From assembly GCF_009745975.1 (NCBI RefSeq), contig NZ_WHOL01000122.1, positions 60,778 through 112,219 of the forward strand: a stretch of 51,442 bases of DNA, given 5' to 3'. Position 1 is the stretch's first letter. Every line of letters starts with the position of its first letter. This DNA is from Actinokineospora pegani (lineage in GTDB: Bacteria > Actinomycetota > Actinomycetes > Mycobacteriales > Pseudonocardiaceae). The position numbers and the translations under genes were made by a program. The notes below the pieces were generated by a model that worked only from the letters and a program-made list of their open reading frames with translations, had not been told where the DNA came from and made no database searches. Shown piece by piece: positions 1 to 51,442 of this stretch.

Positions 1-212
1 CCTGGGCCTGCCCACCCCTGGGGCCGCCCGCGCACCCTGTGGACAACCCCGCCTGACGAGCCATTTCCGTCAGACCCCCTGGGTAACGTTGAAATCGGGG
101 GTCCCCAGGGTCGGATAACGATGAGATCGGCAAACCCCGGGTCTCGGTCACCTCGGCGCAGGCATCACCGTTCCCGAGACCCCGGGCGCCACCCGCGGAG
201 TGACACCAGACC
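1..212. other. Intergenic region with a DnaA-box-like site
   Basis: No credible gene lies between the window start and the stop codon of the L-2-hydroxyglutarate oxidase gene. Positions 38-46 read TGTGGACAA, the reverse complement of TTGTCCACA, the preferred DnaA box in high-GC actinomycetes (known from Streptomyces). An open frame from 121 on the plus strand is antisense to the oxidase and has no gene-like composition. The function of the DnaA-box match is unknown. Confidence 0.4.
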
Positions 213-1391
213 TCAGAGCCGGGCGGCGATGTGCTTGCCGATCTCCAGCGCGCAGGTCGCCGCGGGCGAGGGGGCGTTGAGCACGTGCACCTGGTTCGGC
301 GCGGTCTCGATCAGGAAGTCCTGCACCAGGGAGCCGTCCGGCAGCAAGGCCTGCGCCCGCACGCCTGAGCCCGCGCGGACGATGTCGTCCTCACCCACCG
401 CGGGCACCAGCTTGGCCAGCGACGCCGCGAACCGCCTGCGCGACAACGACCTCAGCACCTCGTCCACCCCGGTCGGGTAGGCGTACCTCCGGGCCAGCGC
501 CCACGTGCCGGGGAAGGTCGCCGTCTCGGTGAGGTCGCGCAGGGAGGCGTCGCGCCAGCGGTAGCCCTCGCGCTTGAGCGCCAGCACGGCGTTCGGGCCC
601 GCGTGCACGCTGCCGTCCAGCATCCGGGTCAGGTGCACGCCCAGGAAGGGCAGCGTCGCGTCCGGCACCGGGTAGATCAATCCGCGCACCAGGCCCGCGC
701 GCTCGGGGCGGAGCTCGTAGTACTCGCCGCGGAAGGGCACGATCCGCGCCCGGGGGACCACGCCAGCCAGCCGGGCGACCCGGTCGCTGTGCAGGCCGGC
801 GCAGTTGACCAGCGCCGTCGCGCGCAGCACCCCCGACCCGGTCGCCACCTCGACCCCGCCGCCGCGCCCCGGCCGGATGCCCAGCACCGGGGTCGACAGC
901 CGCAGGTCGGCGCCCGCCTCGGTCAGCTCGGCCACCATCGCCGCGCACACCGCCGGGAAGTCGATGATGCCCGTGCTCGACACCCGCAGCGCCGCCACGC
1001 ACGCCACCTCGGGTTCGTGCTCGCGCGCCTCGGCCTGGCCGATCAGCCGGGCGGGCACGCCGTTGGCCTCCGCCCGGCGCGCCAACTCGTGCAGCGCGGG
1101 CAGCTCCGACTCGGCCGTGGCGACGACGAGCTTGCCGCACTGGTCGAAGGGGACGCCGTGCTCACGCGCGTACGCGGCGATCGAGCGGTTGCCCGCGACC
1201 GACATGCGCGCCTTGACCGAACCCGGCGCGTAGTACAGCCCGGCGTGCACGACGTTCGAATTGTGTCCGGTTTGGTGCGCGGCCCAGCGCGCTTCCTTCT
1301 CCAGCACGGTCACCCGGTGACCTGCCTGGACGGCTTCCCGCGCGGTGGCGAGGCCCAGGATCCCCCCGCCGACGACCAGCACATCTCCCAC
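213..1391 (-). CDS. lhgO: L-2-hydroxyglutarate oxidase (FAD-dependent)
   Basis: The 392-residue protein belongs to the DAO-type FAD-dependent oxidoreductases and most resembles LhgO, which oxidises L-2-hydroxyglutarate to 2-oxoglutarate at the inner face of the membrane. The N-terminus carries the Rossmann dinucleotide motif GGGILGLATA at about residues 8-17, followed by the basic-acidic end of the second strand (VTVLEKE). The motif HNSNVVHAGLYYAPGS near residues 43-58 is characteristic of the LhgO group. Length equals the family norm of about 400. It is divergent from the flippase-like gene with a 42-bp gap, so the two probably share a promoter region. General family assignment is secure; the exact substrate is inferred. 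Confidence 0.85.
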   Translation of the reverse strand: MGDVLVVGGGILGLATAREAVQAGHRVTVLEKEARWAAHQTGHNSNVVHAGLYYAPGSVKARMSVAGNRSIAAYAREHGVPFDQCGKLVVATAESELPALHELARRAEANGVPARLIGQAEAREHEPEVACVAALRVSSTGIIDFPAVCAAMVAELTEAGADLRLSTPVLGIRPGRGGGVEVATGSGVLRATALVNCAGLHSDRVARLAGVVPRARIVPFRGEYYELRPERAGLVRGLIYPVPDATLPFLGVHLTRMLDGSVHAGPNAVLALKREGYRWRDASLRDLTETATFPGTWALARRYAYPTGVDEVLRSLSRRRFAASLAKLVPAVGEDDIVRAGSGVRAQALLPDGSLVQDFLIETAPNQVHVLNAPSPAATCALEIGKHIAARL

Positions 1392-1433
1392 CCCGGCAGC
1401 ATAGGCGGGGCCGCGTTCTCCTACGGTTGTCCG

Positions 1434-2750
1434 GTGAGTGGTGGAGTGCGCGAGCGGTTCGGGTCCGCCTTCGGGATGACGGCGGGCATGGTCGTGGTCG
1501 GCCTCGCCGGGTACGGCTTCATCTCGCTGTCGGGTTACACGCTCGCCCCGGACGACGTCGTGGCGTTGACCAGCTTCTACCTGCTGCTCAGCATCGTGGG
1601 CCCCGGTGTGTTCGCGGGCCTCGAGCAGGAGACCAGCCGCGCCACCAGCTCCTGGCTCGTCGCGGGCAGGCCGTTCGGCGTCGTCGCCAAGCGCGCCTTG
1701 CTGCTGACCGGGGCGCTGACGGCGATCGTGCTGGTGGTGCTGCTCGCCGCGTCGCCGCTGATCACCGATCGGGCGCTGGGCGGGCAGTGGGGCCTGTTCG
1801 CCGCGCTGGCCGTCGGCGTGGTCAGCTCAGCCCTGGCCTACCTGGTGCGCGGCCTGCTCGGCGGGCGCCAGCGGTTCTCCGGGTACGCGGCGAGCCTGGG
1901 CGGTGAGGGGCTGTCGCGGATCGCGCTGTGCGGGGTCGCCGTGCTGCTCGGCTTCCGCTACTCGGTGGTCTACGGCCTCGTCTTCGCCCTCGGGCTGACC
2001 CTCTCCGCGCTGGTCGGGCTGCTCTGGCTGCGCGCGCGGCACGACAAGGACGACAAGCCCCTCGACGCGGTCCCCGACGACCGGGCCGACACGGTCAAGG
2101 ACATGGCCCGCGGCCTCGGCCTGCTGGTCGGGGCCACCCTGGGCTTCCAGGCCGTCGCCAACATCGCCCCGGTGGTGGTCAACAGCAGGCTGACCGACGA
2201 CACGAACACCGCGTTCGCGTTCGCCTCCGCGTTCCTGATGGTCCGGGTACCGGTGCTGCTGTTCGCGGCCGTGCAGGCGATGCTCATGCCCGCGCTCACC
2301 CAGGCCGTGGCCAGGGGCGACCTCGGCATGGTCCGGTCGACGCTGGCGCGCATCGGCGTCGCACTCGCCGCCATCGGCGTGCCGTCCTTCGTCGGGGCGC
2401 TGCTGCTGGGCCCGTGGGTGGTGGAGTTCCTGTTCAACACGAAGGTGCGGCTGCCCGGCATCGTCATCGCGCTGCTCGCCGTCAGCACGGTGCTGCTGAT
2501 GATCACCCAGGTGCTGCTGCCCGCGCTGGTCGCCATCGGCAGGCACCGGGTGGTCACGATCGGGTGGACCGTGGGCGGGATCGTGCTGCTGGCGTTCGTG
2601 CTGCTGCACCCCGACCCGGTGTGGGGCGCTGTCTGGGGGCAGATGGCCTCGTGCAGCCTCGTGGTGGCCGTGATGGGCCTGCGCCTGGCTGCCGGCCTGC
2701 GCAGGAGCGGTTCCGCGCCTGCGCCGCCCGCCCCGGTCACCGCGGCCTGA
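1434..2750 (+). CDS. Polysaccharide flippase-like membrane protein (MATE/Wzx-type)
   Basis: A 438-residue protein with about 12 to 14 hydrophobic segments spread over its whole length, resembling the Wzx/MurJ-like lipid-linked sugar flippases of the MVF/MOP superfamily. The frame is open far upstream, but that part is antisense to lhgO; the GTG at 1434 gives the sequence MSGGVRERFGSAFGMTAGM and is the first sensible start. An amphipathic charged loop (RARHDKDDKPLDAVPDD) separates two halves at about residues 200-217. It heads a plus-strand run of methyltransferase and glycosyltransferase genes, so a role in moving a lipid-linked glycan across the membrane is a reasonable inference. The transported substrate cannot be read from the sequence. 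Confidence 0.7.
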   Translation: MSGGVRERFGSAFGMTAGMVVVGLAGYGFISLSGYTLAPDDVVALTSFYLLLSIVGPGVFAGLEQETSRATSSWLVAGRPFGVVAKRALLLTGALTAIVLVVLLAASPLITDRALGGQWGLFAALAVGVVSSALAYLVRGLLGGRQRFSGYAASLGGEGLSRIALCGVAVLLGFRYSVVYGLVFALGLTLSALVGLLWLRARHDKDDKPLDAVPDDRADTVKDMARGLGLLVGATLGFQAVANIAPVVVNSRLTDDTNTAFAFASAFLMVRVPVLLFAAVQAMLMPALTQAVARGDLGMVRSTLARIGVALAAIGVPSFVGALLLGPWVVEFLFNTKVRLPGIVIALLAVSTVLLMITQVLLPALVAIGRHRVVTIGWTVGGIVLLAFVLLHPDPVWGAVWGQMASCSLVVAVMGLRLAAGLRRSGSAPAPPAPVTAA

Positions 2751-2859
2751 TCGACGCCTCGGCGCCGCGCCGACCCCGGTGATCGTCGAGGAAGCCCGGT
2801 GTGGTCGGCTACTTGTGTACCGTGTTGTACCCCACATCCGAGGTGACCAAGGAGATCTG

Positions 2860-3507
2860 GTGGGCATTGGTCCGATTATCCGGCACAGATTGGGCAAGTA
2901 CGAGATCCCGGCTGCGGAGGCCTACCGCAACCGCTTCATCAACCTCGACGACCTGGCCACCACGCTGGCCAGCCTCCGTCCCGCCAAGCGCATCCTCGAG
3001 ATCGGCGCGGGCGACGGCTCGTTCGGCCAGCGGCTGTGCGCGGCCTACCCCGACGCCGAGTACGTCGGCATCGACATCTCCGACCAGGTGGGCAGGCTCT
3101 TCCGCGGCGACCGCGGCCGCGCCACGTTCCGGCCGATCCGCTCCGACGAGCTGCGCGCCGAGAACCCCCAGCCGTTCGACCTGGTGTGCCTCGTCGACGT
3201 CGTGCACCACCTCCCGGAAGAGCTGCGGCTGCCGATCCTCGACGACGCCCGCGCCCTGACCGCGGACGACGGGATGATCGCGGTCAAGGACTGGGAGCGC
3301 GGCGCGGGCATCGCCCACGCCATGGCCTTCGCCGCCGACCGCTACGTCACCGGCGACAAGACCGTGCGCTTCCCCAGCCGCGAGGAGCTGCGCGGATACA
3401 TCGACTCCGCGCTGCCGAACCACGAGGTCATCCTGGAGACCAGGATTCCGCCCCGCCGCAACAACGTGCTGTACGTGCTGAGCCAGTTGGGCCGGAACGG
3501 GTCCTGA
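2860..3507 (+). CDS. Class I SAM-dependent methyltransferase
   Basis: The protein (215 aa from the chosen start) has methyltransferase motif I ILEIGAGDGSFG at about residues 46-57, an acidic strand-2 end (YVGIDIS) and the motif FDLVCLVDVVHHLPEE typical of small-molecule methyltransferases of the Methyltransf_11/25 type. The GTG at 2860 was chosen because AAGGAG lies just upstream at 2849-2854; a longer frame from GTG 2779 adds 27 unconserved-looking residues and lacks such a site. It sits between a flippase-like gene and two glycosyltransferases, so the acceptor may be a glycan or lipid-linked sugar. Acceptor and methylated position are unknown. Confidence 0.75.
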   Translation: MGIGPIIRHRLGKYEIPAAEAYRNRFINLDDLATTLASLRPAKRILEIGAGDGSFGQRLCAAYPDAEYVGIDISDQVGRLFRGDRGRATFRPIRSDELRAENPQPFDLVCLVDVVHHLPEELRLPILDDARALTADDGMIAVKDWERGAGIAHAMAFAADRYVTGDKTVRFPSREELRGYIDSALPNHEVILETRIPPRRNNVLYVLSQLGRNGS

Positions 3508-3649
3508 CCCTCCACGGGTGCCGGGTGGCCGCCGCGCTGACCCCGGGGGCCACTACCATGTCCCGGGTCAGCGCGGGCGCGTCCAGTCCGCGCGTGTCGG
3601 ACGACCGACCAAAGAGCGCCCGTCGCATTCTTCAAAGGAGCCGCAGCGC

Positions 3650-4846
3650 ATGACCACGTCCAAGCCGGTTGCCGAGGTGGCGGCGACCCCGACCTCGGTG
3701 GTCGAGCTGTCCATAGTCCTGCCGTGCCTGAACGAGGCAGAGACGCTCGAGGTGTGTGTCCGCAAGGCGAAGAAGTCCCTGGAGGACCTGGGCGTCAACG
3801 GCGAGGTCGTCGTCGCCGACAACGGCTCCACCGACGGGTCCCAGGACATCGCCCGGCGCAACGGCGCCCGGGTCGTCGACGTGCCCCGCCGCGGCTACGG
3901 CGCCGCGCTCACCGCGGGCATCGAGGCCGCCGAGGGCGTCTACGTGCTCATGGCCGACGCCGACGACAGCTACGCGCTGGAGGACATCGGCGGCTTCCTC
4001 GAGGAATTGCGCAACGGCGCGGACCTCGTCATGGGCAACCGCTTCAAGGGCGGCATCGCCGACGGCGCCATGCCCCCGCTGCACCGCTACCTCGGCAACC
4101 CGGTCCTGAGCTGGCTGGGCAAGCTGTTCTTCCGCATCCCGGTCGGCGACTTCCACTGCGGAATGCGCGCTTTCCGCCGCGACCGGATGGTCGAGCTGGG
4201 CCTGCGCACCTCCGGCATGGAGTTCGCCAGCGAGATGGTCGTGCGCTCGGCGCTGACGCACTTCGACATCCGCGAGGTCCCGACCACCCTGCGCAAGGAC
4301 GGCCGCAGCCGTCCCCCGCACCTCAACACCTGGCGCGACGGGTGGCGCCACCTGCGCTTCCTGCTCGCGTTCAGCCCGCGGTGGCTGCTGTACTACCCCT
4401 CCATGGCGCTGATGGGCCTGGGGCTGCTGGGTCTGCTGTGGCTGTCGTTCGGCCCGCAGCAGGTCGGCTCCATCGGGTTCGGCCTGCACTCCATGCTCGC
4501 CTGCGCGACCGGCTTCGTCGTCGGCATGCAGGGTGTCGGCCTGGCGGTCGTGGCCCGCTCGTACGCCGCGCACCTCGGGCTGCTGCCCCCGCCATCGGGT
4601 CGCACGATCCTGCGGATCGCCCGCGCGTCGCTGGAGCGGGGTCTGTGGCTGGGCCTGCTCATGATCCTGCTGGGCATCATCAGCTTCATCGTCGCGCTGA
4701 GCATGTGGGGCGCGACCGGCTTCGGCGCGCTCGACGTCGTTCAGACCATGCGGGTCCCGATCCTCGGTATGGTCTTGATCGTCGGCGGCTTCCAGCTCAT
4801 CAGCGTGAGCTTCACGCTGAGCCTGACCAAGATCGGGGAGGACTGA
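3650..4846 (+). CDS. GT2 glycosyltransferase with C-terminal membrane domain
   Basis: The 398-residue protein starts at ATG 3650 behind AAAGGAG (3634-3640). Residues ~20-240 are a GT-A domain of family 2: LSIVLPCLNEAETLE, VVVADNGSTDGS and MADADDSY, the last giving the metal-binding acidic residues. This is the dolichol-phosphate-mannose-synthase/undecaprenyl-phosphate-sugar-synthase style of GT2. The rest holds about four hydrophobic segments, as in the membrane-anchored members that charge polyprenyl phosphate with a sugar. It is followed after 4 bp by a second GT2 gene, so the two are probably translated from one message. The sugar donor cannot be determined; a polyprenyl-phosphate hexose synthase role is inference. 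Confidence 0.75.
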   Translation: MTTSKPVAEVAATPTSVVELSIVLPCLNEAETLEVCVRKAKKSLEDLGVNGEVVVADNGSTDGSQDIARRNGARVVDVPRRGYGAALTAGIEAAEGVYVLMADADDSYALEDIGGFLEELRNGADLVMGNRFKGGIADGAMPPLHRYLGNPVLSWLGKLFFRIPVGDFHCGMRAFRRDRMVELGLRTSGMEFASEMVVRSALTHFDIREVPTTLRKDGRSRPPHLNTWRDGWRHLRFLLAFSPRWLLYYPSMALMGLGLLGLLWLSFGPQQVGSIGFGLHSMLACATGFVVGMQGVGLAVVARSYAAHLGLLPPPSGRTILRIARASLERGLWLGLLMILLGIISFIVALSMWGATGFGALDVVQTMRVPILGMVLIVGGFQLISVSFTLSLTKIGED

Positions 4847-4850
4847 TCCA

Positions 4851-5882
4851 GTGACCGCGGCGGCACTGCCCAGGGTGAGCGCGATCGTGCTCGCCTGGAA
4901 GTCCGAGCCTTGGCTGCGCCGCTGCGTGCACGCCCTCCTCGCCTCCGAGAAGGCCGACGTCGACGTGGTGCTGGTCGACAACGGCTGCACCGATGACGAC
5001 GTGCGGTTCCTGGGTGAACTCGACGGCGTGACCGTGGTCAGCCCCGGTCGCAACCTCGGCTACTCCGGCGGCAACAACGCCGGGGCCGAGGTGGCGACCG
5101 GGGAGTACCTGGCCCTGATCAACGGTGACGCCGTGGTGGAGCCCGGCACCGTGGCCCGCCTCGTCGAGGAGCTCACCACCCGTCCCGAGGTGGGCATCGC
5201 CTGCGCCGCGGTCCGCCTCGCGGAGACCCCCGAGCTGCTCAACTCCAGCGGCAACATGATCCACGTCCTGGGCATCAGCTGGGTCGGCGGACTCGGCGAG
5301 CCGGAGACCCGCACCGCCCCCACCGAGGTGGCGGGCGCCATGGGCGCGGGCTTAGTCCTGCGCAAGGAGCACTGGGACCGCCTCGGCGGCTTCTTCGACA
5401 GCTACTTCGCCTACCACGAGGACGCCGACCTCTCCATCCGCACGTGGCGGCTGGGCCTCAAGGTCGTCAACGTCCCGGACGCGGTGGTGCTGCACCGCTA
5501 TGAGTTCTCCCGCAACACCAACAAGTTCTACCTGGTCGAGCGCAACCGGCTCATCTTCGTGAGCACCCTGTGGAGCACCAGGGCGCTGCTGCTGCTGTCC
5601 CCGGCGCTGCTCGGCCTGGAACTGGCCATGGTGGCGCTGGCCATCAAGGAGGGCTGGATCCGCGACAAGGTGCGCGGCTGGCAGTGGCTCTGGGCCCACC
5701 GCGCCGACCTGCGCGCCCGCCGCAAGCTGGTGCGCGCCGAGCAATCCGTGTCGGACAAGCAGTGGATGCGGGTGCTCACCCACCAGCTCAACACCCCGCT
5801 CATCCAGGTCCCCCCGATCGTGCTCCGCCCCCTCAACGCCGTGATGGGCCTGTACTGGCGGGTCGTCCGCGCGCTCGTCTGA
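4851..5882 (+). CDS. GT2 glycosyltransferase
   Basis: A 343-residue protein with an N-terminal GT-A fold: VSAIVLAWKSEPWLRRCV, VVLVDNGCTDDD, NLGYSGGNNAGAE and INGDAVVEPG, then YHEDADLSIR, the acidic base region seen in rhamnosyltransferase-like GT2 enzymes. The GTG at 4851 follows GGGGAGGA at 4835-4842. A hydrophobic stretch near residues 240-265 (LLLLSPALLGLELAMVALAI) suggests membrane association. It follows the preceding GT2 gene with only 4 bp between them. It resembles WbbL-like transferases in layout, but the identity of donor and acceptor is not visible. The 136-bp gap after it contains no gene. Confidence 0.75.
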   Translation: MTAAALPRVSAIVLAWKSEPWLRRCVHALLASEKADVDVVLVDNGCTDDDVRFLGELDGVTVVSPGRNLGYSGGNNAGAEVATGEYLALINGDAVVEPGTVARLVEELTTRPEVGIACAAVRLAETPELLNSSGNMIHVLGISWVGGLGEPETRTAPTEVAGAMGAGLVLRKEHWDRLGGFFDSYFAYHEDADLSIRTWRLGLKVVNVPDAVVLHRYEFSRNTNKFYLVERNRLIFVSTLWSTRALLLLSPALLGLELAMVALAIKEGWIRDKVRGWQWLWAHRADLRARRKLVRAEQSVSDKQWMRVLTHQLNTPLIQVPPIVLRPLNAVMGLYWRVVRALV

Positions 5883-6018
5883 CCGCGGTCCACTTCGGCG
5901 CCGATCAGCGGTCTCGGCGCTGTCGTGGCCGCCACACCGGGCGCGCTGGTGGTCTGGCAAGATGCGGCACCATGTCGACCGCCCCGTCGTGCCAGTCCGA
6001 GTCCCCGGGTAGCGCGGA

Positions 6019-8076
6019 ATGACCCTCGCGGCGATCCCCGGAGTGCTGCTCGCGCTGGTGGTGGTCCTGCTCCCCGGCGCCGCGCTGCTGCTGGCGCTGG
6101 GGGTGCGCAAACCGCTCTGGTTCATCGCCATCGGCCCCGCCGCCTCCATCGGGGTGGCATCGCTGACCGCCATCGCGTGCGGGCTGATCGGCGTCCGCTT
6201 CGGACCGCTGAGCCTGGGGATCGTCGTCTTCCTGCTGCTGGGGCTCGGGGTCTTCTGGTGGCTGCGCGACCGGCCCGCGCGCCCGTTCTGGCGGGTCCCC
6301 CGCTCGCAGGCCGTGGGGATCGCCGTCGGCGGGCTGCTCGCCATCGCCGCCGTCGGCTACGTCCTGCACACCTGGCTGCTGGGCCTCGGCGCGCTGAGCA
6401 CGCTCCCGCAGGAGCACGACACCATCCAGCACTCCGAGCTGATCGCCTACATCCAGCGGTCCGGGCGCGGTGCCCCGTGGGAGCTGCTGCCGGTCGACGT
6501 GCTCACCGGCGAGCCCACCTCGTACTACCCGTCCGGGCTGCACCTGCTGGGCGCGGTGATCGGCTCGATCGCGGGCAACCCGATCATCGGGCTCAACGCG
6601 GTCTCGGTCGCCGTGCTCGGCGTCGGGCTGGTCATGAGCCTGGGCGCGCTGGCCCACGTCGCCGCGCGCCAGGCCGGGCTGGGCCGCGGCGCGGCGGTGG
6701 CCGCGGGCGGGGTCGCCGCCGTCGTGGCCGCCGGGGTCAACCCGCTGGTCATCCCGCTCATGGAGCAGGGCGGCATCCTCGCCAACGCGGCCGCGATCGC
6801 GCTGACCCCCGGCGTGGTCGCCGCGCTGCTGACCCTGCGCGGGCGCGACTGGAAGGCGGCCGCGGCCGCCGGTGTCGCCAGCGGCGGCCTGGTCGCCGCG
6901 CACCCGACCGGCGCGGTCGGCGTCGCCGTCGTCCTCCTGGCCTGGTGGGTCGGCACCGCGTTCACCCGCGGCGGCCTGCGGGCCCTCGGCCGCCAGGTCT
7001 CCGCGCTGCTCGTCGCGGGCGTCGTCGCGGCCGTCGTGGCCGTGGCGTACCTGCTCGCGGCCGCGTCCGGCGGCGAGCTGACGGGCACGGTCACCGGCTG
7101 GCCGCCGGACTTCCCCAAGCTGGCGTGGTCGGAGGCGTTCGGGCGCACCTTCGGGCTGCCCTACCTCACCTTCCGCGCCGAGTACGAGGGGCTGGCCCAG
7201 ATCGCCGCGCTCCTGCTCGCCATGGCGGGCGTCCTGGCGGTGTTCTGGGTGCGCAAGGGCTTCGGCCCGGTCGCCGCCTACGCCGTGTGGTCGCTGATCG
7301 TCCTGGGCGCGTGGACCTCGCCCGCCGCCGGGTTCGAGTCCACCATCACCGGCTTCTTCTACAACGCCATGCTGCGGCTGCGGGCCAACCAGTCGCTGAT
7401 GATCCCGGTGCTCGCCGGGCTCGGCGTCGTGCTCGTCGCCAGGGGCGCCGCCGCGTGGCTCGCCCGGCGCCGCCCGCTGCGCGACAAGCCGCGCGCCCAG
7501 CGCCCGCTCCTGCTCAACTCGGTGACCGCTGGCGTGGTCGCGCTGATCATGCTGGGGTACCTGGTCGGGCCCGCGCAGGGCTACGGCCGGGCCAACGCCG
7601 ACTCGCTGACGATCAGGTACGCCCAGCCGAACCTGTTCCGCATCACCGAGGAGGACCAGGCCGCCTTCGACTTCCTCGACGGCAAGGTCGGCCCGGGGGA
7701 GCGGGTGATGAACTCGGCCAACGACGGGTCGTCGTTCATGTACGTCGAGAAGGGCATCCCGGTGGTCAACATGAGCACCGTCGGCGTCGCGGGCGCGCCG
7801 TGGACCTACGGCCTGCTGGACCGGTTCAACACCTACCCGACCGACCCCCAGGTCCGGAAGTGGATCATGGACCTGAACATCACCTGGGTCTACGTCGACT
7901 ACAGCGCGCCCAGGATCGGCTCCGTCGTCACCCCGGAGAGCTGGGCGGACAAGGGCGGCTTGACCGTCCCGCCCGGCCTCGAGGACCTGGACGGCCTGCC
8001 CGGCCTCACCGAGGAGTTCCAGCGCGGGCCGGTGCACGTCTACCGGGTGGACCAGGAGCTGATCCGGGGCATGTGA
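6019..8076 (+). CDS. Large polytopic membrane protein, DUF6541-like
   Basis: A 685-residue protein that is almost entirely hydrophobic helices up to about residue 530, ending in a ~150-residue soluble tail. It looks like the DUF6541 family, whose members in Corynebacteriales and Pseudonocardiales stand beside cell-wall glycan genes; M. tuberculosis Rv3779, of similar size and neighbourhood, is the closest analogue I can name. A loop after the fourth helix carries the acidic-histidine segment LPQEHDTIQHSELIAYIQ, a possible catalytic loop like those of GT-C type enzymes. I infer a polyprenyl-phosphate-sugar dependent glycosyltransferase or a sugar-lipid synthase. No activity is proven by the sequence. 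Confidence 0.6.
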   Translation: MTLAAIPGVLLALVVVLLPGAALLLALGVRKPLWFIAIGPAASIGVASLTAIACGLIGVRFGPLSLGIVVFLLLGLGVFWWLRDRPARPFWRVPRSQAVGIAVGGLLAIAAVGYVLHTWLLGLGALSTLPQEHDTIQHSELIAYIQRSGRGAPWELLPVDVLTGEPTSYYPSGLHLLGAVIGSIAGNPIIGLNAVSVAVLGVGLVMSLGALAHVAARQAGLGRGAAVAAGGVAAVVAAGVNPLVIPLMEQGGILANAAAIALTPGVVAALLTLRGRDWKAAAAAGVASGGLVAAHPTGAVGVAVVLLAWWVGTAFTRGGLRALGRQVSALLVAGVVAAVVAVAYLLAAASGGELTGTVTGWPPDFPKLAWSEAFGRTFGLPYLTFRAEYEGLAQIAALLLAMAGVLAVFWVRKGFGPVAAYAVWSLIVLGAWTSPAAGFESTITGFFYNAMLRLRANQSLMIPVLAGLGVVLVARGAAAWLARRRPLRDKPRAQRPLLLNSVTAGVVALIMLGYLVGPAQGYGRANADSLTIRYAQPNLFRITEEDQAAFDFLDGKVGPGERVMNSANDGSSFMYVEKGIPVVNMSTVGVAGAPWTYGLLDRFNTYPTDPQVRKWIMDLNITWVYVDYSAPRIGSVVTPESWADKGGLTVPPGLEDLDGLPGLTEEFQRGPVHVYRVDQELIRGM

Positions 8077-8171
8077 ACGGCGTTTGCCCAGATCCAGCCA
8101 CACGAGGTGGACATGAGCTGCCGGCGTAAGCTGCGCAGAGCCACCAGCGAGCGTCTCGGAGACCCCCACAC

Positions 8172-10070
8172 ATGCCTTCCACCCCCCGACCCGACGCAGG
8201 AGCACGACCCGCGGGCACGGTGCTGCAACGCGTGATCATGCCGCGGGACGCGGACCCGATCGACGTGCGCGCGCTGTACCTGGACGAGCCGGAGAAGGTC
8301 CACAGCGAGGTGACCTCCCGGTTCGAGGTGACCGTGCCGACCTCGGCCGCGGTGTCGTTCGCGACCTACTTCAACGCCTTCCCGGCCAGCTACTGGAAGC
8401 GCTGGACCAAGGTGCGCGACGTCGTGCTGCGGCTGCGGGTGCGCGGCAACGGGCGCATCGACGTCTACCGCTCGAAGGCCAACGGCGACCAGGTCCACTG
8501 GCACGGCGAGGTGGTGCAGACCGAGGGCGAGTGGCGCACCTTCGAGTTCGACGTCAGCACCGCGCCGTTCGAGGACGGCGGCTGGATCTGGTTCGACGTG
8601 ACCACCCACTCCTCGGTGCTCGACATCGCCGACGCGGCCTGGGTGACGCCGCTGGACCTGCCCGCGGCGAAGCTCGCGATCGGCTCGACCACCTTCAACC
8701 GGGTCGACGACTGCGTGGCCTCGCTGCTGGCGCTGGGCGAGGACCCGGCGGTGCTCGAGGTGGTCAGCAAGGTCTACGTCGCCGACCAGGGCACGAAGAA
8801 GATCTCCGGGCACCCGCGCTTCGCCGAGGCGGCCAAGCTGCTCGGCGACCGGCTCGAGGTCATCGAGCAGGACAACATGGGCGGCTCCGGCGGGTTCAGC
8901 CGGGCGATGTACGAGACGATGGAGCACTCCGACGTCGACCAGCTCATGCTCATGGACGACGACATCATGCTCGAGCCGGACAGCATCCTGCGGGCCAGCG
9001 CGTTCAGCCGCGCCGCCGTGCAGCCGCTGATCCTGGGCTCGCAGATGCTCAACCTCCAGGCCAGGGCCCGGCTGCACAGCATGGGCGAGGTCGTCGACAT
9101 GGGCTCCTACGTGTGGCGCCCCGCCCCCGGCGCGGTCACCGACCACGACTTCAGCAAGAAGACGCTGCGCAAGACGGTCAAGCTGCACCGCAGGATCGAC
9201 TCCACCTACAACGGCTGGTGGATGTGCCTGTTCCCGCGCGAGGTCATCGAGAAGACCGGGCTGCCGCTGCCGCTGTTCATCAAGTGGGACGACACCGAGT
9301 ACTCGATCCGCGCGCTGGCCAACGGCATCCCCACGGTCACCCTGCCCGGCTCCGGCGTGTGGCACATGCCGTGGACGGACAAGAACGACCACTCCGACTG
9401 GACGGCCTACTTCCACCTGCGCAACCGGCTCGTGGTCGCGGCGCTGCACAGCCCGCACGACATGCGCAAGACGCTGTTCAAGCAGGGCCTGCGCGCCACC
9501 ATCCGCAGGCTGCTGTCGATGGAGTACTCCACGGTCGCCATCGAGCTCAAGGCCATCGAGGACTTCCTCGCGGGCCCCGACCGGCTGGCCGACTCGCTGC
9601 GCACCGCCCTGCCCGAGGTGCAGAAGATCCGCTCCGGCTACGCCGACGCCCAGATCCTGCAGTCGGCGAGCGAGTTCCCGCCGCCCACCCTGGACACCGT
9701 CCGCGCCGAGGGCATGCTCAAGCCGCCGGTGAACCCGGTCTCCATCGCCGCCCAGGCGTCCAAGGCGCTGCTGCACAACCTGCGCGCCCCGGACCCCACG
9801 GCCGTGGACCGCCCGCAGGTGAACGTGCCCGCGGGCAGCGCGCTGTGGTTCCTGCTGGGCAACCTGGACAGCGCCACGGTGTCGAACTCCGACGGCAACG
9901 GCGTGGCCTTCCGCAGGCGCGACGCGCACGTGTTCCGCGAGCTGTCGAAGCAGGCCGCGGCCAGCTACCGCCAGCTCATCGCCGAGTGGCCGCGGATGCA
10001 GAAGGTGTACCGCGACGCGCTGCCGGAGCTGTCCTCCGCGGAGTCGTGGCGCAAGATCTTCGAGGCCTGA
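8172..10070 (+). CDS. glfT2: Galactofuranosyltransferase GlfT2
   Basis: The 632-residue protein matches GlfT2 in length (637 in M. tuberculosis) and architecture: an N-terminal jelly-roll domain (residues ~1-165), a GT-A domain and a long helical C-terminal domain. GlfT2 uses UDP-galactofuranose to polymerise the galactan with alternating beta-1,5 and beta-1,6 links on the cytoplasmic face. Visible active-site features are D262-D263-D264 in LMLMDDDIMLEPD (metal and nucleotide sugar), W372-D373-D374-T-E376 in KWDDTEYSI and H398 in VWHMPW. The partner enzymes GlfT1 and Glf are encoded elsewhere in the window. In M. tuberculosis glfT2 lies next to glf; here they are 6 kb apart and on opposite strands. 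Confidence 0.95.
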   Translation: MPSTPRPDAGARPAGTVLQRVIMPRDADPIDVRALYLDEPEKVHSEVTSRFEVTVPTSAAVSFATYFNAFPASYWKRWTKVRDVVLRLRVRGNGRIDVYRSKANGDQVHWHGEVVQTEGEWRTFEFDVSTAPFEDGGWIWFDVTTHSSVLDIADAAWVTPLDLPAAKLAIGSTTFNRVDDCVASLLALGEDPAVLEVVSKVYVADQGTKKISGHPRFAEAAKLLGDRLEVIEQDNMGGSGGFSRAMYETMEHSDVDQLMLMDDDIMLEPDSILRASAFSRAAVQPLILGSQMLNLQARARLHSMGEVVDMGSYVWRPAPGAVTDHDFSKKTLRKTVKLHRRIDSTYNGWWMCLFPREVIEKTGLPLPLFIKWDDTEYSIRALANGIPTVTLPGSGVWHMPWTDKNDHSDWTAYFHLRNRLVVAALHSPHDMRKTLFKQGLRATIRRLLSMEYSTVAIELKAIEDFLAGPDRLADSLRTALPEVQKIRSGYADAQILQSASEFPPPTLDTVRAEGMLKPPVNPVSIAAQASKALLHNLRAPDPTAVDRPQVNVPAGSALWFLLGNLDSATVSNSDGNGVAFRRRDAHVFRELSKQAAASYRQLIAEWPRMQKVYRDALPELSSAESWRKIFEA

Positions 10071-10076
10071 GCCGCC

Positions 10077-10107
10077 CGCCCCGCTCCCGGCCGCCGGGGG
10101 CGGGGCG
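10077..10107 (+). terminator. GC-rich hairpin after glfT2
   Basis: Immediately after the glfT2 stop codon CGCCCCG (10077-10083) pairs with CGGGGCG (10101-10107), extendable by a few G-C/G-T pairs towards the loop. There is no T-run, as is common for actinobacterial terminators. Confidence 0.5.
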
Positions 10108-10241
10108 ACCCGCTGGCGCCGCGCGGTGTTCTCGGGCTTCGACAGGCCCGGTGTGCGGCGCTTCGTTCGTACGACGGGCAAGCGCGCTCGCAGCGCGGCG
10201 GGTTGCTTGTCCCGCAAGCAGAGGCTGGCTGGGCAACGTGA

Positions 10242-10280
10242 AGAGGGCCCGCCCCCAGGTCGCCCGGGGACAGGCCCTCT
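10242..10280 (-). terminator. Hairpin downstream of the cold-shock gene
   Basis: AGAGGGCC at 10242-10249 is mirrored by GGCCCTCT at 10273-10280 with a 23-nt GC-rich loop that can itself fold. It lies 48 bp past the stop of the cold-shock gene on the minus strand, the right place for its terminator. Confidence 0.45.
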
Positions 10281-10327
10281 CACAAGGTCTAGCCGGTGAG
10301 CCGGTCCCAGCTCAGCACGGTGCTAGA

Positions 10328-10531
10328 TCAGACAGCGCGCACGCCGGTGGCCTGCGGGCCCTTCTGGCCCTGGCCGATCTCGAACTCGACGCGCTGGTTC
10401 TCCTCAAGGGTGCGGAAGCCGTTACCCGTGATCTCCGAGTAGTGGACGAAGACATCGCTGCCGCCGCCGTCGGGCTGGATGAAGCCGAAGCCCTTCTCGG
10501 AGTTGAACCACTTGACTGTGCCCTGTGCCAC
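10328..10531 (-). CDS. Cold-shock protein (CspA family)
   Basis: A complete 67-residue cold-shock domain. The RNP1-like motif KGFGFIQPD and the RNP2-like motif DVFVHYSEI are both intact, so it should bind single-stranded RNA/DNA as a small OB-fold RNA chaperone. The N-terminus [17 protein letters not shown] is the standard form in actinobacteria. About 150 bp of AT-richer DNA precedes it on the minus strand, room for the long leader typical of csp genes, but no specific leader structure is claimed. It is convergent with glfT2 and divergent from the small unknown gene at 10785. Confidence 0.95.
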
Positions 10532-10784
10532 GTAAATCTCCTCAACAGGTACCGCTGAGGACCCCGGCGGTCGCCTAGGCCCTGGTCGGTTTCAGACGGC
10601 GACTTCTCCGGCTTGACCTGGAGGAAAACCGCGCGCCCGCACGATCTCTTGCGAGCGTGATCTAACACGTACTCAAGAAAAGTCACGACCGGTGACAGTC
10701 AACCACACACGCCCGCGGGCCCGCACGTGTGAGGTCACACCCCGTCCGGGGGTTGCGGGCGGTCCGGGCCTCGTGGACCCTGGC
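10532..10784. other. Divergent promoter region of the cold-shock gene
   Basis: This 253-bp gap separates the cold-shock gene (minus) from a small unknown gene (plus). It contains the AT-richer stretch around 10645-10685 that stands out from the surrounding GC-rich DNA and probably carries the promoters in both directions. I see no coding sequence in it. Confidence 0.4.
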
Positions 10785-11138
10785 ATGGTGAGCGAGCTCG
10801 CCAGTGACAAGACGATCGCACTCGACCTCGACGAAGCCGGAGTCTCCGTCGACCTCCCCCGGCCCCCCCACGCGGGTGATCAGGTCCAGGGCGTGCCATA
10901 CCGCCCGGTCGAGTTCCGCGACGACGACCTCCCCACCGCCCTCGAACGCGCCGCGACCTGGCTGCGCAGCACCCAGGACTGGCTGGGTGAGCCGGTGGAC
11001 GTGATCGCCATCCATCTGGACTACGACGACGGCGAAGGCAACCCGTACTACGACGTCAAGCTGCTGTGCAACGAGGAGGACCTCGCCGGGGCCCCGATCG
11101 CGATGCGCGAGCAGTCCACGAAGCCAGTGGACGACTAG
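10785..11138 (+). CDS. Small acidic protein of unknown function
   Basis: I do not recognise this 117-residue protein. It is acidic, with no membrane segment or signal peptide, and contains the ordered-looking stretch DVIAIHLDYDDGEGNPYYDVKLLCNEEDL. The ATG at 10785 (GTG 10788 is an alternative) was chosen over an upstream in-frame start at 10692 because the added residues look non-coding. Its stop codon TAG overlaps the GTG start of the acyltransferase gene by one base, so the two are very probably translationally coupled. That suggests, but does not prove, a role tied to phospholipid acylation. Confidence 0.6.
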   Translation: MVSELASDKTIALDLDEAGVSVDLPRPPHAGDQVQGVPYRPVEFRDDDLPTALERAATWLRSTQDWLGEPVDVIAIHLDYDDGEGNPYYDVKLLCNEEDLAGAPIAMREQSTKPVDD

Positions 11139-11869
11139 TGGCCGAGGTCGTCTACCCGCCGGTCATCGGTCTGTGCAAAACACTCTTCCGGGTGATGGAC
11201 TACCGGCTGGACGTGCAGGGGACCGAGCACATCCCGCGCACCGGCGGCGCCGTCCTGGCGTCCAACCACATCAGCTACCTCGACTTCATCTTCGCCGGTC
11301 TGGGCGCCGTCGAGTCCAAGCGCCTGGTCCGCTTCATGGCCAAGGAGTCGATCTTCCGCAACGCCGTCGCCGGCCCGCTGATGCGGGGCATGCACCACAT
11401 CTCGGTCGACCGGTCGGCGGGCCAGGCCTCGTACCAGGTGGCGCTGGAGAAGCTGCGCGCGGGCGAGGTCGTCGGGGTGTTCCCCGAGGCCACGATCAGC
11501 CGCTCCTTCACCGTCAAGGAGCTCAAGACCGGCTCCGCCCGGCTGGCCGCCGAGGCGGGTGTCCCGCTCATCCCGATGGCCCTGTGGGGCACCCAGCGGC
11601 TGTGGACCAAGGGCAAGCCGCGCGACCTCGGCCAGCGGCACGTCCCGCTCTCCATCCTGGTGGGCGCCCCGATGACCGTGACCGCGGACGACGACCTCGA
11701 CGTGGTCACCGCGGAACTGCGCGTCCGGATGGCCGACCTGCTCGAGCAGGTGCAGAAGGCCTACCCCGACCACACCCCCGGCGCCTGGTGGCAGCCCGCC
11801 CACCTCGGCGGCACCGCGCCCACGCTGCGGGAAGCGGCCGAGCTGGACGCCAACAAGCCCGAGAGCTGA
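11138..11869 (+). CDS. 1-acyl-sn-glycerol-3-phosphate acyltransferase family protein (PlsC-like)
   Basis: The 243-residue protein has the acyltransferase block I NHISYLD (NHxxxxD catalytic motif), block II with G-F/R type residues around ISVDRS, and block III VFPEATISRSF, where the usual FPEGT reads FPEAT. This family moves an acyl group to lysophosphatidate or a related acceptor at the membrane. The GTG start at 11138 is set by the overlap with the preceding stop codon (TAGTG). The tail after residue ~205 (WWQPAHLGG) resembles the form common in actinobacterial PlsC paralogues. The glycine-to-alanine change is conservative, so I expect activity. The precise acceptor is unknown. Confidence 0.85.
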   Translation: MAEVVYPPVIGLCKTLFRVMDYRLDVQGTEHIPRTGGAVLASNHISYLDFIFAGLGAVESKRLVRFMAKESIFRNAVAGPLMRGMHHISVDRSAGQASYQVALEKLRAGEVVGVFPEATISRSFTVKELKTGSARLAAEAGVPLIPMALWGTQRLWTKGKPRDLGQRHVPLSILVGAPMTVTADDDLDVVTAELRVRMADLLEQVQKAYPDHTPGAWWQPAHLGGTAPTLREAAELDANKPES

Positions 11870-11962
11870 GGTCCCAACAGGACCGCCGGGTGTCCGCCCT
11901 GAGCTGATCCGCCCGTGGCGTAACCGGTTGTCCCGGGAACGTCGCGGGTGGTCGGCTGGGGC

Positions 11963-12223
11963 ATGGCAGAAACCCGGAAAGCCCTCATCCTGCACCTGAC
12001 CGCGGGCGGCGAACCCCTCGTGTTCGCCGTCAAGGACACCGACGGCCTCGCCACCGCGCTGCCCGGCCTGCTCGGCACGGGCAGCGTGGAGACCCTTGTC
12101 CTGCAGGACGGCACCAGCGCGGTGGTCAACTTCAGCCACGTCGTCACCGCCCACGTCGACGTGCTGCCCGCGCACGTGACGGTCTACGGCACCCCGCGGC
12201 GCGGCCCCGGCTTCGGCGGCTAG
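11963..12223 (+). CDS. Small protein of unknown function (86 aa)
   Basis: I do not recognise this protein. From ATG 11963 it reads as a small alpha/beta protein with alternating hydrophobic strands (KALILHLTAGGEPLVFAV, VETLVLQDGTSAVVNFSHVV) and a glycine-rich end. It has no signal peptide or membrane helix. Its TAG stop interlocks with the stop of the convergent gtrA gene at 12220-12223. The regular strand pattern and third-position GC support it as a real gene. Confidence 0.55.
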   Translation: MAETRKALILHLTAGGEPLVFAVKDTDGLATALPGLLGTGSVETLVLQDGTSAVVNFSHVVTAHVDVLPAHVTVYGTPRRGPGFGG

Positions 12224-12633
12224 CGGCCTGCGCGGAACACGACGGTCCGCAGCAGCACGAAGTTGATCGTCGTCGCCAGACCCTGGGCGATCACCCAAGC
12301 GGTCGCCACCCGCCAGGGGGACTCGGGCAGCAGGTGCAGCATCAACGCGTTCGCGCCCACGTTGACGAAGAACGTAACCGTGTACAGCACGGCGAAGCCG
12401 CCCGCCTGCGCCGCGCCCCGGTCCGCGGCGTCGGCGAAGGTGAAGCGCTTGTTGAGGAAGTAGGCCGTCGTCGTGCCCGCGATGAAGCTGAGGGCCTTGG
12501 CGGCGTGCTCCCACAGGCCCGCCTGCAGCAGCAGCCAGTAGAGCCCGAAGTCGACCAGGGCGCAGAAGCCGCCGACGAGCGCGAAGCGGACGAGCTGGCG
12601 CACCACGTCGGGTGCGGGGCGGACGTCGGTCAC
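12220..12633 (-). CDS. GtrA family membrane protein
   Basis: A 137-residue protein with four hydrophobic helices and the GtrA family pattern RFALVGGFCALVDFGLYWLL at its start and TTAYFLNKRFTF in the middle. GtrA proteins are proposed to move polyprenyl-linked sugars across the membrane. M. tuberculosis Rv3789, beside dprE1, has been linked to decaprenyl-phosphoryl-arabinose handling and to recruitment of arabinosyltransferases. Here the gene is divergent from dprE1 with a 58-bp gap, the same neighbourhood. I infer the same role. Confidence 0.85.
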   Translation of the reverse strand: MTDVRPAPDVVRQLVRFALVGGFCALVDFGLYWLLLQAGLWEHAAKALSFIAGTTTAYFLNKRFTFADAADRGAAQAGGFAVLYTVTFFVNVGANALMLHLLPESPWRVATAWVIAQGLATTINFVLLRTVVFRAGR

Positions 12634-12691
12634 CGCGGGACCTCCGGTATCGGTAGCGGCGCCAGTGTAGGGCGCGGCTACCCTGGGCCCG

Positions 12692-14056
12692 GTGGAGGAC
12701 TTCGAGAAGCGGGCGCTGAGCGGGTGGGGGCGGACCGCTCCGACGGTGTCCCGGGTCGCCGCGCCGAAGACGGCCGAGGACGTGGTCGACGCGCTGCGGC
12801 GGGTCGACGAGCGCGGCGTGATCGCGCGCGGGCTCGGTCGCTCCTACGGCGACCCGGCGCAGAACGCGGGCGGGCTCGTCATCGACATGACCGGCGTCGA
12901 CCGCATCCACTCCGTCGACGCCGACAGCGGCCTCGCCGTCGTCGACGCCGGGGTGAGCCTCGACCGGCTGATGCGCGCCGCGCTGCCGTTCGGGCTGTGG
13001 GTGCCCGTGCTGCCCGGCACCCGGCAGGTCACCGTGGGTGGCGCCATCGGGTCCGACATCCACGGCAAGAACCACCACTCGGCGGGCAGCTTCGGCAACC
13101 ACGTGCGGTCGATGGAGCTGCTGCTGGCCGACGGCAGCGTGCGCACCCTGACCCCGGACGGCCCCGAGTCCGACCTGTTCTGGGCCACCGTCGGCGGCAT
13201 GGGTCTCACCGGGATCGTGCTGCGCGCGACGTTGGCGCTCAAGCACACCGAGTCCGCCTACTTCGTCGTCGACACCGACCGCACGGCCGACTTCGACGAG
13301 ACCCTCGCGCTGTTCTCCAACGGCTCGGACGCGGGCTACGACTACTCGATGGCCTGGTTCGACTCGATCAACACCGACGGCAGGCTGGGCCGCGCGGTGT
13401 TCTCCCGCGGCTCGCTGGCCCGCTACGACGAGCTGCCGAAGAAGTACCGCAAGGCCCCGCTCAAGTTCGACGCGCCGCAGTTGCTCACCCTGCCCGACGT
13501 GTTCCCCAACGGGCTGGCCAACAAGCTGACCTTCCGGATGCTCGGTGAGGCGTGGTTCCGCAAGGCCCCCAAGCAGGCGCGCGGGCAGGTGCAGAACCTC
13601 ACCGGCTTCTACCACCCGCTGGACATGTTCGGGGAGTGGAACCGGGCCTACGGGACCAACGGCTTCCTGCAATACCAGTTCCTCATCCCGTTCGACCGCC
13701 AAGACGAGCTGCGCTCCATGGTCCGGCAGATGGCCGCGGCCGGGCACGTGTCGTTCCTCAACGTCTTCAAGCGCATGGGCGAGGGCAACCGCGCGCCGCT
13801 GTCGTTCCCGCGGCCCGGCTGGACGATCACCGTCGACTTCCCGATCGTGCCGGGCCTCGACGCGTTCTGCGCCGACCTCGACCGCCAGGTGCTCGACGCG
13901 GGCGGCCGCCTCTACCTGGCCAAGGACTCCCGCACCGCGCCGGAGGTGTTCCGGCGGATGTACCCGGGGCTCGACGAGTGGCGCAAGGTGCGCCACTCGG
14001 TCGACCCGGACGGCCTGTTCAGCTCGGACCAATCGCGAAGGCTCGGACTCCTGTGA
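12692..14056 (+). CDS. dprE1: Decaprenylphosphoryl-beta-D-ribose 2'-oxidase DprE1
   Basis: The 454-residue protein is a VAO-type FAD enzyme matching DprE1. It oxidises decaprenyl-phosphoryl-ribose to the 2'-keto intermediate, which DprE2 reduces to decaprenyl-phosphoryl-arabinose. Visible are the FAD-binding segment [17 protein letters not shown] (residues ~49-65), [32 protein letters not shown] and the C-terminal [15 protein letters not shown]. The benzothiazinone-reactive cysteine of M. tuberculosis (C387, in GWNICVD) is threonine here (T380, codon 13829-13831, in GWTITVD). GTG 12692 is the start. Its stop overlaps the dprE2 start by 4 bp, so the pair is translationally coupled. Confidence 0.95.
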
Positions 14057-14808
14057 TCAACGCTGTCGGCACCCCCCAGTCCCTGCTGCTGCTCGGCGGC
14101 ACCTCGGAGATCGGCCTGGCCATCGCCGAGCGCTACGCCGGGCGCGGCCCCCTGTCGGTCACCCTCGCGGCCCGCCCATCGGCCCGCCTGGACACCGCCG
14201 CGGACCACCTGCGCTCCCTCGGCGCCACCGTCCGCACCCTCCCGTTCGACGCCCTCGACCTCGACAGCCACCCCAAGCTCATCGCCGAGGCCTTCGCCGA
14301 CGGCGACGTCGACCTCACCGTCGTCGCCTTCGGCCTCCTCGGCGACGCCGAGCAGCTCTGGCAGGACCACGCCGCGGGCGTCGAGATCGCCCAGGTCAAC
14401 TACACCGCCCCGGTCTCCCTCGGCATCGCCCTGGCCGACCGCCTGCGCGCCCAGGGCCACGGCTCCGTCGTCGCCCTGTCGTCGGTGGCAGGCGAGCGCG
14501 TCCGCCGCTCCAACTTCGTCTACGGCTCCACCAAGGCGGGCTTCGACGGCTTCTACCTCGGCCTCGGCGAGGCCCTGCGCCCCCACGGCGTCCACGTCAC
14601 AGTCGTCCGCCCCGGATTCGTCAAGACCAAGATGACCGAGGGCCTCAAACCCGCCCCCCTCGCCACGACGCCGCAGAAGGTCGCCGAGGTCGTCGAGAGC
14701 GCCGTCCGCTCCCGCAAGGACCTCGTCTGGGCCCCCGCCCCCTGGCGCCTGGTCATGTCGGCGCTGCGCCACGTCCCGCGCCCGATCTTCCGCAAGCTGC
14801 CCATCTAG
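14053..14808 (+). CDS. dprE2: Decaprenylphosphoryl-2-keto-ribose reductase DprE2
   Basis: A 251-residue short-chain dehydrogenase that completes the ribose-to-arabinose epimerisation started by DprE1, using NADH. The nucleotide-binding motif is [14 protein letters not shown] at residues ~11-24, the catalytic serine lies in [10 protein letters not shown] and the YxxxK pair in VYGSTKAGF. The GTG start at 14053 overlaps the dprE1 TGA (GTGA). The last 40 residues ([26 protein letters not shown] region) form a hydrophobic, basic tail expected of a membrane-associated DprE2. Its TAG interlocks with the convergent ubiA stop at 14805-14808. Confidence 0.93.
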
Positions 14809-15752
14809 AGGTAGACGGACAGGGCCAGGGTGACGATCCAGCTCAACCCGAGCACCTGCAGCACCCGGTCCTTCAACGCGATGTCCTCGGGCTCGCCCGC
14901 GTGCCCGCCGTCGACGTCCACCGCGTACCGCAGCACGGCGATGACGAACGGGACGATGGAGATGACGGCCCAGATCGAGTTGCTGGCGCTGTCGCTGCGG
15001 ATCTCGAAGGCCCACAGCGAGTAGGTGGTGATCATGATGGCGGCGGCGGTCGCCCAGACGAAGCGCAGGTAGCTGGCGGAGTACTTGGCCAGCGAGGAGC
15101 GGATCTTGGCGCCGGTCTGCTCGAAGAGGATGATCTCGGCGTAGCGCTTGCCGGAGACCATGAACAGCGAGCCGAAGGCCGTGACCAGCAGGAACCACTG
15201 GGACAGGGCGATGCCCGCCGCCACGCCGCCCGCGATCGAGCGGAGCAGGAAGCCGGAGGCGACCACGCACAGGTCGATGACGGTCTGGTGCTTGAGGCCG
15301 AGGCAGTAGGCCAACTGCACCGCCGCGTAGACGACCAGGACGATCAGCAGTTGCCAGTTGGCGAGCGCGCCGACGCCGAGGGAGGCCAGGAACAGCAGCA
15401 GCGACGTCGCGTAGGCGGCCTTCACCGGGACGATGCCCGCGGCGATGGGCCGGTTGCGCTTGGTCGGGTGCGCGCGGTCGGCCTCGACGTCGATGGCGTC
15501 GTTGACCAGGTAGACCGCCGAGGACACCAGGCAGAACGCCACGAAGGCGATCGCGGCGTCCGCCAGCACGGCGCCCTCGAAGATCCGCTGGCCCGCGAAC
15601 GGCGCCGCCAGGACCAGCACGTTCTTGACCCACTGGCGCGGCCGGGCGGTGCGCACCAGCCCGCGCAGCAGCGCGGCCGTGCCCTGCTTGGACCCGGCCT
15701 CGGCGGACGCCTCCTCCGGCCTCTCCTCGGCGGGCTTGGCGGTGCGCGTCAT
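14805..15752 (-). CDS. ubiA: Decaprenyl-phosphate phosphoribosyltransferase (UbiA family)
   Basis: A 315-residue UbiA-superfamily enzyme with about nine membrane helices. It transfers phosphoribose from PRPP to decaprenyl phosphate, the first committed step toward decaprenyl-phosphoryl-arabinose. The first aspartate-rich motif is NDAIDVEADRAHPTKRNRP, the form typical of DPPR synthases (M. tuberculosis Rv3806c), and LRYAVDVDGG with KD nearby forms the second acidic region. The ATG at 15752 overlaps the stop of the phosphatase gene by 4 bp (ATGA), so the two are coupled. About 30 polar residues rich in Ala/Glu precede the first helix. Confidence 0.93.
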   Translation of the reverse strand: MTRTAKPAEERPEEASAEAGSKQGTAALLRGLVRTARPRQWVKNVLVLAAPFAGQRIFEGAVLADAAIAFVAFCLVSSAVYLVNDAIDVEADRAHPTKRNRPIAAGIVPVKAAYATSLLLFLASLGVGALANWQLLIVLVVYAAVQLAYCLGLKHQTVIDLCVVASGFLLRSIAGGVAAGIALSQWFLLVTAFGSLFMVSGKRYAEIILFEQTGAKIRSSLAKYSASYLRFVWATAAAIMITTYSLWAFEIRSDSASNSIWAVISIVPFVIAVLRYAVDVDGGHAGEPEDIALKDRVLQVLGLSWIVTLALSVYL

Positions 15753-16270
15753 GATCGGCCCGCCTTCTGGAACCGGCGGCGGACCAACGCGCCCAGCACC
15801 CCGCCCAGCACCGACCCGGCCAGCACGTCGGTCGGGTAGTGCACCCCGAGGACCAGCCGGGACAGCAGCATCGGCGGCACCAGGACCGGCACCAGCGGCT
15901 TGCCGGTGAGCCCGGAGAACACCACCGCCGCGGCCGTGGTCGAGGTGGCGTGCGAGGAGGGGAAGCTGAGCTTGCTCGGCGTCCCCACCAGCACCTTCAC
16001 CGACGGGTCGGTGGGCCGGGGGCGGCGGACCACGCGCTTGACCGCGATCGACGCGGCGTGCGCGGCCACTACCCCCGCCGAGGCCAGCAGCCAGTCCTTG
16101 CGGCGGCTGCGGTCGAGCGCGGCCCCGAGCAGGCCGAGCCCGAACCACCCCGCGCTGTGCTCACCGAACAGCGACAGACCGCGCGCCGCGGCGACTACGG
16201 CGGGTGTGCCGATGGCGCCCTGCACGCGGCTCAGCGCGGCCGTCTCGGCCGAGCCGGTTTTGCGGTCCAT
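15749..16270 (-). CDS. PAP2-type phosphatase, probable decaprenylphosphoryl-5-phosphoribose phosphatase
   Basis: A 173-residue membrane protein with all three PAP2 signature parts: KRVVRRPRP (KxxxxxxRP), PSSHA (PSGH variant) and SRLVLGVHYPTDV (SRxxxxxHxxxD). It corresponds to M. tuberculosis Rv3807c, proposed to remove the 5-phosphate from decaprenyl-phosphoryl-5-phosphoribose made by the UbiA enzyme. ATG 16270 was chosen because the upstream extension runs into glf in another frame. The order glf-phosphatase-ubiA on one strand with 50-bp and overlapping junctions indicates one operon. Confidence 0.88.
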   Translation of the reverse strand: MDRKTGSAETAALSRVQGAIGTPAVVAAARGLSLFGEHSAGWFGLGLLGAALDRSRRKDWLLASAGVVAAHAASIAVKRVVRRPRPTDPSVKVLVGTPSKLSFPSSHATSTTAAAVVFSGLTGKPLVPVLVPPMLLSRLVLGVHYPTDVLAGSVLGGVLGALVRRRFQKAGRS

Positions 16271-16320
16271 CCCTGTTCCTCCCAGCGGTCGTTCCCCGCA
16301 CAGCATCGGGGTGCCGCAGG

Positions 16321-17556
<1,236 letters not shown>

Positions 17557-17600
17557 TCAGGCTACCCGCGTGACGCGCTGTGCCCGCAGGCGCGTGCGGC

Positions 17601-18581
17601 TCATCCTTGCGCTGAGCGACCCTGCTGCGACCAGTCCGTCACCGTCGGGCCACCCCGCTCCTGCTCACCGCGCCCAGCCGGGCCCGCGGCGCGTCCGCCC
17701 AGGCCCGGCAGCAGGTCGGCGGCGACGTGCTCCAGCGTGGTCTCCCGCCCGGCGTACGGGGTGTCCGGTCGCGGCCAGTGCACGACCAGGTCGGTGAACC
17801 CGGCCGCCGCGGCGCGCCCGGCGTGCTCCTCGAACGCCCCGACGCTGCTCAGCGAGAACACCGGGGAGGCGTCGACGGAGATGTAGCGGTCCACCGTCGC
17901 GCGGTCGCGGCCGTGCTGGTCGAGCACGTCGTCGAACCGCTCGGCCAGCTCGGTGACGCCCCGCCACCACTGCTCGAGGTCCTCCGCGTCCGGCTTGCCG
18001 GTGGTCACCCAGCCCTGGCCGTGCCTGGCCGCGGTGCCCATCGCCTTCGGGCCGTTCGCGGCGACGAGGAAGGGCACCCTCGGGCGCTGCACGCAGCCGG
18101 GCGCACTGCGCGCCTCAGCGGCCTCGAACCAGCGGCCCGAGTGGGTGGTGCGGGGCTGGCGCAGCAGCTTGTCGGTCAGCGCGACGAACTCCTCGAACCG
18201 CTCCGCGACCTGGCCCGGGGTGATGTCGGCGCCGCCGAAGACCTTGCCGTCGTAGTTGGCCGGACCACTGGACCCGGAGCCGACGCCGAGCAGGAACCGG
18301 CCGTCGGAGATGTCGTCGAGGGCCAGCACCGAGCGGGCCAGCGGCACCGGGTGCCGGAAGTTGGGGGTGGTGACGAACGTGCCGAGGCGGATCGAGGAGG
18401 TCACCATCGCCGCGGCGGTCAGCGTGGGAACCGAGTCGAACCACGGGCCGTCGACCAACGTCCGCCAACCGAGGTGGTCGTAGGTCCAGGCGTGGTCGAA
18501 GCCGTACTCGTCCGCGGCGCGCCACCGCGGTTCGGCGGCCCACCACCGGTGCTCGGGGAGGATCACGATGCCAACTCGCAC
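17601..18581 (-). CDS. LLM-class flavin-dependent oxidoreductase
   Basis: A 326-residue luciferase-like protein of the F420/FMN-dependent TIM-barrel family. It starts MRVGIVILPEHRWW and shows the family segments FDHAWTYDHLGWR, IRLGTFVTTPNFRHPVPLARSVLALDDIS (written here in part) and GRFLLGVGSGSSG. Such enzymes use F420 or FMN to oxidise or reduce small molecules; actinobacteria carry many paralogues and the substrate is not predictable. The last ~30 residues are a low-complexity polar tail. It is divergent from the HAD hydrolase gene with an inverted repeat between them. Confidence 0.8.
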   Translation of the reverse strand: MRVGIVILPEHRWWAAEPRWRAADEYGFDHAWTYDHLGWRTLVDGPWFDSVPTLTAAAMVTSSIRLGTFVTTPNFRHPVPLARSVLALDDISDGRFLLGVGSGSSGPANYDGKVFGGADITPGQVAERFEEFVALTDKLLRQPRTTHSGRWFEAAEARSAPGCVQRPRVPFLVAANGPKAMGTAARHGQGWVTTGKPDAEDLEQWWRGVTELAERFDDVLDQHGRDRATVDRYISVDASPVFSLSSVGAFEEHAGRAAAAGFTDLVVHWPRPDTPYAGRETTLEHVAADLLPGLGGRAAGPAGRGEQERGGPTVTDWSQQGRSAQG

Positions 18582-18590
18582 CCGTAGAAG

Positions 18591-18604
18591 CTACCGGTTG
18601 GTAG
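18591..18604. promoter_or_regulatory. Short inverted repeat in a divergent promoter region
   Basis: CTACC-GGTT-GGTAG forms a perfect 5-bp-arm palindrome just 10 bp upstream of the LLM oxidoreductase start codon and 67 bp from the HAD hydrolase start. It may be an operator, for example for a TetR-type regulator, but no regulator gene is adjacent, and the short arms make chance occurrence possible. Confidence 0.3.
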
Positions 18605-18670
18605 AGACCTTTCCGCGCAGGGTAACCAAGCCCACCCCGGACCGGCCCGCCGGTGTTGCAGGATGGCGGG

Positions 18671-19468
18671 GTGGACACCCCCCGCCTGGTCGCCTCCGAC
18701 ATCGACGGCACCCTGCTCGACCCGATGGACCGCGTCACCCCCCGCACCCTGGCCGTGCTGGCCAGACTGCAGGCAGCCGGCGCCGTCTTCGCCCTGGTCA
18801 GCGGCCGCCCCCCACGCTGGATCCCGCCCGTCGCCCAGGCCGCCGACCTCACCGGCCTAGCCGTCTGCGCCAACGGCGCGATCATCTACGACATCGCCGC
18901 CGAGAAGATCGTCTCCCACCGCAGCCTCGACCCCCTCCTCCTGGGCGACACCGTCCACGCCCTGGAGAAGGTCCTCCCCGGCATCCACGTGGCCACCGAA
19001 CGCGCCACCATCGAAGACCACCCCTTCGCCACCGAACCCGACTTCCGCAACCCCTGGGGCGACGAACCGAGCAACGTCCAACCCCGCGCGGAGGTCCTGG
19101 GCCACCCGGCCACCAAGCTCCTGGTCCGCCACCAGGGCATGACCAGCGCCGAGATGGCCCTGGCCGCCACCGAACTCCTGGGCACCGCCATCGACGTCAC
19201 CTACTCCACCAACCGGGGCCTCATCGAGATCTCCGCCCCCGGCGTCACCAAGGCCTCCGGCCTCAACGAGGTGGCCACCCTCAGCGGAGTGCCCACCACC
19301 GCCACCATCGCCTTCGGCGACATGCCCAACGACATCGAGATGCTGCGGTGGGCCACGCACGGGGTGGCGATGTCGAACGCGCAGGCGGAGGTGAAGGAGG
19401 TGGCCGATGAGGTCACGGCGTCTAACGCGGAGGATGGGGTGGCGGTGGTGTTGGAGCGGTGGTTCTGA
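18671..19468 (+). CDS. HAD-superfamily hydrolase, Cof type
   Basis: A 265-residue Cof-like (HAD-IIB) phosphatase. Motif I is ASDIDGTLLD (catalytic DxDGT), motif II is FALVSGRPP, and motif IV is AFGDMPNDIEML near the C-terminus; the cap domain lies between. These enzymes dephosphorylate sugar phosphates, flavin or nucleotide phosphates in the cytoplasm. GTG 18671 gives MDTPRLVASDIDGT; a start 18 bp earlier (GTG 18653) is possible. The CRISPR leader begins directly after its stop codon. The last 100 bp switch from C-ending to G-ending codons, a local strand-composition change. Confidence 0.85.
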   Translation: MDTPRLVASDIDGTLLDPMDRVTPRTLAVLARLQAAGAVFALVSGRPPRWIPPVAQAADLTGLAVCANGAIIYDIAAEKIVSHRSLDPLLLGDTVHALEKVLPGIHVATERATIEDHPFATEPDFRNPWGDEPSNVQPRAEVLGHPATKLLVRHQGMTSAEMALAATELLGTAIDVTYSTNRGLIEISAPGVTKASGLNEVATLSGVPTTATIAFGDMPNDIEMLRWATHGVAMSNAQAEVKEVADEVTASNAEDGVAVVLERWF

Positions 19469-19567
19469 GGGTTGCTGTGGGTAGTTGAGTGGTTACAGGA
19501 GGGCGGTTGGGTGCGGGAAGTGATGCTAAAATCGCTCCGACCTCCGCAAAGCCGCAGGTCAAGAAGT
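19469..19567 (+). promoter_or_regulatory. Putative CRISPR leader
   Basis: The 99 bp between the HAD hydrolase and the first repeat are less GC-rich than the flanks and include GCTAAAAT at 19525-19532, a possible -10-like element. Three facts place the leader on this side: the repeat reads in the same orientation as the E. coli type I-E repeat, the left-end repeats are perfect, and the right-end repeats decay. Transcription would then run left to right. Confidence 0.6.
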
Positions 19568-21123
19568 GTCTTCCCCGCTCACGCGGGGCTGTTCCGCAGG
19601 TCAGCAGCCCGGTCGCGAGCGCTCGTCGTGTCTTCCCCGCTCACGCGGGGCTGTTCCCGAACGGGCAAGCGACGAGGTCCGCGCAGTGGAGTCTTCCCCG
19701 CTCACGCGGGGCTGTTCCCAACGTCTTGAACTCGGCGTCGGTCACCCCCGCCGTCTTCCCCGCTCACGCGGGGCTGTTCCCTTGTGAATGTGAAAGCACC
19801 CCGATGTCGGGGGTCTTCCCCGCTCACGCGGGGCTGTTCCCACCTGGTCCGCTTTCGCGTGCTCGGCGCGCGTGTCTTCCCCGCTCACGCGGGGCTGTTC
19901 CCGGCGCCCACACCCCGGCCTGCCCGCTGAACCCGTCTTCCCCGCTCACGCGGGGCTGTTCCCGGGATCGTCCAGTCCTCGCCGAACTCATCGAGGTCTT
20001 CCCCGCTCACGCGGGGCTGTTCCCTCGGCGCCGGGGAGTCCCCGCGCTACACCGACGTCTTCCCCGCTCACGCGGGGCTGTTCCGGCCAGCTTGCGGCGG
20101 GCTCGGTGGGCCTGCTCGTCTTCCCCGCTCACGCGGGGCTGTTCCCCAGATCCGGACACCGACAACCTCAGTCGGACCGTCTTCCCCGCTCACGCGGGGC
20201 TGTTCCCGCGCACCGAGGGGAGAGCTTCCCTGAGCACTGCGTCTTCCCCGCTCACGCGGGGCTGTTCCCAGACGATGACGGATCACGCCCATACCGAACT
20301 GGTCTTCCCCTCTCACGCGGGGCTGTTCCCGCGGCCGAGCTGTTGAGCGGTTTCGGGACGCCGTCTTCCCCGCTCACGCGGGGCTGTTCCCAACCGCTGA
20401 CATCATGACCCACCCCCGGGCACCGTCTTCCCCGCTCACGCGGGGCTGTTCCGTTCGACCTGAATGCGGCGGAGCTGCTGTCGGGGTCTTCCCCGCTCAC
20501 GCGGGGCTGTTCCCGCGGCCAGGTTGACCCGCTTCTGCTCGAGCAGGTCTTCCCCGCTCACGCGGGGCTGTTCCGTGGGCCACCTCGCCGGGCAGCAGCA
20601 GGTGGGCGTCTTCCCCGCTCACGCGGGGCTGTTCCCCCCAGCCGGGTCAGCGTCTCGTAGACGTTGCCGTCTTCCCCGCTCACGCGGGGCTGTTCCCGCC
20701 GAGAGGTTCTGGTTCGTCCCGTCCGCGCGGGTCTTCCCCGCTCACGCGGGGCTGTTCCCAGCGGGCACCCACGCGGGAACCGCGACGCGCGGTCTTCCCC
20801 GCTCACGCGGGGCTGTTCCCATCGGCGGCCGGACGTAGAGCTGCCCGGACTCGTCTTCCCCGCTCACGCGGGGCTGTTCCGGGTGTCCCGTTCGGACGGA
20901 CGCTGCGCGGCACGTCTTCCCCGCTCACGCGGGGCTGTTCCCGCGGCCGCCCCGTCAACGACAAAGACGACCTCGTCTTCCCCGCTCACGCGGGGCTGTT
21001 CCCCAGGCTCCCGAGTTGCCGGACGATCCGGAGTAGTCTTCCCCGCTCACGTGGGGCTGTTCCTGGCCGAGTTACCGCAAACAACTGTTTGCCGTAATTT
21101 CTCCGCTCACGTGAGGCTCTTCT
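19568..21123 (+). CRISPR. Type I-E-like CRISPR array, 25 repeats plus one decayed repeat
   Basis: A 28-bp repeat (29 if the usually following C is counted) begins GTCTTCCCCGC and ends GCGGGGCTGTTCC; CCCCGC and GCGGGG form a 6-bp stem around TCAC. Copies start at 19568, 19630, 19691, 19753, 19813, 19874, 19935, 19996, 20057, 20118, 20179, 20241, 20302, 20363, 20425, 20486, 20547, 20608, 20669, 20731, 20792, 20853, 20914, 20975 and 21036. The period is 60-62 bp, so spacers are about 32-34 nt. The 13th copy (20302) has G to T at repeat position 10, breaking a stem pair; the 25th has C to T at position 17, giving a G-U pair. A further copy at 21096-21123 matches about 20 of 28 positions. All spacers differ by eye. 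No cas gene is present in the window. Confidence 0.97.
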
Positions 21124-21158
21124 CCCTCACCCAACCACCCCGGCCCCCAAACCACCCC

Positions 21159-22058
21159 TCAATGCCGAAAAAACTTCTCCTGCCGCCCCTTGGACACCAA
21201 CCGCAACCACTGCAAAAACGCCTTCGGATCCCGCTTAGTCCCCAAAAAGTACAACCCGAACCGAAAAACCTCCAACAACCCCAATTTACGCATCCCCGGC
21301 TGCGCCAGCAGATACCCCCGGTTCCGGTACGTGTAATACCGCTTGATCTCGTTCTCCGGGTCCTGCGCGTGCAGCCGCCCCCCCAACATCGGCTTGAACT
21401 CGTCCGACCCATCCGGGTGCAGGTACGCAACCGACAGGCACGTGCCGAAGGGCAGCCCGGAACGCACCAGCCGCCGGTGGATCTCGACCTCGTCGCCGCG
21501 GAAGAACAGGCGGTAGTCGGGGACGCCGATGACGTCGAGGGTGGAGGCGCGGAAGAGGGCGCCGTTGAAGAGAGAGGCGATGCCGGGCAGGAAGTCGGTG
21601 CCCAGGGCGGAGGTGTCGCGCTTCCAGGTCAGGCCGCGGCGGAGGGGGAAGGCCAGTTTGTCCGGGGAGTCGATGTTGGTGACGACCGGGGAGACCTCGG
21701 CGAGGCCGCGCTTCTCGGCCACGTCGAGCAGGACGGCGAGGACGTTCTCGTCGGCGGGGCGGCCGTCGTCGTCGGCCAGCCAGAGCCAGGTGGCGCCCAT
21801 GGACAGGGCGTGCAGCATGCCCAGGGCGAAGCCGCCCGCGCCGCCGAGGTTGCGGTGTGACGACAGGTAGGTCGTCGGCAGCGGGCAGGCGGCCACGAGG
21901 TCGTCGACCGGCTGGTCGGGGCCGTTGTCGACCACGATGAGGTGGTCCGGGGGCCTGGTCTGGGCCGCGAGCACCTTGAGGGACTCCTCGAGCAGTGCTC
22001 GGCGGTGCCGGGTGACGACGACCGCGACGACGGAGTCGGCGGGCAGGGGGGTGGTCAT
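21159..22058 (-). CDS. glfT1: Galactofuranosyltransferase GlfT1
   Basis: The 299-residue GT2 enzyme matches GlfT1, which adds the first galactofuranose residues to decaprenyl-PP-GlcNAc-rhamnose before GlfT2 extends the chain. Motifs: VVAVVVTRHRRALLEESL, HLIVVDNGPDQP, NLGGAGGFALGM, LWLADDDGRP (metal-binding DDD), then FFRGDEVEIHRRL containing the likely catalytic acid. ATG 22058 overlaps the wzt stop by 4 bp, so it is coupled to the exporter genes. The last ~45 codons (21159-21300) are clearly poorer in GC than the rest, and the gene ends 35 bp from the decayed CRISPR repeat. Confidence 0.92.
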   Translation of the reverse strand: MTTPLPADSVVAVVVTRHRRALLEESLKVLAAQTRPPDHLIVVDNGPDQPVDDLVAACPLPTTYLSSHRNLGGAGGFALGMLHALSMGATWLWLADDDGRPADENVLAVLLDVAEKRGLAEVSPVVTNIDSPDKLAFPLRRGLTWKRDTSALGTDFLPGIASLFNGALFRASTLDVIGVPDYRLFFRGDEVEIHRRLVRSGLPFGTCLSVAYLHPDGSDEFKPMLGGRLHAQDPENEIKRYYTYRNRGYLLAQPGMRKLGLLEVFRFGLYFLGTKRDPKAFLQWLRLVSKGRQEKFFRH

Positions 22059-22846
22059 GCCTTCTCGCCGAGCCTCTCGAGGATCTCCGGGCCCAGGTGC
22101 TCGAACGGGTCCTTGCCCTTGTAGGCGGTGAGCACCTCGCGCAGGGTCCCGTGCATGCGGACCCGGCCCTCGTCCATCCAGATGGCGGTGTTGCACAGCT
22201 CGAACAGCAGCTCGTCCGAGTGCGAGGCGAAGACCAGCATCCCGGAACGGTTGACCAGGTCGACCAGGCGGTCCTTGGCCTTGGTCATGAACGCCGCGTC
22301 GACGGCGCCGATGCCCTCGTCGAGCAGCAGGATCTCCGGGTCGATGGAGGTGACCACGCCCAGGGCCAGGCGCACGCGCATGCCGGTGGAGTAGGTGCGC
22401 AGCGGCAGGTGCAGGTAGTCGCCGAGCTCGGTGAAGTTCGAGATGTCCTCGACCCTGGCCTCGATCTGCTTGCGCGTCATGCCCAGGAACAGGCCCCGGA
22501 TCATGATGTTCTCGATGCCGGAGATCTCCGGGTCCATGCCGACCCCGAGGTCGAACACGGGCGCGATCTTGCCGTTGATGTCGGCCGTGCCCGTCGTGGG
22601 CTCGTAGATGCCCGACAACAGGCGCAGCAGGGTGGACTTGCCCGCCCCGTTGTGCCCGACCAGGGCGACCCGGTCGCCCTCCTTGAGCGAGAGGTTGATG
22701 TCGTGCAGGGCCTCGATGATCGGGACCTTGGCCTCGGTGCCGATCTTGCCCCCGACCTTGCCCAGGACGGCCTTCTTCAGCGACCTCGTCTTGGCGTCGA
22801 AGATGGGGAAGTCGACGGAGGCGTTGCGGACCTCGATGCTGACCAT
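22055..22846 (-). CDS. wzt: Galactan ABC exporter ATP-binding protein (Wzt-like)
   Basis: A 263-residue ABC ATPase with Walker A GHNGAGKST, signature region TYSTGMRVRLALG, Walker B ILLLDEGIG and the switch histidine in FASHSDE. The signature replaces the common LSGGQ, as is usual in polysaccharide exporters of the Wzt/TagH group. It lacks the C-terminal carbohydrate-binding domain of long Wzt proteins and matches M. tuberculosis Rv3781 (RfbE), which works with Rv3783 to export lipid-linked galactan. It is 17 bp downstream of the permease gene and overlaps glfT1. Confidence 0.9.
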   Translation of the reverse strand: MVSIEVRNASVDFPIFDAKTRSLKKAVLGKVGGKIGTEAKVPIIEALHDINLSLKEGDRVALVGHNGAGKSTLLRLLSGIYEPTTGTADINGKIAPVFDLGVGMDPEISGIENIMIRGLFLGMTRKQIEARVEDISNFTELGDYLHLPLRTYSTGMRVRLALGVVTSIDPEILLLDEGIGAVDAAFMTKAKDRLVDLVNRSGMLVFASHSDELLFELCNTAIWMDEGRVRMHGTLREVLTAYKGKDPFEHLGPEILERLGEKA

Positions 22847-22863
22847 GTGTCTTGGTCCCTTGC

Positions 22864-23781
22864 TCAGACCCAGTAGGAGATACGGGAACGGTAGTTGCGC
22901 ATCGCGACCAAAGCCAGGGACCAGCCGATGACGGTCACGACCCCGCAGAACACCCAGTGGTGCCAGCTCTGGACGTTGCCCAGCAGCGGCGCGCGCAGGA
23001 TCTGGATGAAGTGGTAGGCCGGGTTCGCCTCGGCGACGTACTTGACCCAGCCGCCGTCCTCGCCGAACCGCTTGGCGAGGATGTCGGTGGACCAGACGAT
23101 CGGGGTGACGAAGAAGACCAGGTTGGTCAGCGCGGCGACGACCTGCGGGATGTCGCGGTACCGGGTGCTGATGATGCCGAACAGCAGCGCCGCCCAGGCC
23201 CCGTTGATGGCGATCAGCGCGATCGCCGGGATGGCCCAGAGCACCGACCAGTCCAGGCCGGGCTGCGCGGTGCCGCCCGCGGTGATCGTGTAGCCCTCCG
23301 TGCTCAGCGGCCCGAAGAAGATCGCCAGCACGATGAAGTAGACGACCAGGTTGTGCAGGAACATCAGCGTCAGGCGCCAGACCGTGCGCAGCGCGTACAC
23401 CGTCAGCGGCGCGGGGAGCTGCTTGATCAGGCCCTCGTTGTGGATGAACGAGTCCGAGCCCTCGGTCAGGCAGCCCAGGATGAACTGCCAGATGATGAAC
23501 CCGACCGTCAGGTAGGGCAGGAACGTGGCGATCTCGCCCTCGAAGAGCTGCGAGTACAGCAGGCCCAGGCCGGTCGCGGTGATGCCCATGCTGAGCGTGA
23601 TCCACAGCGGGCCGATGACCGAGCGCCGGTAGCGCTGCTTGATGTCCTGCCAGCCGAGGTGGGCCCAGAGCTCACGAGCCGCCAGGCCCGCGCGGATGTC
23701 CTGGAAGGCCCGTCCCCAGGTGCGGCCCGCGTGCACCACGGGCTGTTCTGGGGCGGAATCGATCGCACCGATTGCTGACAC
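22864..23781 (-). CDS. wzm: Galactan ABC exporter permease (Wzm-like)
   Basis: About 305 residues with six membrane helices and the ABC-2 polysaccharide-export pattern: an amphipathic N-terminal segment ARELWAHLGWQDIKQRYRRS, then WITLSMGITATGLGLLYSQLF. It corresponds to M. tuberculosis Rv3783 (RfbD). The GTG at 23781 gives MSAIGAIDSAPEQP and is preferred; a longer reading from 23874 would overlap the divergent CMP-sialate synthetase gene. With Wzt it forms the exporter that moves decaprenyl-PP-linked galactan to the outer leaflet, where arabinan is added. Confidence 0.9.
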   Translation of the reverse strand: MSAIGAIDSAPEQPVVHAGRTWGRAFQDIRAGLAARELWAHLGWQDIKQRYRRSVIGPLWITLSMGITATGLGLLYSQLFEGEIATFLPYLTVGFIIWQFILGCLTEGSDSFIHNEGLIKQLPAPLTVYALRTVWRLTLMFLHNLVVYFIVLAIFFGPLSTEGYTITAGGTAQPGLDWSVLWAIPAIALIAINGAWAALLFGIISTRYRDIPQVVAALTNLVFFVTPIVWSTDILAKRFGEDGGWVKYVAEANPAYHFIQILRAPLLGNVQSWHHWVFCGVVTVIGWSLALVAMRNYRSRISYWV

Positions 23782-23861
23782 GATTGTTGAGCCTACCGGC
23801 GAGCTTTCCCGGGCCAACCAGGGGCGGTGGCCGGAGTCGGGTGCGTGGCAGAGTGTCCGCC

Positions 23862-25061
23862 GTGACTGATTCACCGCCTTCGCCCGCCCCCGGTCGGGTG
23901 AACCGGGTGGTCGCCGTGGTGCCCGCCCGCGGTGGCTCCAAGGGCGTCCCCGGCAAGAACCTGGCCAGGGTGGGTGGCGTGCCGCTGGTCACCAGGGCAG
24001 TGGCCGCCGTGCTCGGCTCCGGCGCGGTCGACGAGGTCGTGGTCAGCACCGACGACGCCGCGATCGCCGCCGAGGCCGCCGCGGCCGGGGCGACCGCCGT
24101 CGAGCGGCCCGCCGAGCTGTCCGGGGACACGGCCTCGTCCGAGTCGGCCGTGCTGCACGCCCTCGACGTCCTCGCCGAGCGCGACGGGGCCGACCCGGCG
24201 GTGGTGCTGCTGGTCCAGTGCACCTCGCCGTTCATCGCCCCCGGGACCGTCGCCGAGGTGGTCGGTCGGGTGCGCGACGGCGGCGCGGACAGCGCGTTCA
24301 CCGCCGTCCGGGTGCACGAGTTCCTCTGGCTGGTCCGCGCCGACGGCACGGCCGAGGGGGTCAACCACGACAAGTCCACCCGGCCGCGCAGGCAGGACCG
24401 GGAGCCGGAGTTCCGCGAGACCGGCGCGGTCTACGCGATGCGCGTCGACGGTTTCCGCGAGCGCCGCCACCGCTTCTTCGGTCGGGTCGAACTGGTCGAG
24501 GTGCCCGCCGCCGACGCGCTGGAGATCGACACCGCCGACGAGCTCGACCTGGCCAGGCGGCTGGCCGGGGGGCGCGTCACGGCGGCGGAGCTGCCGGTCG
24601 ACGCCCTGGTCACCGACTTCGACGGCGTGCACACCGACGACCGGGCGCTGGTCCTGCAGGACGGCACCGAGGCGGTCATGGTCAGCCGGTCCGACGGCGC
24701 CGGGGTGGCGCTGCTGCGCGCGACGGGCATCCCGCTGATGATCCTGTCCGTCGAGCTCAACCCGGTCGTCGCCGCCCGCGCCCGCAAGCTCGGTGTCGAG
24801 GTCGCGCACGGGGTGGCCGACAAGGCGGCCCGGCTGCGGCAGTGGCTGCGGGACAACGACCTGGACCCCGCGCGGGTCGCCTACGTCGGCAACGACCTGC
24901 GCGACATCCCGTGCATGGAGATCGTCGGCTGGCCCGTGGCGGTGGCCGACGCCCGACCCGAGGTCCTCGCGGTGGCTAGGGTCGTGTTGCACAACAGCGG
25001 CGGCGCCGGAGCCGTCCGGGAGGTCGCTGACCTGATCCTCGCCGCGCGGAACTCGAGCTAG
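23862..25061 (+). CDS. CMP-nonulosonate (sialic acid) cytidylyltransferase fused to a HAD phosphatase
   Basis: A 399-residue two-domain protein. Residues ~13-235 are a NeuA-type cytidylyltransferase: VVAVVPARGGSKGVPGKNLA (CTP loop), VVVSTDDAAIA, LVQCTSPF, FRETGAVYAMR and ALEIDTADELDLA. Residues ~247-399 are a KdsC-like HAD phosphatase with DFDGVHTDD, a motif II serine (MILSVE), a motif III lysine (VADKAAR) and GNDLRDIPCME, all catalytic residues retained. It would activate a nonulosonic acid with CTP and may remove the 9-phosphate from its precursor; animal CMP-sialate synthetases have a similar HAD tail. GTG 23862 starts MTDSPPSPAPGRVNR. It diverges from wzm across 80 bp and precedes the neuB-like gene by 10 bp. 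Confidence 0.88.
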   Translation: MTDSPPSPAPGRVNRVVAVVPARGGSKGVPGKNLARVGGVPLVTRAVAAVLGSGAVDEVVVSTDDAAIAAEAAAAGATAVERPAELSGDTASSESAVLHALDVLAERDGADPAVVLLVQCTSPFIAPGTVAEVVGRVRDGGADSAFTAVRVHEFLWLVRADGTAEGVNHDKSTRPRRQDREPEFRETGAVYAMRVDGFRERRHRFFGRVELVEVPAADALEIDTADELDLARRLAGGRVTAAELPVDALVTDFDGVHTDDRALVLQDGTEAVMVSRSDGAGVALLRATGIPLMILSVELNPVVAARARKLGVEVAHGVADKAARLRQWLRDNDLDPARVAYVGNDLRDIPCMEIVGWPVAVADARPEVLAVARVVLHNSGGAGAVREVADLILAARNSS

Positions 25062-25071
25062 GAGCCTGTCG

Positions 25072-25953
25072 ATGAGCACCCCAGCACCGACCACCGCCAT
25101 TGGCGGCCGCCTGGTCGGCGCAGGCCACCCCGCCTACGTCATCGCCGAGGCGGGCATCAACCACAACGGGGACGTGGAGCTGGCCAAGCGCCTGGTCGAC
25201 GTCGCCGCCGACGCGGGCGCGGACGCGGTGAAGTTCCAGAAGCGCACCCCGGAGATCGCCACCCCGCCGAGCATGCGTGACACTCGGCGCGAGACGCCGT
25301 GGGGCGAGATGAGCTACCTCGACTACCGGTACCGGGTGGAGTTCGGCGAGGAGCAGTACGCCGACATCGCCCGGCACTGCGACAAGCGCGGCATCGCCTG
25401 GTTCGCCTCGCCGTGGGACGTGCCCAGCGTGGAGTTCCTCGAGCGCTTCAACGTGCCCACGCACAAGGTCGCCTCGGCGTCGCTGACCGACATCCCGCTG
25501 CTGGAGGCGCTGCGCGACACCGGCAAGCCGATCATCTGCTCCACCGGCATGTCGACGATGGAGGAGGTCGACGCGGCGGTGGCCGTGCTGGGCACCGAGC
25601 GCCTGGTGCTGCTGCACGCCACCTCGACCTACCCGTGCCCGCCGGAGGAGTCGAACCTGCGCACGATCGGCACGCTGCGCGAGCGCTTCCCGGACGTGCC
25701 GGTCGGCTACTCCGGGCACGAGCGCGGCCTGCAGGTGTCGGTGGCCGCCGTGGCGCTGGGCGCCTGCGTGGTCGAGCGGCACGTCACCCTGGACCGGGCG
25801 ATGTGGGGCTCGGACCACGCGGCGTCGCTGGAGCCCGACGGCCTGCGCAAGCTCGTGCGCGACATCCGCGTCGTGGAGACCGCGCTCGGCGACGGCGTCA
25901 AGCGGGTCTTCCCCGGCGAGGAGAAGCCCCGCGCCCGCCTGCGCCTGCACTAG
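25072..25953 (+). CDS. NeuB-type nonulosonic acid synthase lacking the SAF domain
   Basis: The 293-residue protein is the NeuB TIM barrel that condenses phosphoenolpyruvate with a mannose-type sugar to make sialic acid, Kdn or a related acid. Signatures: YVIAEAGINHNGDVELAKRL, DAVKFQKRTPE, WFASPWDVPSVEFLE, KVASASLTDIPLL, ICSTGMSTMEE, LLHATSTYPCPPEESNL, GYSGHERGLQVS and ERHVTLDRAMWGSDHAAS. The family usually has about 340-360 residues with a C-terminal SAF (antifreeze-like) domain reaching into the partner active site; here the frame ends at the barrel (EKPRARLRLH) with a clean stop. It is 10 bp behind the cytidylyltransferase-phosphatase gene. A NeuC epimerase is not seen in the window. Confidence 0.88.
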   Translation: MSTPAPTTAIGGRLVGAGHPAYVIAEAGINHNGDVELAKRLVDVAADAGADAVKFQKRTPEIATPPSMRDTRRETPWGEMSYLDYRYRVEFGEEQYADIARHCDKRGIAWFASPWDVPSVEFLERFNVPTHKVASASLTDIPLLEALRDTGKPIICSTGMSTMEEVDAAVAVLGTERLVLLHATSTYPCPPEESNLRTIGTLRERFPDVPVGYSGHERGLQVSVAAVALGACVVERHVTLDRAMWGSDHAASLEPDGLRKLVRDIRVVETALGDGVKRVFPGEEKPRARLRLH

Positions 25954-25958
25954 GCCGG

Positions 25959-26093
25959 GTTTCGGAAGCCTGGACGTGCCGGACTTCCGAAACGTGACCT
26001 GGACCGACCGAAAGACCCCCGTTCGGGTTAAGGGCCCACGAACGGGGGCGGGTTGTAGTGTTCATCACCCCGGCCACGCGCGGCCGGGGTGAT
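25959..26093. repeat. Three consecutive perfect inverted repeats
   Basis: Between neuB and the GT29-like gene there are three hairpins in a row. GTTTCGGAAG (25959-25968) pairs with CTTCCGAAAC (25984-25993). CCCCCGTTCG (26016-26025) pairs with CGAACGGGGG (26039-26048). ATCACCCCGGCC (26064-26075) pairs with GGCCGGGGTGAT (26082-26093). None is followed by a T-run. They may act as a terminator cluster for the cytidylyltransferase-neuB pair or as regulatory structures in the leader of the next gene. Confidence 0.6.
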
Positions 26094-26130
26094 GCTGCCC
26101 CATCTAGTCCCCGCGAGGCACCTGAACCCG

Positions 26131-26808
26131 ATGATCTCCGTTGACTCGGGCCCGCGCCCGAACACCGGGCTGCGCTCCGACCTGGCCGCCCTGCTGACGG
26201 CCTACGCCCGGCACGACCCACCCCGCTCGATCGCGATCGTGGGCAACGCGCCGGTCGCGCCCGACCCGGCCCGCGCCGCCGCCATCGACGACTCCGACCT
26301 GGTCATCCGGATGACCAGCTTCGCCGTCGACGAGCCGGGCGCGACCCCCGCCCTGGGCGCGCGCACCGACGTGGTGGTCTTCCACCGCGGCGTCGTGGCC
26401 AGCCCCAACCTGTTCGCCGACTACACCGCCCGCCTCTACCTGCTCGTCGAGCCGGGGCGGCTGCACTGGGAGCCGGAGCGGCTGCCGGACTGGTGGCCCG
26501 CGGACCTGGGCTTCCAGAACGTGCCGAACCGGGAGTTCACCGTCCCGCTCAACGCCCTGCTCGGGTTCGACCCGGAGGTCGCGGAGTGGTCGACCACGGG
26601 CACCCTCACCGCGTACGTGATGACCGAGCTGTTCCCGGCCGCGAAGGTCCGGATGACCGGCATGTCCATCATCGAACGCCCAGATCAGACCACCTTCGCC
26701 CACGCCTGGGGCGAGTCGGTCCAGGTCACCGCCGAACACCGCCTGCACGCCGAATCCGCGCTCCTGCGCACCTGGATGGACACCGGAAGGATCGAGGTAC
26801 TCCCATGA
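26131..26808 (+). CDS. GT29-like sialyltransferase homologue
   Basis: The 225-residue protein shows the pattern of family GT29. A sialylmotif-L-like block begins IAIVGNAPVA (V37-G38-N39) and continues AAIDDSDLVIRM (residues 50-61) and LGARTDVVVFHRG. A sialylmotif-S-like block is WSTTGTLTAYVMTELFP (153-169) followed by VRMTGMSI. A VS-like H-x4-E is H203-E208. GT29 enzymes transfer sialic acid from CMP-sialate; together with the CMP-acid synthetase and synthase upstream this is a coherent set. ATG 26131 is preferred because upstream in-frame starts at 26089/26092 fall inside a hairpin. No signal peptide or membrane helix is seen. It overlaps the next gene by 4 bp. Activity is inferred. Confidence 0.7.
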   Translation: MISVDSGPRPNTGLRSDLAALLTAYARHDPPRSIAIVGNAPVAPDPARAAAIDDSDLVIRMTSFAVDEPGATPALGARTDVVVFHRGVVASPNLFADYTARLYLLVEPGRLHWEPERLPDWWPADLGFQNVPNREFTVPLNALLGFDPEVAEWSTTGTLTAYVMTELFPAAKVRMTGMSIIERPDQTTFAHAWGESVQVTAEHRLHAESALLRTWMDTGRIEVLP

Positions 26809-27305
26809 CCGGCCTCCCCGAGCGCCTGCGCACCACCGCCCGCCAGGCGGGCCGCCCGCTCTGGATGAAGTTCCGCGGCCGCGTCGAGGCCCTGATCTCC
26901 GAACGCATCACCGAGGCCTCCCACGACTGGCGCGGCCGCGACGACGCCCTGCGCGAGCGCATCGACGAGCAGCAGGAGCAGATCCGCATCCTCAGCACCG
27001 ACCTCGCCACCGCCGTGGCCGACGCCGACCGCAGGCTGCACGAGGTCGCCGCGAGCGTGGACTGGCTCGACCACGAGCACCGCCGCATGAGCCCCCAGAT
27101 CGCCGCAGCCGAGGCCAGGCTGGCCGAGCTGGAACGCCGCGCCGCCCGCCCCGACCTCGCCGCCGCCGAACAGGCCGACCCGGCCCTGGCCGCACTGGTC
27201 GAGGAACTGCGCGCCGAGCACGCCAAGATCCGCGCCCGCCTGGGCACGGTCAGCCGCTACGAGGAGCGCTTGGCCCGCCTCGAGGAGAAGACCCCCTCGG
27301 TCTGA
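26805..27305 (+). CDS. Coiled-coil protein of unknown function
   Basis: I do not recognise a family with certainty. The 166-residue protein starts with a basic amphipathic segment (LRTTARQAGRPLWMKFRGRVEALI) and then is mostly heptad-like helix rich in Glu, Arg, Ala and Asp, including ERIDEQQEQIRILSTDLATAV and AEARLAELERRAA. It has no membrane helix. The ATG at 26805 overlaps the stop of the GT29-like gene (ATGA), so the two are coupled and the protein may scaffold or anchor that enzyme. This is inference from position. Confidence 0.65.
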   Translation: MTGLPERLRTTARQAGRPLWMKFRGRVEALISERITEASHDWRGRDDALRERIDEQQEQIRILSTDLATAVADADRRLHEVAASVDWLDHEHRRMSPQIAAAEARLAELERRAARPDLAAAEQADPALAALVEELRAEHAKIRARLGTVSRYEERLARLEEKTPSV

Positions 27306-28033
27306 GCAACAAGCGGCGGTGGCCCCACGGACCAAACGGAACCAGGGCTACCGCCCACCCAAAACGACCCCACCCAAGCCCGCCGCGCCACCACCCCTCG
27401 CGCGCGGCACCAAACCCCACCGCTCCACTGGGGGCGGCCCACGGCCCAGTCTACCGGCGGAACCCCACCCGCACCCCCAAAGTGGATCTTGCCTGTGGAC
27501 AACTCCACGGTGAACTCCCGAACACCCCCGCGCACGCCGCCCGCGCCACCACGCCCGGCCCGACCACCCCGCGTCAAGCCGCCCCGTGCGACACCAAACC
27601 CCACCTTCCTCCGGGGCGATGCCACTTACTTAGTCCGGCGTGTGGGCTGTGGGGGTCGTGCGTGGTGATGGTGGCCGCGGAGATCGGGGCGTGGAAGCGT
27701 TCTGACGGCGAGGACACCGCACGACCGTGCCTGTCGAACACCCCCTGGTTCGGGTCCTGGAGTACGAGGTCCTGAGCAGGGGCGGCAGAACCGAGCCCAT
27801 CCGGTTGCTCACCCATCAACCCCCGTGCGCGAGGCGACCGAGCAAGCCGACACCGACCGGACCCCCTTCACCCGAACCCTCCACCACCACACCCGCCCAA
27901 CCAGGAAAAGCACTAAGTAAGTGGCATTGCTTCCGGGGGCACCCCTCAGCCCGTTCTACCGGCGGAACCCCGTCCGCACCCCAAAGTGGATCTTGCCTGT
28001 GGACAACTCCCCAGTCGCTGCCCGAACAGCGGA
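27306..28033. other. Non-coding region with 57-bp direct repeats, an inverted 16-mer and DnaA-box matches
   Basis: About 730 bp without a credible gene. A block at 27450-27506 is repeated at 27955-28010 with only about two substitutions and one missing base; each ends in GGATCTTGCCTGTGGACAA-type sequence, holding TGTGGACAA at 27494-27502 and 27998-28006. A 16-mer ending CTTACTTAGT (27619-27634) recurs in inverted form at 27912-27927. Short CACCAAACCCCACC-like pieces at about 27408 and 27590 add a third repeated element. The pattern looks like remnants of a non-coding repeat or small mobile element. No transposase is present. Confidence 0.55.
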
Positions 28034-28064
28034 AGGGCCCCGCAGCCAGTGACTGCGGGGCCCT
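28034..28064 (-). terminator. Strong hairpin terminator of the M28 peptidase gene
   Basis: AGGGCCCCGCAG (28034-28045) pairs perfectly with CTGCGGGGCCCT (28053-28064) around a 7-nt loop. It lies 15 bp beyond the stop of the minus-strand peptidase gene. No T-run follows. Confidence 0.75.
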
Positions 28065-28079
28065 CACACCATCAGTCCG

Positions 28080-29612
28080 TCAGCCGGCAACGGCCCCGTC
28101 GTGCGCAGCGACAACGGAACGAGCCACCGTCTTCGACTTGGCGGCCTTGGCGGCCGCGGCGCGCGCGGCGCGCGGCGGAACGCCGTTGATCTCCTCGGTG
28201 CTGATCGCGTAGGAGGCGGTCACCCAGGCGATGGCGTCGGAGTTGCGGTCCAGGGCGACGCGGTCGACGTTGCCCAGGTTGTCGCACTTGGCGTGGTAGC
28301 ACTTGTCGTAGGCCACGCCTGCCTGGCCGCCCCACTTGTCGGCCTGGGCGGCGGTCTTGACGCCCTCGGCGCCGGTGAACAGGCCACCGGCCGGGATGCC
28401 CTGGGCGATGAACTCGCCGTAGTCCGAGCGGCCGGAGAAGTCGGTGCCCTCGGTGGGCACGCCGGTCGCGTTGAGGAAGTTCGCGAAGGCCGCCTCGATC
28501 TGGCCCGAGCCGTAGGGGCCCGCACCGGAGCCGACACCGTCGGAGTCGTCGCCGTCGTAGACGAAGTAGGCCGCGTTCGGCGAGGCGATCATGTCGAAGT
28601 TCAGGTACAGCGCGATGTCGAGCTGCTGCTCGAAGGACAGCGACTGCACGTACTTCGTCGAGCCGACCAGGCCGAACTCCTCGGCGCTCCACCAGGCGAA
28701 GCGGACCGCGTTGTTCACCTTGGGCGAGCCGCCGAGCTTCAGGGCGGTCTCCAGCAGGCCCGCGCTGCCCGAGCCGTTGTCGTTGATGCCGGGGCCCTCG
28801 TGCACCGAGTCCAGGTGCGCGCCCGCCATCACGACGTTGCTCTTCTTGCCGGTCTTGGTCTGCGCGATGACGTTGAAGGTCTCGCGCTCCTCCTGCAGAA
28901 CGCGCAGCTCCAGGGTCACCGTGGCGCCCGGGGTGGCGGCCAGCGCCTGGCCCGCGGCCTGGGTGATGCCGCCGGTGGGCACGCGCACGACCGACGGGTC
29001 CGCGCCGAGGGTGCCGTTGAGGTCGCCCTCGGTGTTGTTGTAGACGATCGCGCCGACCGCGCCCGCGTCGCCCGCGACGCGCTGCTTGTCGGCGAACGAG
29101 CACGCGCCGCGCGAGATCAGGGCGATCTTGCCGACCACGTCGAGCCCGGCGTAGTCCGCGGCCTCGCAGCCCGGCGTCTCGTCGTTGGGGACCACGGCCA
29201 GCGGCGCGGTGATGCCGCCGGTGGGCGTGGACGGGCTCAGCGTCATGGCGAAGATCGGCACCTCGCCCGAGGGCGTGGTCAGCTTCTCGGCCTGCGCCTC
29301 GGTGTAGGTGAAGGTGAACGGCTGGCGGGTCACGTCGTAGCCGGCCTCGATCAGCTTCGACTCGAAGTACTGCGCCGACTGGTTGTAGCCGGGGGAGCCC
29401 GCGACCCGGTTGCCGCCGTTGCGGTCGGCGATGCGCTGCAGGGCGATCAGGTGCCGGTTGACCCCCTCGCCGGTGACCTTCTTGACGAGGTTCCTGGCCA
29501 GGGCGGGCCCGTCGGGCAGTGTCGCGGCCGACGCGGGCAGCGCCATGAGCGACATCGCGACCGCCGAGGCGGCCACGGCCGCGCCCGTGCGCAAACTCTT
29601 GCTGGTGGACAT
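28080..29612 (-). CDS. Secreted M28-family zinc aminopeptidase with PA domain
   Basis: A 510-residue exported metallopeptidase like Streptomyces aminopeptidase S. ATG 29612 starts a signal peptide (MSTSKSLRTGAAVAASAV, cleavage near ALPASAA); a longer reading frame upstream is not needed. A protease-associated (PA) domain is inserted around residues 130-240 (VVGKIALISRGACSFADKQ). Zinc ligands are visible in GAHLDSVHEGPGINDNGSG (His and bridging Asp), WSAEEFGL (catalytic Glu-Glu) and NFDMIASPN. It should remove N-terminal residues from peptides outside the cell. It faces the quinone oxidoreductase gene across a 323-bp divergent region. Confidence 0.9.
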   Translation of the reverse strand: MSTSKSLRTGAAVAASAVAMSLMALPASAATLPDGPALARNLVKKVTGEGVNRHLIALQRIADRNGGNRVAGSPGYNQSAQYFESKLIEAGYDVTRQPFTFTYTEAQAEKLTTPSGEVPIFAMTLSPSTPTGGITAPLAVVPNDETPGCEAADYAGLDVVGKIALISRGACSFADKQRVAGDAGAVGAIVYNNTEGDLNGTLGADPSVVRVPTGGITQAAGQALAATPGATVTLELRVLQEERETFNVIAQTKTGKKSNVVMAGAHLDSVHEGPGINDNGSGSAGLLETALKLGGSPKVNNAVRFAWWSAEEFGLVGSTKYVQSLSFEQQLDIALYLNFDMIASPNAAYFVYDGDDSDGVGSGAGPYGSGQIEAAFANFLNATGVPTEGTDFSGRSDYGEFIAQGIPAGGLFTGAEGVKTAAQADKWGGQAGVAYDKCYHAKCDNLGNVDRVALDRNSDAIAWVTASYAISTEEINGVPPRAARAAAAKAAKSKTVARSVVAAHDGAVAG

Positions 29613-29935
29613 GCAGATCCCCTTGCTCCGGGACGGAATCCAACCGAGTCCGGCCTGGCCCCCGACCAGGCCCGACCTTTCGGCGAGTGTCACCCTCACC
29701 TGATCGGGAGTCGCGGGTCAAGAGCTGTGCGTTACCGCCTGATCACCGGCATTTCCCGGATAAGCAGGCGCAATAGTGGGAAAGGCCCGTTATAACGTCT
29801 TGGACATCCGGTTCGGTTTGGGCCGAATGGTCGAGGAGATCCACCCCTTCGCTGCGCGGGCGAACGCCGCGGCGAGAGCGCAAACGCGGCGCGGTCGTTC
29901 TGCGCGGGGCCGTCGCGGGCGGATACCGTCTGGTC
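29613..29935. promoter_or_regulatory. Divergent promoter region between peptidase and quinone oxidoreductase
   Basis: The 323-bp gap contains no gene. AGGGGAT lies directly upstream of the peptidase start and serves as its ribosome-binding site. The segment 29720-29820 is richer in A/T than its surroundings and includes TTATAACG at about 29790, a possible promoter element. No clear operator palindrome is seen. Confidence 0.4.
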
Positions 29936-30898
29936 ATGCACGCGATCACACAGCGCGAACCCGGCGGACCCGAGGTCTTGGCGTGGACCGAGGTCCCCGA
30001 CCCCGAGCCCGGCCCGGGCGAGGTCCTGATCGACGTCGCCGCGACGGCGGTGAACCGGGCAGACCTGTTGCAGCGCAAGGGGTTCTACCCGCCGCCCGCC
30101 GGTGGCAGCGAGATCATCGGACTGGAGTGCTCCGGCACCGTGGCCGCCCTGGGCGCGGGCGTGGCCGGCTGGCAGGTCGGCGACCAGGTGTGCGCGCTGC
30201 TCGCGGGCGGCGGGTACGCGGAGAAGGTCGCCGTTCCCGCCGGGCAGGTCCTGCCGCTGCCCCCCGGCGTCGACCTCGTCACCGCGGCCGGGCTGCCCGA
30301 GGTCGCGGCCACGGTGTGGTCCAACATCGTTCGCACCGCGGGGCTCAGCGCGGGGGAGACGCTGCTGGTCCACGGCGGCGCGGGTGGCATCGGCACGCAC
30401 GCCATCCAGGTCGGCAAGGCGCTCGGCGCGACCGTCGCGGTGACGGCGGGTTCGGCCGAACGGCTCGAGCGCTGTGCTGAACTGGGCGCGGACATCCTCT
30501 TGAACTACAAAGAGGTCGCGTTCGAGGACGAGGTGAAGGCCGACGTCATCCTGGACAACATGGGCGCGAAGTACCTCGGTCGCAACGTCGCGGCGCTCAA
30601 CCGGCTCGGCCGCCTGGTCGTCATCGGCATGCAGGGCGGGGTCACCGGCGAGCTGAACCTCGGCGCGCTGCTGTCCAAGAGCGCCTCGGTCACCGCCACC
30701 AGCCTGCGCTACCGGCCCACGCCGGAGAAGGCGGAGATCGTCGCCGACGTCCTGGAGCGGCTGTGGCCGCTGGTCGCCGGGGGCGCGGTCAAGCCGATCA
30801 CCCACGGGGTGCTGCCGATCCAGCGCGCGGGCGACGCGCACCGGCTGCTCGACGAGGGCGGCGTCTTCGGCAAGATCGTGCTCAGCGTGCGTCCCTGA
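29936..30898 (+). CDS. NAD(P)H-quinone oxidoreductase (zeta-crystallin/PIG3 type)
   Basis: A 320-residue zinc-free medium-chain dehydrogenase. The N-terminal GroES-like domain has VNRADLLQRKGFYPPPAG, typical of the PIG3-like quinone oxidoreductases, and the cofactor loop is LLVHGGAGGIGTHAIQVGKALGA with NADPH preference. It lacks catalytic zinc ligands. It reduces quinones or enones with NADPH. M. tuberculosis Rv3777 is the positional counterpart, next to an aminotransferase-like gene as here. The convergent neighbour overlaps its 3' end by 17 bp (30882-30898). Confidence 0.9.
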   Translation: MHAITQREPGGPEVLAWTEVPDPEPGPGEVLIDVAATAVNRADLLQRKGFYPPPAGGSEIIGLECSGTVAALGAGVAGWQVGDQVCALLAGGGYAEKVAVPAGQVLPLPPGVDLVTAAGLPEVAATVWSNIVRTAGLSAGETLLVHGGAGGIGTHAIQVGKALGATVAVTAGSAERLERCAELGADILLNYKEVAFEDEVKADVILDNMGAKYLGRNVAALNRLGRLVVIGMQGGVTGELNLGALLSKSASVTATSLRYRPTPEKAEIVADVLERLWPLVAGGAVKPITHGVLPIQRAGDAHRLLDEGGVFGKIVLSVRP

Positions 30899-32090
30899 GC
30901 TCGGCCAGCGCCGCCACCAGCCGGTCCACTTCGGCCCCGGTCGTGTAGTGGGCGAGGCCGATCCGCACGGCCCCGCCCACCTCGCCGACCCCGAGCGCGG
31001 AGAACACGCCGCCGGGGGTGTCGTCGGCGAAGGTGCAGATGCCCCGCTCGGCCAGCGCGGTCGCGGTCTCGGCCGCGGTTTGGCCCGCGACGGTGAACGA
31101 CAGCGCCGGGATGCGGCGTATGGCGTCGCCGATCACCACCACGTGCGGCAGCGCCCGCAGCTCGCTGATCAGCCGCGACAGCAACCCGGCCTGGTAGCCC
31201 TCGGCCGAGCCCAGCGAGGTGAGCAGCCGGTCCCGGCGCGAGCCCGCGGCCGCGTCGTCGAGGTCGGCGAGGTAGTCGACCGAGGCGACCAGCCCGGCCA
31301 GCAGCGGGTGCGCGTGCTGCCCCAGCTCCAACCGGGCCGGACCACCGGCGCGCGGGTCCAGGTTGGTCGCGGGCAGCCGGTCGAGCACGCCGGGATCGGC
31401 GAAGGCCAGCGCGGCCACCGCGGGCCCGCCCCACGCCCCGCTCGAGACGGCGACCACGTCGGCCCCGGTGTCGTGGATGTCGAGCGGCATGAACGGCGCC
31501 GAGCTGGACGCGTCGACCACGGTGAACGCCCCGTGCGCGCGCCCGGCGGCCACGATCCGGCTCAGGTCGGGCCGGGTGCCCACGGACCCGGACCCGGCGG
31601 TCACCGCGAGCGCCCTGGTGCGCGGCGTGACCAGGGTCTCGTACTGCCAAGCGGGCAGCTCGCAGGTCTCGATGTCGATCTCCGCCCAGCGCACGGCCGC
31701 CCCGGCCCGCTGGGCCACCCGCAGCCAGGGCGCGGTGTTGGCCTGGTGGTCCAGCCGGGAGAGCACGACCTCGTCGCCGATCAGCCAGCCGTCGCCGAGC
31801 GCCTCGGCCAGCCGCGCCAGCAGCACGGCGGTGTTGGGCCCGAGCACCACGCCCTCGGCGGCGCAGCCGACCAGGTCGGCCACCGCGCGGCGGGCGGCGT
31901 CGACGATGGCCCCGGCCCGCTGCGACGCCGGGAAGACCCCGCCCGGCCCGGACACCGGGGCGCGCAGCGCGGTGGACACCGCCGTCGCCACCTGCTCGGG
32001 AACCTGCATGCCCGCCGGGGAGTCCAGGTGCACCCAGCCGTCCCCCAGCGCGGGGAACAGCCCGCGGACCCGAGCGACGTCGAAGGCCAT
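30882..32090 (-). CDS. Cysteine-desulfurase-like protein without the PLP lysine
   Basis: The 402-residue protein has the fold signatures of class-V aminotransferases (LGPNTAVLLARLAEAL, LDHQANTAPWL, VDASSSAPFMPLDIH) and matches the cysteine-desulfurase-like group, to which M. tuberculosis Rv3778c belongs by position. The usual S-x-x-K segment that carries the Schiff-base lysine reads VAVSSGAWGGPAVAAL, and no lysine occurs anywhere in the protein. It therefore cannot bind PLP through an internal aldimine in the normal way. The histidine that stacks on PLP in LDHQANT is kept. It may be a structural or regulatory homologue. It is divergent from bpa. Confidence 0.8.
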   Translation of the reverse strand: MAFDVARVRGLFPALGDGWVHLDSPAGMQVPEQVATAVSTALRAPVSGPGGVFPASQRAGAIVDAARRAVADLVGCAAEGVVLGPNTAVLLARLAEALGDGWLIGDEVVLSRLDHQANTAPWLRVAQRAGAAVRWAEIDIETCELPAWQYETLVTPRTRALAVTAGSGSVGTRPDLSRIVAAGRAHGAFTVVDASSSAPFMPLDIHDTGADVVAVSSGAWGGPAVAALAFADPGVLDRLPATNLDPRAGGPARLELGQHAHPLLAGLVASVDYLADLDDAAAGSRRDRLLTSLGSAEGYQAGLLSRLISELRALPHVVVIGDAIRRIPALSFTVAGQTAAETATALAERGICTFADDTPGGVFSALGVGEVGGAVRIGLAHYTTGAEVDRLVAALAELRDAR

Positions 32091-32146
32091 GACGACACGG
32101 TACGGCTACCCTCGACCGAGCAGGCATTCGGCGAAGGATGGAGCAG

Positions 32147-32698
32147 ATGAGCCACCCCACCCCCGACCACGAGGACCAGGCCCACCACGTCATGGTGGTG
32201 GGCCCCGACGGCTCCCCCCTGGGCACCGCCCGAATCCCGGAAGGAGCCGAGGGCCCCGGCGGCGAGTCCGTCGGAGACATGGTCGAGCAGCCTGCCAAGG
32301 TCATGCGCATCGGCACCATGATCAAGCAGCTGCTCGAGGAGGTCCGCGCCGCGCCGCTCGACGAGGCCAGTCGCGCCCGCCTCCGCGAGATCCACATGAA
32401 ATCGATCGCCGAACTGGAGGACGGGCTCGCCCCCGAGCTCCGCGACGAGCTGACCCGCTTGTCGCTGCCCTTCACCGACGACAGCACCCCGTCCGACGCG
32501 GAGCTGCGGATCGCCCAGGCCCAGCTCGTCGGCTGGCTCGAGGGCCTCTTCCACGGCATCCAGACCGCCCTGTTCGCCCAGCAGATGGCCGCCCGCGTCC
32601 AACTGGAGCAAATGCGCCGCGGCCTCCCCCCGGGCGTCGGAGCCACCCCGGACAAGGACGCCCCGCCGCACATCCGCGGCACCGGCCAGTACCTCTGA
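32147..32698 (+). CDS. bpa: Bacterial proteasome activator Bpa (PafE)
   Basis: A 183-residue protein matching Bpa/PafE, the ATP-independent ring activator of the actinobacterial 20S proteasome (M. tuberculosis Rv3780). The C-terminus is GTGQYL, the GQYL docking motif inserted between proteasome alpha subunits. Middle helices (VMRIGTMIKQLLEEV, RLREIHMKSIAELEDGL, AQLVGWLEGLFHGIQTALF) form the four-helix bundle of the dodecamer. ATG 32147 is preferred because GAAGGA at 32133-32138 gives good spacing; ATG 32138 would lie on top of that site. It is followed by a strong terminator. This implies the organism has a Pup-proteasome system. Confidence 0.93.
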   Translation: MSHPTPDHEDQAHHVMVVGPDGSPLGTARIPEGAEGPGGESVGDMVEQPAKVMRIGTMIKQLLEEVRAAPLDEASRARLREIHMKSIAELEDGLAPELRDELTRLSLPFTDDSTPSDAELRIAQAQLVGWLEGLFHGIQTALFAQQMAARVQLEQMRRGLPPGVGATPDKDAPPHIRGTGQYL

Positions 32699-32706
32699 CC
32701 ACGTCC

Positions 32707-32739
32707 CCGGCGCCGAGGCCCCAGCCTCGGCGCCGGTTT
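32707..32739 (+). terminator. Intrinsic terminator of bpa
   Basis: CCGGCGCCGAGG (32707-32718) pairs perfectly with CCTCGGCGCCGG (32725-32736) around a 6-nt loop and is followed by TTT. It begins 8 bp after the bpa stop codon. Confidence 0.85.
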
Positions 32740-32850
32740 GTCCGACGTTCTCCAGGGATTCCGGCCACCGTGCCCCAGTGCGACGGCTCCGCCGCACCCC
32801 ACCAGGAGCCCGCTTCGCCTTCACCAGGCCCGAGGCCAGGTGCTGAAAGA

Positions 32851-32886
32851 CACGCCCTGACCAGCGGTTCTGCTGGTCAGGGCGTG
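32851..32886 (-). terminator. Intrinsic terminator of tRNA-Ser(UGA)
   Basis: CACGCCCTGACCAGC (32851-32865) pairs perfectly with GCTGGTCAGGGCGTG (32872-32886) around a 6-nt loop. On the minus strand it directly follows the tRNA 3' end and is followed by TCTTTC. Confidence 0.8.
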
Positions 32887-32887
32887 C

Positions 32888-32975
32888 TGGCGGAGGCGGA
32901 GGGATTTGAACCCCCGGACGGTTGCCCGTCTTCCGCTTTCAAGGCGGACGCATTCGGCCGCTCTGCCACGCCTCC
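32888..32975 (-). tRNA. tRNA-Ser, anticodon UGA
   Basis: On the minus strand the acceptor GGAGGCG (from 32975) pairs with CGCCTCC (ending 32892), followed by discriminator G and an encoded CCA (32890-32888). The anticodon loop reads CTTGAAA, anticodon TGA. A long variable arm typical of serine tRNAs and the GGGTTCAAATCCC-type T arm are present. Length is 88 nt with CCA. It reads UCA and UCG-type serine codons. Confidence 0.95.
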
Positions 32976-33002
32976 CGGTCGGGCAAGCCTATCCCCGGCC
33001 GC

Positions 33003-33473
33003 TCACCCCTGGTCCAGGTGGGCGAGCACGCGCTCGAAGACCGCGGCGACCACCTGCTGCTCCTGCGGGGTCATCAGGTCGACCAGGTGTGCCCGGACAC
33101 CCTCGACGTGTGTGGGGGCCGCGGTGGCCAGGGTCTCGGTGCCCTGTTCGGTGATCTCCGCGACGACGCCCCTGGCGTCGTCGCGGCACTCGACGCGGCG
33201 GACCAGGCCGGACTTCTCCAGGCGGGAGATCTGGTGCGAGAGCCTGCTCTTGGAGGAGGCGACCTGGCTCGCCAGGACGCTCATGCGCATCTGACCGCCG
33301 TCGCACTCCGACAAGCGGACCAGCACCTCGTAGTCGGCGAGGGCGAGGCCGTGCTTGTCCTGCAGCTCGCGGTTGAGCTGCTGGCGCAGTAGTTCGCTGC
33401 CGATGACGTACGCCCGCCAGGCGCGCATCTCCTCCGGGGCCAGCCACCGGGGTTCGGTCCGCACTGTCGTCAC
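33003..33473 (-). CDS. MarR family transcriptional regulator
   Basis: A 156-residue winged-helix regulator with the MarR layout: N-terminal dimerisation helix (MRAWRAYVIGSELLRQQLNREL), recognition helix region MSVLASQVASSKSRLSHQISRLEKSGLV (in part) and wing VRRVECRDDARGVVAEIT, where DxR of the wing is kept. It probably represses a transporter or stress gene in response to a small aromatic ligand, as many MarR proteins do. Its own promoter region (112 bp) is shared with the divergent 5'-nucleotidase gene, which may be a target. No ligand can be predicted. Confidence 0.9.
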   Translation of the reverse strand: MTTVRTEPRWLAPEEMRAWRAYVIGSELLRQQLNRELQDKHGLALADYEVLVRLSECDGGQMRMSVLASQVASSKSRLSHQISRLEKSGLVRRVECRDDARGVVAEITEQGTETLATAAPTHVEGVRAHLVDLMTPQEQQVVAAVFERVLAHLDQG

Positions 33474-33585
33474 GTGCCCAGGCTACGGCGTTCACCTCCC
33501 GGGCCTGTTTTTTGCCATGTTCGCCAGGCAGACTGCGCGCACTTGCGCCCGTCGGGGAGTGGCGGAGCGCTCGGACGGAGGACTG

Positions 33586-35295
33586 ATGAAGGTTTCCACT
33601 CGGCTGGCGGCCCTCGCCGCGGCCGCCCTCGCCGCGGCGACGCTGGGGGCCACCTCGGCCCAGGCGGCGCCCGCGCCCAAGACGGCCGACCTGCGGCTGA
33701 TCTCGTTCAACGACCTCCACGGCACCCTGTCCCCGCCCGCGGGCTCGTCGGGGCGGGTCACCCTCGCCGACGGCAGCACCGTCGACGCGGGCGGCGCCGC
33801 TTACCTGGCCACCCACGCCAAGCAGCTCAAGGCGCAGGTGAAGAACTCGCTGCTGCTCTCGGCGGGCGACAACATCGGCGCCTCGCCGCTGAACTCGGCG
33901 CTGTTCCACGACGAGCCGACCATCGAGCTGCTCAACTCGATGGGCCTGCAGGCCAGCGTGCTCGGCAACCACGAGTTCGACGAGGGCTACCAGGAGTTGC
34001 TGCGCATGCAGTTCGGCGGGTGCCACCCGACCGACGGCTGCCAGTTCCGCCCCCGGTTCACCGGCGCGAAGTTCCCGCACCTCGCCGCGAACGTGACCTT
34101 CACCAACGGCCTGCCCGCCCTGCTGCCGTTCACCCTCAAGCACGTCGAGGGCGTCCCGGTGGCCATCATCGGCGTCACGCTCAAGGACCTGCCCGCGCTC
34201 GTGCTGCCCAGCGCGGTGGCGGACTTCAAGTTCCACGACGAGGTCCAGACGCTGAACAAGACCTCGAAGCTGCTCGACCGGCTCGGCGTGAAGACCCAGG
34301 TCGTGCTGATGCACCAGGGCGACAACAGCGAGAGCGGCGCCACCGGGCCGGACGCCTGCCAGACCGTGCCCGGCCCGGCCCGCGCGATCGCCACCGCCGC
34401 CTCGGCCTCGATCGACGTGTTCTTCACCGGGCACAGCCACCAGCAGTACAACTGCCAGGTCACCGACCCGGCGGGCAACCCGCGCACGATGATCCAGGGC
34501 CTGTCCTTCGGCAGGCTGCTCTCCGTCGTCGACCTCAAGATCGACAAGCGCTCCCGCGACGTGGTCCGCTCGGCCACCGTCGCGCACAACGAGGTCGTCA
34601 CCCGCACCGTGACCCCGGACCCCGTCGCGCAGCGGCTCGTCGACGAGGCCTCGGCCAAGGCGGCCCCGATCGCCAACCGCCCGATCGGCACCATCAGCGC
34701 CGACCTGGTCCGCGCCGCGGGGGCCGCGGGTCAGAGCCCGCTCGGCAGCGTGATCGCCGACGCGCAGCTCGCCGCCACCAGCGGCAACGACGCCGTCATC
34801 GCCATGACCAACTCCGGCGGGGTCCGCGCCGACCTGACCTTCGCCTCCTCGCCCGCGGGCGAGGGCGACGGCGTGGTGACCTACGGCGAGGCGTTCACGG
34901 TGCAGCCCTTCGCCAACATCATGCAGACGATCACGCTGACCGGCGCGGACCTCAAGGCCGTGCTGGAGCAGCAGTGGCAGCCGCAGCCCGACGGCTCGGT
35001 CACCACGCGGTTCCTGCAGGTCTCCAGCGCGCTGCACTACACCTGGTCGCAGTCGGGGACCCAGGGCGGCCGCGTCTCCGCCATCACCATCGGCGGCACG
35101 CCGGTCGACCCGGCCGCGAGCTACCGGGTGTCGGTGAACAACTTCCTCGCGGGCGGTGGGGACGGCTTCACCGAGCTGACCAAGGGCACCGACCTGGCCG
35201 GTGGCCCGATCGACCTGGACGCGCTCACCGCGTACCTGACCGCGAACCCGGGCCTGGCGCCGCCCGCGCTCGACCGGGTCACCGTCATCCCGTAG
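33586..35295 (+). CDS. Secreted 5'-nucleotidase / UDP-sugar hydrolase family protein
   Basis: The 569-residue protein starts at ATG 33586 behind CGGAGGA and has a signal peptide ending near SAQAAPAPK. Residues ~35-330 are a calcineurin-like metallophosphatase domain: ISFNDLHGTL, LLSAGDNIGASPL, LGNHEFDEGY, VLMHQGDN and TGHSHQQYNC supply the dimetal ligands. Residues ~350-560 are the 5'-nucleotidase C-terminal domain with MTNSGGVRADL. It should hydrolyse extracellular nucleotides or UDP-sugars and has no sortase or GPI-like tail. A hairpin follows the gene. Confidence 0.92.
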   Translation: MKVSTRLAALAAAALAAATLGATSAQAAPAPKTADLRLISFNDLHGTLSPPAGSSGRVTLADGSTVDAGGAAYLATHAKQLKAQVKNSLLLSAGDNIGASPLNSALFHDEPTIELLNSMGLQASVLGNHEFDEGYQELLRMQFGGCHPTDGCQFRPRFTGAKFPHLAANVTFTNGLPALLPFTLKHVEGVPVAIIGVTLKDLPALVLPSAVADFKFHDEVQTLNKTSKLLDRLGVKTQVVLMHQGDNSESGATGPDACQTVPGPARAIATAASASIDVFFTGHSHQQYNCQVTDPAGNPRTMIQGLSFGRLLSVVDLKIDKRSRDVVRSATVAHNEVVTRTVTPDPVAQRLVDEASAKAAPIANRPIGTISADLVRAAGAAGQSPLGSVIADAQLAATSGNDAVIAMTNSGGVRADLTFASSPAGEGDGVVTYGEAFTVQPFANIMQTITLTGADLKAVLEQQWQPQPDGSVTTRFLQVSSALHYTWSQSGTQGGRVSAITIGGTPVDPAASYRVSVNNFLAGGGDGFTELTKGTDLAGGPIDLDALTAYLTANPGLAPPALDRVTVIP

Positions 35296-35313
35296 GCCGC
35301 ACCGGTCCACAAC

Positions 35314-35350
35314 GCGAGCCCGCGTCGCCCGCCCGGCGGCGCGGGCTCGC
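35314..35350 (+). terminator. Hairpin terminator of the 5'-nucleotidase gene
   Basis: GCGAGCCCGCG (35314-35324) pairs perfectly with CGCGGGCTCGC (35340-35350) around a 15-nt loop, 18 bp after the stop codon. A short T-containing stretch (TTTGT) follows 3 bases later. Confidence 0.75.
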
Positions 35351-35901
35351 GCTTTGTGCTGCACGGCAAGGAAAGCAAGATCGTCCGCTGAGGACAGTCA
35401 CCGGTTCGAGCGATTGTCAACGAACGTGTTCTGGGTCACTATTGGTGTATCGGCGGGCCTCGGGGGCCCGGGACGCGACACCTCCGCCGCGTCCGGTCCC
35501 CAAGGCCAGTCGGGAAAGGGTAGGTGGTGCGGTGATCGGGCACTATTCCCGCAGTGGTGGTCCGCGGACTGCGCCCCCGCCCCCGAGCCGATCGCTTCGG
35601 ACCGGGTGTGGACGAGGGCAGTGAACCGCCGGACATCGACCGGTGCGCGGGTGCTTGAATCGCGCCCTGTTCGCACCACGACGCTGTTGAGCCCTGATCG
35701 GCGACCTCTCCCGGCTCGGCCACAGGGGCTCCACGCCGGTCCGGCGCGGCGTCGGGACCACTACGGAACTGGGCAGCGCTCGGGGCGGACAGCCCCGGGC
35801 GCTGTCCCCTGTTCGGCGTCTCCTCCGATCCCGCCCCCCGCGTCGACTGCTCTATCGTTGCGGCGAACGAGTCGATCCGGTGCCGACGTGGGGTGGCCTA
35901 G
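35351..35901. other. Intergenic region with a hairpin, no credible gene
   Basis: This 550-bp stretch has lower GC than its neighbours at 35350-35460. Frames on both strands are short or of implausible composition (many Cys, Arg and Trp without a pattern). A bulged hairpin spans 35771-35808 (GGGCAGCGCTCGGGGC against GCCCCGGGCGCTGTCCC). The last 80 bp probably hold the promoter of the metallopeptidase gene. Confidence 0.4.
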
Positions 35902-36825
35902 GTGGAGTTCAACGACGACGTAGCCCTCGACACCTCGCAGGTCCAGGACCAGCGGGGTTCCGGCGGGGGCGGCATCGGCGGTCGCGTCGCGGTCGGCGGC
36001 GGTGGCATCGGTGTGGTGGGCGCGATCATCTACTTCGTGCTCTCCCAGCTCGGCGGTCTGCCCACCGGCGGCGGCGGTGCCCCGCTCGGGCTCAGCCAGG
36101 TCGGCTCCGGCCAGTCGGTCGCCAGCACCGACCTGGCCAGGACCTGCCGCACGGGCGCGGACGCGAACAACAACCACGACTGCGCCCTGGTCGCCGTGAT
36201 CAACTCCATCCAGGGCTACTGGTCCGACCAGTTCGCCCGCTCCGGCACCCCGTACCAGGTCTCGACCACCACGTTCTTCAACGGCGGCGTCGGCACCTCC
36301 TGCGGCAGCGCCACCTCCGACGTCGGCCCGTTCTACTGCCCCGCCGACTCCCGGGTGTACATCGACCTGGGCTTCTTCAAGCAGCTCCAGACCCAGTTCG
36401 GCGCCCAGGGCGGCACCTTCGCCGAGGCCTACGTCCTGGCCCACGAGTACGGCCACCACGTCCAGAACCTCCTGGGGACCTCCGCCCGCGTCCGCGAGGG
36501 CGCAGGCCCCACCTCCGACGGCGTCCGCCTGGAACTGCAAGCCGACTGCTACGCGGGCGTGTGGGCCAACCACGCCACCACCACCCCCACCGCCAACGGC
36601 AAACCCCTCATCAAGACCATCACCCAGCAGGACATCGCCTCCGCCCTGGACGTGGCCGCCCGAATCGGCGACGACTTCATCCAGGAGAAGCTCGGCGGCG
36701 GCCACGTCGACGAGAGCCAGTTCACCCACGGCTCATCGGCCCAGCGCGAGAAGTGGTTCACCACCGGCGTCCAAACCGGAAACCCCACCGCCTGCGACAC
36801 CTTCAACACCAACGACCTCGGCTAG
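35902..36825 (+). CDS. Neutral zinc metallopeptidase (YpfJ family)
   Basis: A 307-residue protein of the putative neutral zinc metallopeptidase family. It begins with a polar Gly-rich segment, one membrane helix (GIGVVGAIIYFVLSQL, residues ~34-50), then an extracytoplasmic peptidase domain with HEYGHHVQNLLG containing HExxH, a third-ligand glutamate in LELQADCYAGVWANH, and FYCPADSRVYIDLGFF. Four cysteines in the outer domain may form disulfides. The GTG at 35902 fits the family length of about 290-300. The natural substrate is not known for this family. Confidence 0.88.
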   Translation: MEFNDDVALDTSQVQDQRGSGGGGIGGRVAVGGGGIGVVGAIIYFVLSQLGGLPTGGGGAPLGLSQVGSGQSVASTDLARTCRTGADANNNHDCALVAVINSIQGYWSDQFARSGTPYQVSTTTFFNGGVGTSCGSATSDVGPFYCPADSRVYIDLGFFKQLQTQFGAQGGTFAEAYVLAHEYGHHVQNLLGTSARVREGAGPTSDGVRLELQADCYAGVWANHATTTPTANGKPLIKTITQQDIASALDVAARIGDDFIQEKLGGGHVDESQFTHGSSAQREKWFTTGVQTGNPTACDTFNTNDLG

Positions 36826-36833
36826 CGGACCCG

Positions 36834-37895
36834 TCAGTCCACGGGGGTCCTCGAGGTGATGACCGACAGCAGGTGCGCGGGCAGTCGGGACTGCTCGGCC
36901 AGGGCTTGGGGGGAGACCAAACCCACCGCCCTGGGCAGCATCGACGGCTGTTCCACCGCCACCACTTCCCCCGGTTCCCGCCTGCGCCACCCCCGCGTCG
37001 AGATCGTCGCCATCGCATTGCGGTAGGTCACGTCCCGCATGATGCCCAGTTGCCGCGACCGGTAGAGCAGAGCCTGCAAGCTGACCCCCCAGGTCTCCTT
37101 CAGCTTGGCCAACAGCGCCCAATCCGCCCGCGCGGGCAACCGGGGGGAGATCTGCTCGGCAGGCATCAGGAACTCGGCGGCGAAGCGGTTGGCCTGGTTC
37201 TCGATGATGTTGTTGCCCGGCTCCTCGTCGCCGTGCATGACGAGGTGGCCCAGTTCGTGGGCGACGTCGAAGCGCTGGCGGTAGTAGTCGTCCTTGGCCG
37301 GGTTGAGCAGGATCAGGGGGCGGTCGGGGCGGGCGACCGAATAGGCGTCGACCGAGGCTGACTGGGGCGGGGTGAAGACCACCAGGACGCCGTTGTTCTC
37401 GGCCAGGCGGATGGTGTGGGCGACCGGGCCGGTGGGGACCGCCCAGGCGGCGCGCAGGGCCGCGGCGGCGCGTTCGGGGGAGTCGTCGGCGCAGTCGGGG
37501 GGGACCGGCAGGGCGGGGACGTGGACGGGGGGGAAGTCCACGTGGCGTTCGAGGGCGCGGTGGACCTCGGCGACAACGCGGACGTAGGCCTCGGCCTGGT
37601 CGCGGGCGAGTTGGGTGGTGGAGCGCAACGAGCGGAAGTGGGCGGACGCCGTGCTGTCCGGGACGCCGTCGGGCAGGAAGAAGGCGGGCTCGACGCCGAG
37701 GACGAGGGCGAGCTTGGCGACGGTGGCCGCGGACGGCCTCTTGGTGCCCGACTCGTAGAAGCTGATGGCGGCGGGGGTCAGCTCGATCGCACCGGCGAGG
37801 GCGTTCTTGCGCAGCCCGGCCAGCTTCCGGCCGAGGGCGAGGCGGGAGCCGTCGAACAGCGCCGCCACGTCGGCGAGGTGGTTGCCTGTCGTCAT
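36834..37895 (-). CDS. XRE-family regulator fused to an ImmA/IrrE metallopeptidase
   Basis: The 353-residue protein has an N-terminal helix-turn-helix (residues ~20-72: LRKNALAGAIELTPAAISFYE, SAATVAKLALVLGVEPAFF) and an ImmA/IrrE zinc peptidase domain (about 140-290) with DVAHELGHLVMHG carrying HExxH. Such fusions usually control a mobile element, toxin-antitoxin or stress operon, and the peptidase half may cleave a partner repressor. It overlaps the upstream unknown gene by 4 bp (ATGA), so the unknown protein is translated first and the two form an operon. They are the only two genes of this type in the window. Confidence 0.88.
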   Translation of the reverse strand: MTTGNHLADVAALFDGSRLALGRKLAGLRKNALAGAIELTPAAISFYESGTKRPSAATVAKLALVLGVEPAFFLPDGVPDSTASAHFRSLRSTTQLARDQAEAYVRVVAEVHRALERHVDFPPVHVPALPVPPDCADDSPERAAAALRAAWAVPTGPVAHTIRLAENNGVLVVFTPPQSASVDAYSVARPDRPLILLNPAKDDYYRQRFDVAHELGHLVMHGDEEPGNNIIENQANRFAAEFLMPAEQISPRLPARADWALLAKLKETWGVSLQALLYRSRQLGIMRDVTYRNAMATISTRGWRRREPGEVVAVEQPSMLPRAVGLVSPQALAEQSRLPAHLLSVITSRTPVD

Positions 37896-38626
37896 TCCCC
37901 TGTTCCCACGGCCCGCTTGAGCTGGACGTCGGCGTCGGTCACCCCCTGCTCGGGCAGTTGGTCGCCGACGGCTGGCCAGACACTACCGCCGGTCGTCGCG
38001 GCGGGTGGCGGGCCCAGGCGCAGGCGCCAGTGCCAGGGGCGGCCGCCGTGCTCGGTGGAGCGCGGGCTGCCCAGGTAGGCCTCGCGGTCGGTGGCGTCGG
38101 AGTTGATGGCGTGCGCGATGAACAGCGTGGAGTCGGTGATGGCGCTGTTCGGCAGCGGGAACAGGCCCTCCTCCTGGGAGCCGAGCCGGGCCGCCGCGCG
38201 CTGCTTGGTCGGTGTCTTGGACTGCCAGGAGATCTTGTCGATGCTCTCGAAGCCGAACGAGGTCACCAGCCAGCGCCACTCGCCGAAGCGCCAGCCGGGG
38301 GAGCTGTGGTCGTCCGCGCGCACCACCGACCCGGGCCGCAGCGACGGCATGGCGTCCAGCTCGCCGGAGAGCAGCCCCTTGCCGAGCACGTCCCGGCCGA
38401 CGTTCTCGCCGCCCGGCGGCACCGCGTAGTCGCGGCAGTGGAAGACGCGGTCCAGGCGGTTGCAGAACAGCTTGTGCGCGGTCAGGCCCTGCCAGACCTG
38501 GTCGTGGCCGGTGTCGGGGTCGTAGTCCTTGGCCGTGCGCTGGAACGCCGACTCCCACGCCCAGGTGATCGCGTCGACCACGCCCGCGCCGCCCAGGACC
38601 GCCAGCACCCGCTCCTGCTCGCTCAT
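37892..38626 (-). CDS. Unknown protein paired with the XRE-ImmA regulator
   Basis: I do not recognise this 244-residue protein from ATG 38626. It has no signal peptide or membrane helix and is rich in Trp (AITWAWESAF, WRFGEWRWLVTSFGF, HWRLRLGPPP). The conserved-looking segments TLFIAHAINSDATDREAYLG and LFCNRLDRVFHCRDYAVPPGGENVG suggest an ordered globular protein. Coupling to an XRE-ImmA gene suggests a two-gene module, possibly a toxin-antitoxin-like or defence unit. Its function is unknown. Confidence 0.6.
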   Translation of the reverse strand: MSEQERVLAVLGGAGVVDAITWAWESAFQRTAKDYDPDTGHDQVWQGLTAHKLFCNRLDRVFHCRDYAVPPGGENVGRDVLGKGLLSGELDAMPSLRPGSVVRADDHSSPGWRFGEWRWLVTSFGFESIDKISWQSKTPTKQRAAARLGSQEEGLFPLPNSAITDSTLFIAHAINSDATDREAYLGSPRSTEHGGRPWHWRLRLGPPPAATTGGSVWPAVGDQLPEQGVTDADVQLKRAVGTGE

Positions 38627-38687
38627 GCCCCGGATCGTACCGATCGCAGTAATCGATGCGTGAAACTTAACCAGCGTGTCGTGGGAG
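38627..38687 (-). promoter_or_regulatory. Probable promoter of the unknown/XRE-ImmA pair
   Basis: The short region upstream of 38626 holds repeated CGAT/ATCG elements (GATCGTACCGATCGCAG and AATCGATGCG) and AT-rich AAACTTAA. These repeats could be an operator for the adjacent XRE regulator. The evidence is composition and position only. Confidence 0.3.
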
Positions 38688-38724
38688 GGGTGTGGTCGGG
38701 CGTGCCCCTCGCCCGACCACACCC
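38688..38724 (-). terminator. Terminator of the Excalibur-domain gene
   Basis: GGGTGTGGTCGGGCG (38688-38702) pairs perfectly with CGCCCGACCACACCC (38710-38724) around a 7-nt loop, 7 bp past the stop of the minus-strand gene. Confidence 0.8.
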
Positions 38725-38731
38725 GGCTGTG

Positions 38732-39232
38732 TCAGTCGGATTCGCAACCGGTTCCGTTGCGGTCGCGGTCCAACCGGTGTCGATCGGGGCGGGTGACCGG
38801 GAAGTCGCGGGCGTCGAGGTCCGCGCAGTCCACGTCCACCGCGCCGAGCTGGATGCAGATGGTCGGGTAGGACGAGTCGCAGGTGCGGTCGCGGCTCGTC
38901 GAGGTGGTCGGGGGCGTCGTCGGCGCGGCGGGCTCGGGGGCGCTCGTCGCCACCGGGGGCGGCGTGGTCGTGGTGGTGGTGACTCGCGCGGGCTCCTCGA
39001 CCACCCGCTCGGGCGTGGCGCGGGGGGTCGAGGGGCGGACGGTGACCGTCCTGACCGAGGTGACTGTTGTCTTCGGCGGGGCGGTCGTCGTGATGGTGGG
39101 GGCGGGGGAGGACGTGGGGGCAGCGGAAGCGGGCTCGGTGGCGGGGCGTTGGCTCAGCGCGCCGCCTGCCGCGGCGACGGTGAGCGCCACGGCCAACACC
39201 GGCCAGGTCGGCAGGAAGCGGATCTTGCGCAC
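38732..39232 (-). CDS. Exported protein with C-terminal Excalibur calcium-binding domain
   Basis: A 166-residue secreted or membrane-anchored protein. It has an N-terminal hydrophobic segment (LPTWPVLAVALTVAAAGGAL), a long Thr/Pro/Ala-rich linker (residues ~30-115) typical of a wall-spanning stalk, and a C-terminal Excalibur domain with paired cysteines (DRTCDSSYPTICIQL and GTGCESD) and the calcium loop DRDRNGTGCE. Excalibur domains are extracellular and EF-hand-like. The partner or role is unknown. Confidence 0.85.
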   Translation of the reverse strand: MRKIRFLPTWPVLAVALTVAAAGGALSQRPATEPASAAPTSSPAPTITTTAPPKTTVTSVRTVTVRPSTPRATPERVVEEPARVTTTTTTPPPVATSAPEPAAPTTPPTTSTSRDRTCDSSYPTICIQLGAVDVDCADLDARDFPVTRPDRHRLDRDRNGTGCESD

Positions 39233-39301
39233 GTGTGTTTCTATCTGACGCGGACCCGATGTGGTTACCTGCCGCGACCTGATCGTGACGCAACCGCCGC
39301 C

Positions 39302-40066
39302 TCAAGCGACCCGGTAGGTCGATTCGGGCACGTCGGTGACGAACATGTGCCCCGGGGCGTGGGTGATCGCGAACGGGATGCCCGACCCGGCCAGCGCCGC
39401 CTGCGGGGTCACCCCGCACGCCCAGAACACCGGCACCTCGCCCGGCCGGACCTCGGCCGGGTCGCCGTAGTCGGGCTTGGCCAGGTCGACGCCCAGCGCC
39501 TCCGGCGACCCGATGTGCACCGGCGCCCCGTGCACCGCGGGCACCGCCGCCGTGACCCGCACGGCGTCGGCGACCAGGTGCGCGGGCACCGGCCGCATCG
39601 TCACCACCACCGGGCCGGACAGCGCCCCGGCCGGGCGGCACGCGCGGTTGGTCCGGAACATCGGCACCGTCGTGCCCTGCTCGACGTGGCGCAGCCCGAT
39701 CCCGGCCGCCACCAGCGCCGCCTCGAAGGTGAAGCTGCACCCGAACAGGAACGCCACCAGGTCGTCGCGCCACAGCTCCAGCACCGAGGTCGGCTCGCCG
39801 ACCAGCTTCCCGCCGCGCCAGACGCGGTAGCGGGGCAGGTCGGTGCGCAGGTCCGCGTAGGCCAGCTCGGTCGTCCACGCGCCCGGCTCGGTGACGTCGA
39901 GCAGCGGGCACGGCTTGGGGTTGCGCTGGGCGAACAACAGCATGTCGTAGGCGTGCGCCCGGGGCACCGCGACCAGGTTGGCCTGCGCGTACCCGTCGGC
40001 GACGCCGGAGGTCGAGGTGGCCAGGCCCGCGCGGAACGCGGCCCGCGCCTCCATCGGAGTCTTCAT
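39302..40066 (-). CDS. DUF1445 putative hydro-lyase
   Basis: A 254-residue protein of the DUF1445 (YcsI-like) family, annotated as putative hydro-lyases. Family-like segments are [21 protein letters not shown] (in part), [14 protein letters not shown] and [15 protein letters not shown] followed by [11 protein letters not shown]. It is downstream of an MFS transporter on the same strand with 12 bp between them, so the pair is probably an operon for uptake and breakdown of one compound. A GntR regulator is divergent. The substrate is unknown; the same domain occurs in the animal D-glutamate cyclase. Confidence 0.85.
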
Positions 40067-40078
40067 CGGACACTCCTT

Positions 40079-41320
40079 CTAGGACAGTTCCCAGTCCTTC
40101 GTCTCGGGCAGCCCCAGCAGGGCCAGGAAGGCCAGCACGTACGCGCCCGCGGCGAAGCTCATCGCCCCGCCGACGCCGAACGAGGTGGCCATGAAACCGA
40201 CGGTCGCGGGGAAGACGGCGCCCACGCCGCGGCCGAAGTTGTAGGTGAACCCGGTGCCGATGCCGCGCACCCGCGCCGGGTACAGCTCGGACAGGAACGC
40301 GCCGAAGCCGCTGAAGATGGCCGAGTAGCCGAAGCCCAGCGGCAGGCCCAGCACCATCACCCAGGCGTTCGCGCTCGTCGGGAGCTGCGTGTAGAGCACC
40401 ACCAGCACCGCGTCGACGACGGCGAACGCCGCGATGGTCCGCTTGCGCCCCAACCGATCGGTGAACCAGCCGCCGCACAGGTAGCCCAGGAACGCGCCCG
40501 GGATCAGGAACACCAGGAACCACCCGGTGTTCCCGACGCTGAGCCCGCGCGACTCGCGCAGGAACGTCGGCAGCCAGATCGCGAGCGTGTAGTAGCCGCC
40601 CTGCACGCCGGTGGTCAGCAGCGAGGCGAACAGCGTCGTGCGCAGCAGCGGCCCGCGGAACAGCTCCGGGAACGAGCCGCGCACGGCGGGCCCGTCGTCG
40701 CGGGTGGGGGCGTCCTCGACCCCGCGCCGCAGGTAGAGCACGAGCAGCGCGGGCAGCGCGCCGGTGAACAGCACGACCCGCCAGGCGATGTCCTCGTCGA
40801 GAACGCTGAGCAGGACCGTCGCCACGACCGCGGCCGCCGCCCACCCGACGGCCCAGGCGCTCTGCACCACGGCGAGGGTGCGGCCCCGGTGTCGCGCGGC
40901 GGTGTACTCCGCCACCAGGACCGCACCCGTCGCCCACTCCCCGCCGAAGCCGATCCCCTGCAGGGTCCGGAAGACCAGCAGCGTCTCGTAGTTCGACGCC
41001 AGCCCGCACAGCGCCGTGAACAGGGCGAACGCCAGCACGGTCAGCACCAGCGTGCGCACCCGCCCGATGCGGTCGCACAGCACCCCCGCGATCACCCCTC
41101 CGATCGCGGAGCTGACCAGCATCGCCGAGCTGAGCACGCCCGTCTGCCCCGTGCTGAGGGCGAACGCGGCGGTGATCGCGGGCAGGATCAGGGGCAGGAT
41201 GTTGAAGTCGTAGGAGTCGAGGCCGTAGCCGAGGAACGAGCTGGTGAACGCTCTCCGGCCCTGGGCGGGCAGTGCCCGGTACCAGGCCATCCGTCCGTCT
41301 GGTGTGCTGGTTGTCGCCAT
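40079..41320 (-). CDS. MFS transporter, metabolite:H+ symporter type
   Basis: A 413-residue major-facilitator protein with 12 helices. The loop-2/3 motif DRIGRVRTL and its repeat DRLGRKRTI are intact, and the first helix has GLDSYDFNILPLILPAI, as in the AAHS/SHS-type carboxylate symporters. GFGGEWATGAVLVAEY is also typical of that group. It is likely to import an organic acid. ATG 41320 is the start; a longer reading frame upstream runs through the operator. It is co-oriented with the DUF1445 hydro-lyase gene and divergent from the GntR regulator. Confidence 0.87.
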   Translation of the reverse strand: MATTSTPDGRMAWYRALPAQGRRAFTSSFLGYGLDSYDFNILPLILPAITAAFALSTGQTGVLSSAMLVSSAIGGVIAGVLCDRIGRVRTLVLTVLAFALFTALCGLASNYETLLVFRTLQGIGFGGEWATGAVLVAEYTAARHRGRTLAVVQSAWAVGWAAAAVVATVLLSVLDEDIAWRVVLFTGALPALLVLYLRRGVEDAPTRDDGPAVRGSFPELFRGPLLRTTLFASLLTTGVQGGYYTLAIWLPTFLRESRGLSVGNTGWFLVFLIPGAFLGYLCGGWFTDRLGRKRTIAAFAVVDAVLVVLYTQLPTSANAWVMVLGLPLGFGYSAIFSGFGAFLSELYPARVRGIGTGFTYNFGRGVGAVFPATVGFMATSFGVGGAMSFAAGAYVLAFLALLGLPETKDWELS

Positions 41321-41383
41321 GACCACCTCGCTCGTGTCGCGGTTCTCGCGTCGATCTCGGGTCGTGCGCCAGTCTGTGACTAG

Positions 41384-41412
41384 ATTGTCGGATTGTGGGA
41401 CAATCTGACAAT
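41384..41412. promoter_or_regulatory. Probable GntR operator
   Basis: A 29-bp palindrome centred at 41398 lies between the divergent MFS and GntR genes. The core is GATTGT-GGG-ACAATC (41391-41405), flanked symmetrically by ATTGTC (41384-41389) and GACAAT (41407-41412), with a single mismatch besides the centre. The TTGT-N3-ACAA core fits FCD-type GntR operators. Confidence 0.75.
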
Positions 41413-41465
41413 AGTCAGATCGGGTGACTAGGCTGGCGGGCGCAGCGGAGCGTGGTTCGGAGGCG

Positions 41466-42152
41466 GTGTTGGACTTCAAGGACCGGCTGGGCGAGCTGGT
41501 CGGCGCGCGCAAGCGCGACCGCAGCAGCGCGGCCGAGAACGTGGCGGCGGTGCTGCGCGACCTGGTCCTGGAGGGCGGGCTCACCCCGGGCCAACAGGTC
41601 GTCGAGAACGACCTGATGCCCCATCTCGAGGTCTCCCGGAACACCCTGCGTGAGGCGTTCCGCCTGCTCACGCACGAGAAGCTGCTCGAGCACAAGCTCA
41701 ACCGGGGCGTGTTCGTCCGCGTGCTGACCGCCGCCGACGTCGTCGACCTGTTCACCGTCCGGCGCATGGTCGAGGTGGCCAGCCTCGACCTGGCCGACGA
41801 GGCGGGTATCGGCCGGATGGCCGTGGCCGTCGAGTACGGCGAGGCCGCGGCGGAGGACGGCCGCTGGGTCGACGTCGGCACCGCCAACCTGCGTTTCCAC
41901 CAGGCCATCGCCGCGCTGTCGGGCAGCGACCGGATCGACGAGCTGATGCGCCACGTGGCCGCCGAGCTGCGCCTGGGCTTCCACGAGATGGGCGAGCCGC
42001 GCGCCTTCCACGAGAGCTACCTGCGCCGCAACCGCGAGATCGTCGACACCCTCGCCGCGGGCGACACCGCCACCGCCCAGGTCCAGTTGCGCTCCTACCT
42101 CGACGACGCCGAGGCTGAGATGCTGGCCGCTTTCACCGAGATCGGCCGCTGA
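41466..42152 (+). CDS. GntR-family regulator (FadR/FCD type)
   Basis: About 228 residues from GTG 41466 (TTG 41469 and GTG 41424 are alternatives; GGAGG at 41459-41463 favours the later ones). The winged-helix domain includes SSAAENVAAVLRDLVLEGGLTPGQ, LEVSRNTLREAFRLLTHEKLL and a wing NRGVFVRVL. The FCD ligand-binding domain follows with FHQAIAALSGSDRIDELM and HESYLRRNREIVDTL; the Asp/His pattern for metal or acid ligand binding is partly visible. It probably represses the MFS/hydro-lyase operon and itself through the palindrome at 41384-41412. Confidence 0.88.
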   Translation: MLDFKDRLGELVGARKRDRSSAAENVAAVLRDLVLEGGLTPGQQVVENDLMPHLEVSRNTLREAFRLLTHEKLLEHKLNRGVFVRVLTAADVVDLFTVRRMVEVASLDLADEAGIGRMAVAVEYGEAAAEDGRWVDVGTANLRFHQAIAALSGSDRIDELMRHVAAELRLGFHEMGEPRAFHESYLRRNREIVDTLAAGDTATAQVQLRSYLDDAEAEMLAAFTEIGR

Positions 42153-42174
42153 ACCGGCGCTAGGGTCGGTCCCC

Positions 42175-42936
42175 ATGTCGGGGCTGACGGTGTGGGAGGC
42201 GGTCGCGGTCGGCGCCGCGGGCGTGTTCGCCGGCGGGATCAACGCGGTCGTCGGATCGGGGACCCTGGTGACGTTCCCGGTGCTGCTGGCCGTGGGCTAC
42301 CCGCCGCTGGTGGCCAACGTGTCCAACACCGTCGGTCTGGTCCCGGGCACGGTCACCGGCGCCTTCGGCTACCGCGAGCTGCTCACCGGCCAGAAGAGCC
42401 GCCTGCTGCGCCTGGGGGCCGCCTCGCTCGTGGGCGCGGTGATCGGCGCGATCCTCCTGTTGCGACTGCCCGCGGCGGCCTTCGAGACGATCGTCCCGGT
42501 GCTCATCGTCGTCGCCCTGGTCCTGGTCCTGTTGCAGCCCAAGCTGTCCAAGCTGGTGGCCGCCCGCAGGGGCGAGGGCGGGCAGGACGGTCCGCTGGTC
42601 TGGCTCGCCGTCCTGTTCACCGGCGTCTACGGCGGCTACTTCGGCGCGGCGCAGGGGATCATCCTCATGGGACTGATGGGCATTCTGGTCGCCGAACACC
42701 TCCAGCGCCTCAACGCCATCAAGAACGTCTGCGCCTCCATCGTCAACGGCGTCTCCGGCCTGATCTTCGTCTTCGTCGCCCCGGTCGCCTGGCTCCCGGT
42801 CGTCCTGATCATGGTCGGCTCCACCGTCGGCGGCTACCTCGGGGCCAGGGTCGGCAAGAAGTTCTCGCCGACCCTGCTCCGCGGCATCATCGTCGTCGTC
42901 GGCCTGGTGGCCGTCGGCAAGATGCTCCTGGACTAA
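42175..42936 (+). CDS. TauE/SafE-family membrane exporter
   Basis: A 253-residue protein with about eight helices and the duplicated TauE/SafE signature: VFAGGINAVVGSGTLVTFP near the N-terminus and YFGAAQGIILMGLMGILV in the second half. Members export sulfite, sulfoacetate or similar anions. The gene begins 22 bp behind the GntR regulator and may be co-transcribed with it. Its TAA stop interlocks with the convergent aminotransferase stop at 42933-42936. Confidence 0.88.
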   Translation: MSGLTVWEAVAVGAAGVFAGGINAVVGSGTLVTFPVLLAVGYPPLVANVSNTVGLVPGTVTGAFGYRELLTGQKSRLLRLGAASLVGAVIGAILLLRLPAAAFETIVPVLIVVALVLVLLQPKLSKLVAARRGEGGQDGPLVWLAVLFTGVYGGYFGAAQGIILMGLMGILVAEHLQRLNAIKNVCASIVNGVSGLIFVFVAPVAWLPVVLIMVGSTVGGYLGARVGKKFSPTLLRGIIVVVGLVAVGKMLLD

Positions 42937-43997
42937 GGAAAGGTCCGCGCTGCCTCGAGGAACTGGTCGTTCTCCGCAGGCGTGCCGATGGTCACGCGAG
43001 CCCCGTCGCCGACGAAGGCGCGGACGATCACCTTGTGCGCCATGCAGTGCTCGTTGAACGCCGCCGTGCGCTCGCCCAGCGGCAGCCAGACGAAGTTGGC
43101 CTGGCTGTCGGGGACCTCGTGGCCCAGCTCGAGCAGGGCGGCGCGGACCCGGGCGCGCTCGGCGACGATGTCGCGGCAGCGGGCCAGCAGTTCGTCCTCG
43201 GCGGCCAGCGAGGCCAGCGCGGCGGCCTGGGCGAGGGCGTTGACGCCGAACGGGACGAAGACCTTGCCCACCACCTCGGTCACCGCCGCCGGGGCCACCA
43301 GGTAGCCCACGCGCAGCCCGGCCAGGCCGTAGGCCTTGGAGAACGTGCGCAGCACCGCGACGTTGTCCCGGCCCGCGGCCCACGCGGCTTTGGCGACCTC
43401 GACGCCGTCGGGGACCGCCGGGTCGTCGACGAACTCGCGGTAGGCCTCGTCGATGACGACGAGGGTGTCGCGGGGGACCGAGGTGATGAGGCGGTCCAGC
43501 TCGGCCGCGGTGAGCGCGGTCCCGGTCGGGTTGTTCGGCGTGCACACGAACACCAGCCGGGTGGTGTCGGTGACCGCGCCGATCAGCGCGTCGACGTCGA
43601 GGGCGTGCTCGGCGGTGAGCGGCACGCGGGTCTGCTGGGCGCCCACGACCTGGGTGATGATCGGGTAGGCCTCGAACGACCGCCACGGGAACACGACCCC
43701 GTCCTCGGCCGAGCAGGTCGCCTGCACGAGCTGCTGGCACAGCGTCACCGACCCGCAGCCGACCGAGACCTGCGCCTCGGCGACGCCGAGCTTGGCCGCC
43801 AGCGCCGCCACGAGCTGCCCCGCGCCGCTGTCCGGGTACCGGTTGACCCGAGCCGCGGCCTCGGCGATCGCGCTCACCACGCTGGGCAGCGGGCCCAGGG
43901 ACACCTCGTTGCTCGCCAACTTCACCGCGCCGGGCACGGTCCGCCCCGGCACGTAGCCGGGCAGCGCGGCGAGATCGGGCCGAGTCCGCACACTCAT
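42933..43997 (-). CDS. Histidinol-phosphate/aromatic aminotransferase (HisC-Pat family)
   Basis: A 354-residue class-I/II PLP aminotransferase. The Schiff-base lysine is in LRTFSKAYGLAGLRVGY, and TPNNPTGT, VVIDEAYREF and the tail motif RVTIGTPAEN (Arg for substrate carboxylate) are present. The size and N-terminus LPGYVPGRTVPGAVKLASNE match the actinobacterial Pat/HisC2 group (M. tuberculosis Rv3772 by neighbourhood). It transaminates histidinol phosphate or an aromatic keto acid; the two are hard to separate by eye. No other histidine genes are nearby, which favours the aromatic role. Confidence 0.88.
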   Translation of the reverse strand: MSVRTRPDLAALPGYVPGRTVPGAVKLASNEVSLGPLPSVVSAIAEAAARVNRYPDSGAGQLVAALAAKLGVAEAQVSVGCGSVTLCQQLVQATCSAEDGVVFPWRSFEAYPIITQVVGAQQTRVPLTAEHALDVDALIGAVTDTTRLVFVCTPNNPTGTALTAAELDRLITSVPRDTLVVIDEAYREFVDDPAVPDGVEVAKAAWAAGRDNVAVLRTFSKAYGLAGLRVGYLVAPAAVTEVVGKVFVPFGVNALAQAAALASLAAEDELLARCRDIVAERARVRAALLELGHEVPDSQANFVWLPLGERTAAFNEHCMAHKVIVRAFVGDGARVTIGTPAENDQFLEAARTFP

Positions 43998-44171
43998 CGC
44001 AACTCCTCGTCGGGTCGGATCACCCGCAACCTATCCCGGTATGCGCGAAATCGGGACACCCCGGCGGGCCCCAACGAGCGAAACCCGTCCGGTGGGCAGG
44101 AACACGTGCCGCGGACGGGTGAGCGACCGATCACGTTGACTCGCGTTCACCCCGTCGTGGTTGGGTATGTC

Positions 44172-44834
44172 ATGGCCCTGACCCGCACTGAGAAAATCAA
44201 GATCGACGACACCCGCGCAGTGCGCCTGACCTGCGCCGAGCCCGATGGTGTCGTGCGCGGTGGGCTGGTCGTGCTCCCCGAGTCCCGCGGGGTCACCGAG
44301 GCCGTGCGCGGGGTCGTCGCAGGCCTGGCCGCCGAGGGCTGGCTGGTCGCGGTGCCGCACCTGCACGAGGGGGAGCACTTCGAGCTCGACCACGACAGCG
44401 CCAACGACGCCGTCAGCGCCCTGTCGGCCGACGCCGTGCTGGCCGCCCACGACGCCGCCGTGTCCTGGCTGACCGGTCACGGCGCCGACACCGACCGGGT
44501 CGGCGTGATCGGCTTCGAGCTCGGCGGCGCCATCGCCCTGGTCGTGGCCACCCAGCGCGACCTCGGAGCCGCCGTGACCGTTGCGGGCGGCGGTATCCTC
44601 GACCCGCTCTCCGACGGGCTCCCCCCGCTCGTCGAGATCGCGGGCGGCCTGCGGTGCCCGTGGCTGGGGCTCTACCGCGAGGAGGGTGACGACATCACCG
44701 TCGAACAGGTCGACAAGCTGCGCGACGCCGCGGCCACCGCGACCGTGGCCACCGACGTGGTCCGCTTCGCCTTCGACTCGACCTACGAGGCGTGGCAGCG
44801 CGCCCTGAACTGGTTCGACGCCCACCTGCGCTGA
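44172..44834 (+). CDS. Dienelactone-hydrolase-fold protein without the catalytic nucleophile
   Basis: The 220-residue protein has the alpha/beta-hydrolase layout of dienelactone hydrolase (GGLVVLPESRGVTEAVRGVV, GWLVAVPHLHEGEHF, RVGVIGFELGGAIAL). In active members the nucleophile elbow reads GF-C/S-x-GG; here it is GFELGG, glutamate at the nucleophile position. The catalytic His region is RFAFDSTYEAWQRALNWF with no histidine. It is probably not an esterase. The gene overlaps the following EspG start (ATGA-type junction at 44832-44836), so a role linked to the ESX chaperone is possible. Confidence 0.75.
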   Translation: MALTRTEKIKIDDTRAVRLTCAEPDGVVRGGLVVLPESRGVTEAVRGVVAGLAAEGWLVAVPHLHEGEHFELDHDSANDAVSALSADAVLAAHDAAVSWLTGHGADTDRVGVIGFELGGAIALVVATQRDLGAAVTVAGGGILDPLSDGLPPLVEIAGGLRCPWLGLYREEGDDITVEQVDKLRDAAATATVATDVVRFAFDSTYEAWQRALNWFDAHLR

Positions 44835-45601
44835 TGGTCGCCACCCTCACCGACGTCGAGTTCGACCTCACCTGGGAGGCGCTGGGCCTCGGCGAGCGCC
44901 CGTACCCCATCGAGTTCCCCAGCTTCGGCGAGACCGACGACGCCCGCGCCCAGCTCCGCGCCGAGGTCGTCGCCGCGCTGACCGCCAAGGGCCTGCACGA
45001 CGGCCACGAGCTCGCCCCGGCACTCGAGGACGACCTGCTCATGCTGGCGCGCAACGACTACAGCGTCGACGCCCTGATCGCCGTCGGCGTCCCGCTGCGC
45101 GTCCTCGGCGTCGCCCGGGGAGCCAAGTCCGTCCTCGCCGTGCAGTCCGGCCCGGAGATCCGCGTCGGCGCCCCCGGCCCCGGCGGCATCGCCGTGGAGC
45201 TGGCCGGAATGCTCCCCGAGGCCCCACCAGGCCCCGGCAACCCGGTCACCCTCCCCAAGCAGCTCTTCCACGACGCCATCGACGCCTACGCCGCAGGCGG
45301 CTTCGCCCACCTCGAACACGCCCTCAACCGCGGCGGCGTCGCAGGCCGCGACCTGCGCACCGTCACCACCCTGGTGGAGAGCGCCCGCTCCGGCGGCGGC
45401 CAGATCGCCGCCAACGCCCTCGACCGGGTCGGCCGCCGCACCCGCACCCCAGTCCTCAACTGGTTCGACACCACCCACGGCCGCTACGCCGTCCTCACCG
45501 CCCCCCAACCGGACGGCTCGTCGTGGCTCACCATCACCCCCGCCGACGCCCGGACCCTGACCGACCACATCCGCAGGCTCGTGGCCGACGTCCGGGCCTG
45601 A
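44834..45601 (+). CDS. ESX secretion-associated protein, EspG family
   Basis: A 255-residue protein of the EspG family, cytosolic chaperones that bind PE/PPE or related type VII substrates. Family features include the start VEFDLTWEALGLGERPYPIEFPS (in part), the central strand-rich platform (RVLGVARGAKSVLAVQSGPEI, GIAVELAGMLPEAPPG) and the C-terminal RYAVLTAPQPDGSSWLTITPADAR. ATG 44834 overlaps the upstream stop codon by one base. No ESX core gene or PPE gene is present in the window, so its substrate is not known. Confidence 0.85.
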   Translation: MVATLTDVEFDLTWEALGLGERPYPIEFPSFGETDDARAQLRAEVVAALTAKGLHDGHELAPALEDDLLMLARNDYSVDALIAVGVPLRVLGVARGAKSVLAVQSGPEIRVGAPGPGGIAVELAGMLPEAPPGPGNPVTLPKQLFHDAIDAYAAGGFAHLEHALNRGGVAGRDLRTVTTLVESARSGGGQIAANALDRVGRRTRTPVLNWFDTTHGRYAVLTAPQPDGSSWLTITPADARTLTDHIRRLVADVRA

Positions 45602-45712
45602 AAGATGCCTCTCACCAGCACATCTACATGTCTCGACCCCGTTAGTGGGGGGTGTTTCGCAGGGCGCCCGACCCCTTGTGTAGTCTCTTCTCTCGAGCGG
45701 CCTGGGGCCCCG

Positions 45713-45802
45713 GGAGGCTTCGCCTAGTCTGGTCTATGGCGCCGCACTGCTAATGCGGTTGGGGTTAACTGCCCCTCCCGGGTTCAAATCCCGGAGCCTC
45801 CG
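45713..45802 (+). tRNA. tRNA-Ser, anticodon GCU
   Basis: Acceptor GGAGGCT (45713-45719) pairs with AGCCTCC (45795-45801); discriminator is G45802. The anticodon loop is CTGCTAA (anticodon GCT) and a long variable arm is present, as in all serine tRNAs. The T arm is CCCGGGTTCAAATCCCGG. CCA is not encoded (GCT follows), so it needs CCA-adding enzyme. Confidence 0.95.
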
Positions 45803-45845
45803 CTGTACTCCCGGCCCGCCGGGTGGACAATTGAAAACGGTACAA

Positions 45846-45921
45846 GCACCCGTAGCTCAACGGATAGAGCATCTGACTACGGATCAGAAGGTTAGGGGTT
45901 CGAATCCCTTCGGGTGCACCA
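45846..45921 (+). tRNA. tRNA-Arg, anticodon ACG
   Basis: A 76-nt tRNA: acceptor GCACCCG pairs with CGGGTGC, anticodon loop CTACGGA (ACG, read after deamination to ICG), T arm GGGGTTCGAATCCC and encoded CCA at 45919-45921. It lies 43 bp after tRNA-Ser(GCU), and both are probably transcribed together up to the terminator at 45925. Confidence 0.97.
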
Positions 45922-45924
45922 GAT

Positions 45925-45963
45925 CGCCAGAGGGACCTGTCCTTGTGACAGGTCCCTCTGGCG
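45925..45963 (+). terminator. Terminator of the tRNA pair
   Basis: A perfect 17-bp stem (45925-45941 against 45947-45963, arms beginning CGCCAGAGGGACC) with a 5-nt loop, followed by TTTG. It starts 3 bp after the tRNA-Arg CCA. Confidence 0.9.
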
Positions 45964-46014
45964 TTTGCGGCACCGGAGGTCGCGCCTGCGGTGGGTGTGT
46001 GACAGGGTGCCGGG

Positions 46015-46455
46015 GTGGCTGGTGCGTTGAGGCGGGGCGAGGTCGTGGGAGTCGGGTACGAGGGGCGTGCCGTCGACGAGGTGTTGGGTGATCTGGTGGG
46101 GCGGGGGGTCCGCACTCTGGTTGACGTGCGGTTGACCCCGGTGTCACGGAAGCGGGGGTTCAGCAAGCGGGCACTCGCCGAGGCCGCCGCGTCGGTCGGG
46201 ATCGACTACGTGCACCTGCGGGGCCTGGGCAATCCAAAGGAGAACCGGCCGGGTTTTGCCGGTGACGCCGAGGCACTGGCCGCTGCCAGGGCTAGCTACC
46301 GCGACCTGATCACCGCCGAGACCGCCGCGGGTGATCTGGCCAGCATCGCCGAACTCGCCGCCGCGGGGCCGGTTGCGCTGCTGTGCTTCGAAGCCGACGA
46401 GAAGCGCTGCCACCGGCATGTGCTGCTCGACCTCGTCGGTGCCAAGTGCTGCTAG
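46015..46455 (+). CDS. DUF488 domain protein
   Basis: A 146-residue DUF488 protein. Typical features are VVGVGYEGRAVDEVLGDL (start of the Rossmann-like fold), LVDVRLTPVSRKRGFSKRAL, YVHLRGLGNPKENRPGF and the C-terminal VALLCFEADEKRCHRHVLLDLV, where C-F/x-E and CHR are the family signatures. DUF488 proteins are predicted nucleic-acid or nucleotide processing enzymes and occur in several defence-like contexts, but no activity is established here. GTG 46015 is the start. It is convergent with the dual-OB-like gene, with interlocking stop codons. Confidence 0.85.
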   Translation: MAGALRRGEVVGVGYEGRAVDEVLGDLVGRGVRTLVDVRLTPVSRKRGFSKRALAEAAASVGIDYVHLRGLGNPKENRPGFAGDAEALAAARASYRDLITAETAAGDLASIAELAAAGPVALLCFEADEKRCHRHVLLDLVGAKCC

Positions 46456-47291
46456 CGAGGGGCGGTGTACACACCTAGCACGCTGAACGTCTGCTCCCAC
46501 TTGACCTGGTTGCCCACGTAGAACGCGGTGTCCAGCCCGGGGCGCACCTTCTCCGCGAGGAACTTCCGCTGGATCGCCCTTGTCACCTCCGCGTCGGTTG
46601 AGTTCCTCAGCCTGTGCTGCAACGCAACGAGCTCCCAGTCCAACATCCCCTGCTGATGTCCGGGGCATGTCCGGTGGGTGCACCGGTAGGCGTACCTAGC
46701 CGTGAACCGCGGTGCCACGAGCGGCGTTCCGGAGACCCCGAACAGGTCTTCTGCGGCAACGGCGCGATCGATGGCCCGTTGCTGTTCCGGTCTCCAGCCC
46801 GGGTTCGGGCTCACCCGCAGGTCGCTGATCTCCGCTGGGCGGATCACGGCGAGGGACCGACCGGGCGGCTGCGACCGGACGTCGGCTAACAATTCGCACA
46901 TCGAGTGCCTGATGTGGTGGTCGATCAGGCTGCGGCGTTGCTTGCCCGGGGAGATCGGCTCCCCGCGGCTAACGCTGCCGAGATCCGGCCGCCAGCTCTC
47001 GAGCCTGCGGTCATTGCGCGCGGGCTTGGCCCGCAGCCGCACGATCTCGTACTTGCGGAAGCGGTGCACGGCGTCTTGGGCGCGAAAGTTGATCGGGTAC
47101 AGCCGCACCCAGGACTCCAGGCCGAGCCCCTGCCTGATTCCCGCGACGCAGACCGTCTCCCCGTAGGTGCTGGAGGGGGTCGGAGCTGCCTTCACGGTGA
47201 TCAGCACTCGCATGTCCACCCAGCCGTCACCTGCGGGTTTGGGGTCGGGATCGGGTTCCGGGTCGAACATCGATGGCTGCACGGTCGACAC
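46452..47291 (-). CDS. Dual-OB-fold-like protein
   Basis: The 279-residue protein contains MRVLITVKAAPTPSSTYGET followed by VCVAGI, SWVRLYPINFRAQD and RKYEIVRLRAKPARND, a pattern I associate with the dual OB-containing domain family of predicted nucleic-acid-binding proteins. A later segment has RYAYRCTHRTCPGHQQGMLDWEL, with Cys and His spaced like a small zinc site. GTG 47291 (MSTVQPSMFDPEP) is chosen because GGAG lies 7 bp upstream; the frame upstream of it is non-coding. It is convergent with DUF488, a partner seen elsewhere for this family to my recollection. Family assignment is moderate. Confidence 0.6.
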   Translation of the reverse strand: MSTVQPSMFDPEPDPDPKPAGDGWVDMRVLITVKAAPTPSSTYGETVCVAGIRQGLGLESWVRLYPINFRAQDAVHRFRKYEIVRLRAKPARNDRRLESWRPDLGSVSRGEPISPGKQRRSLIDHHIRHSMCELLADVRSQPPGRSLAVIRPAEISDLRVSPNPGWRPEQQRAIDRAVAAEDLFGVSGTPLVAPRFTARYAYRCTHRTCPGHQQGMLDWELVALQHRLRNSTDAEVTRAIQRKFLAEKVRPGLDTAFYVGNQVKWEQTFSVLGVYTAPR

Positions 47292-47502
47292 CCCCAGCAC
47301 TCCACGTGACTCATGGATAGCAGAGAGGAGTCGGCCCGTGGTGCCGCCGATCGAGGGGTCTTGGCTGCTGGCGGAGGTCTGGCGCCGATCATCGGGGTGG
47401 CTTGCTGCCACCCCGCCTGGAGGGAACCGAGCAAGTCCCCGACGCAGCCGCTTTGCCGTTTGAACTTGACCTCCAGTGTGGTTGAGGTCGCACGATCGGG
47501 TC

Positions 47503-48504
47503 ATGGACATCGACCCCAAGACCCTCGCGACCGCGGCGGAGCTCGACACGGCCGCCGTGGTCGGGCTCGGCACGAGCACCAGGGAGGCCAGCGAGTTGGT
47601 CCAGTTGGTGGCGGCCACGACTCGGCTGCTGGTCGACCGCGGCTTTCGGTTGATCGCCATCCAGGACAGCCAGCGCGTCGGCGACCTGCTCGACCGCTAT
47701 CTGCTCGGTGGGCCCATTGACCTCGGTGTCGTGTTGTCGCAGGCTTGGGGGCCGTGGCGGACCGCGGAGACACGTGAGGCGTTGGTTGGTTTGCGCGCTC
47801 GCAACGAGGCCCACCCCGATGATCCGGTGCGCGTCATGGGCTTGGGTCCCGCGCGGGTCCTTCCCGCCGACTATGACCGTGTTGTGGAGCTGACCGGTCC
47901 GCACGTGATCGCGGCGCTCGCTCCTCTGCGCGAGAGCCACCAGCACGGCGAGCACGTGATGCGCGCCAGGGGTGTGCATCCCGGCCGTCCGTTCGTCGAG
48001 GTGGCGGCCGAGGTCCGTGCCACCGTGACCGACCCCGAGGCCTCCCGGTTGATGGACGCGATCGTCGAGCACCACGCCAACGCCATCGGTGCGGGCCACG
48101 ACGCCGCCCGCGAGGAGCGCGCTGCCGACCGCCTCTTGGCGCGCGCCGCCGAGCGCGTTGTCATCTGGGACGGCACCTTGCATGTCGCGGCGCACCGGAC
48201 CGGCATGGTGGGCCAGCATCTCTCAGCGGCTCTCGGCACTGCCTACCGCGCCGTCCACCTCACCTTCGCGACCGGCCGCATCCGCGACTTCGACGTCCCC
48301 GTCCCCGCCCCGGACTCCCTGGAGGCCACCCTTCCGACAGGCGTCACGAAGACGACTGGGCTCGGTGAGAGCCGCACCCGCCTGATCTCCGGTGTGTACG
48401 ACCCGTCCCGGGACGAGGACCACTACTACTCGCTGCCCTCCCTGTCAGAGGCCTTCGCCGCTGTCGCGCTGCTCCCCGAGATCTCTCCGACTACTTCGCT
48501 CTGA
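47503..48504 (+). CDS. Erythromycin-esterase-like protein with altered active site
   Basis: A 333-residue protein that resembles the erythromycin esterase superfamily in layout: AAVVGLGTSTREASELVQLV near the start, LVDRGFRLIAIQDSQRVGDLLDRYL, ALVGLRARNEAHPDDPVRVMGLG (in part) and AERVVIWDGTLHVAAH. In active Ere-like enzymes the first motif reads GEATHGxxEF and the later one VVxxAHNxH; here the histidines are replaced (TSTRE and WDGTLH). It may have another activity or be a non-catalytic relative. ATG 47503 is the start. No resistance phenotype should be inferred. Confidence 0.6.
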   Translation: MDIDPKTLATAAELDTAAVVGLGTSTREASELVQLVAATTRLLVDRGFRLIAIQDSQRVGDLLDRYLLGGPIDLGVVLSQAWGPWRTAETREALVGLRARNEAHPDDPVRVMGLGPARVLPADYDRVVELTGPHVIAALAPLRESHQHGEHVMRARGVHPGRPFVEVAAEVRATVTDPEASRLMDAIVEHHANAIGAGHDAAREERAADRLLARAAERVVIWDGTLHVAAHRTGMVGQHLSAALGTAYRAVHLTFATGRIRDFDVPVPAPDSLEATLPTGVTKTTGLGESRTRLISGVYDPSRDEDHYYSLPSLSEAFAAVALLPEISPTTSL

Positions 48505-48683
48505 CCGTCGCTTCGCGCCCCACGACCGCGTTGAGTCCTGAGTCGCGGTAGACACCCCGTTCGGGCGGCAGGGTGTCCACCGCGTCGTCGGTGCAGCGGC
48601 TTGATCGGGCACATAGGACAGTCGGGTTTGGACGGTGTCATTCGCGGGCCGACGGCGGGACTTCTACGCGGGCAGGGGTGTGG

Positions 48684-49169
48684 TCATGGTCCGCCGGCTA
48701 CCGCGTCGCGGCCCAACAGGCTTGCTGTCGACTCGGTGAGTAGGCGGCCGGTGACGTCGGGGTCGCAGCCCAGGCGGGGTAGGCGGGCGCGGATGGCGGC
48801 GGGGGAGCGCTGGTGCGCGGTGGCCAGTGCCCGGATGACCTCGACCGCCGGTGTCGCTGGGTCGTGGGCGAGCCAGGCCTCGCGCAGGGTCGCGTCCGCG
48901 TCGGCGGTCCAGCGCTGGTTGGCGTTGCCCACCGAACGGCGGACCCGGCGGCCCTCGAAGGCGGCGATGGCCGTGAGCGACTGGTGCAGCAGGCGCGCGG
49001 CCTCGGTGGCCCCGCCGGGTGGGAGTGCGAGGGTGCCCTCCGCGACCGTGGACCCGGCGGGGTCGTCGCCGCGCAGGTCGATCTCCAGGGCGCCGTCGGC
49101 GTCGGCGGTGACCGTCAGGGTGTAGGTGGTGTCGCGGGCGGTGCTGGTGTACTCCATGGTGAAAGTCAT
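48684..49169 (-). CDS. Unknown protein with a C-terminal helical domain
   Basis: I do not recognise this 161-residue protein. From ATG 49169 the first 60 residues form a strand-rich part (TYTLTVTADADGALEIDLRGDD). Residues ~85-150 look like a Myb/SANT-like or other helical DNA-binding element: RWTADADATLREAWLAHDP, VEVIRALATAHQRSPAAIRARLPRLGCDP. The alternation of Trp-containing and Ala/Arg-rich helices supports DNA binding, as inference. A long frame extending upstream to 50321 is antisense to the MFS gene and not real. Confidence 0.55.
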   Translation of the reverse strand: MTFTMEYTSTARDTTYTLTVTADADGALEIDLRGDDPAGSTVAEGTLALPPGGATEAARLLHQSLTAIAAFEGRRVRRSVGNANQRWTADADATLREAWLAHDPATPAVEVIRALATAHQRSPAAIRARLPRLGCDPDVTGRLLTESTASLLGRDAVAGGP

Positions 49170-49209
49170 GGCCAGCACGGTAGGGCGGATCGCGCGATGG
49201 CGTGGGAAG

Positions 49210-49218
49210 TTGTCCACA
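49210..49218. other. DnaA-box-like site
   Basis: TTGTCCACA, the actinomycete DnaA box consensus, lies in the short gap between two minus-strand genes. It is the fourth exact match in the window (others at 38, 27494 and 27998 on the opposite orientation). Confidence 0.35.
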
Positions 49219-49227
49219 GGCCCCTGG

Positions 49228-49404
49228 TCAGAGGTCTGGGCCCCGGCGCCCGACCTCGTGCGGGGCGTCCTCGCCGTCCAGTTCGGGTTCCCGTTCGCGT
49301 TCCTCGCGCAGGATGGTGTCGAGCTTCCTGGTGGCGCGGTGCAGCCGCCAGACCACCAAGGCCAGTGCGATGACCGCGATGGCCAGCCACAGCGCCGTGG
49401 ACAT
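49228..49404 (-). CDS. Small single-helix membrane protein (58 aa)
   Basis: From ATG 49404 the protein has one membrane helix (STALWLAIAVIALALVVW, residues 2-19) followed by a charged cytoplasmic tail (RLHRATRKLDTILREERERE). The topology and positive-then-acidic tail are typical of small actinobacterial membrane proteins of unknown function. It lies between two other minus-strand genes. Confidence 0.55.
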   Translation of the reverse strand: MSTALWLAIAVIALALVVWRLHRATRKLDTILREEREREPELDGEDAPHEVGRRGPDL

Positions 49405-49549
49405 CGGATCACCGCCTCTGGGGTGGGGCCGGTCCCGCCCGCTTCTTCCCAGGTTCCCATTACTGCTTGGCGGGCGCACCAGGTGCCAGTGTGGGAATCG
49501 CCGGATGGTGCGGATTCCGCCCATTCGGGGCAATCGGTTCTACTGTGGG

Positions 49550-50758
49550 TTACGGAGTTCGGACCAAGGTCTCCCGGGCGAGCCCCCAGCCCAGCGCCCC
49601 GACCAGCAGCAACCCGCCGGTGACGGTGAACGCCACGCCGTACGAGAACTGGTCGGCCAGCACCCCGGCGGCCAGCGGCCCGACGATCGCCCCGACGTCG
49701 ACCGCCATCTGCGACACCGCCAGCACCTGCCCGCCGCGCGCCCGTCCGACCACGTCGGCGACGGCGGCCTGCTGCGGCGGCGTCAGCAGCCCCGTCCCCA
49801 GACCCGCCACCACAGTGGCCACCAGGAACTCCGGGACGCCGTCCGCCCACCCCGTCCAGATCGTCGCCAGGCCCGACACCACCAGTCCCACCAGCAGCAG
49901 CGGCCTGCGCCCGATCCGGTCCGACAGCCGCCCGGACACCAGCAGCATCACCACGTTGCTCGCGGCGAACACCGACAGCGCCGTCCCCGCGAACACCCCG
50001 TCCTGCCGCAACGCCTCCACCACGAACAGCGGCAGCAGTGACATCCGCACGCCGAACACCGCCCACCCGTTGGCGAACGACGACACCAGCGCGGCCCGGT
50101 ACCCGCTGATCCGCAGCGCCGCCCGCAGCGGCAGCGCGGGGGCCGCGTCCACGTCGAGGACCACCGCCGACGGCGACCGGCGCAGCAGCACCCAGACCAG
50201 CGCCGTCGCCGCGACCAGGGCGACCGCGTAGACCAGGAACGGCGCCCGCACCGAGATCTCGAGCAGCCCGCCGCCCAGCGCGGGCCCGGTCACGCTGCCC
50301 AGCAGGAACGACGCCGCCCACAGACCCGACGCGCGTCCGCGCAGCCCGTCCGGGGTCAGCCGGACGAGGAGCGCGATGGCCGACACGGTGAACATCGCCG
50401 ACCCGATCCCCGCCGCCGCCCGCAGCGCCACCAGGTGCCAGTAGGAGGTCGCGAACGCGCAGGCCCCGGTGCCCAGGGCGACGATGAGCAGCCCGTAGAG
50501 GTACACCCCGCGTTCACCCAGACGTGTAACCAGTCGACCCGCCACGGGTGCGCAGAGCAACCGCGTCACCGCGAAGGCGCTGATCACCACCGACGCCGCC
50601 GTGACGCTGATGTCGAAGCTGCGGGCGAAGGCGGGCAGGGCGGGCGCGACCAGGCCGAACCCCACCGCGATGACCACGTTGGCCGCGATCAGGACCCACA
50701 CCTCGCGGGGCAGCCGGTCGTGCTTCTCAGCAGTCTTCGTCGCAGGAGCCCGCTTCAC
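49550..50758 (-). CDS. MFS exporter, drug-efflux type
   Basis: A 402-residue major-facilitator protein with 12 helices. The DHA-type motif C-like segment LWAASFLLGSVTGPALGG and loop-2/3 motif GRLVTRLGERG are visible, and the second-half loop is SGRLSDRIGRRPLLL. These point to a proton-driven multidrug exporter. GTG 50758 (MKRAPATKTAEKHDRL) is preferred over an upstream ATG at 50800, since GGGGGATG lies just before it. No regulator is adjacent. Substrate unknown. Confidence 0.85.
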   Translation of the reverse strand: MKRAPATKTAEKHDRLPREVWVLIAANVVIAVGFGLVAPALPAFARSFDISVTAASVVISAFAVTRLLCAPVAGRLVTRLGERGVYLYGLLIVALGTGACAFATSYWHLVALRAAAGIGSAMFTVSAIALLVRLTPDGLRGRASGLWAASFLLGSVTGPALGGGLLEISVRAPFLVYAVALVAATALVWVLLRRSPSAVVLDVDAAPALPLRAALRISGYRAALVSSFANGWAVFGVRMSLLPLFVVEALRQDGVFAGTALSVFAASNVVMLLVSGRLSDRIGRRPLLLVGLVVSGLATIWTGWADGVPEFLVATVVAGLGTGLLTPPQQAAVADVVGRARGGQVLAVSQMAVDVGAIVGPLAAGVLADQFSYGVAFTVTGGLLLVGALGWGLARETLVRTP

Positions 50759-50877
50759 CCGATCATCCCCCGTCTGTCGGCCCGCGCGCACTATAAGCAC
50801 GGGTGGGCAAGTCGGTGACAGACCGGGGTGAATTGGGGGTACCTACCGGGCGTCGTCCCCCGAACGAAGGAACCCCG

Positions 50878-51069
50878 ATGTCCCACACTCGCGACCACGT
50901 CGAGGTCATCCCCGTGCTGGCCAAGCTGGCCGAAGCCGAGCGCGACGCCAAGCAGCTCACGACCGACGAGTCCTTCCGCGCGGGTCAGGCCGCCGGGCTG
51001 GAGCTGGCCCAGCGCATCGTCCGCGAGCAGGCGGGGCTCCCGGTGGAGGCCGACTCCGGCCGCGTCTGA
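50878..51069 (+). CDS. Small helical protein of unknown function (63 aa)
   Basis: From ATG 50878 behind GAAGGAA, the protein is charged and helical (HVEVIPVLAKLAEAERDAKQL, SFRAGQAAGLELAQRIVREQ) without cysteines or a membrane segment. I do not recognise it. The good ribosome-binding site and composition make it a credible gene. Confidence 0.55.
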   Translation: MSHTRDHVEVIPVLAKLAEAERDAKQLTTDESFRAGQAAGLELAQRIVREQAGLPVEADSGRV

Positions 51070-51106
51070 GCTGACGGGGGCCGGGCGCCACGCCCGGCCC
51101 CGCTGC

Positions 51107-51442
51107 TCAGCTCGAGACGTCCCGACGGCGGAACGCGACCAGGGACGCCACCACCAGGGCCACCGCCACGACACCCAGCCACACCAGGGGCTCGACGGGC
51201 ACCGACGGCCCGGGGACCTTCGGCACGTGGGTGAACGGCGAGACGTTCAGCACCACCTGCCCCAGGTTCAGCGCCGGGCCGAACAGCCCCAGCCCCAGCG
51301 CCACCCCCGCCACAGCCCACGACGCGGCCGTCGAGGCCCTCGGGACGAGCCCGAACAGCAGGGCCGCGATCCCGGCGACCACCCACACCGCGGGGACCTG
51401 CGCCACCGCGCCGCCCGCTGCGTGCGCGAGCTGGGTTCCCAG
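51107..51442 (-). CDS. ABC transporter permease, C-terminal part (cut by window edge)
   Basis: The frame runs off the right edge of the window; only the last ~111 residues are present. They contain three membrane helices (VWVVAGIAALLFGLVP, AVAGVALGLGLFG, LVWLGVVAVALVVASLVAF) and the motif LNVSPFTHVPKVPG, typical of the C-terminal end of ABC-2-type exporters of the polyketide/tetronasin exporter group. The last residues FRRRDVSS are the usual basic end. An ATP-binding partner would be expected beyond the window. Confidence 0.8.
   Translation of the reverse strand: MGTQLAHAAGGAVAQVPAVWVVAGIAALLFGLVPRASTAASWAVAGVALGLGLFGPALNLGQVVLNVSPFTHVPKVPGPSVPVEPLVWLGVVAVALVVASLVAFRRRDVSS

Follow-up and report, generated by a model that had tools for sequence, protein, structure and literature searches.

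Acid pathways exchanged beside a conserved transferase and coiled-coil pair: a putative Kdn locus next to the galactan exporter of Actinokineospora pegani

The soil bacterium Actinokineospora pegani carries four plus-strand genes, A to D, at positions 23862-27305 of the window (the whole stretch of 51,442 nucleotides that was analyzed; Table 1). Across related loci, the transferase C and the coiled-coil protein D stayed constant while the acid-making genes near them were swapped. The data suggest, with a probability of roughly 0.58, that Kdn is made by A and B and is put on lipid-linked galactan by C before export through Wzm/Wzt, with D acting as a partner.

Table 1. Features of the locus and their positions in the window
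Feature	Position	Strand	Basis and remarks
GlfT2, galactofuran polymerase	8172..10070	+	PF19320 256.8 + PF17994 186.2 bits
Glf, UDP-galactopyranose mutase	16321..17550	-	PF03275 276.1 bits
GlfT1-like GT2	21159..22052	-	Glycos_transf_2; start approximate
Wzt, exporter ATPase, 270 aa	22055..22867	-	ABC_tran, AAA_21; start approximate
Wzm, galactan ABC exporter membrane subunit	22864..23778	-	PF01061 62.5 bits; start approximate
Gene A, CMP-nonulosonate synthetase fused to KdsC/Kdn-9-P-phosphatase-like HAD domain	23862..25061	+	Pfam, NCBIfam and PDB sequence matches; HAD motifs
Gene B, NeuB-family synthase, 293 aa, without C-terminal SAF domain	25072..25953	+	PF03102
B-C gap, three stem-loops	25954..26130		Inverted repeats; fold
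Gene C, predicted GT29-like CMP-nonulosonate transferase, soluble	26131..26808	+	Predicted fold; alternative GTG start 26089
Gene D, coiled-coil protein, candidate partner or ruler	26805..27305	+	D profile; structure model; overlaps C stop by 4 nt

Eighty loci were found via transferase C, with the A. pegani locus (L001) left out of the counts, and were typed by marker genes as K (A. pegani-type), N (Neu5Ac-type, with NeuC) or P (pseudaminic-type). Exactly one acid pathway was detected near C in 72 of the 80 loci (43 P, 15 N, and 14 K, two of the last, L019 and L072, being divergent) and none in 8; the synthase agreed with the reference of its own type in all 72 typed loci. Wzm and GlfT1 were both present in 62/80 loci. 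No galactan gene above 100 bits was found in 16/80, nine of which were shorter than 20 kb and seven full length (L017, L020, L029, L040, L064, L080, and L081). In Thermomonospora echinospora (L028), glf, a glfT2-like gene, two ABC exporter genes, C, and D formed one run on a single strand. In the tree of C, one set joined 14 rows of type K with 14 of type N (SH-aLRT 99), the P side held 43 P rows together with three of type N and one of type K, and L073, a P row, lay beside the K/N set; C clade and acid type thus appear to agree largely, not fully. The change count on this tree was 8 with five rows of unknown type left out, and three of its labels (L005 and L016 as N by NeuA alone, L063 as P by synthase alone) were 'none' under the locus rule.

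Co-occurrence was counted in 150 genomes of the family, which are not phylogenetically independent. NeuB was present in all 35 genomes with C and in 6 of the 115 without it, and lay within 10 kb of C in 32/35. GlfT1 lay within 6 kb of C on the opposite strand in 33/35, C and GlfT1 being on different contigs in 2/35, and relatives of GlfT1 (E<=1e-60) were found in 147/150 genomes. Chance adjacency of C and the galactan exporter was rejected on the swap and these counts. In a phylum sample of 396, C was found in the A. pegani genome alone.

An earlier note on this DNA had claimed four consecutive plus-strand genes diverging from wzm/wzt/glfT1; A, B, C, and D were all present on re-analysis, with Wzm, Wzt, and the GlfT1-like gene divergent upstream of A. 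A search of relatives, which the note had named as a check, found the gene order conserved, so the lack of conservation given there as grounds for refutation was not what was seen. Additions to that note are the exchange of one acid pathway for another, the conservation of the coiled-coil family, and the capping analogy described below. The coding status of A, B, and C was supported by high GC3; the GC3-based caller chose an antisense ORF over D, but the D profile described below, built without the A. pegani protein, recognizes the latter. The segment 25950-26130 between B and C folded with a z of -4.62, none of 200 shuffles being equally stable, and the first palindrome had no second copy within the window.

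The proposed fusion of a CMP-acid synthetase to a HAD phosphatase in A was borne out by a synthetase domain at about residues 14-235 (CTP_transf_3, 78.7 bits; NeuA enzymes of the PDB among the sequence matches) and a C-terminal KdsC/HAD-type domain at about residues 246-397, with the motifs DFDGV, DK, and GNDxxD intact. These motifs were intact in all 15 K-type A proteins (A. pegani included), two of the 15 being divergent. The NCBIfam models for KdsC (100.4, cut-off 208) and Kdn-9-phosphatase (82.8, cut-off 180) matched A below their cut-offs, and the 9-phosphatase substrate is a prediction. Neither A nor B reached an NCBIfam equivalog cut-off (e.g., PseF 112.1 vs 205.7; NeuB_NnaB 287.7 vs 399.65). 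B, described earlier as a NeuB-type synthase, scored 289.7 bits with PF03102 (cut-off 22.1), confirming that description, and was the sole NeuB match in the genome (E<=0.001). The SAF domain was absent from B and from four K-type representatives, and present in two N-type and one P-type synthases. Synthase lengths were 284-303 residues in 14 of 15 K-type proteins, 339-356 in N-type, and 346-358 in P-type; the one K-type synthase of 340 residues probably has a miscalled start. Five loci were fetched from other families, four belonging to one Streptomyces-like genus, and each had the A and B pair as well.

The gene caller started C at a GTG at 26089; the first residue of P0005, the closest homologue, corresponds to the codon at 26131, and this start was therefore preferred. 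With the Pfam GT29 profile, C scored 12.1 bits, below the cut-off of 23, and a phmmer search of the PDB returned no sialyltransferase, 8 of its 12 matches being designed repeat proteins. The predicted fold of C matched GT29-family sialyltransferases, upholding the earlier GT29-like assignment; on the strength of this model, the view that C is an unrelated ORF, suggested by the weak Pfam score and the PDB sequence search, was rejected. H217 and E222 were invariant in 81 sequences and, going by their pattern, may correspond to sialyltransferase motif VS, with its catalytic His. The coupled coiled-coil protein of the earlier note is likewise upheld, the model of D being a long helix (residues 4-114) and a return helix (126-162) with a pLDDT of 92.6. 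Matches of D in Pfam and NCBIfam were nonspecific. A D profile was trained on 48 D-like proteins (40 from P-type and 8 from untyped loci; A. pegani left out). It found 29/29 D proteins of K/N type, A. pegani included, at 59-130 bits (A. pegani D, 98.1 bits), against no more than 15.1 for 174 reversed or heptad-shuffled controls, and a generic coiled coil was rejected on this separation. D was extracted from all but 4 of 81 loci (L022, L030, L048, and L053).

The acid of A. pegani is most likely Kdn, judging from gene content: phosphatase motifs are intact, the synthase has no SAF domain, no NeuC, NanE, or AGE exceeded its cut-off in the genome, and the same pair occurs in Streptomyces-like genomes. 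In the genome (99.36% complete), the best NeuC score was 57.3 (cut-off 235.9), NanE reached 18.6 (cut-off 27), and AGE gave no match; the genome appears to be without a supply of free ManNAc or ManNAc-6-P. The earlier note saw no NeuC epimerase beside these genes, none over the cut-off was found in the whole genome, and the Kdn route, then offered as a possibility, gains support from these points and from the transferase clade common to Neu5Ac-type loci. Since K and N rows share one C set, the K acid is plausibly of Neu5Ac configuration, as Kdn is. The same clade could also be read as a sign of Neu5Ac or a legionaminic-type acid made via a 9-phosphate, an improbable reading for which further points can be made. 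A NeuC-family protein over the cut-off was found elsewhere in 6/7 K-type Amycolatopsis genomes, and two of these six genes, when examined, lay beside LegB/LegC-like genes with no NeuB match in 19 kb, so a ManNAc-type or legionaminic-type substrate may be used in those genomes. Measured Km values of human NANS for both Man-6-P and ManNAc-6-P are tabulated in PMC6200933. Against it, none of five K-type Actinokineospora genomes tested had NeuC over the cut-off, A. pegani has neither NeuC nor NanE over the cut-off and no AGE match, and B lacks the SAF domain, whose Arg314 in N. meningitidis NeuB interacts with ManNAc and is thought, in the passage concerned, to position its N-acetyl group (PMC6795526).

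On the favored reading, B would condense mannose-6-phosphate and PEP to Kdn-9-phosphate, the HAD domain of A would release Kdn, and its synthetase domain would form CMP-Kdn. GlfT1 and GlfT2 would build lipid-linked galactan in the cytosol; soluble C would transfer Kdn from CMP-Kdn onto it, probably at or near the outer end, D serving as a dedicated partner of C, and Wzm/Wzt would export the galactan after Kdn addition. The galactan link, earlier offered as a possibility from position, is supported by C staying beside the exporter while the acid pathway changes and by the T. echinospora gene run. It is rather unlikely that A and B instead supply Kdn to a separate wall polymer or other acceptor (teichulosonic acid, lipid, or protein), with the exporter a mere neighbor. 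A Streptomyces-like locus (L104) has the A and B pair with a DUF6716 glycosyltransferase, a GT2, and a polysialyltransferase-like gene, S. coelicolor walls hold a Kdn-galactose teichulosonic acid according to part of one report (PMC7831098), and C occurs without galactan genes in the seven full-length loci. Counting against the galactan reading, part of PMC6801904 describes the Kdn polymer and the galactan of Promicromonospora citrea as separate wall polymers. Set against a separate acceptor are the position of C and the T. echinospora run, and the genes scanned nearby: none from D to 32698 (M28 peptidase, ADH, aminotransferase, and BPA) was a polymer transferase, and GlfT1 was the only polymerizing transferase among upstream genes scanned. 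These BPA, aminotransferase, ADH, and M28 genes are often kept nearby in relatives too, as expected of an inherited neighborhood without functional link; such an origin of the gene order is very improbable, given that C and NeuB were gained or lost together (35/35 vs 6/115) while GlfT1 stayed (147/150), and that three different acid pathways occupy the same place.

A more specific form of galactan decoration is possible, if doubtful: a modular end cap, in which C would place one nonulosonic acid on a chain once it is finished, rod-like D would measure chain length, and the capping pair would be kept across species that swap Kdn, Neu5Ac, and pseudaminic acid. The long helix of D has 111 residues; at a rise of 1.5 A for each, it would span about 17 nm. 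If the cap is real, GlfT2 would no longer be the sole control of galactan length, and arabinogalactan would have a separately built counterpart of the Klebsiella O-antigen terminators. More broadly, many Pseudonocardiaceae would, on the favored reading, bear negatively charged sugars of sialic type on their wall galactan; that reading also offers a testable handle on galactan chain ending and a natural set of species differing in acid, and suggests a likely job for 3mmz, a solved phosphatase structure so far unassigned. No paper on a nonulosonic acid on actinobacterial galactan was found among the best 5 to 20 matches listed per search, judged by titles and abstract starts, with subscription journals mostly outside the search.

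The predicted fold of C would extend GT29-like transferases to actinobacteria, and C differs from GT29 sialyltransferases in scoring below the Pfam cut-off and in being soluble and bacterial. Bacterial GT29 enzymes were reported from proteobacteria in PMC5811610, where 'actinobacteri' occurs 0 times in the main text. The locus resembles the Streptomyces teichulosonic acid (Kdn) locus in its A and B pair, present in 4/4 loci of one Streptomyces-like genus, with SCO genes likened by description: the region SCO4873-SCO4882 of S. coelicolor is named as teichulosonic acid genes in a passage of PMC13011467, PMC8269224 tabulates a sialic acid synthase of Planobispora against SCO4880, and SCO4880 was entered as a putative transferase elsewhere (PMC2267785). 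It differs in that the L104 pair sits with DUF6716, GT2, and polyST-like transferases, whereas polymerizing transferases, expected in such loci, were represented among the scanned neighbors at A. pegani by GlfT1 only. The Kdn pathway of Bacteroides thetaiotaomicron and Prymnesium parvum runs likewise from Man-6-P through Kdn-9-P and Kdn to CMP-Kdn, as outlined in part of PMC6200933, whereas in A. pegani phosphatase and synthetase are one protein. The Klebsiella O4/O12 chain terminators (CMP-Kdo-dependent GT137, WbbB, with a coiled-coil ruler) differ in that the A. pegani transferase is GT29-like, its coiled coil is a separate protein, termination is a conjecture, and Wzt has no reported carbohydrate-binding domain (at E<=0.001, Pfam found ABC_tran and AAA_21 only). 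With an ABC-exported glycan, a CMP-ulosonate donor, and a coiled coil joined with a terminal transferase, as set out in parts of PMC11231755 and PMC10629545, they resemble this locus as read here, where D may pair with C in a similar way.

The four-gene set described in the earlier note was confirmed: gene A encodes a CMP-acid synthetase fused to a HAD phosphatase, B a NeuB-family synthase, C a GT29-like transferase and D a coiled-coil protein. GlfT2, a DprE1-like oxidase (read from FAD_binding_4 and ALO matches), a UbiA-type protein, Glf, a GlfT1-like GT2 (read from GT2 matches), Wzt and Wzm are also encoded in the window, which places A–D within an arabinogalactan region, divergent from the galactan exporter. 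A review assigns arabinogalactan to Corynebacteriales and some Pseudonocardiales/Actinopolysporales species (PMC6194230). The B–C gap yielded three stem-loops on folding (z −4.62) and may allow separate transcription of C–D from A–B. Positions are listed in the table.

Positions of features in the window and in related loci
Feature	Sequence	Position	Strand
Genes A–D	window	23862-27305	plus
Luciferase-like monooxygenase, between Glf and GlfT1	window	17601-18581	
Hydrolase_3-type HAD, between Glf and GlfT1	window	18653-19468	
B–C gap with stem-loops	window	25954-26130	
1019-aa BNR-repeat protein (BNR_2 35 bits), between Wzt and C	L028, Thermomonospora echinospora	6835-9894	
A protein, HAD part compared with PDB 3mmz	L104	9084-10451	

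Sixteen C proteins were aligned and the alignment was used to search genome contigs; the best 80 of 94 loci were kept. Loci were typed as pseudaminic (PseB at least 300 bits), Neu5Ac-type (NeuC at least 300) or Kdn-like (HAD at least 60 plus NeuB without NeuC). Among these best 80, 43 were pseudaminic, 15 Neu5Ac-type, 14 Kdn-like and eight none of these; no locus held two types by this rule, and the best reference for the synthase agreed with the call in 72/72 typed loci. The window was typed Kdn-like by the same rule. Spot checks gave PseB scores of 474.6 (L060) and 483.1 bits (L041; cut-off 407.75), a PseC score in L060 of 385.3 bits, under its cut-off of 423.5, and a NeuC score in L012 of 358.8 bits versus 235.9. 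All three types occurred within the genus Actinokineospora, one genome of which (G045) lacked C.

Galactan genes above 100 bits were present in 64 of the best 80 loci, with Wzm and GlfT1 together in 62; of the 16 others, nine were records under 20 kb and seven were full length. C and Wzm lay on opposite strands in 60 of 63 measured loci, the window included, and on the same strand in three. In L028, glf, a glfT2-like gene, two ABC genes, the BNR protein gene, C and D formed a single-strand run. A GlfT2-like gene (33-37% identity) lay between Wzm and the acid genes in L011, L015, L018, L021 and L027 (~6.0-6.1 kb) and in L072 (~2.0 kb). Four loci from Sciscionella and Geodermatophilus (L070, L071, L076, L077) had C and a D-like ORF with no typed acid pathway in their 20 kb of sequence; both Geodermatophilus loci showed a NeuA-like match at the edge.

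Across 150 family genomes, C was found in 35, NeuB in 41 and GlfT1 (E≤1e-60) in 147. NeuB was present in 35/35 genomes with C versus 6/115 without it (Fisher p 2e-28, no true probability since the genomes are related), and lay within 10 kb of C in 32/35. GlfT1 was on the opposite strand within 6 kb of C in 33/35, the other two having them on separate contigs. In the six C-less NeuB genomes NeuB was never near GlfT1 (52-73 kb apart in three, separate contigs in three). C was detected in 23/298 genomes of the order and in 1/396 of the phylum, the window's own genome; a B-like synthase (E≤1e-70) was detected in 56/296 of the class. The link to galactan, formerly drawn from position, is now supported by conserved association and by the exchange of acid pathways.

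The HAD domain of the window was matched (E≤1e-5) in 14 of the best 80 of 94 loci, precisely the Kdn-like ones, and its motifs were intact in 15/15 including the window; L019 and L072 have them in the form DVDGV/GDD. Each of five loci retrieved from other families also carried the A+B pair, and four of these loci belong to a single genus. The HAD part of the A protein of L104, from that genus, matched PDB 3mmz with 304 bits, which suggests that this solved but unassigned HAD structure is likely a nonulosonate-9-phosphatase; we take 3mmz to be an S. avermitilis protein and hence called the genus 'Streptomyces-like'. The SAF domain was missing from B and from 4/4 other Kdn-like synthases scanned, and present in two Neu5Ac-type and one pseudaminic synthase. 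Lengths were consistent with this pattern: 284-303 in 14/15 Kdn-like synthases (the one of 340 probably has a miscalled start), 339-356 in Neu5Ac-type and 346-358 in pseudaminic ones. According to PMC6795526, Arg314 in the SAF domain of the N. meningitidis enzyme contacts ManNAc and is thought to position its N-acetyl group.

In the window's own genome, profile scores stayed below cut-off for NeuC (57.3 versus 235.9; the weak match is a WecB, 363 bits) and NanE (18.6 versus 27), and AGE had no match. NeuC exceeded the cut-off in 6/6 Neu5Ac-type control genomes. Among 12 Kdn-like genomes it did so in 0/5 Actinokineospora and 6/7 Amycolatopsis; the Amycolatopsis result counts against Kdn. Two of these six (L088, L089) carried NeuC in a separate cluster with LegB/LegC-like neighbours scoring below the LegB/LegC cut-offs, and no NeuB match was found within 19 kb in either. 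The Kdn proposal is supported by the SAF-less B, the intact HAD motifs and the lack of NeuC, NanE or AGE matches above cut-off in the window's own genome. Kdn is present in the S. coelicolor wall (PMC7831098).

A tree of 81 C sequences, built by a quick method, contained one set of 29 (support 99) with 14 Kdn-like, 14 Neu5Ac-type and one of unknown type; the opposite side held 43 pseudaminic, three Neu5Ac-type, one Kdn-like and four unknown. L073, a pseudaminic locus, sits beside the 29-member set. Eight changes of type are needed for the three labels, and 11 for all four versus a shuffled mean of 33.7. Kdn and Neu5Ac share a D-glycero-D-galacto frame that pseudaminic acid lacks. Acid geometry and transferase clade therefore largely agree. 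Residues N53, D67, R74, G171, H205, H217 and E222 were invariant across the 81 sequences.

No convincing membrane segment was found in A, B, C or D (one window at 1.64 in A, versus 33 windows in Wzm). Since CMP-sugars are cytosolic, C would require an acceptor in the cytosol, which could be the lipid-linked galactan from GlfT1/GlfT2, the substrate of the neighbouring exporter. A D-like ORF followed C in 77/81 cases by an automatic extractor biased toward coiled-coil composition. When 48 D-like ORFs from pseudaminic and untyped loci were built into a profile, it recovered 29/29 Kdn-like and Neu5Ac-type D proteins, the window's included, at 59-130 bits; none of 174 controls scored above 15.1. 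The predicted D model comprises a 111-residue helix and a return helix (pLDDT 92.6, pTM 0.52).

Taken at the level of sequence, the data support the interpretation that A–D direct a putative Kdn-type decoration of galactan. Among working systems, the nearest parallel is the terminator of Klebsiella O4, described in PMC11231755 as a CMP-Kdo-dependent transferase with a coiled-coil ruler acting on an ABC-exported glycan. The Klebsiella O4 Wzt has a carbohydrate-binding domain, whereas none was reported for the window Wzt, and the A–D system is therefore not classed with O4-type terminators.
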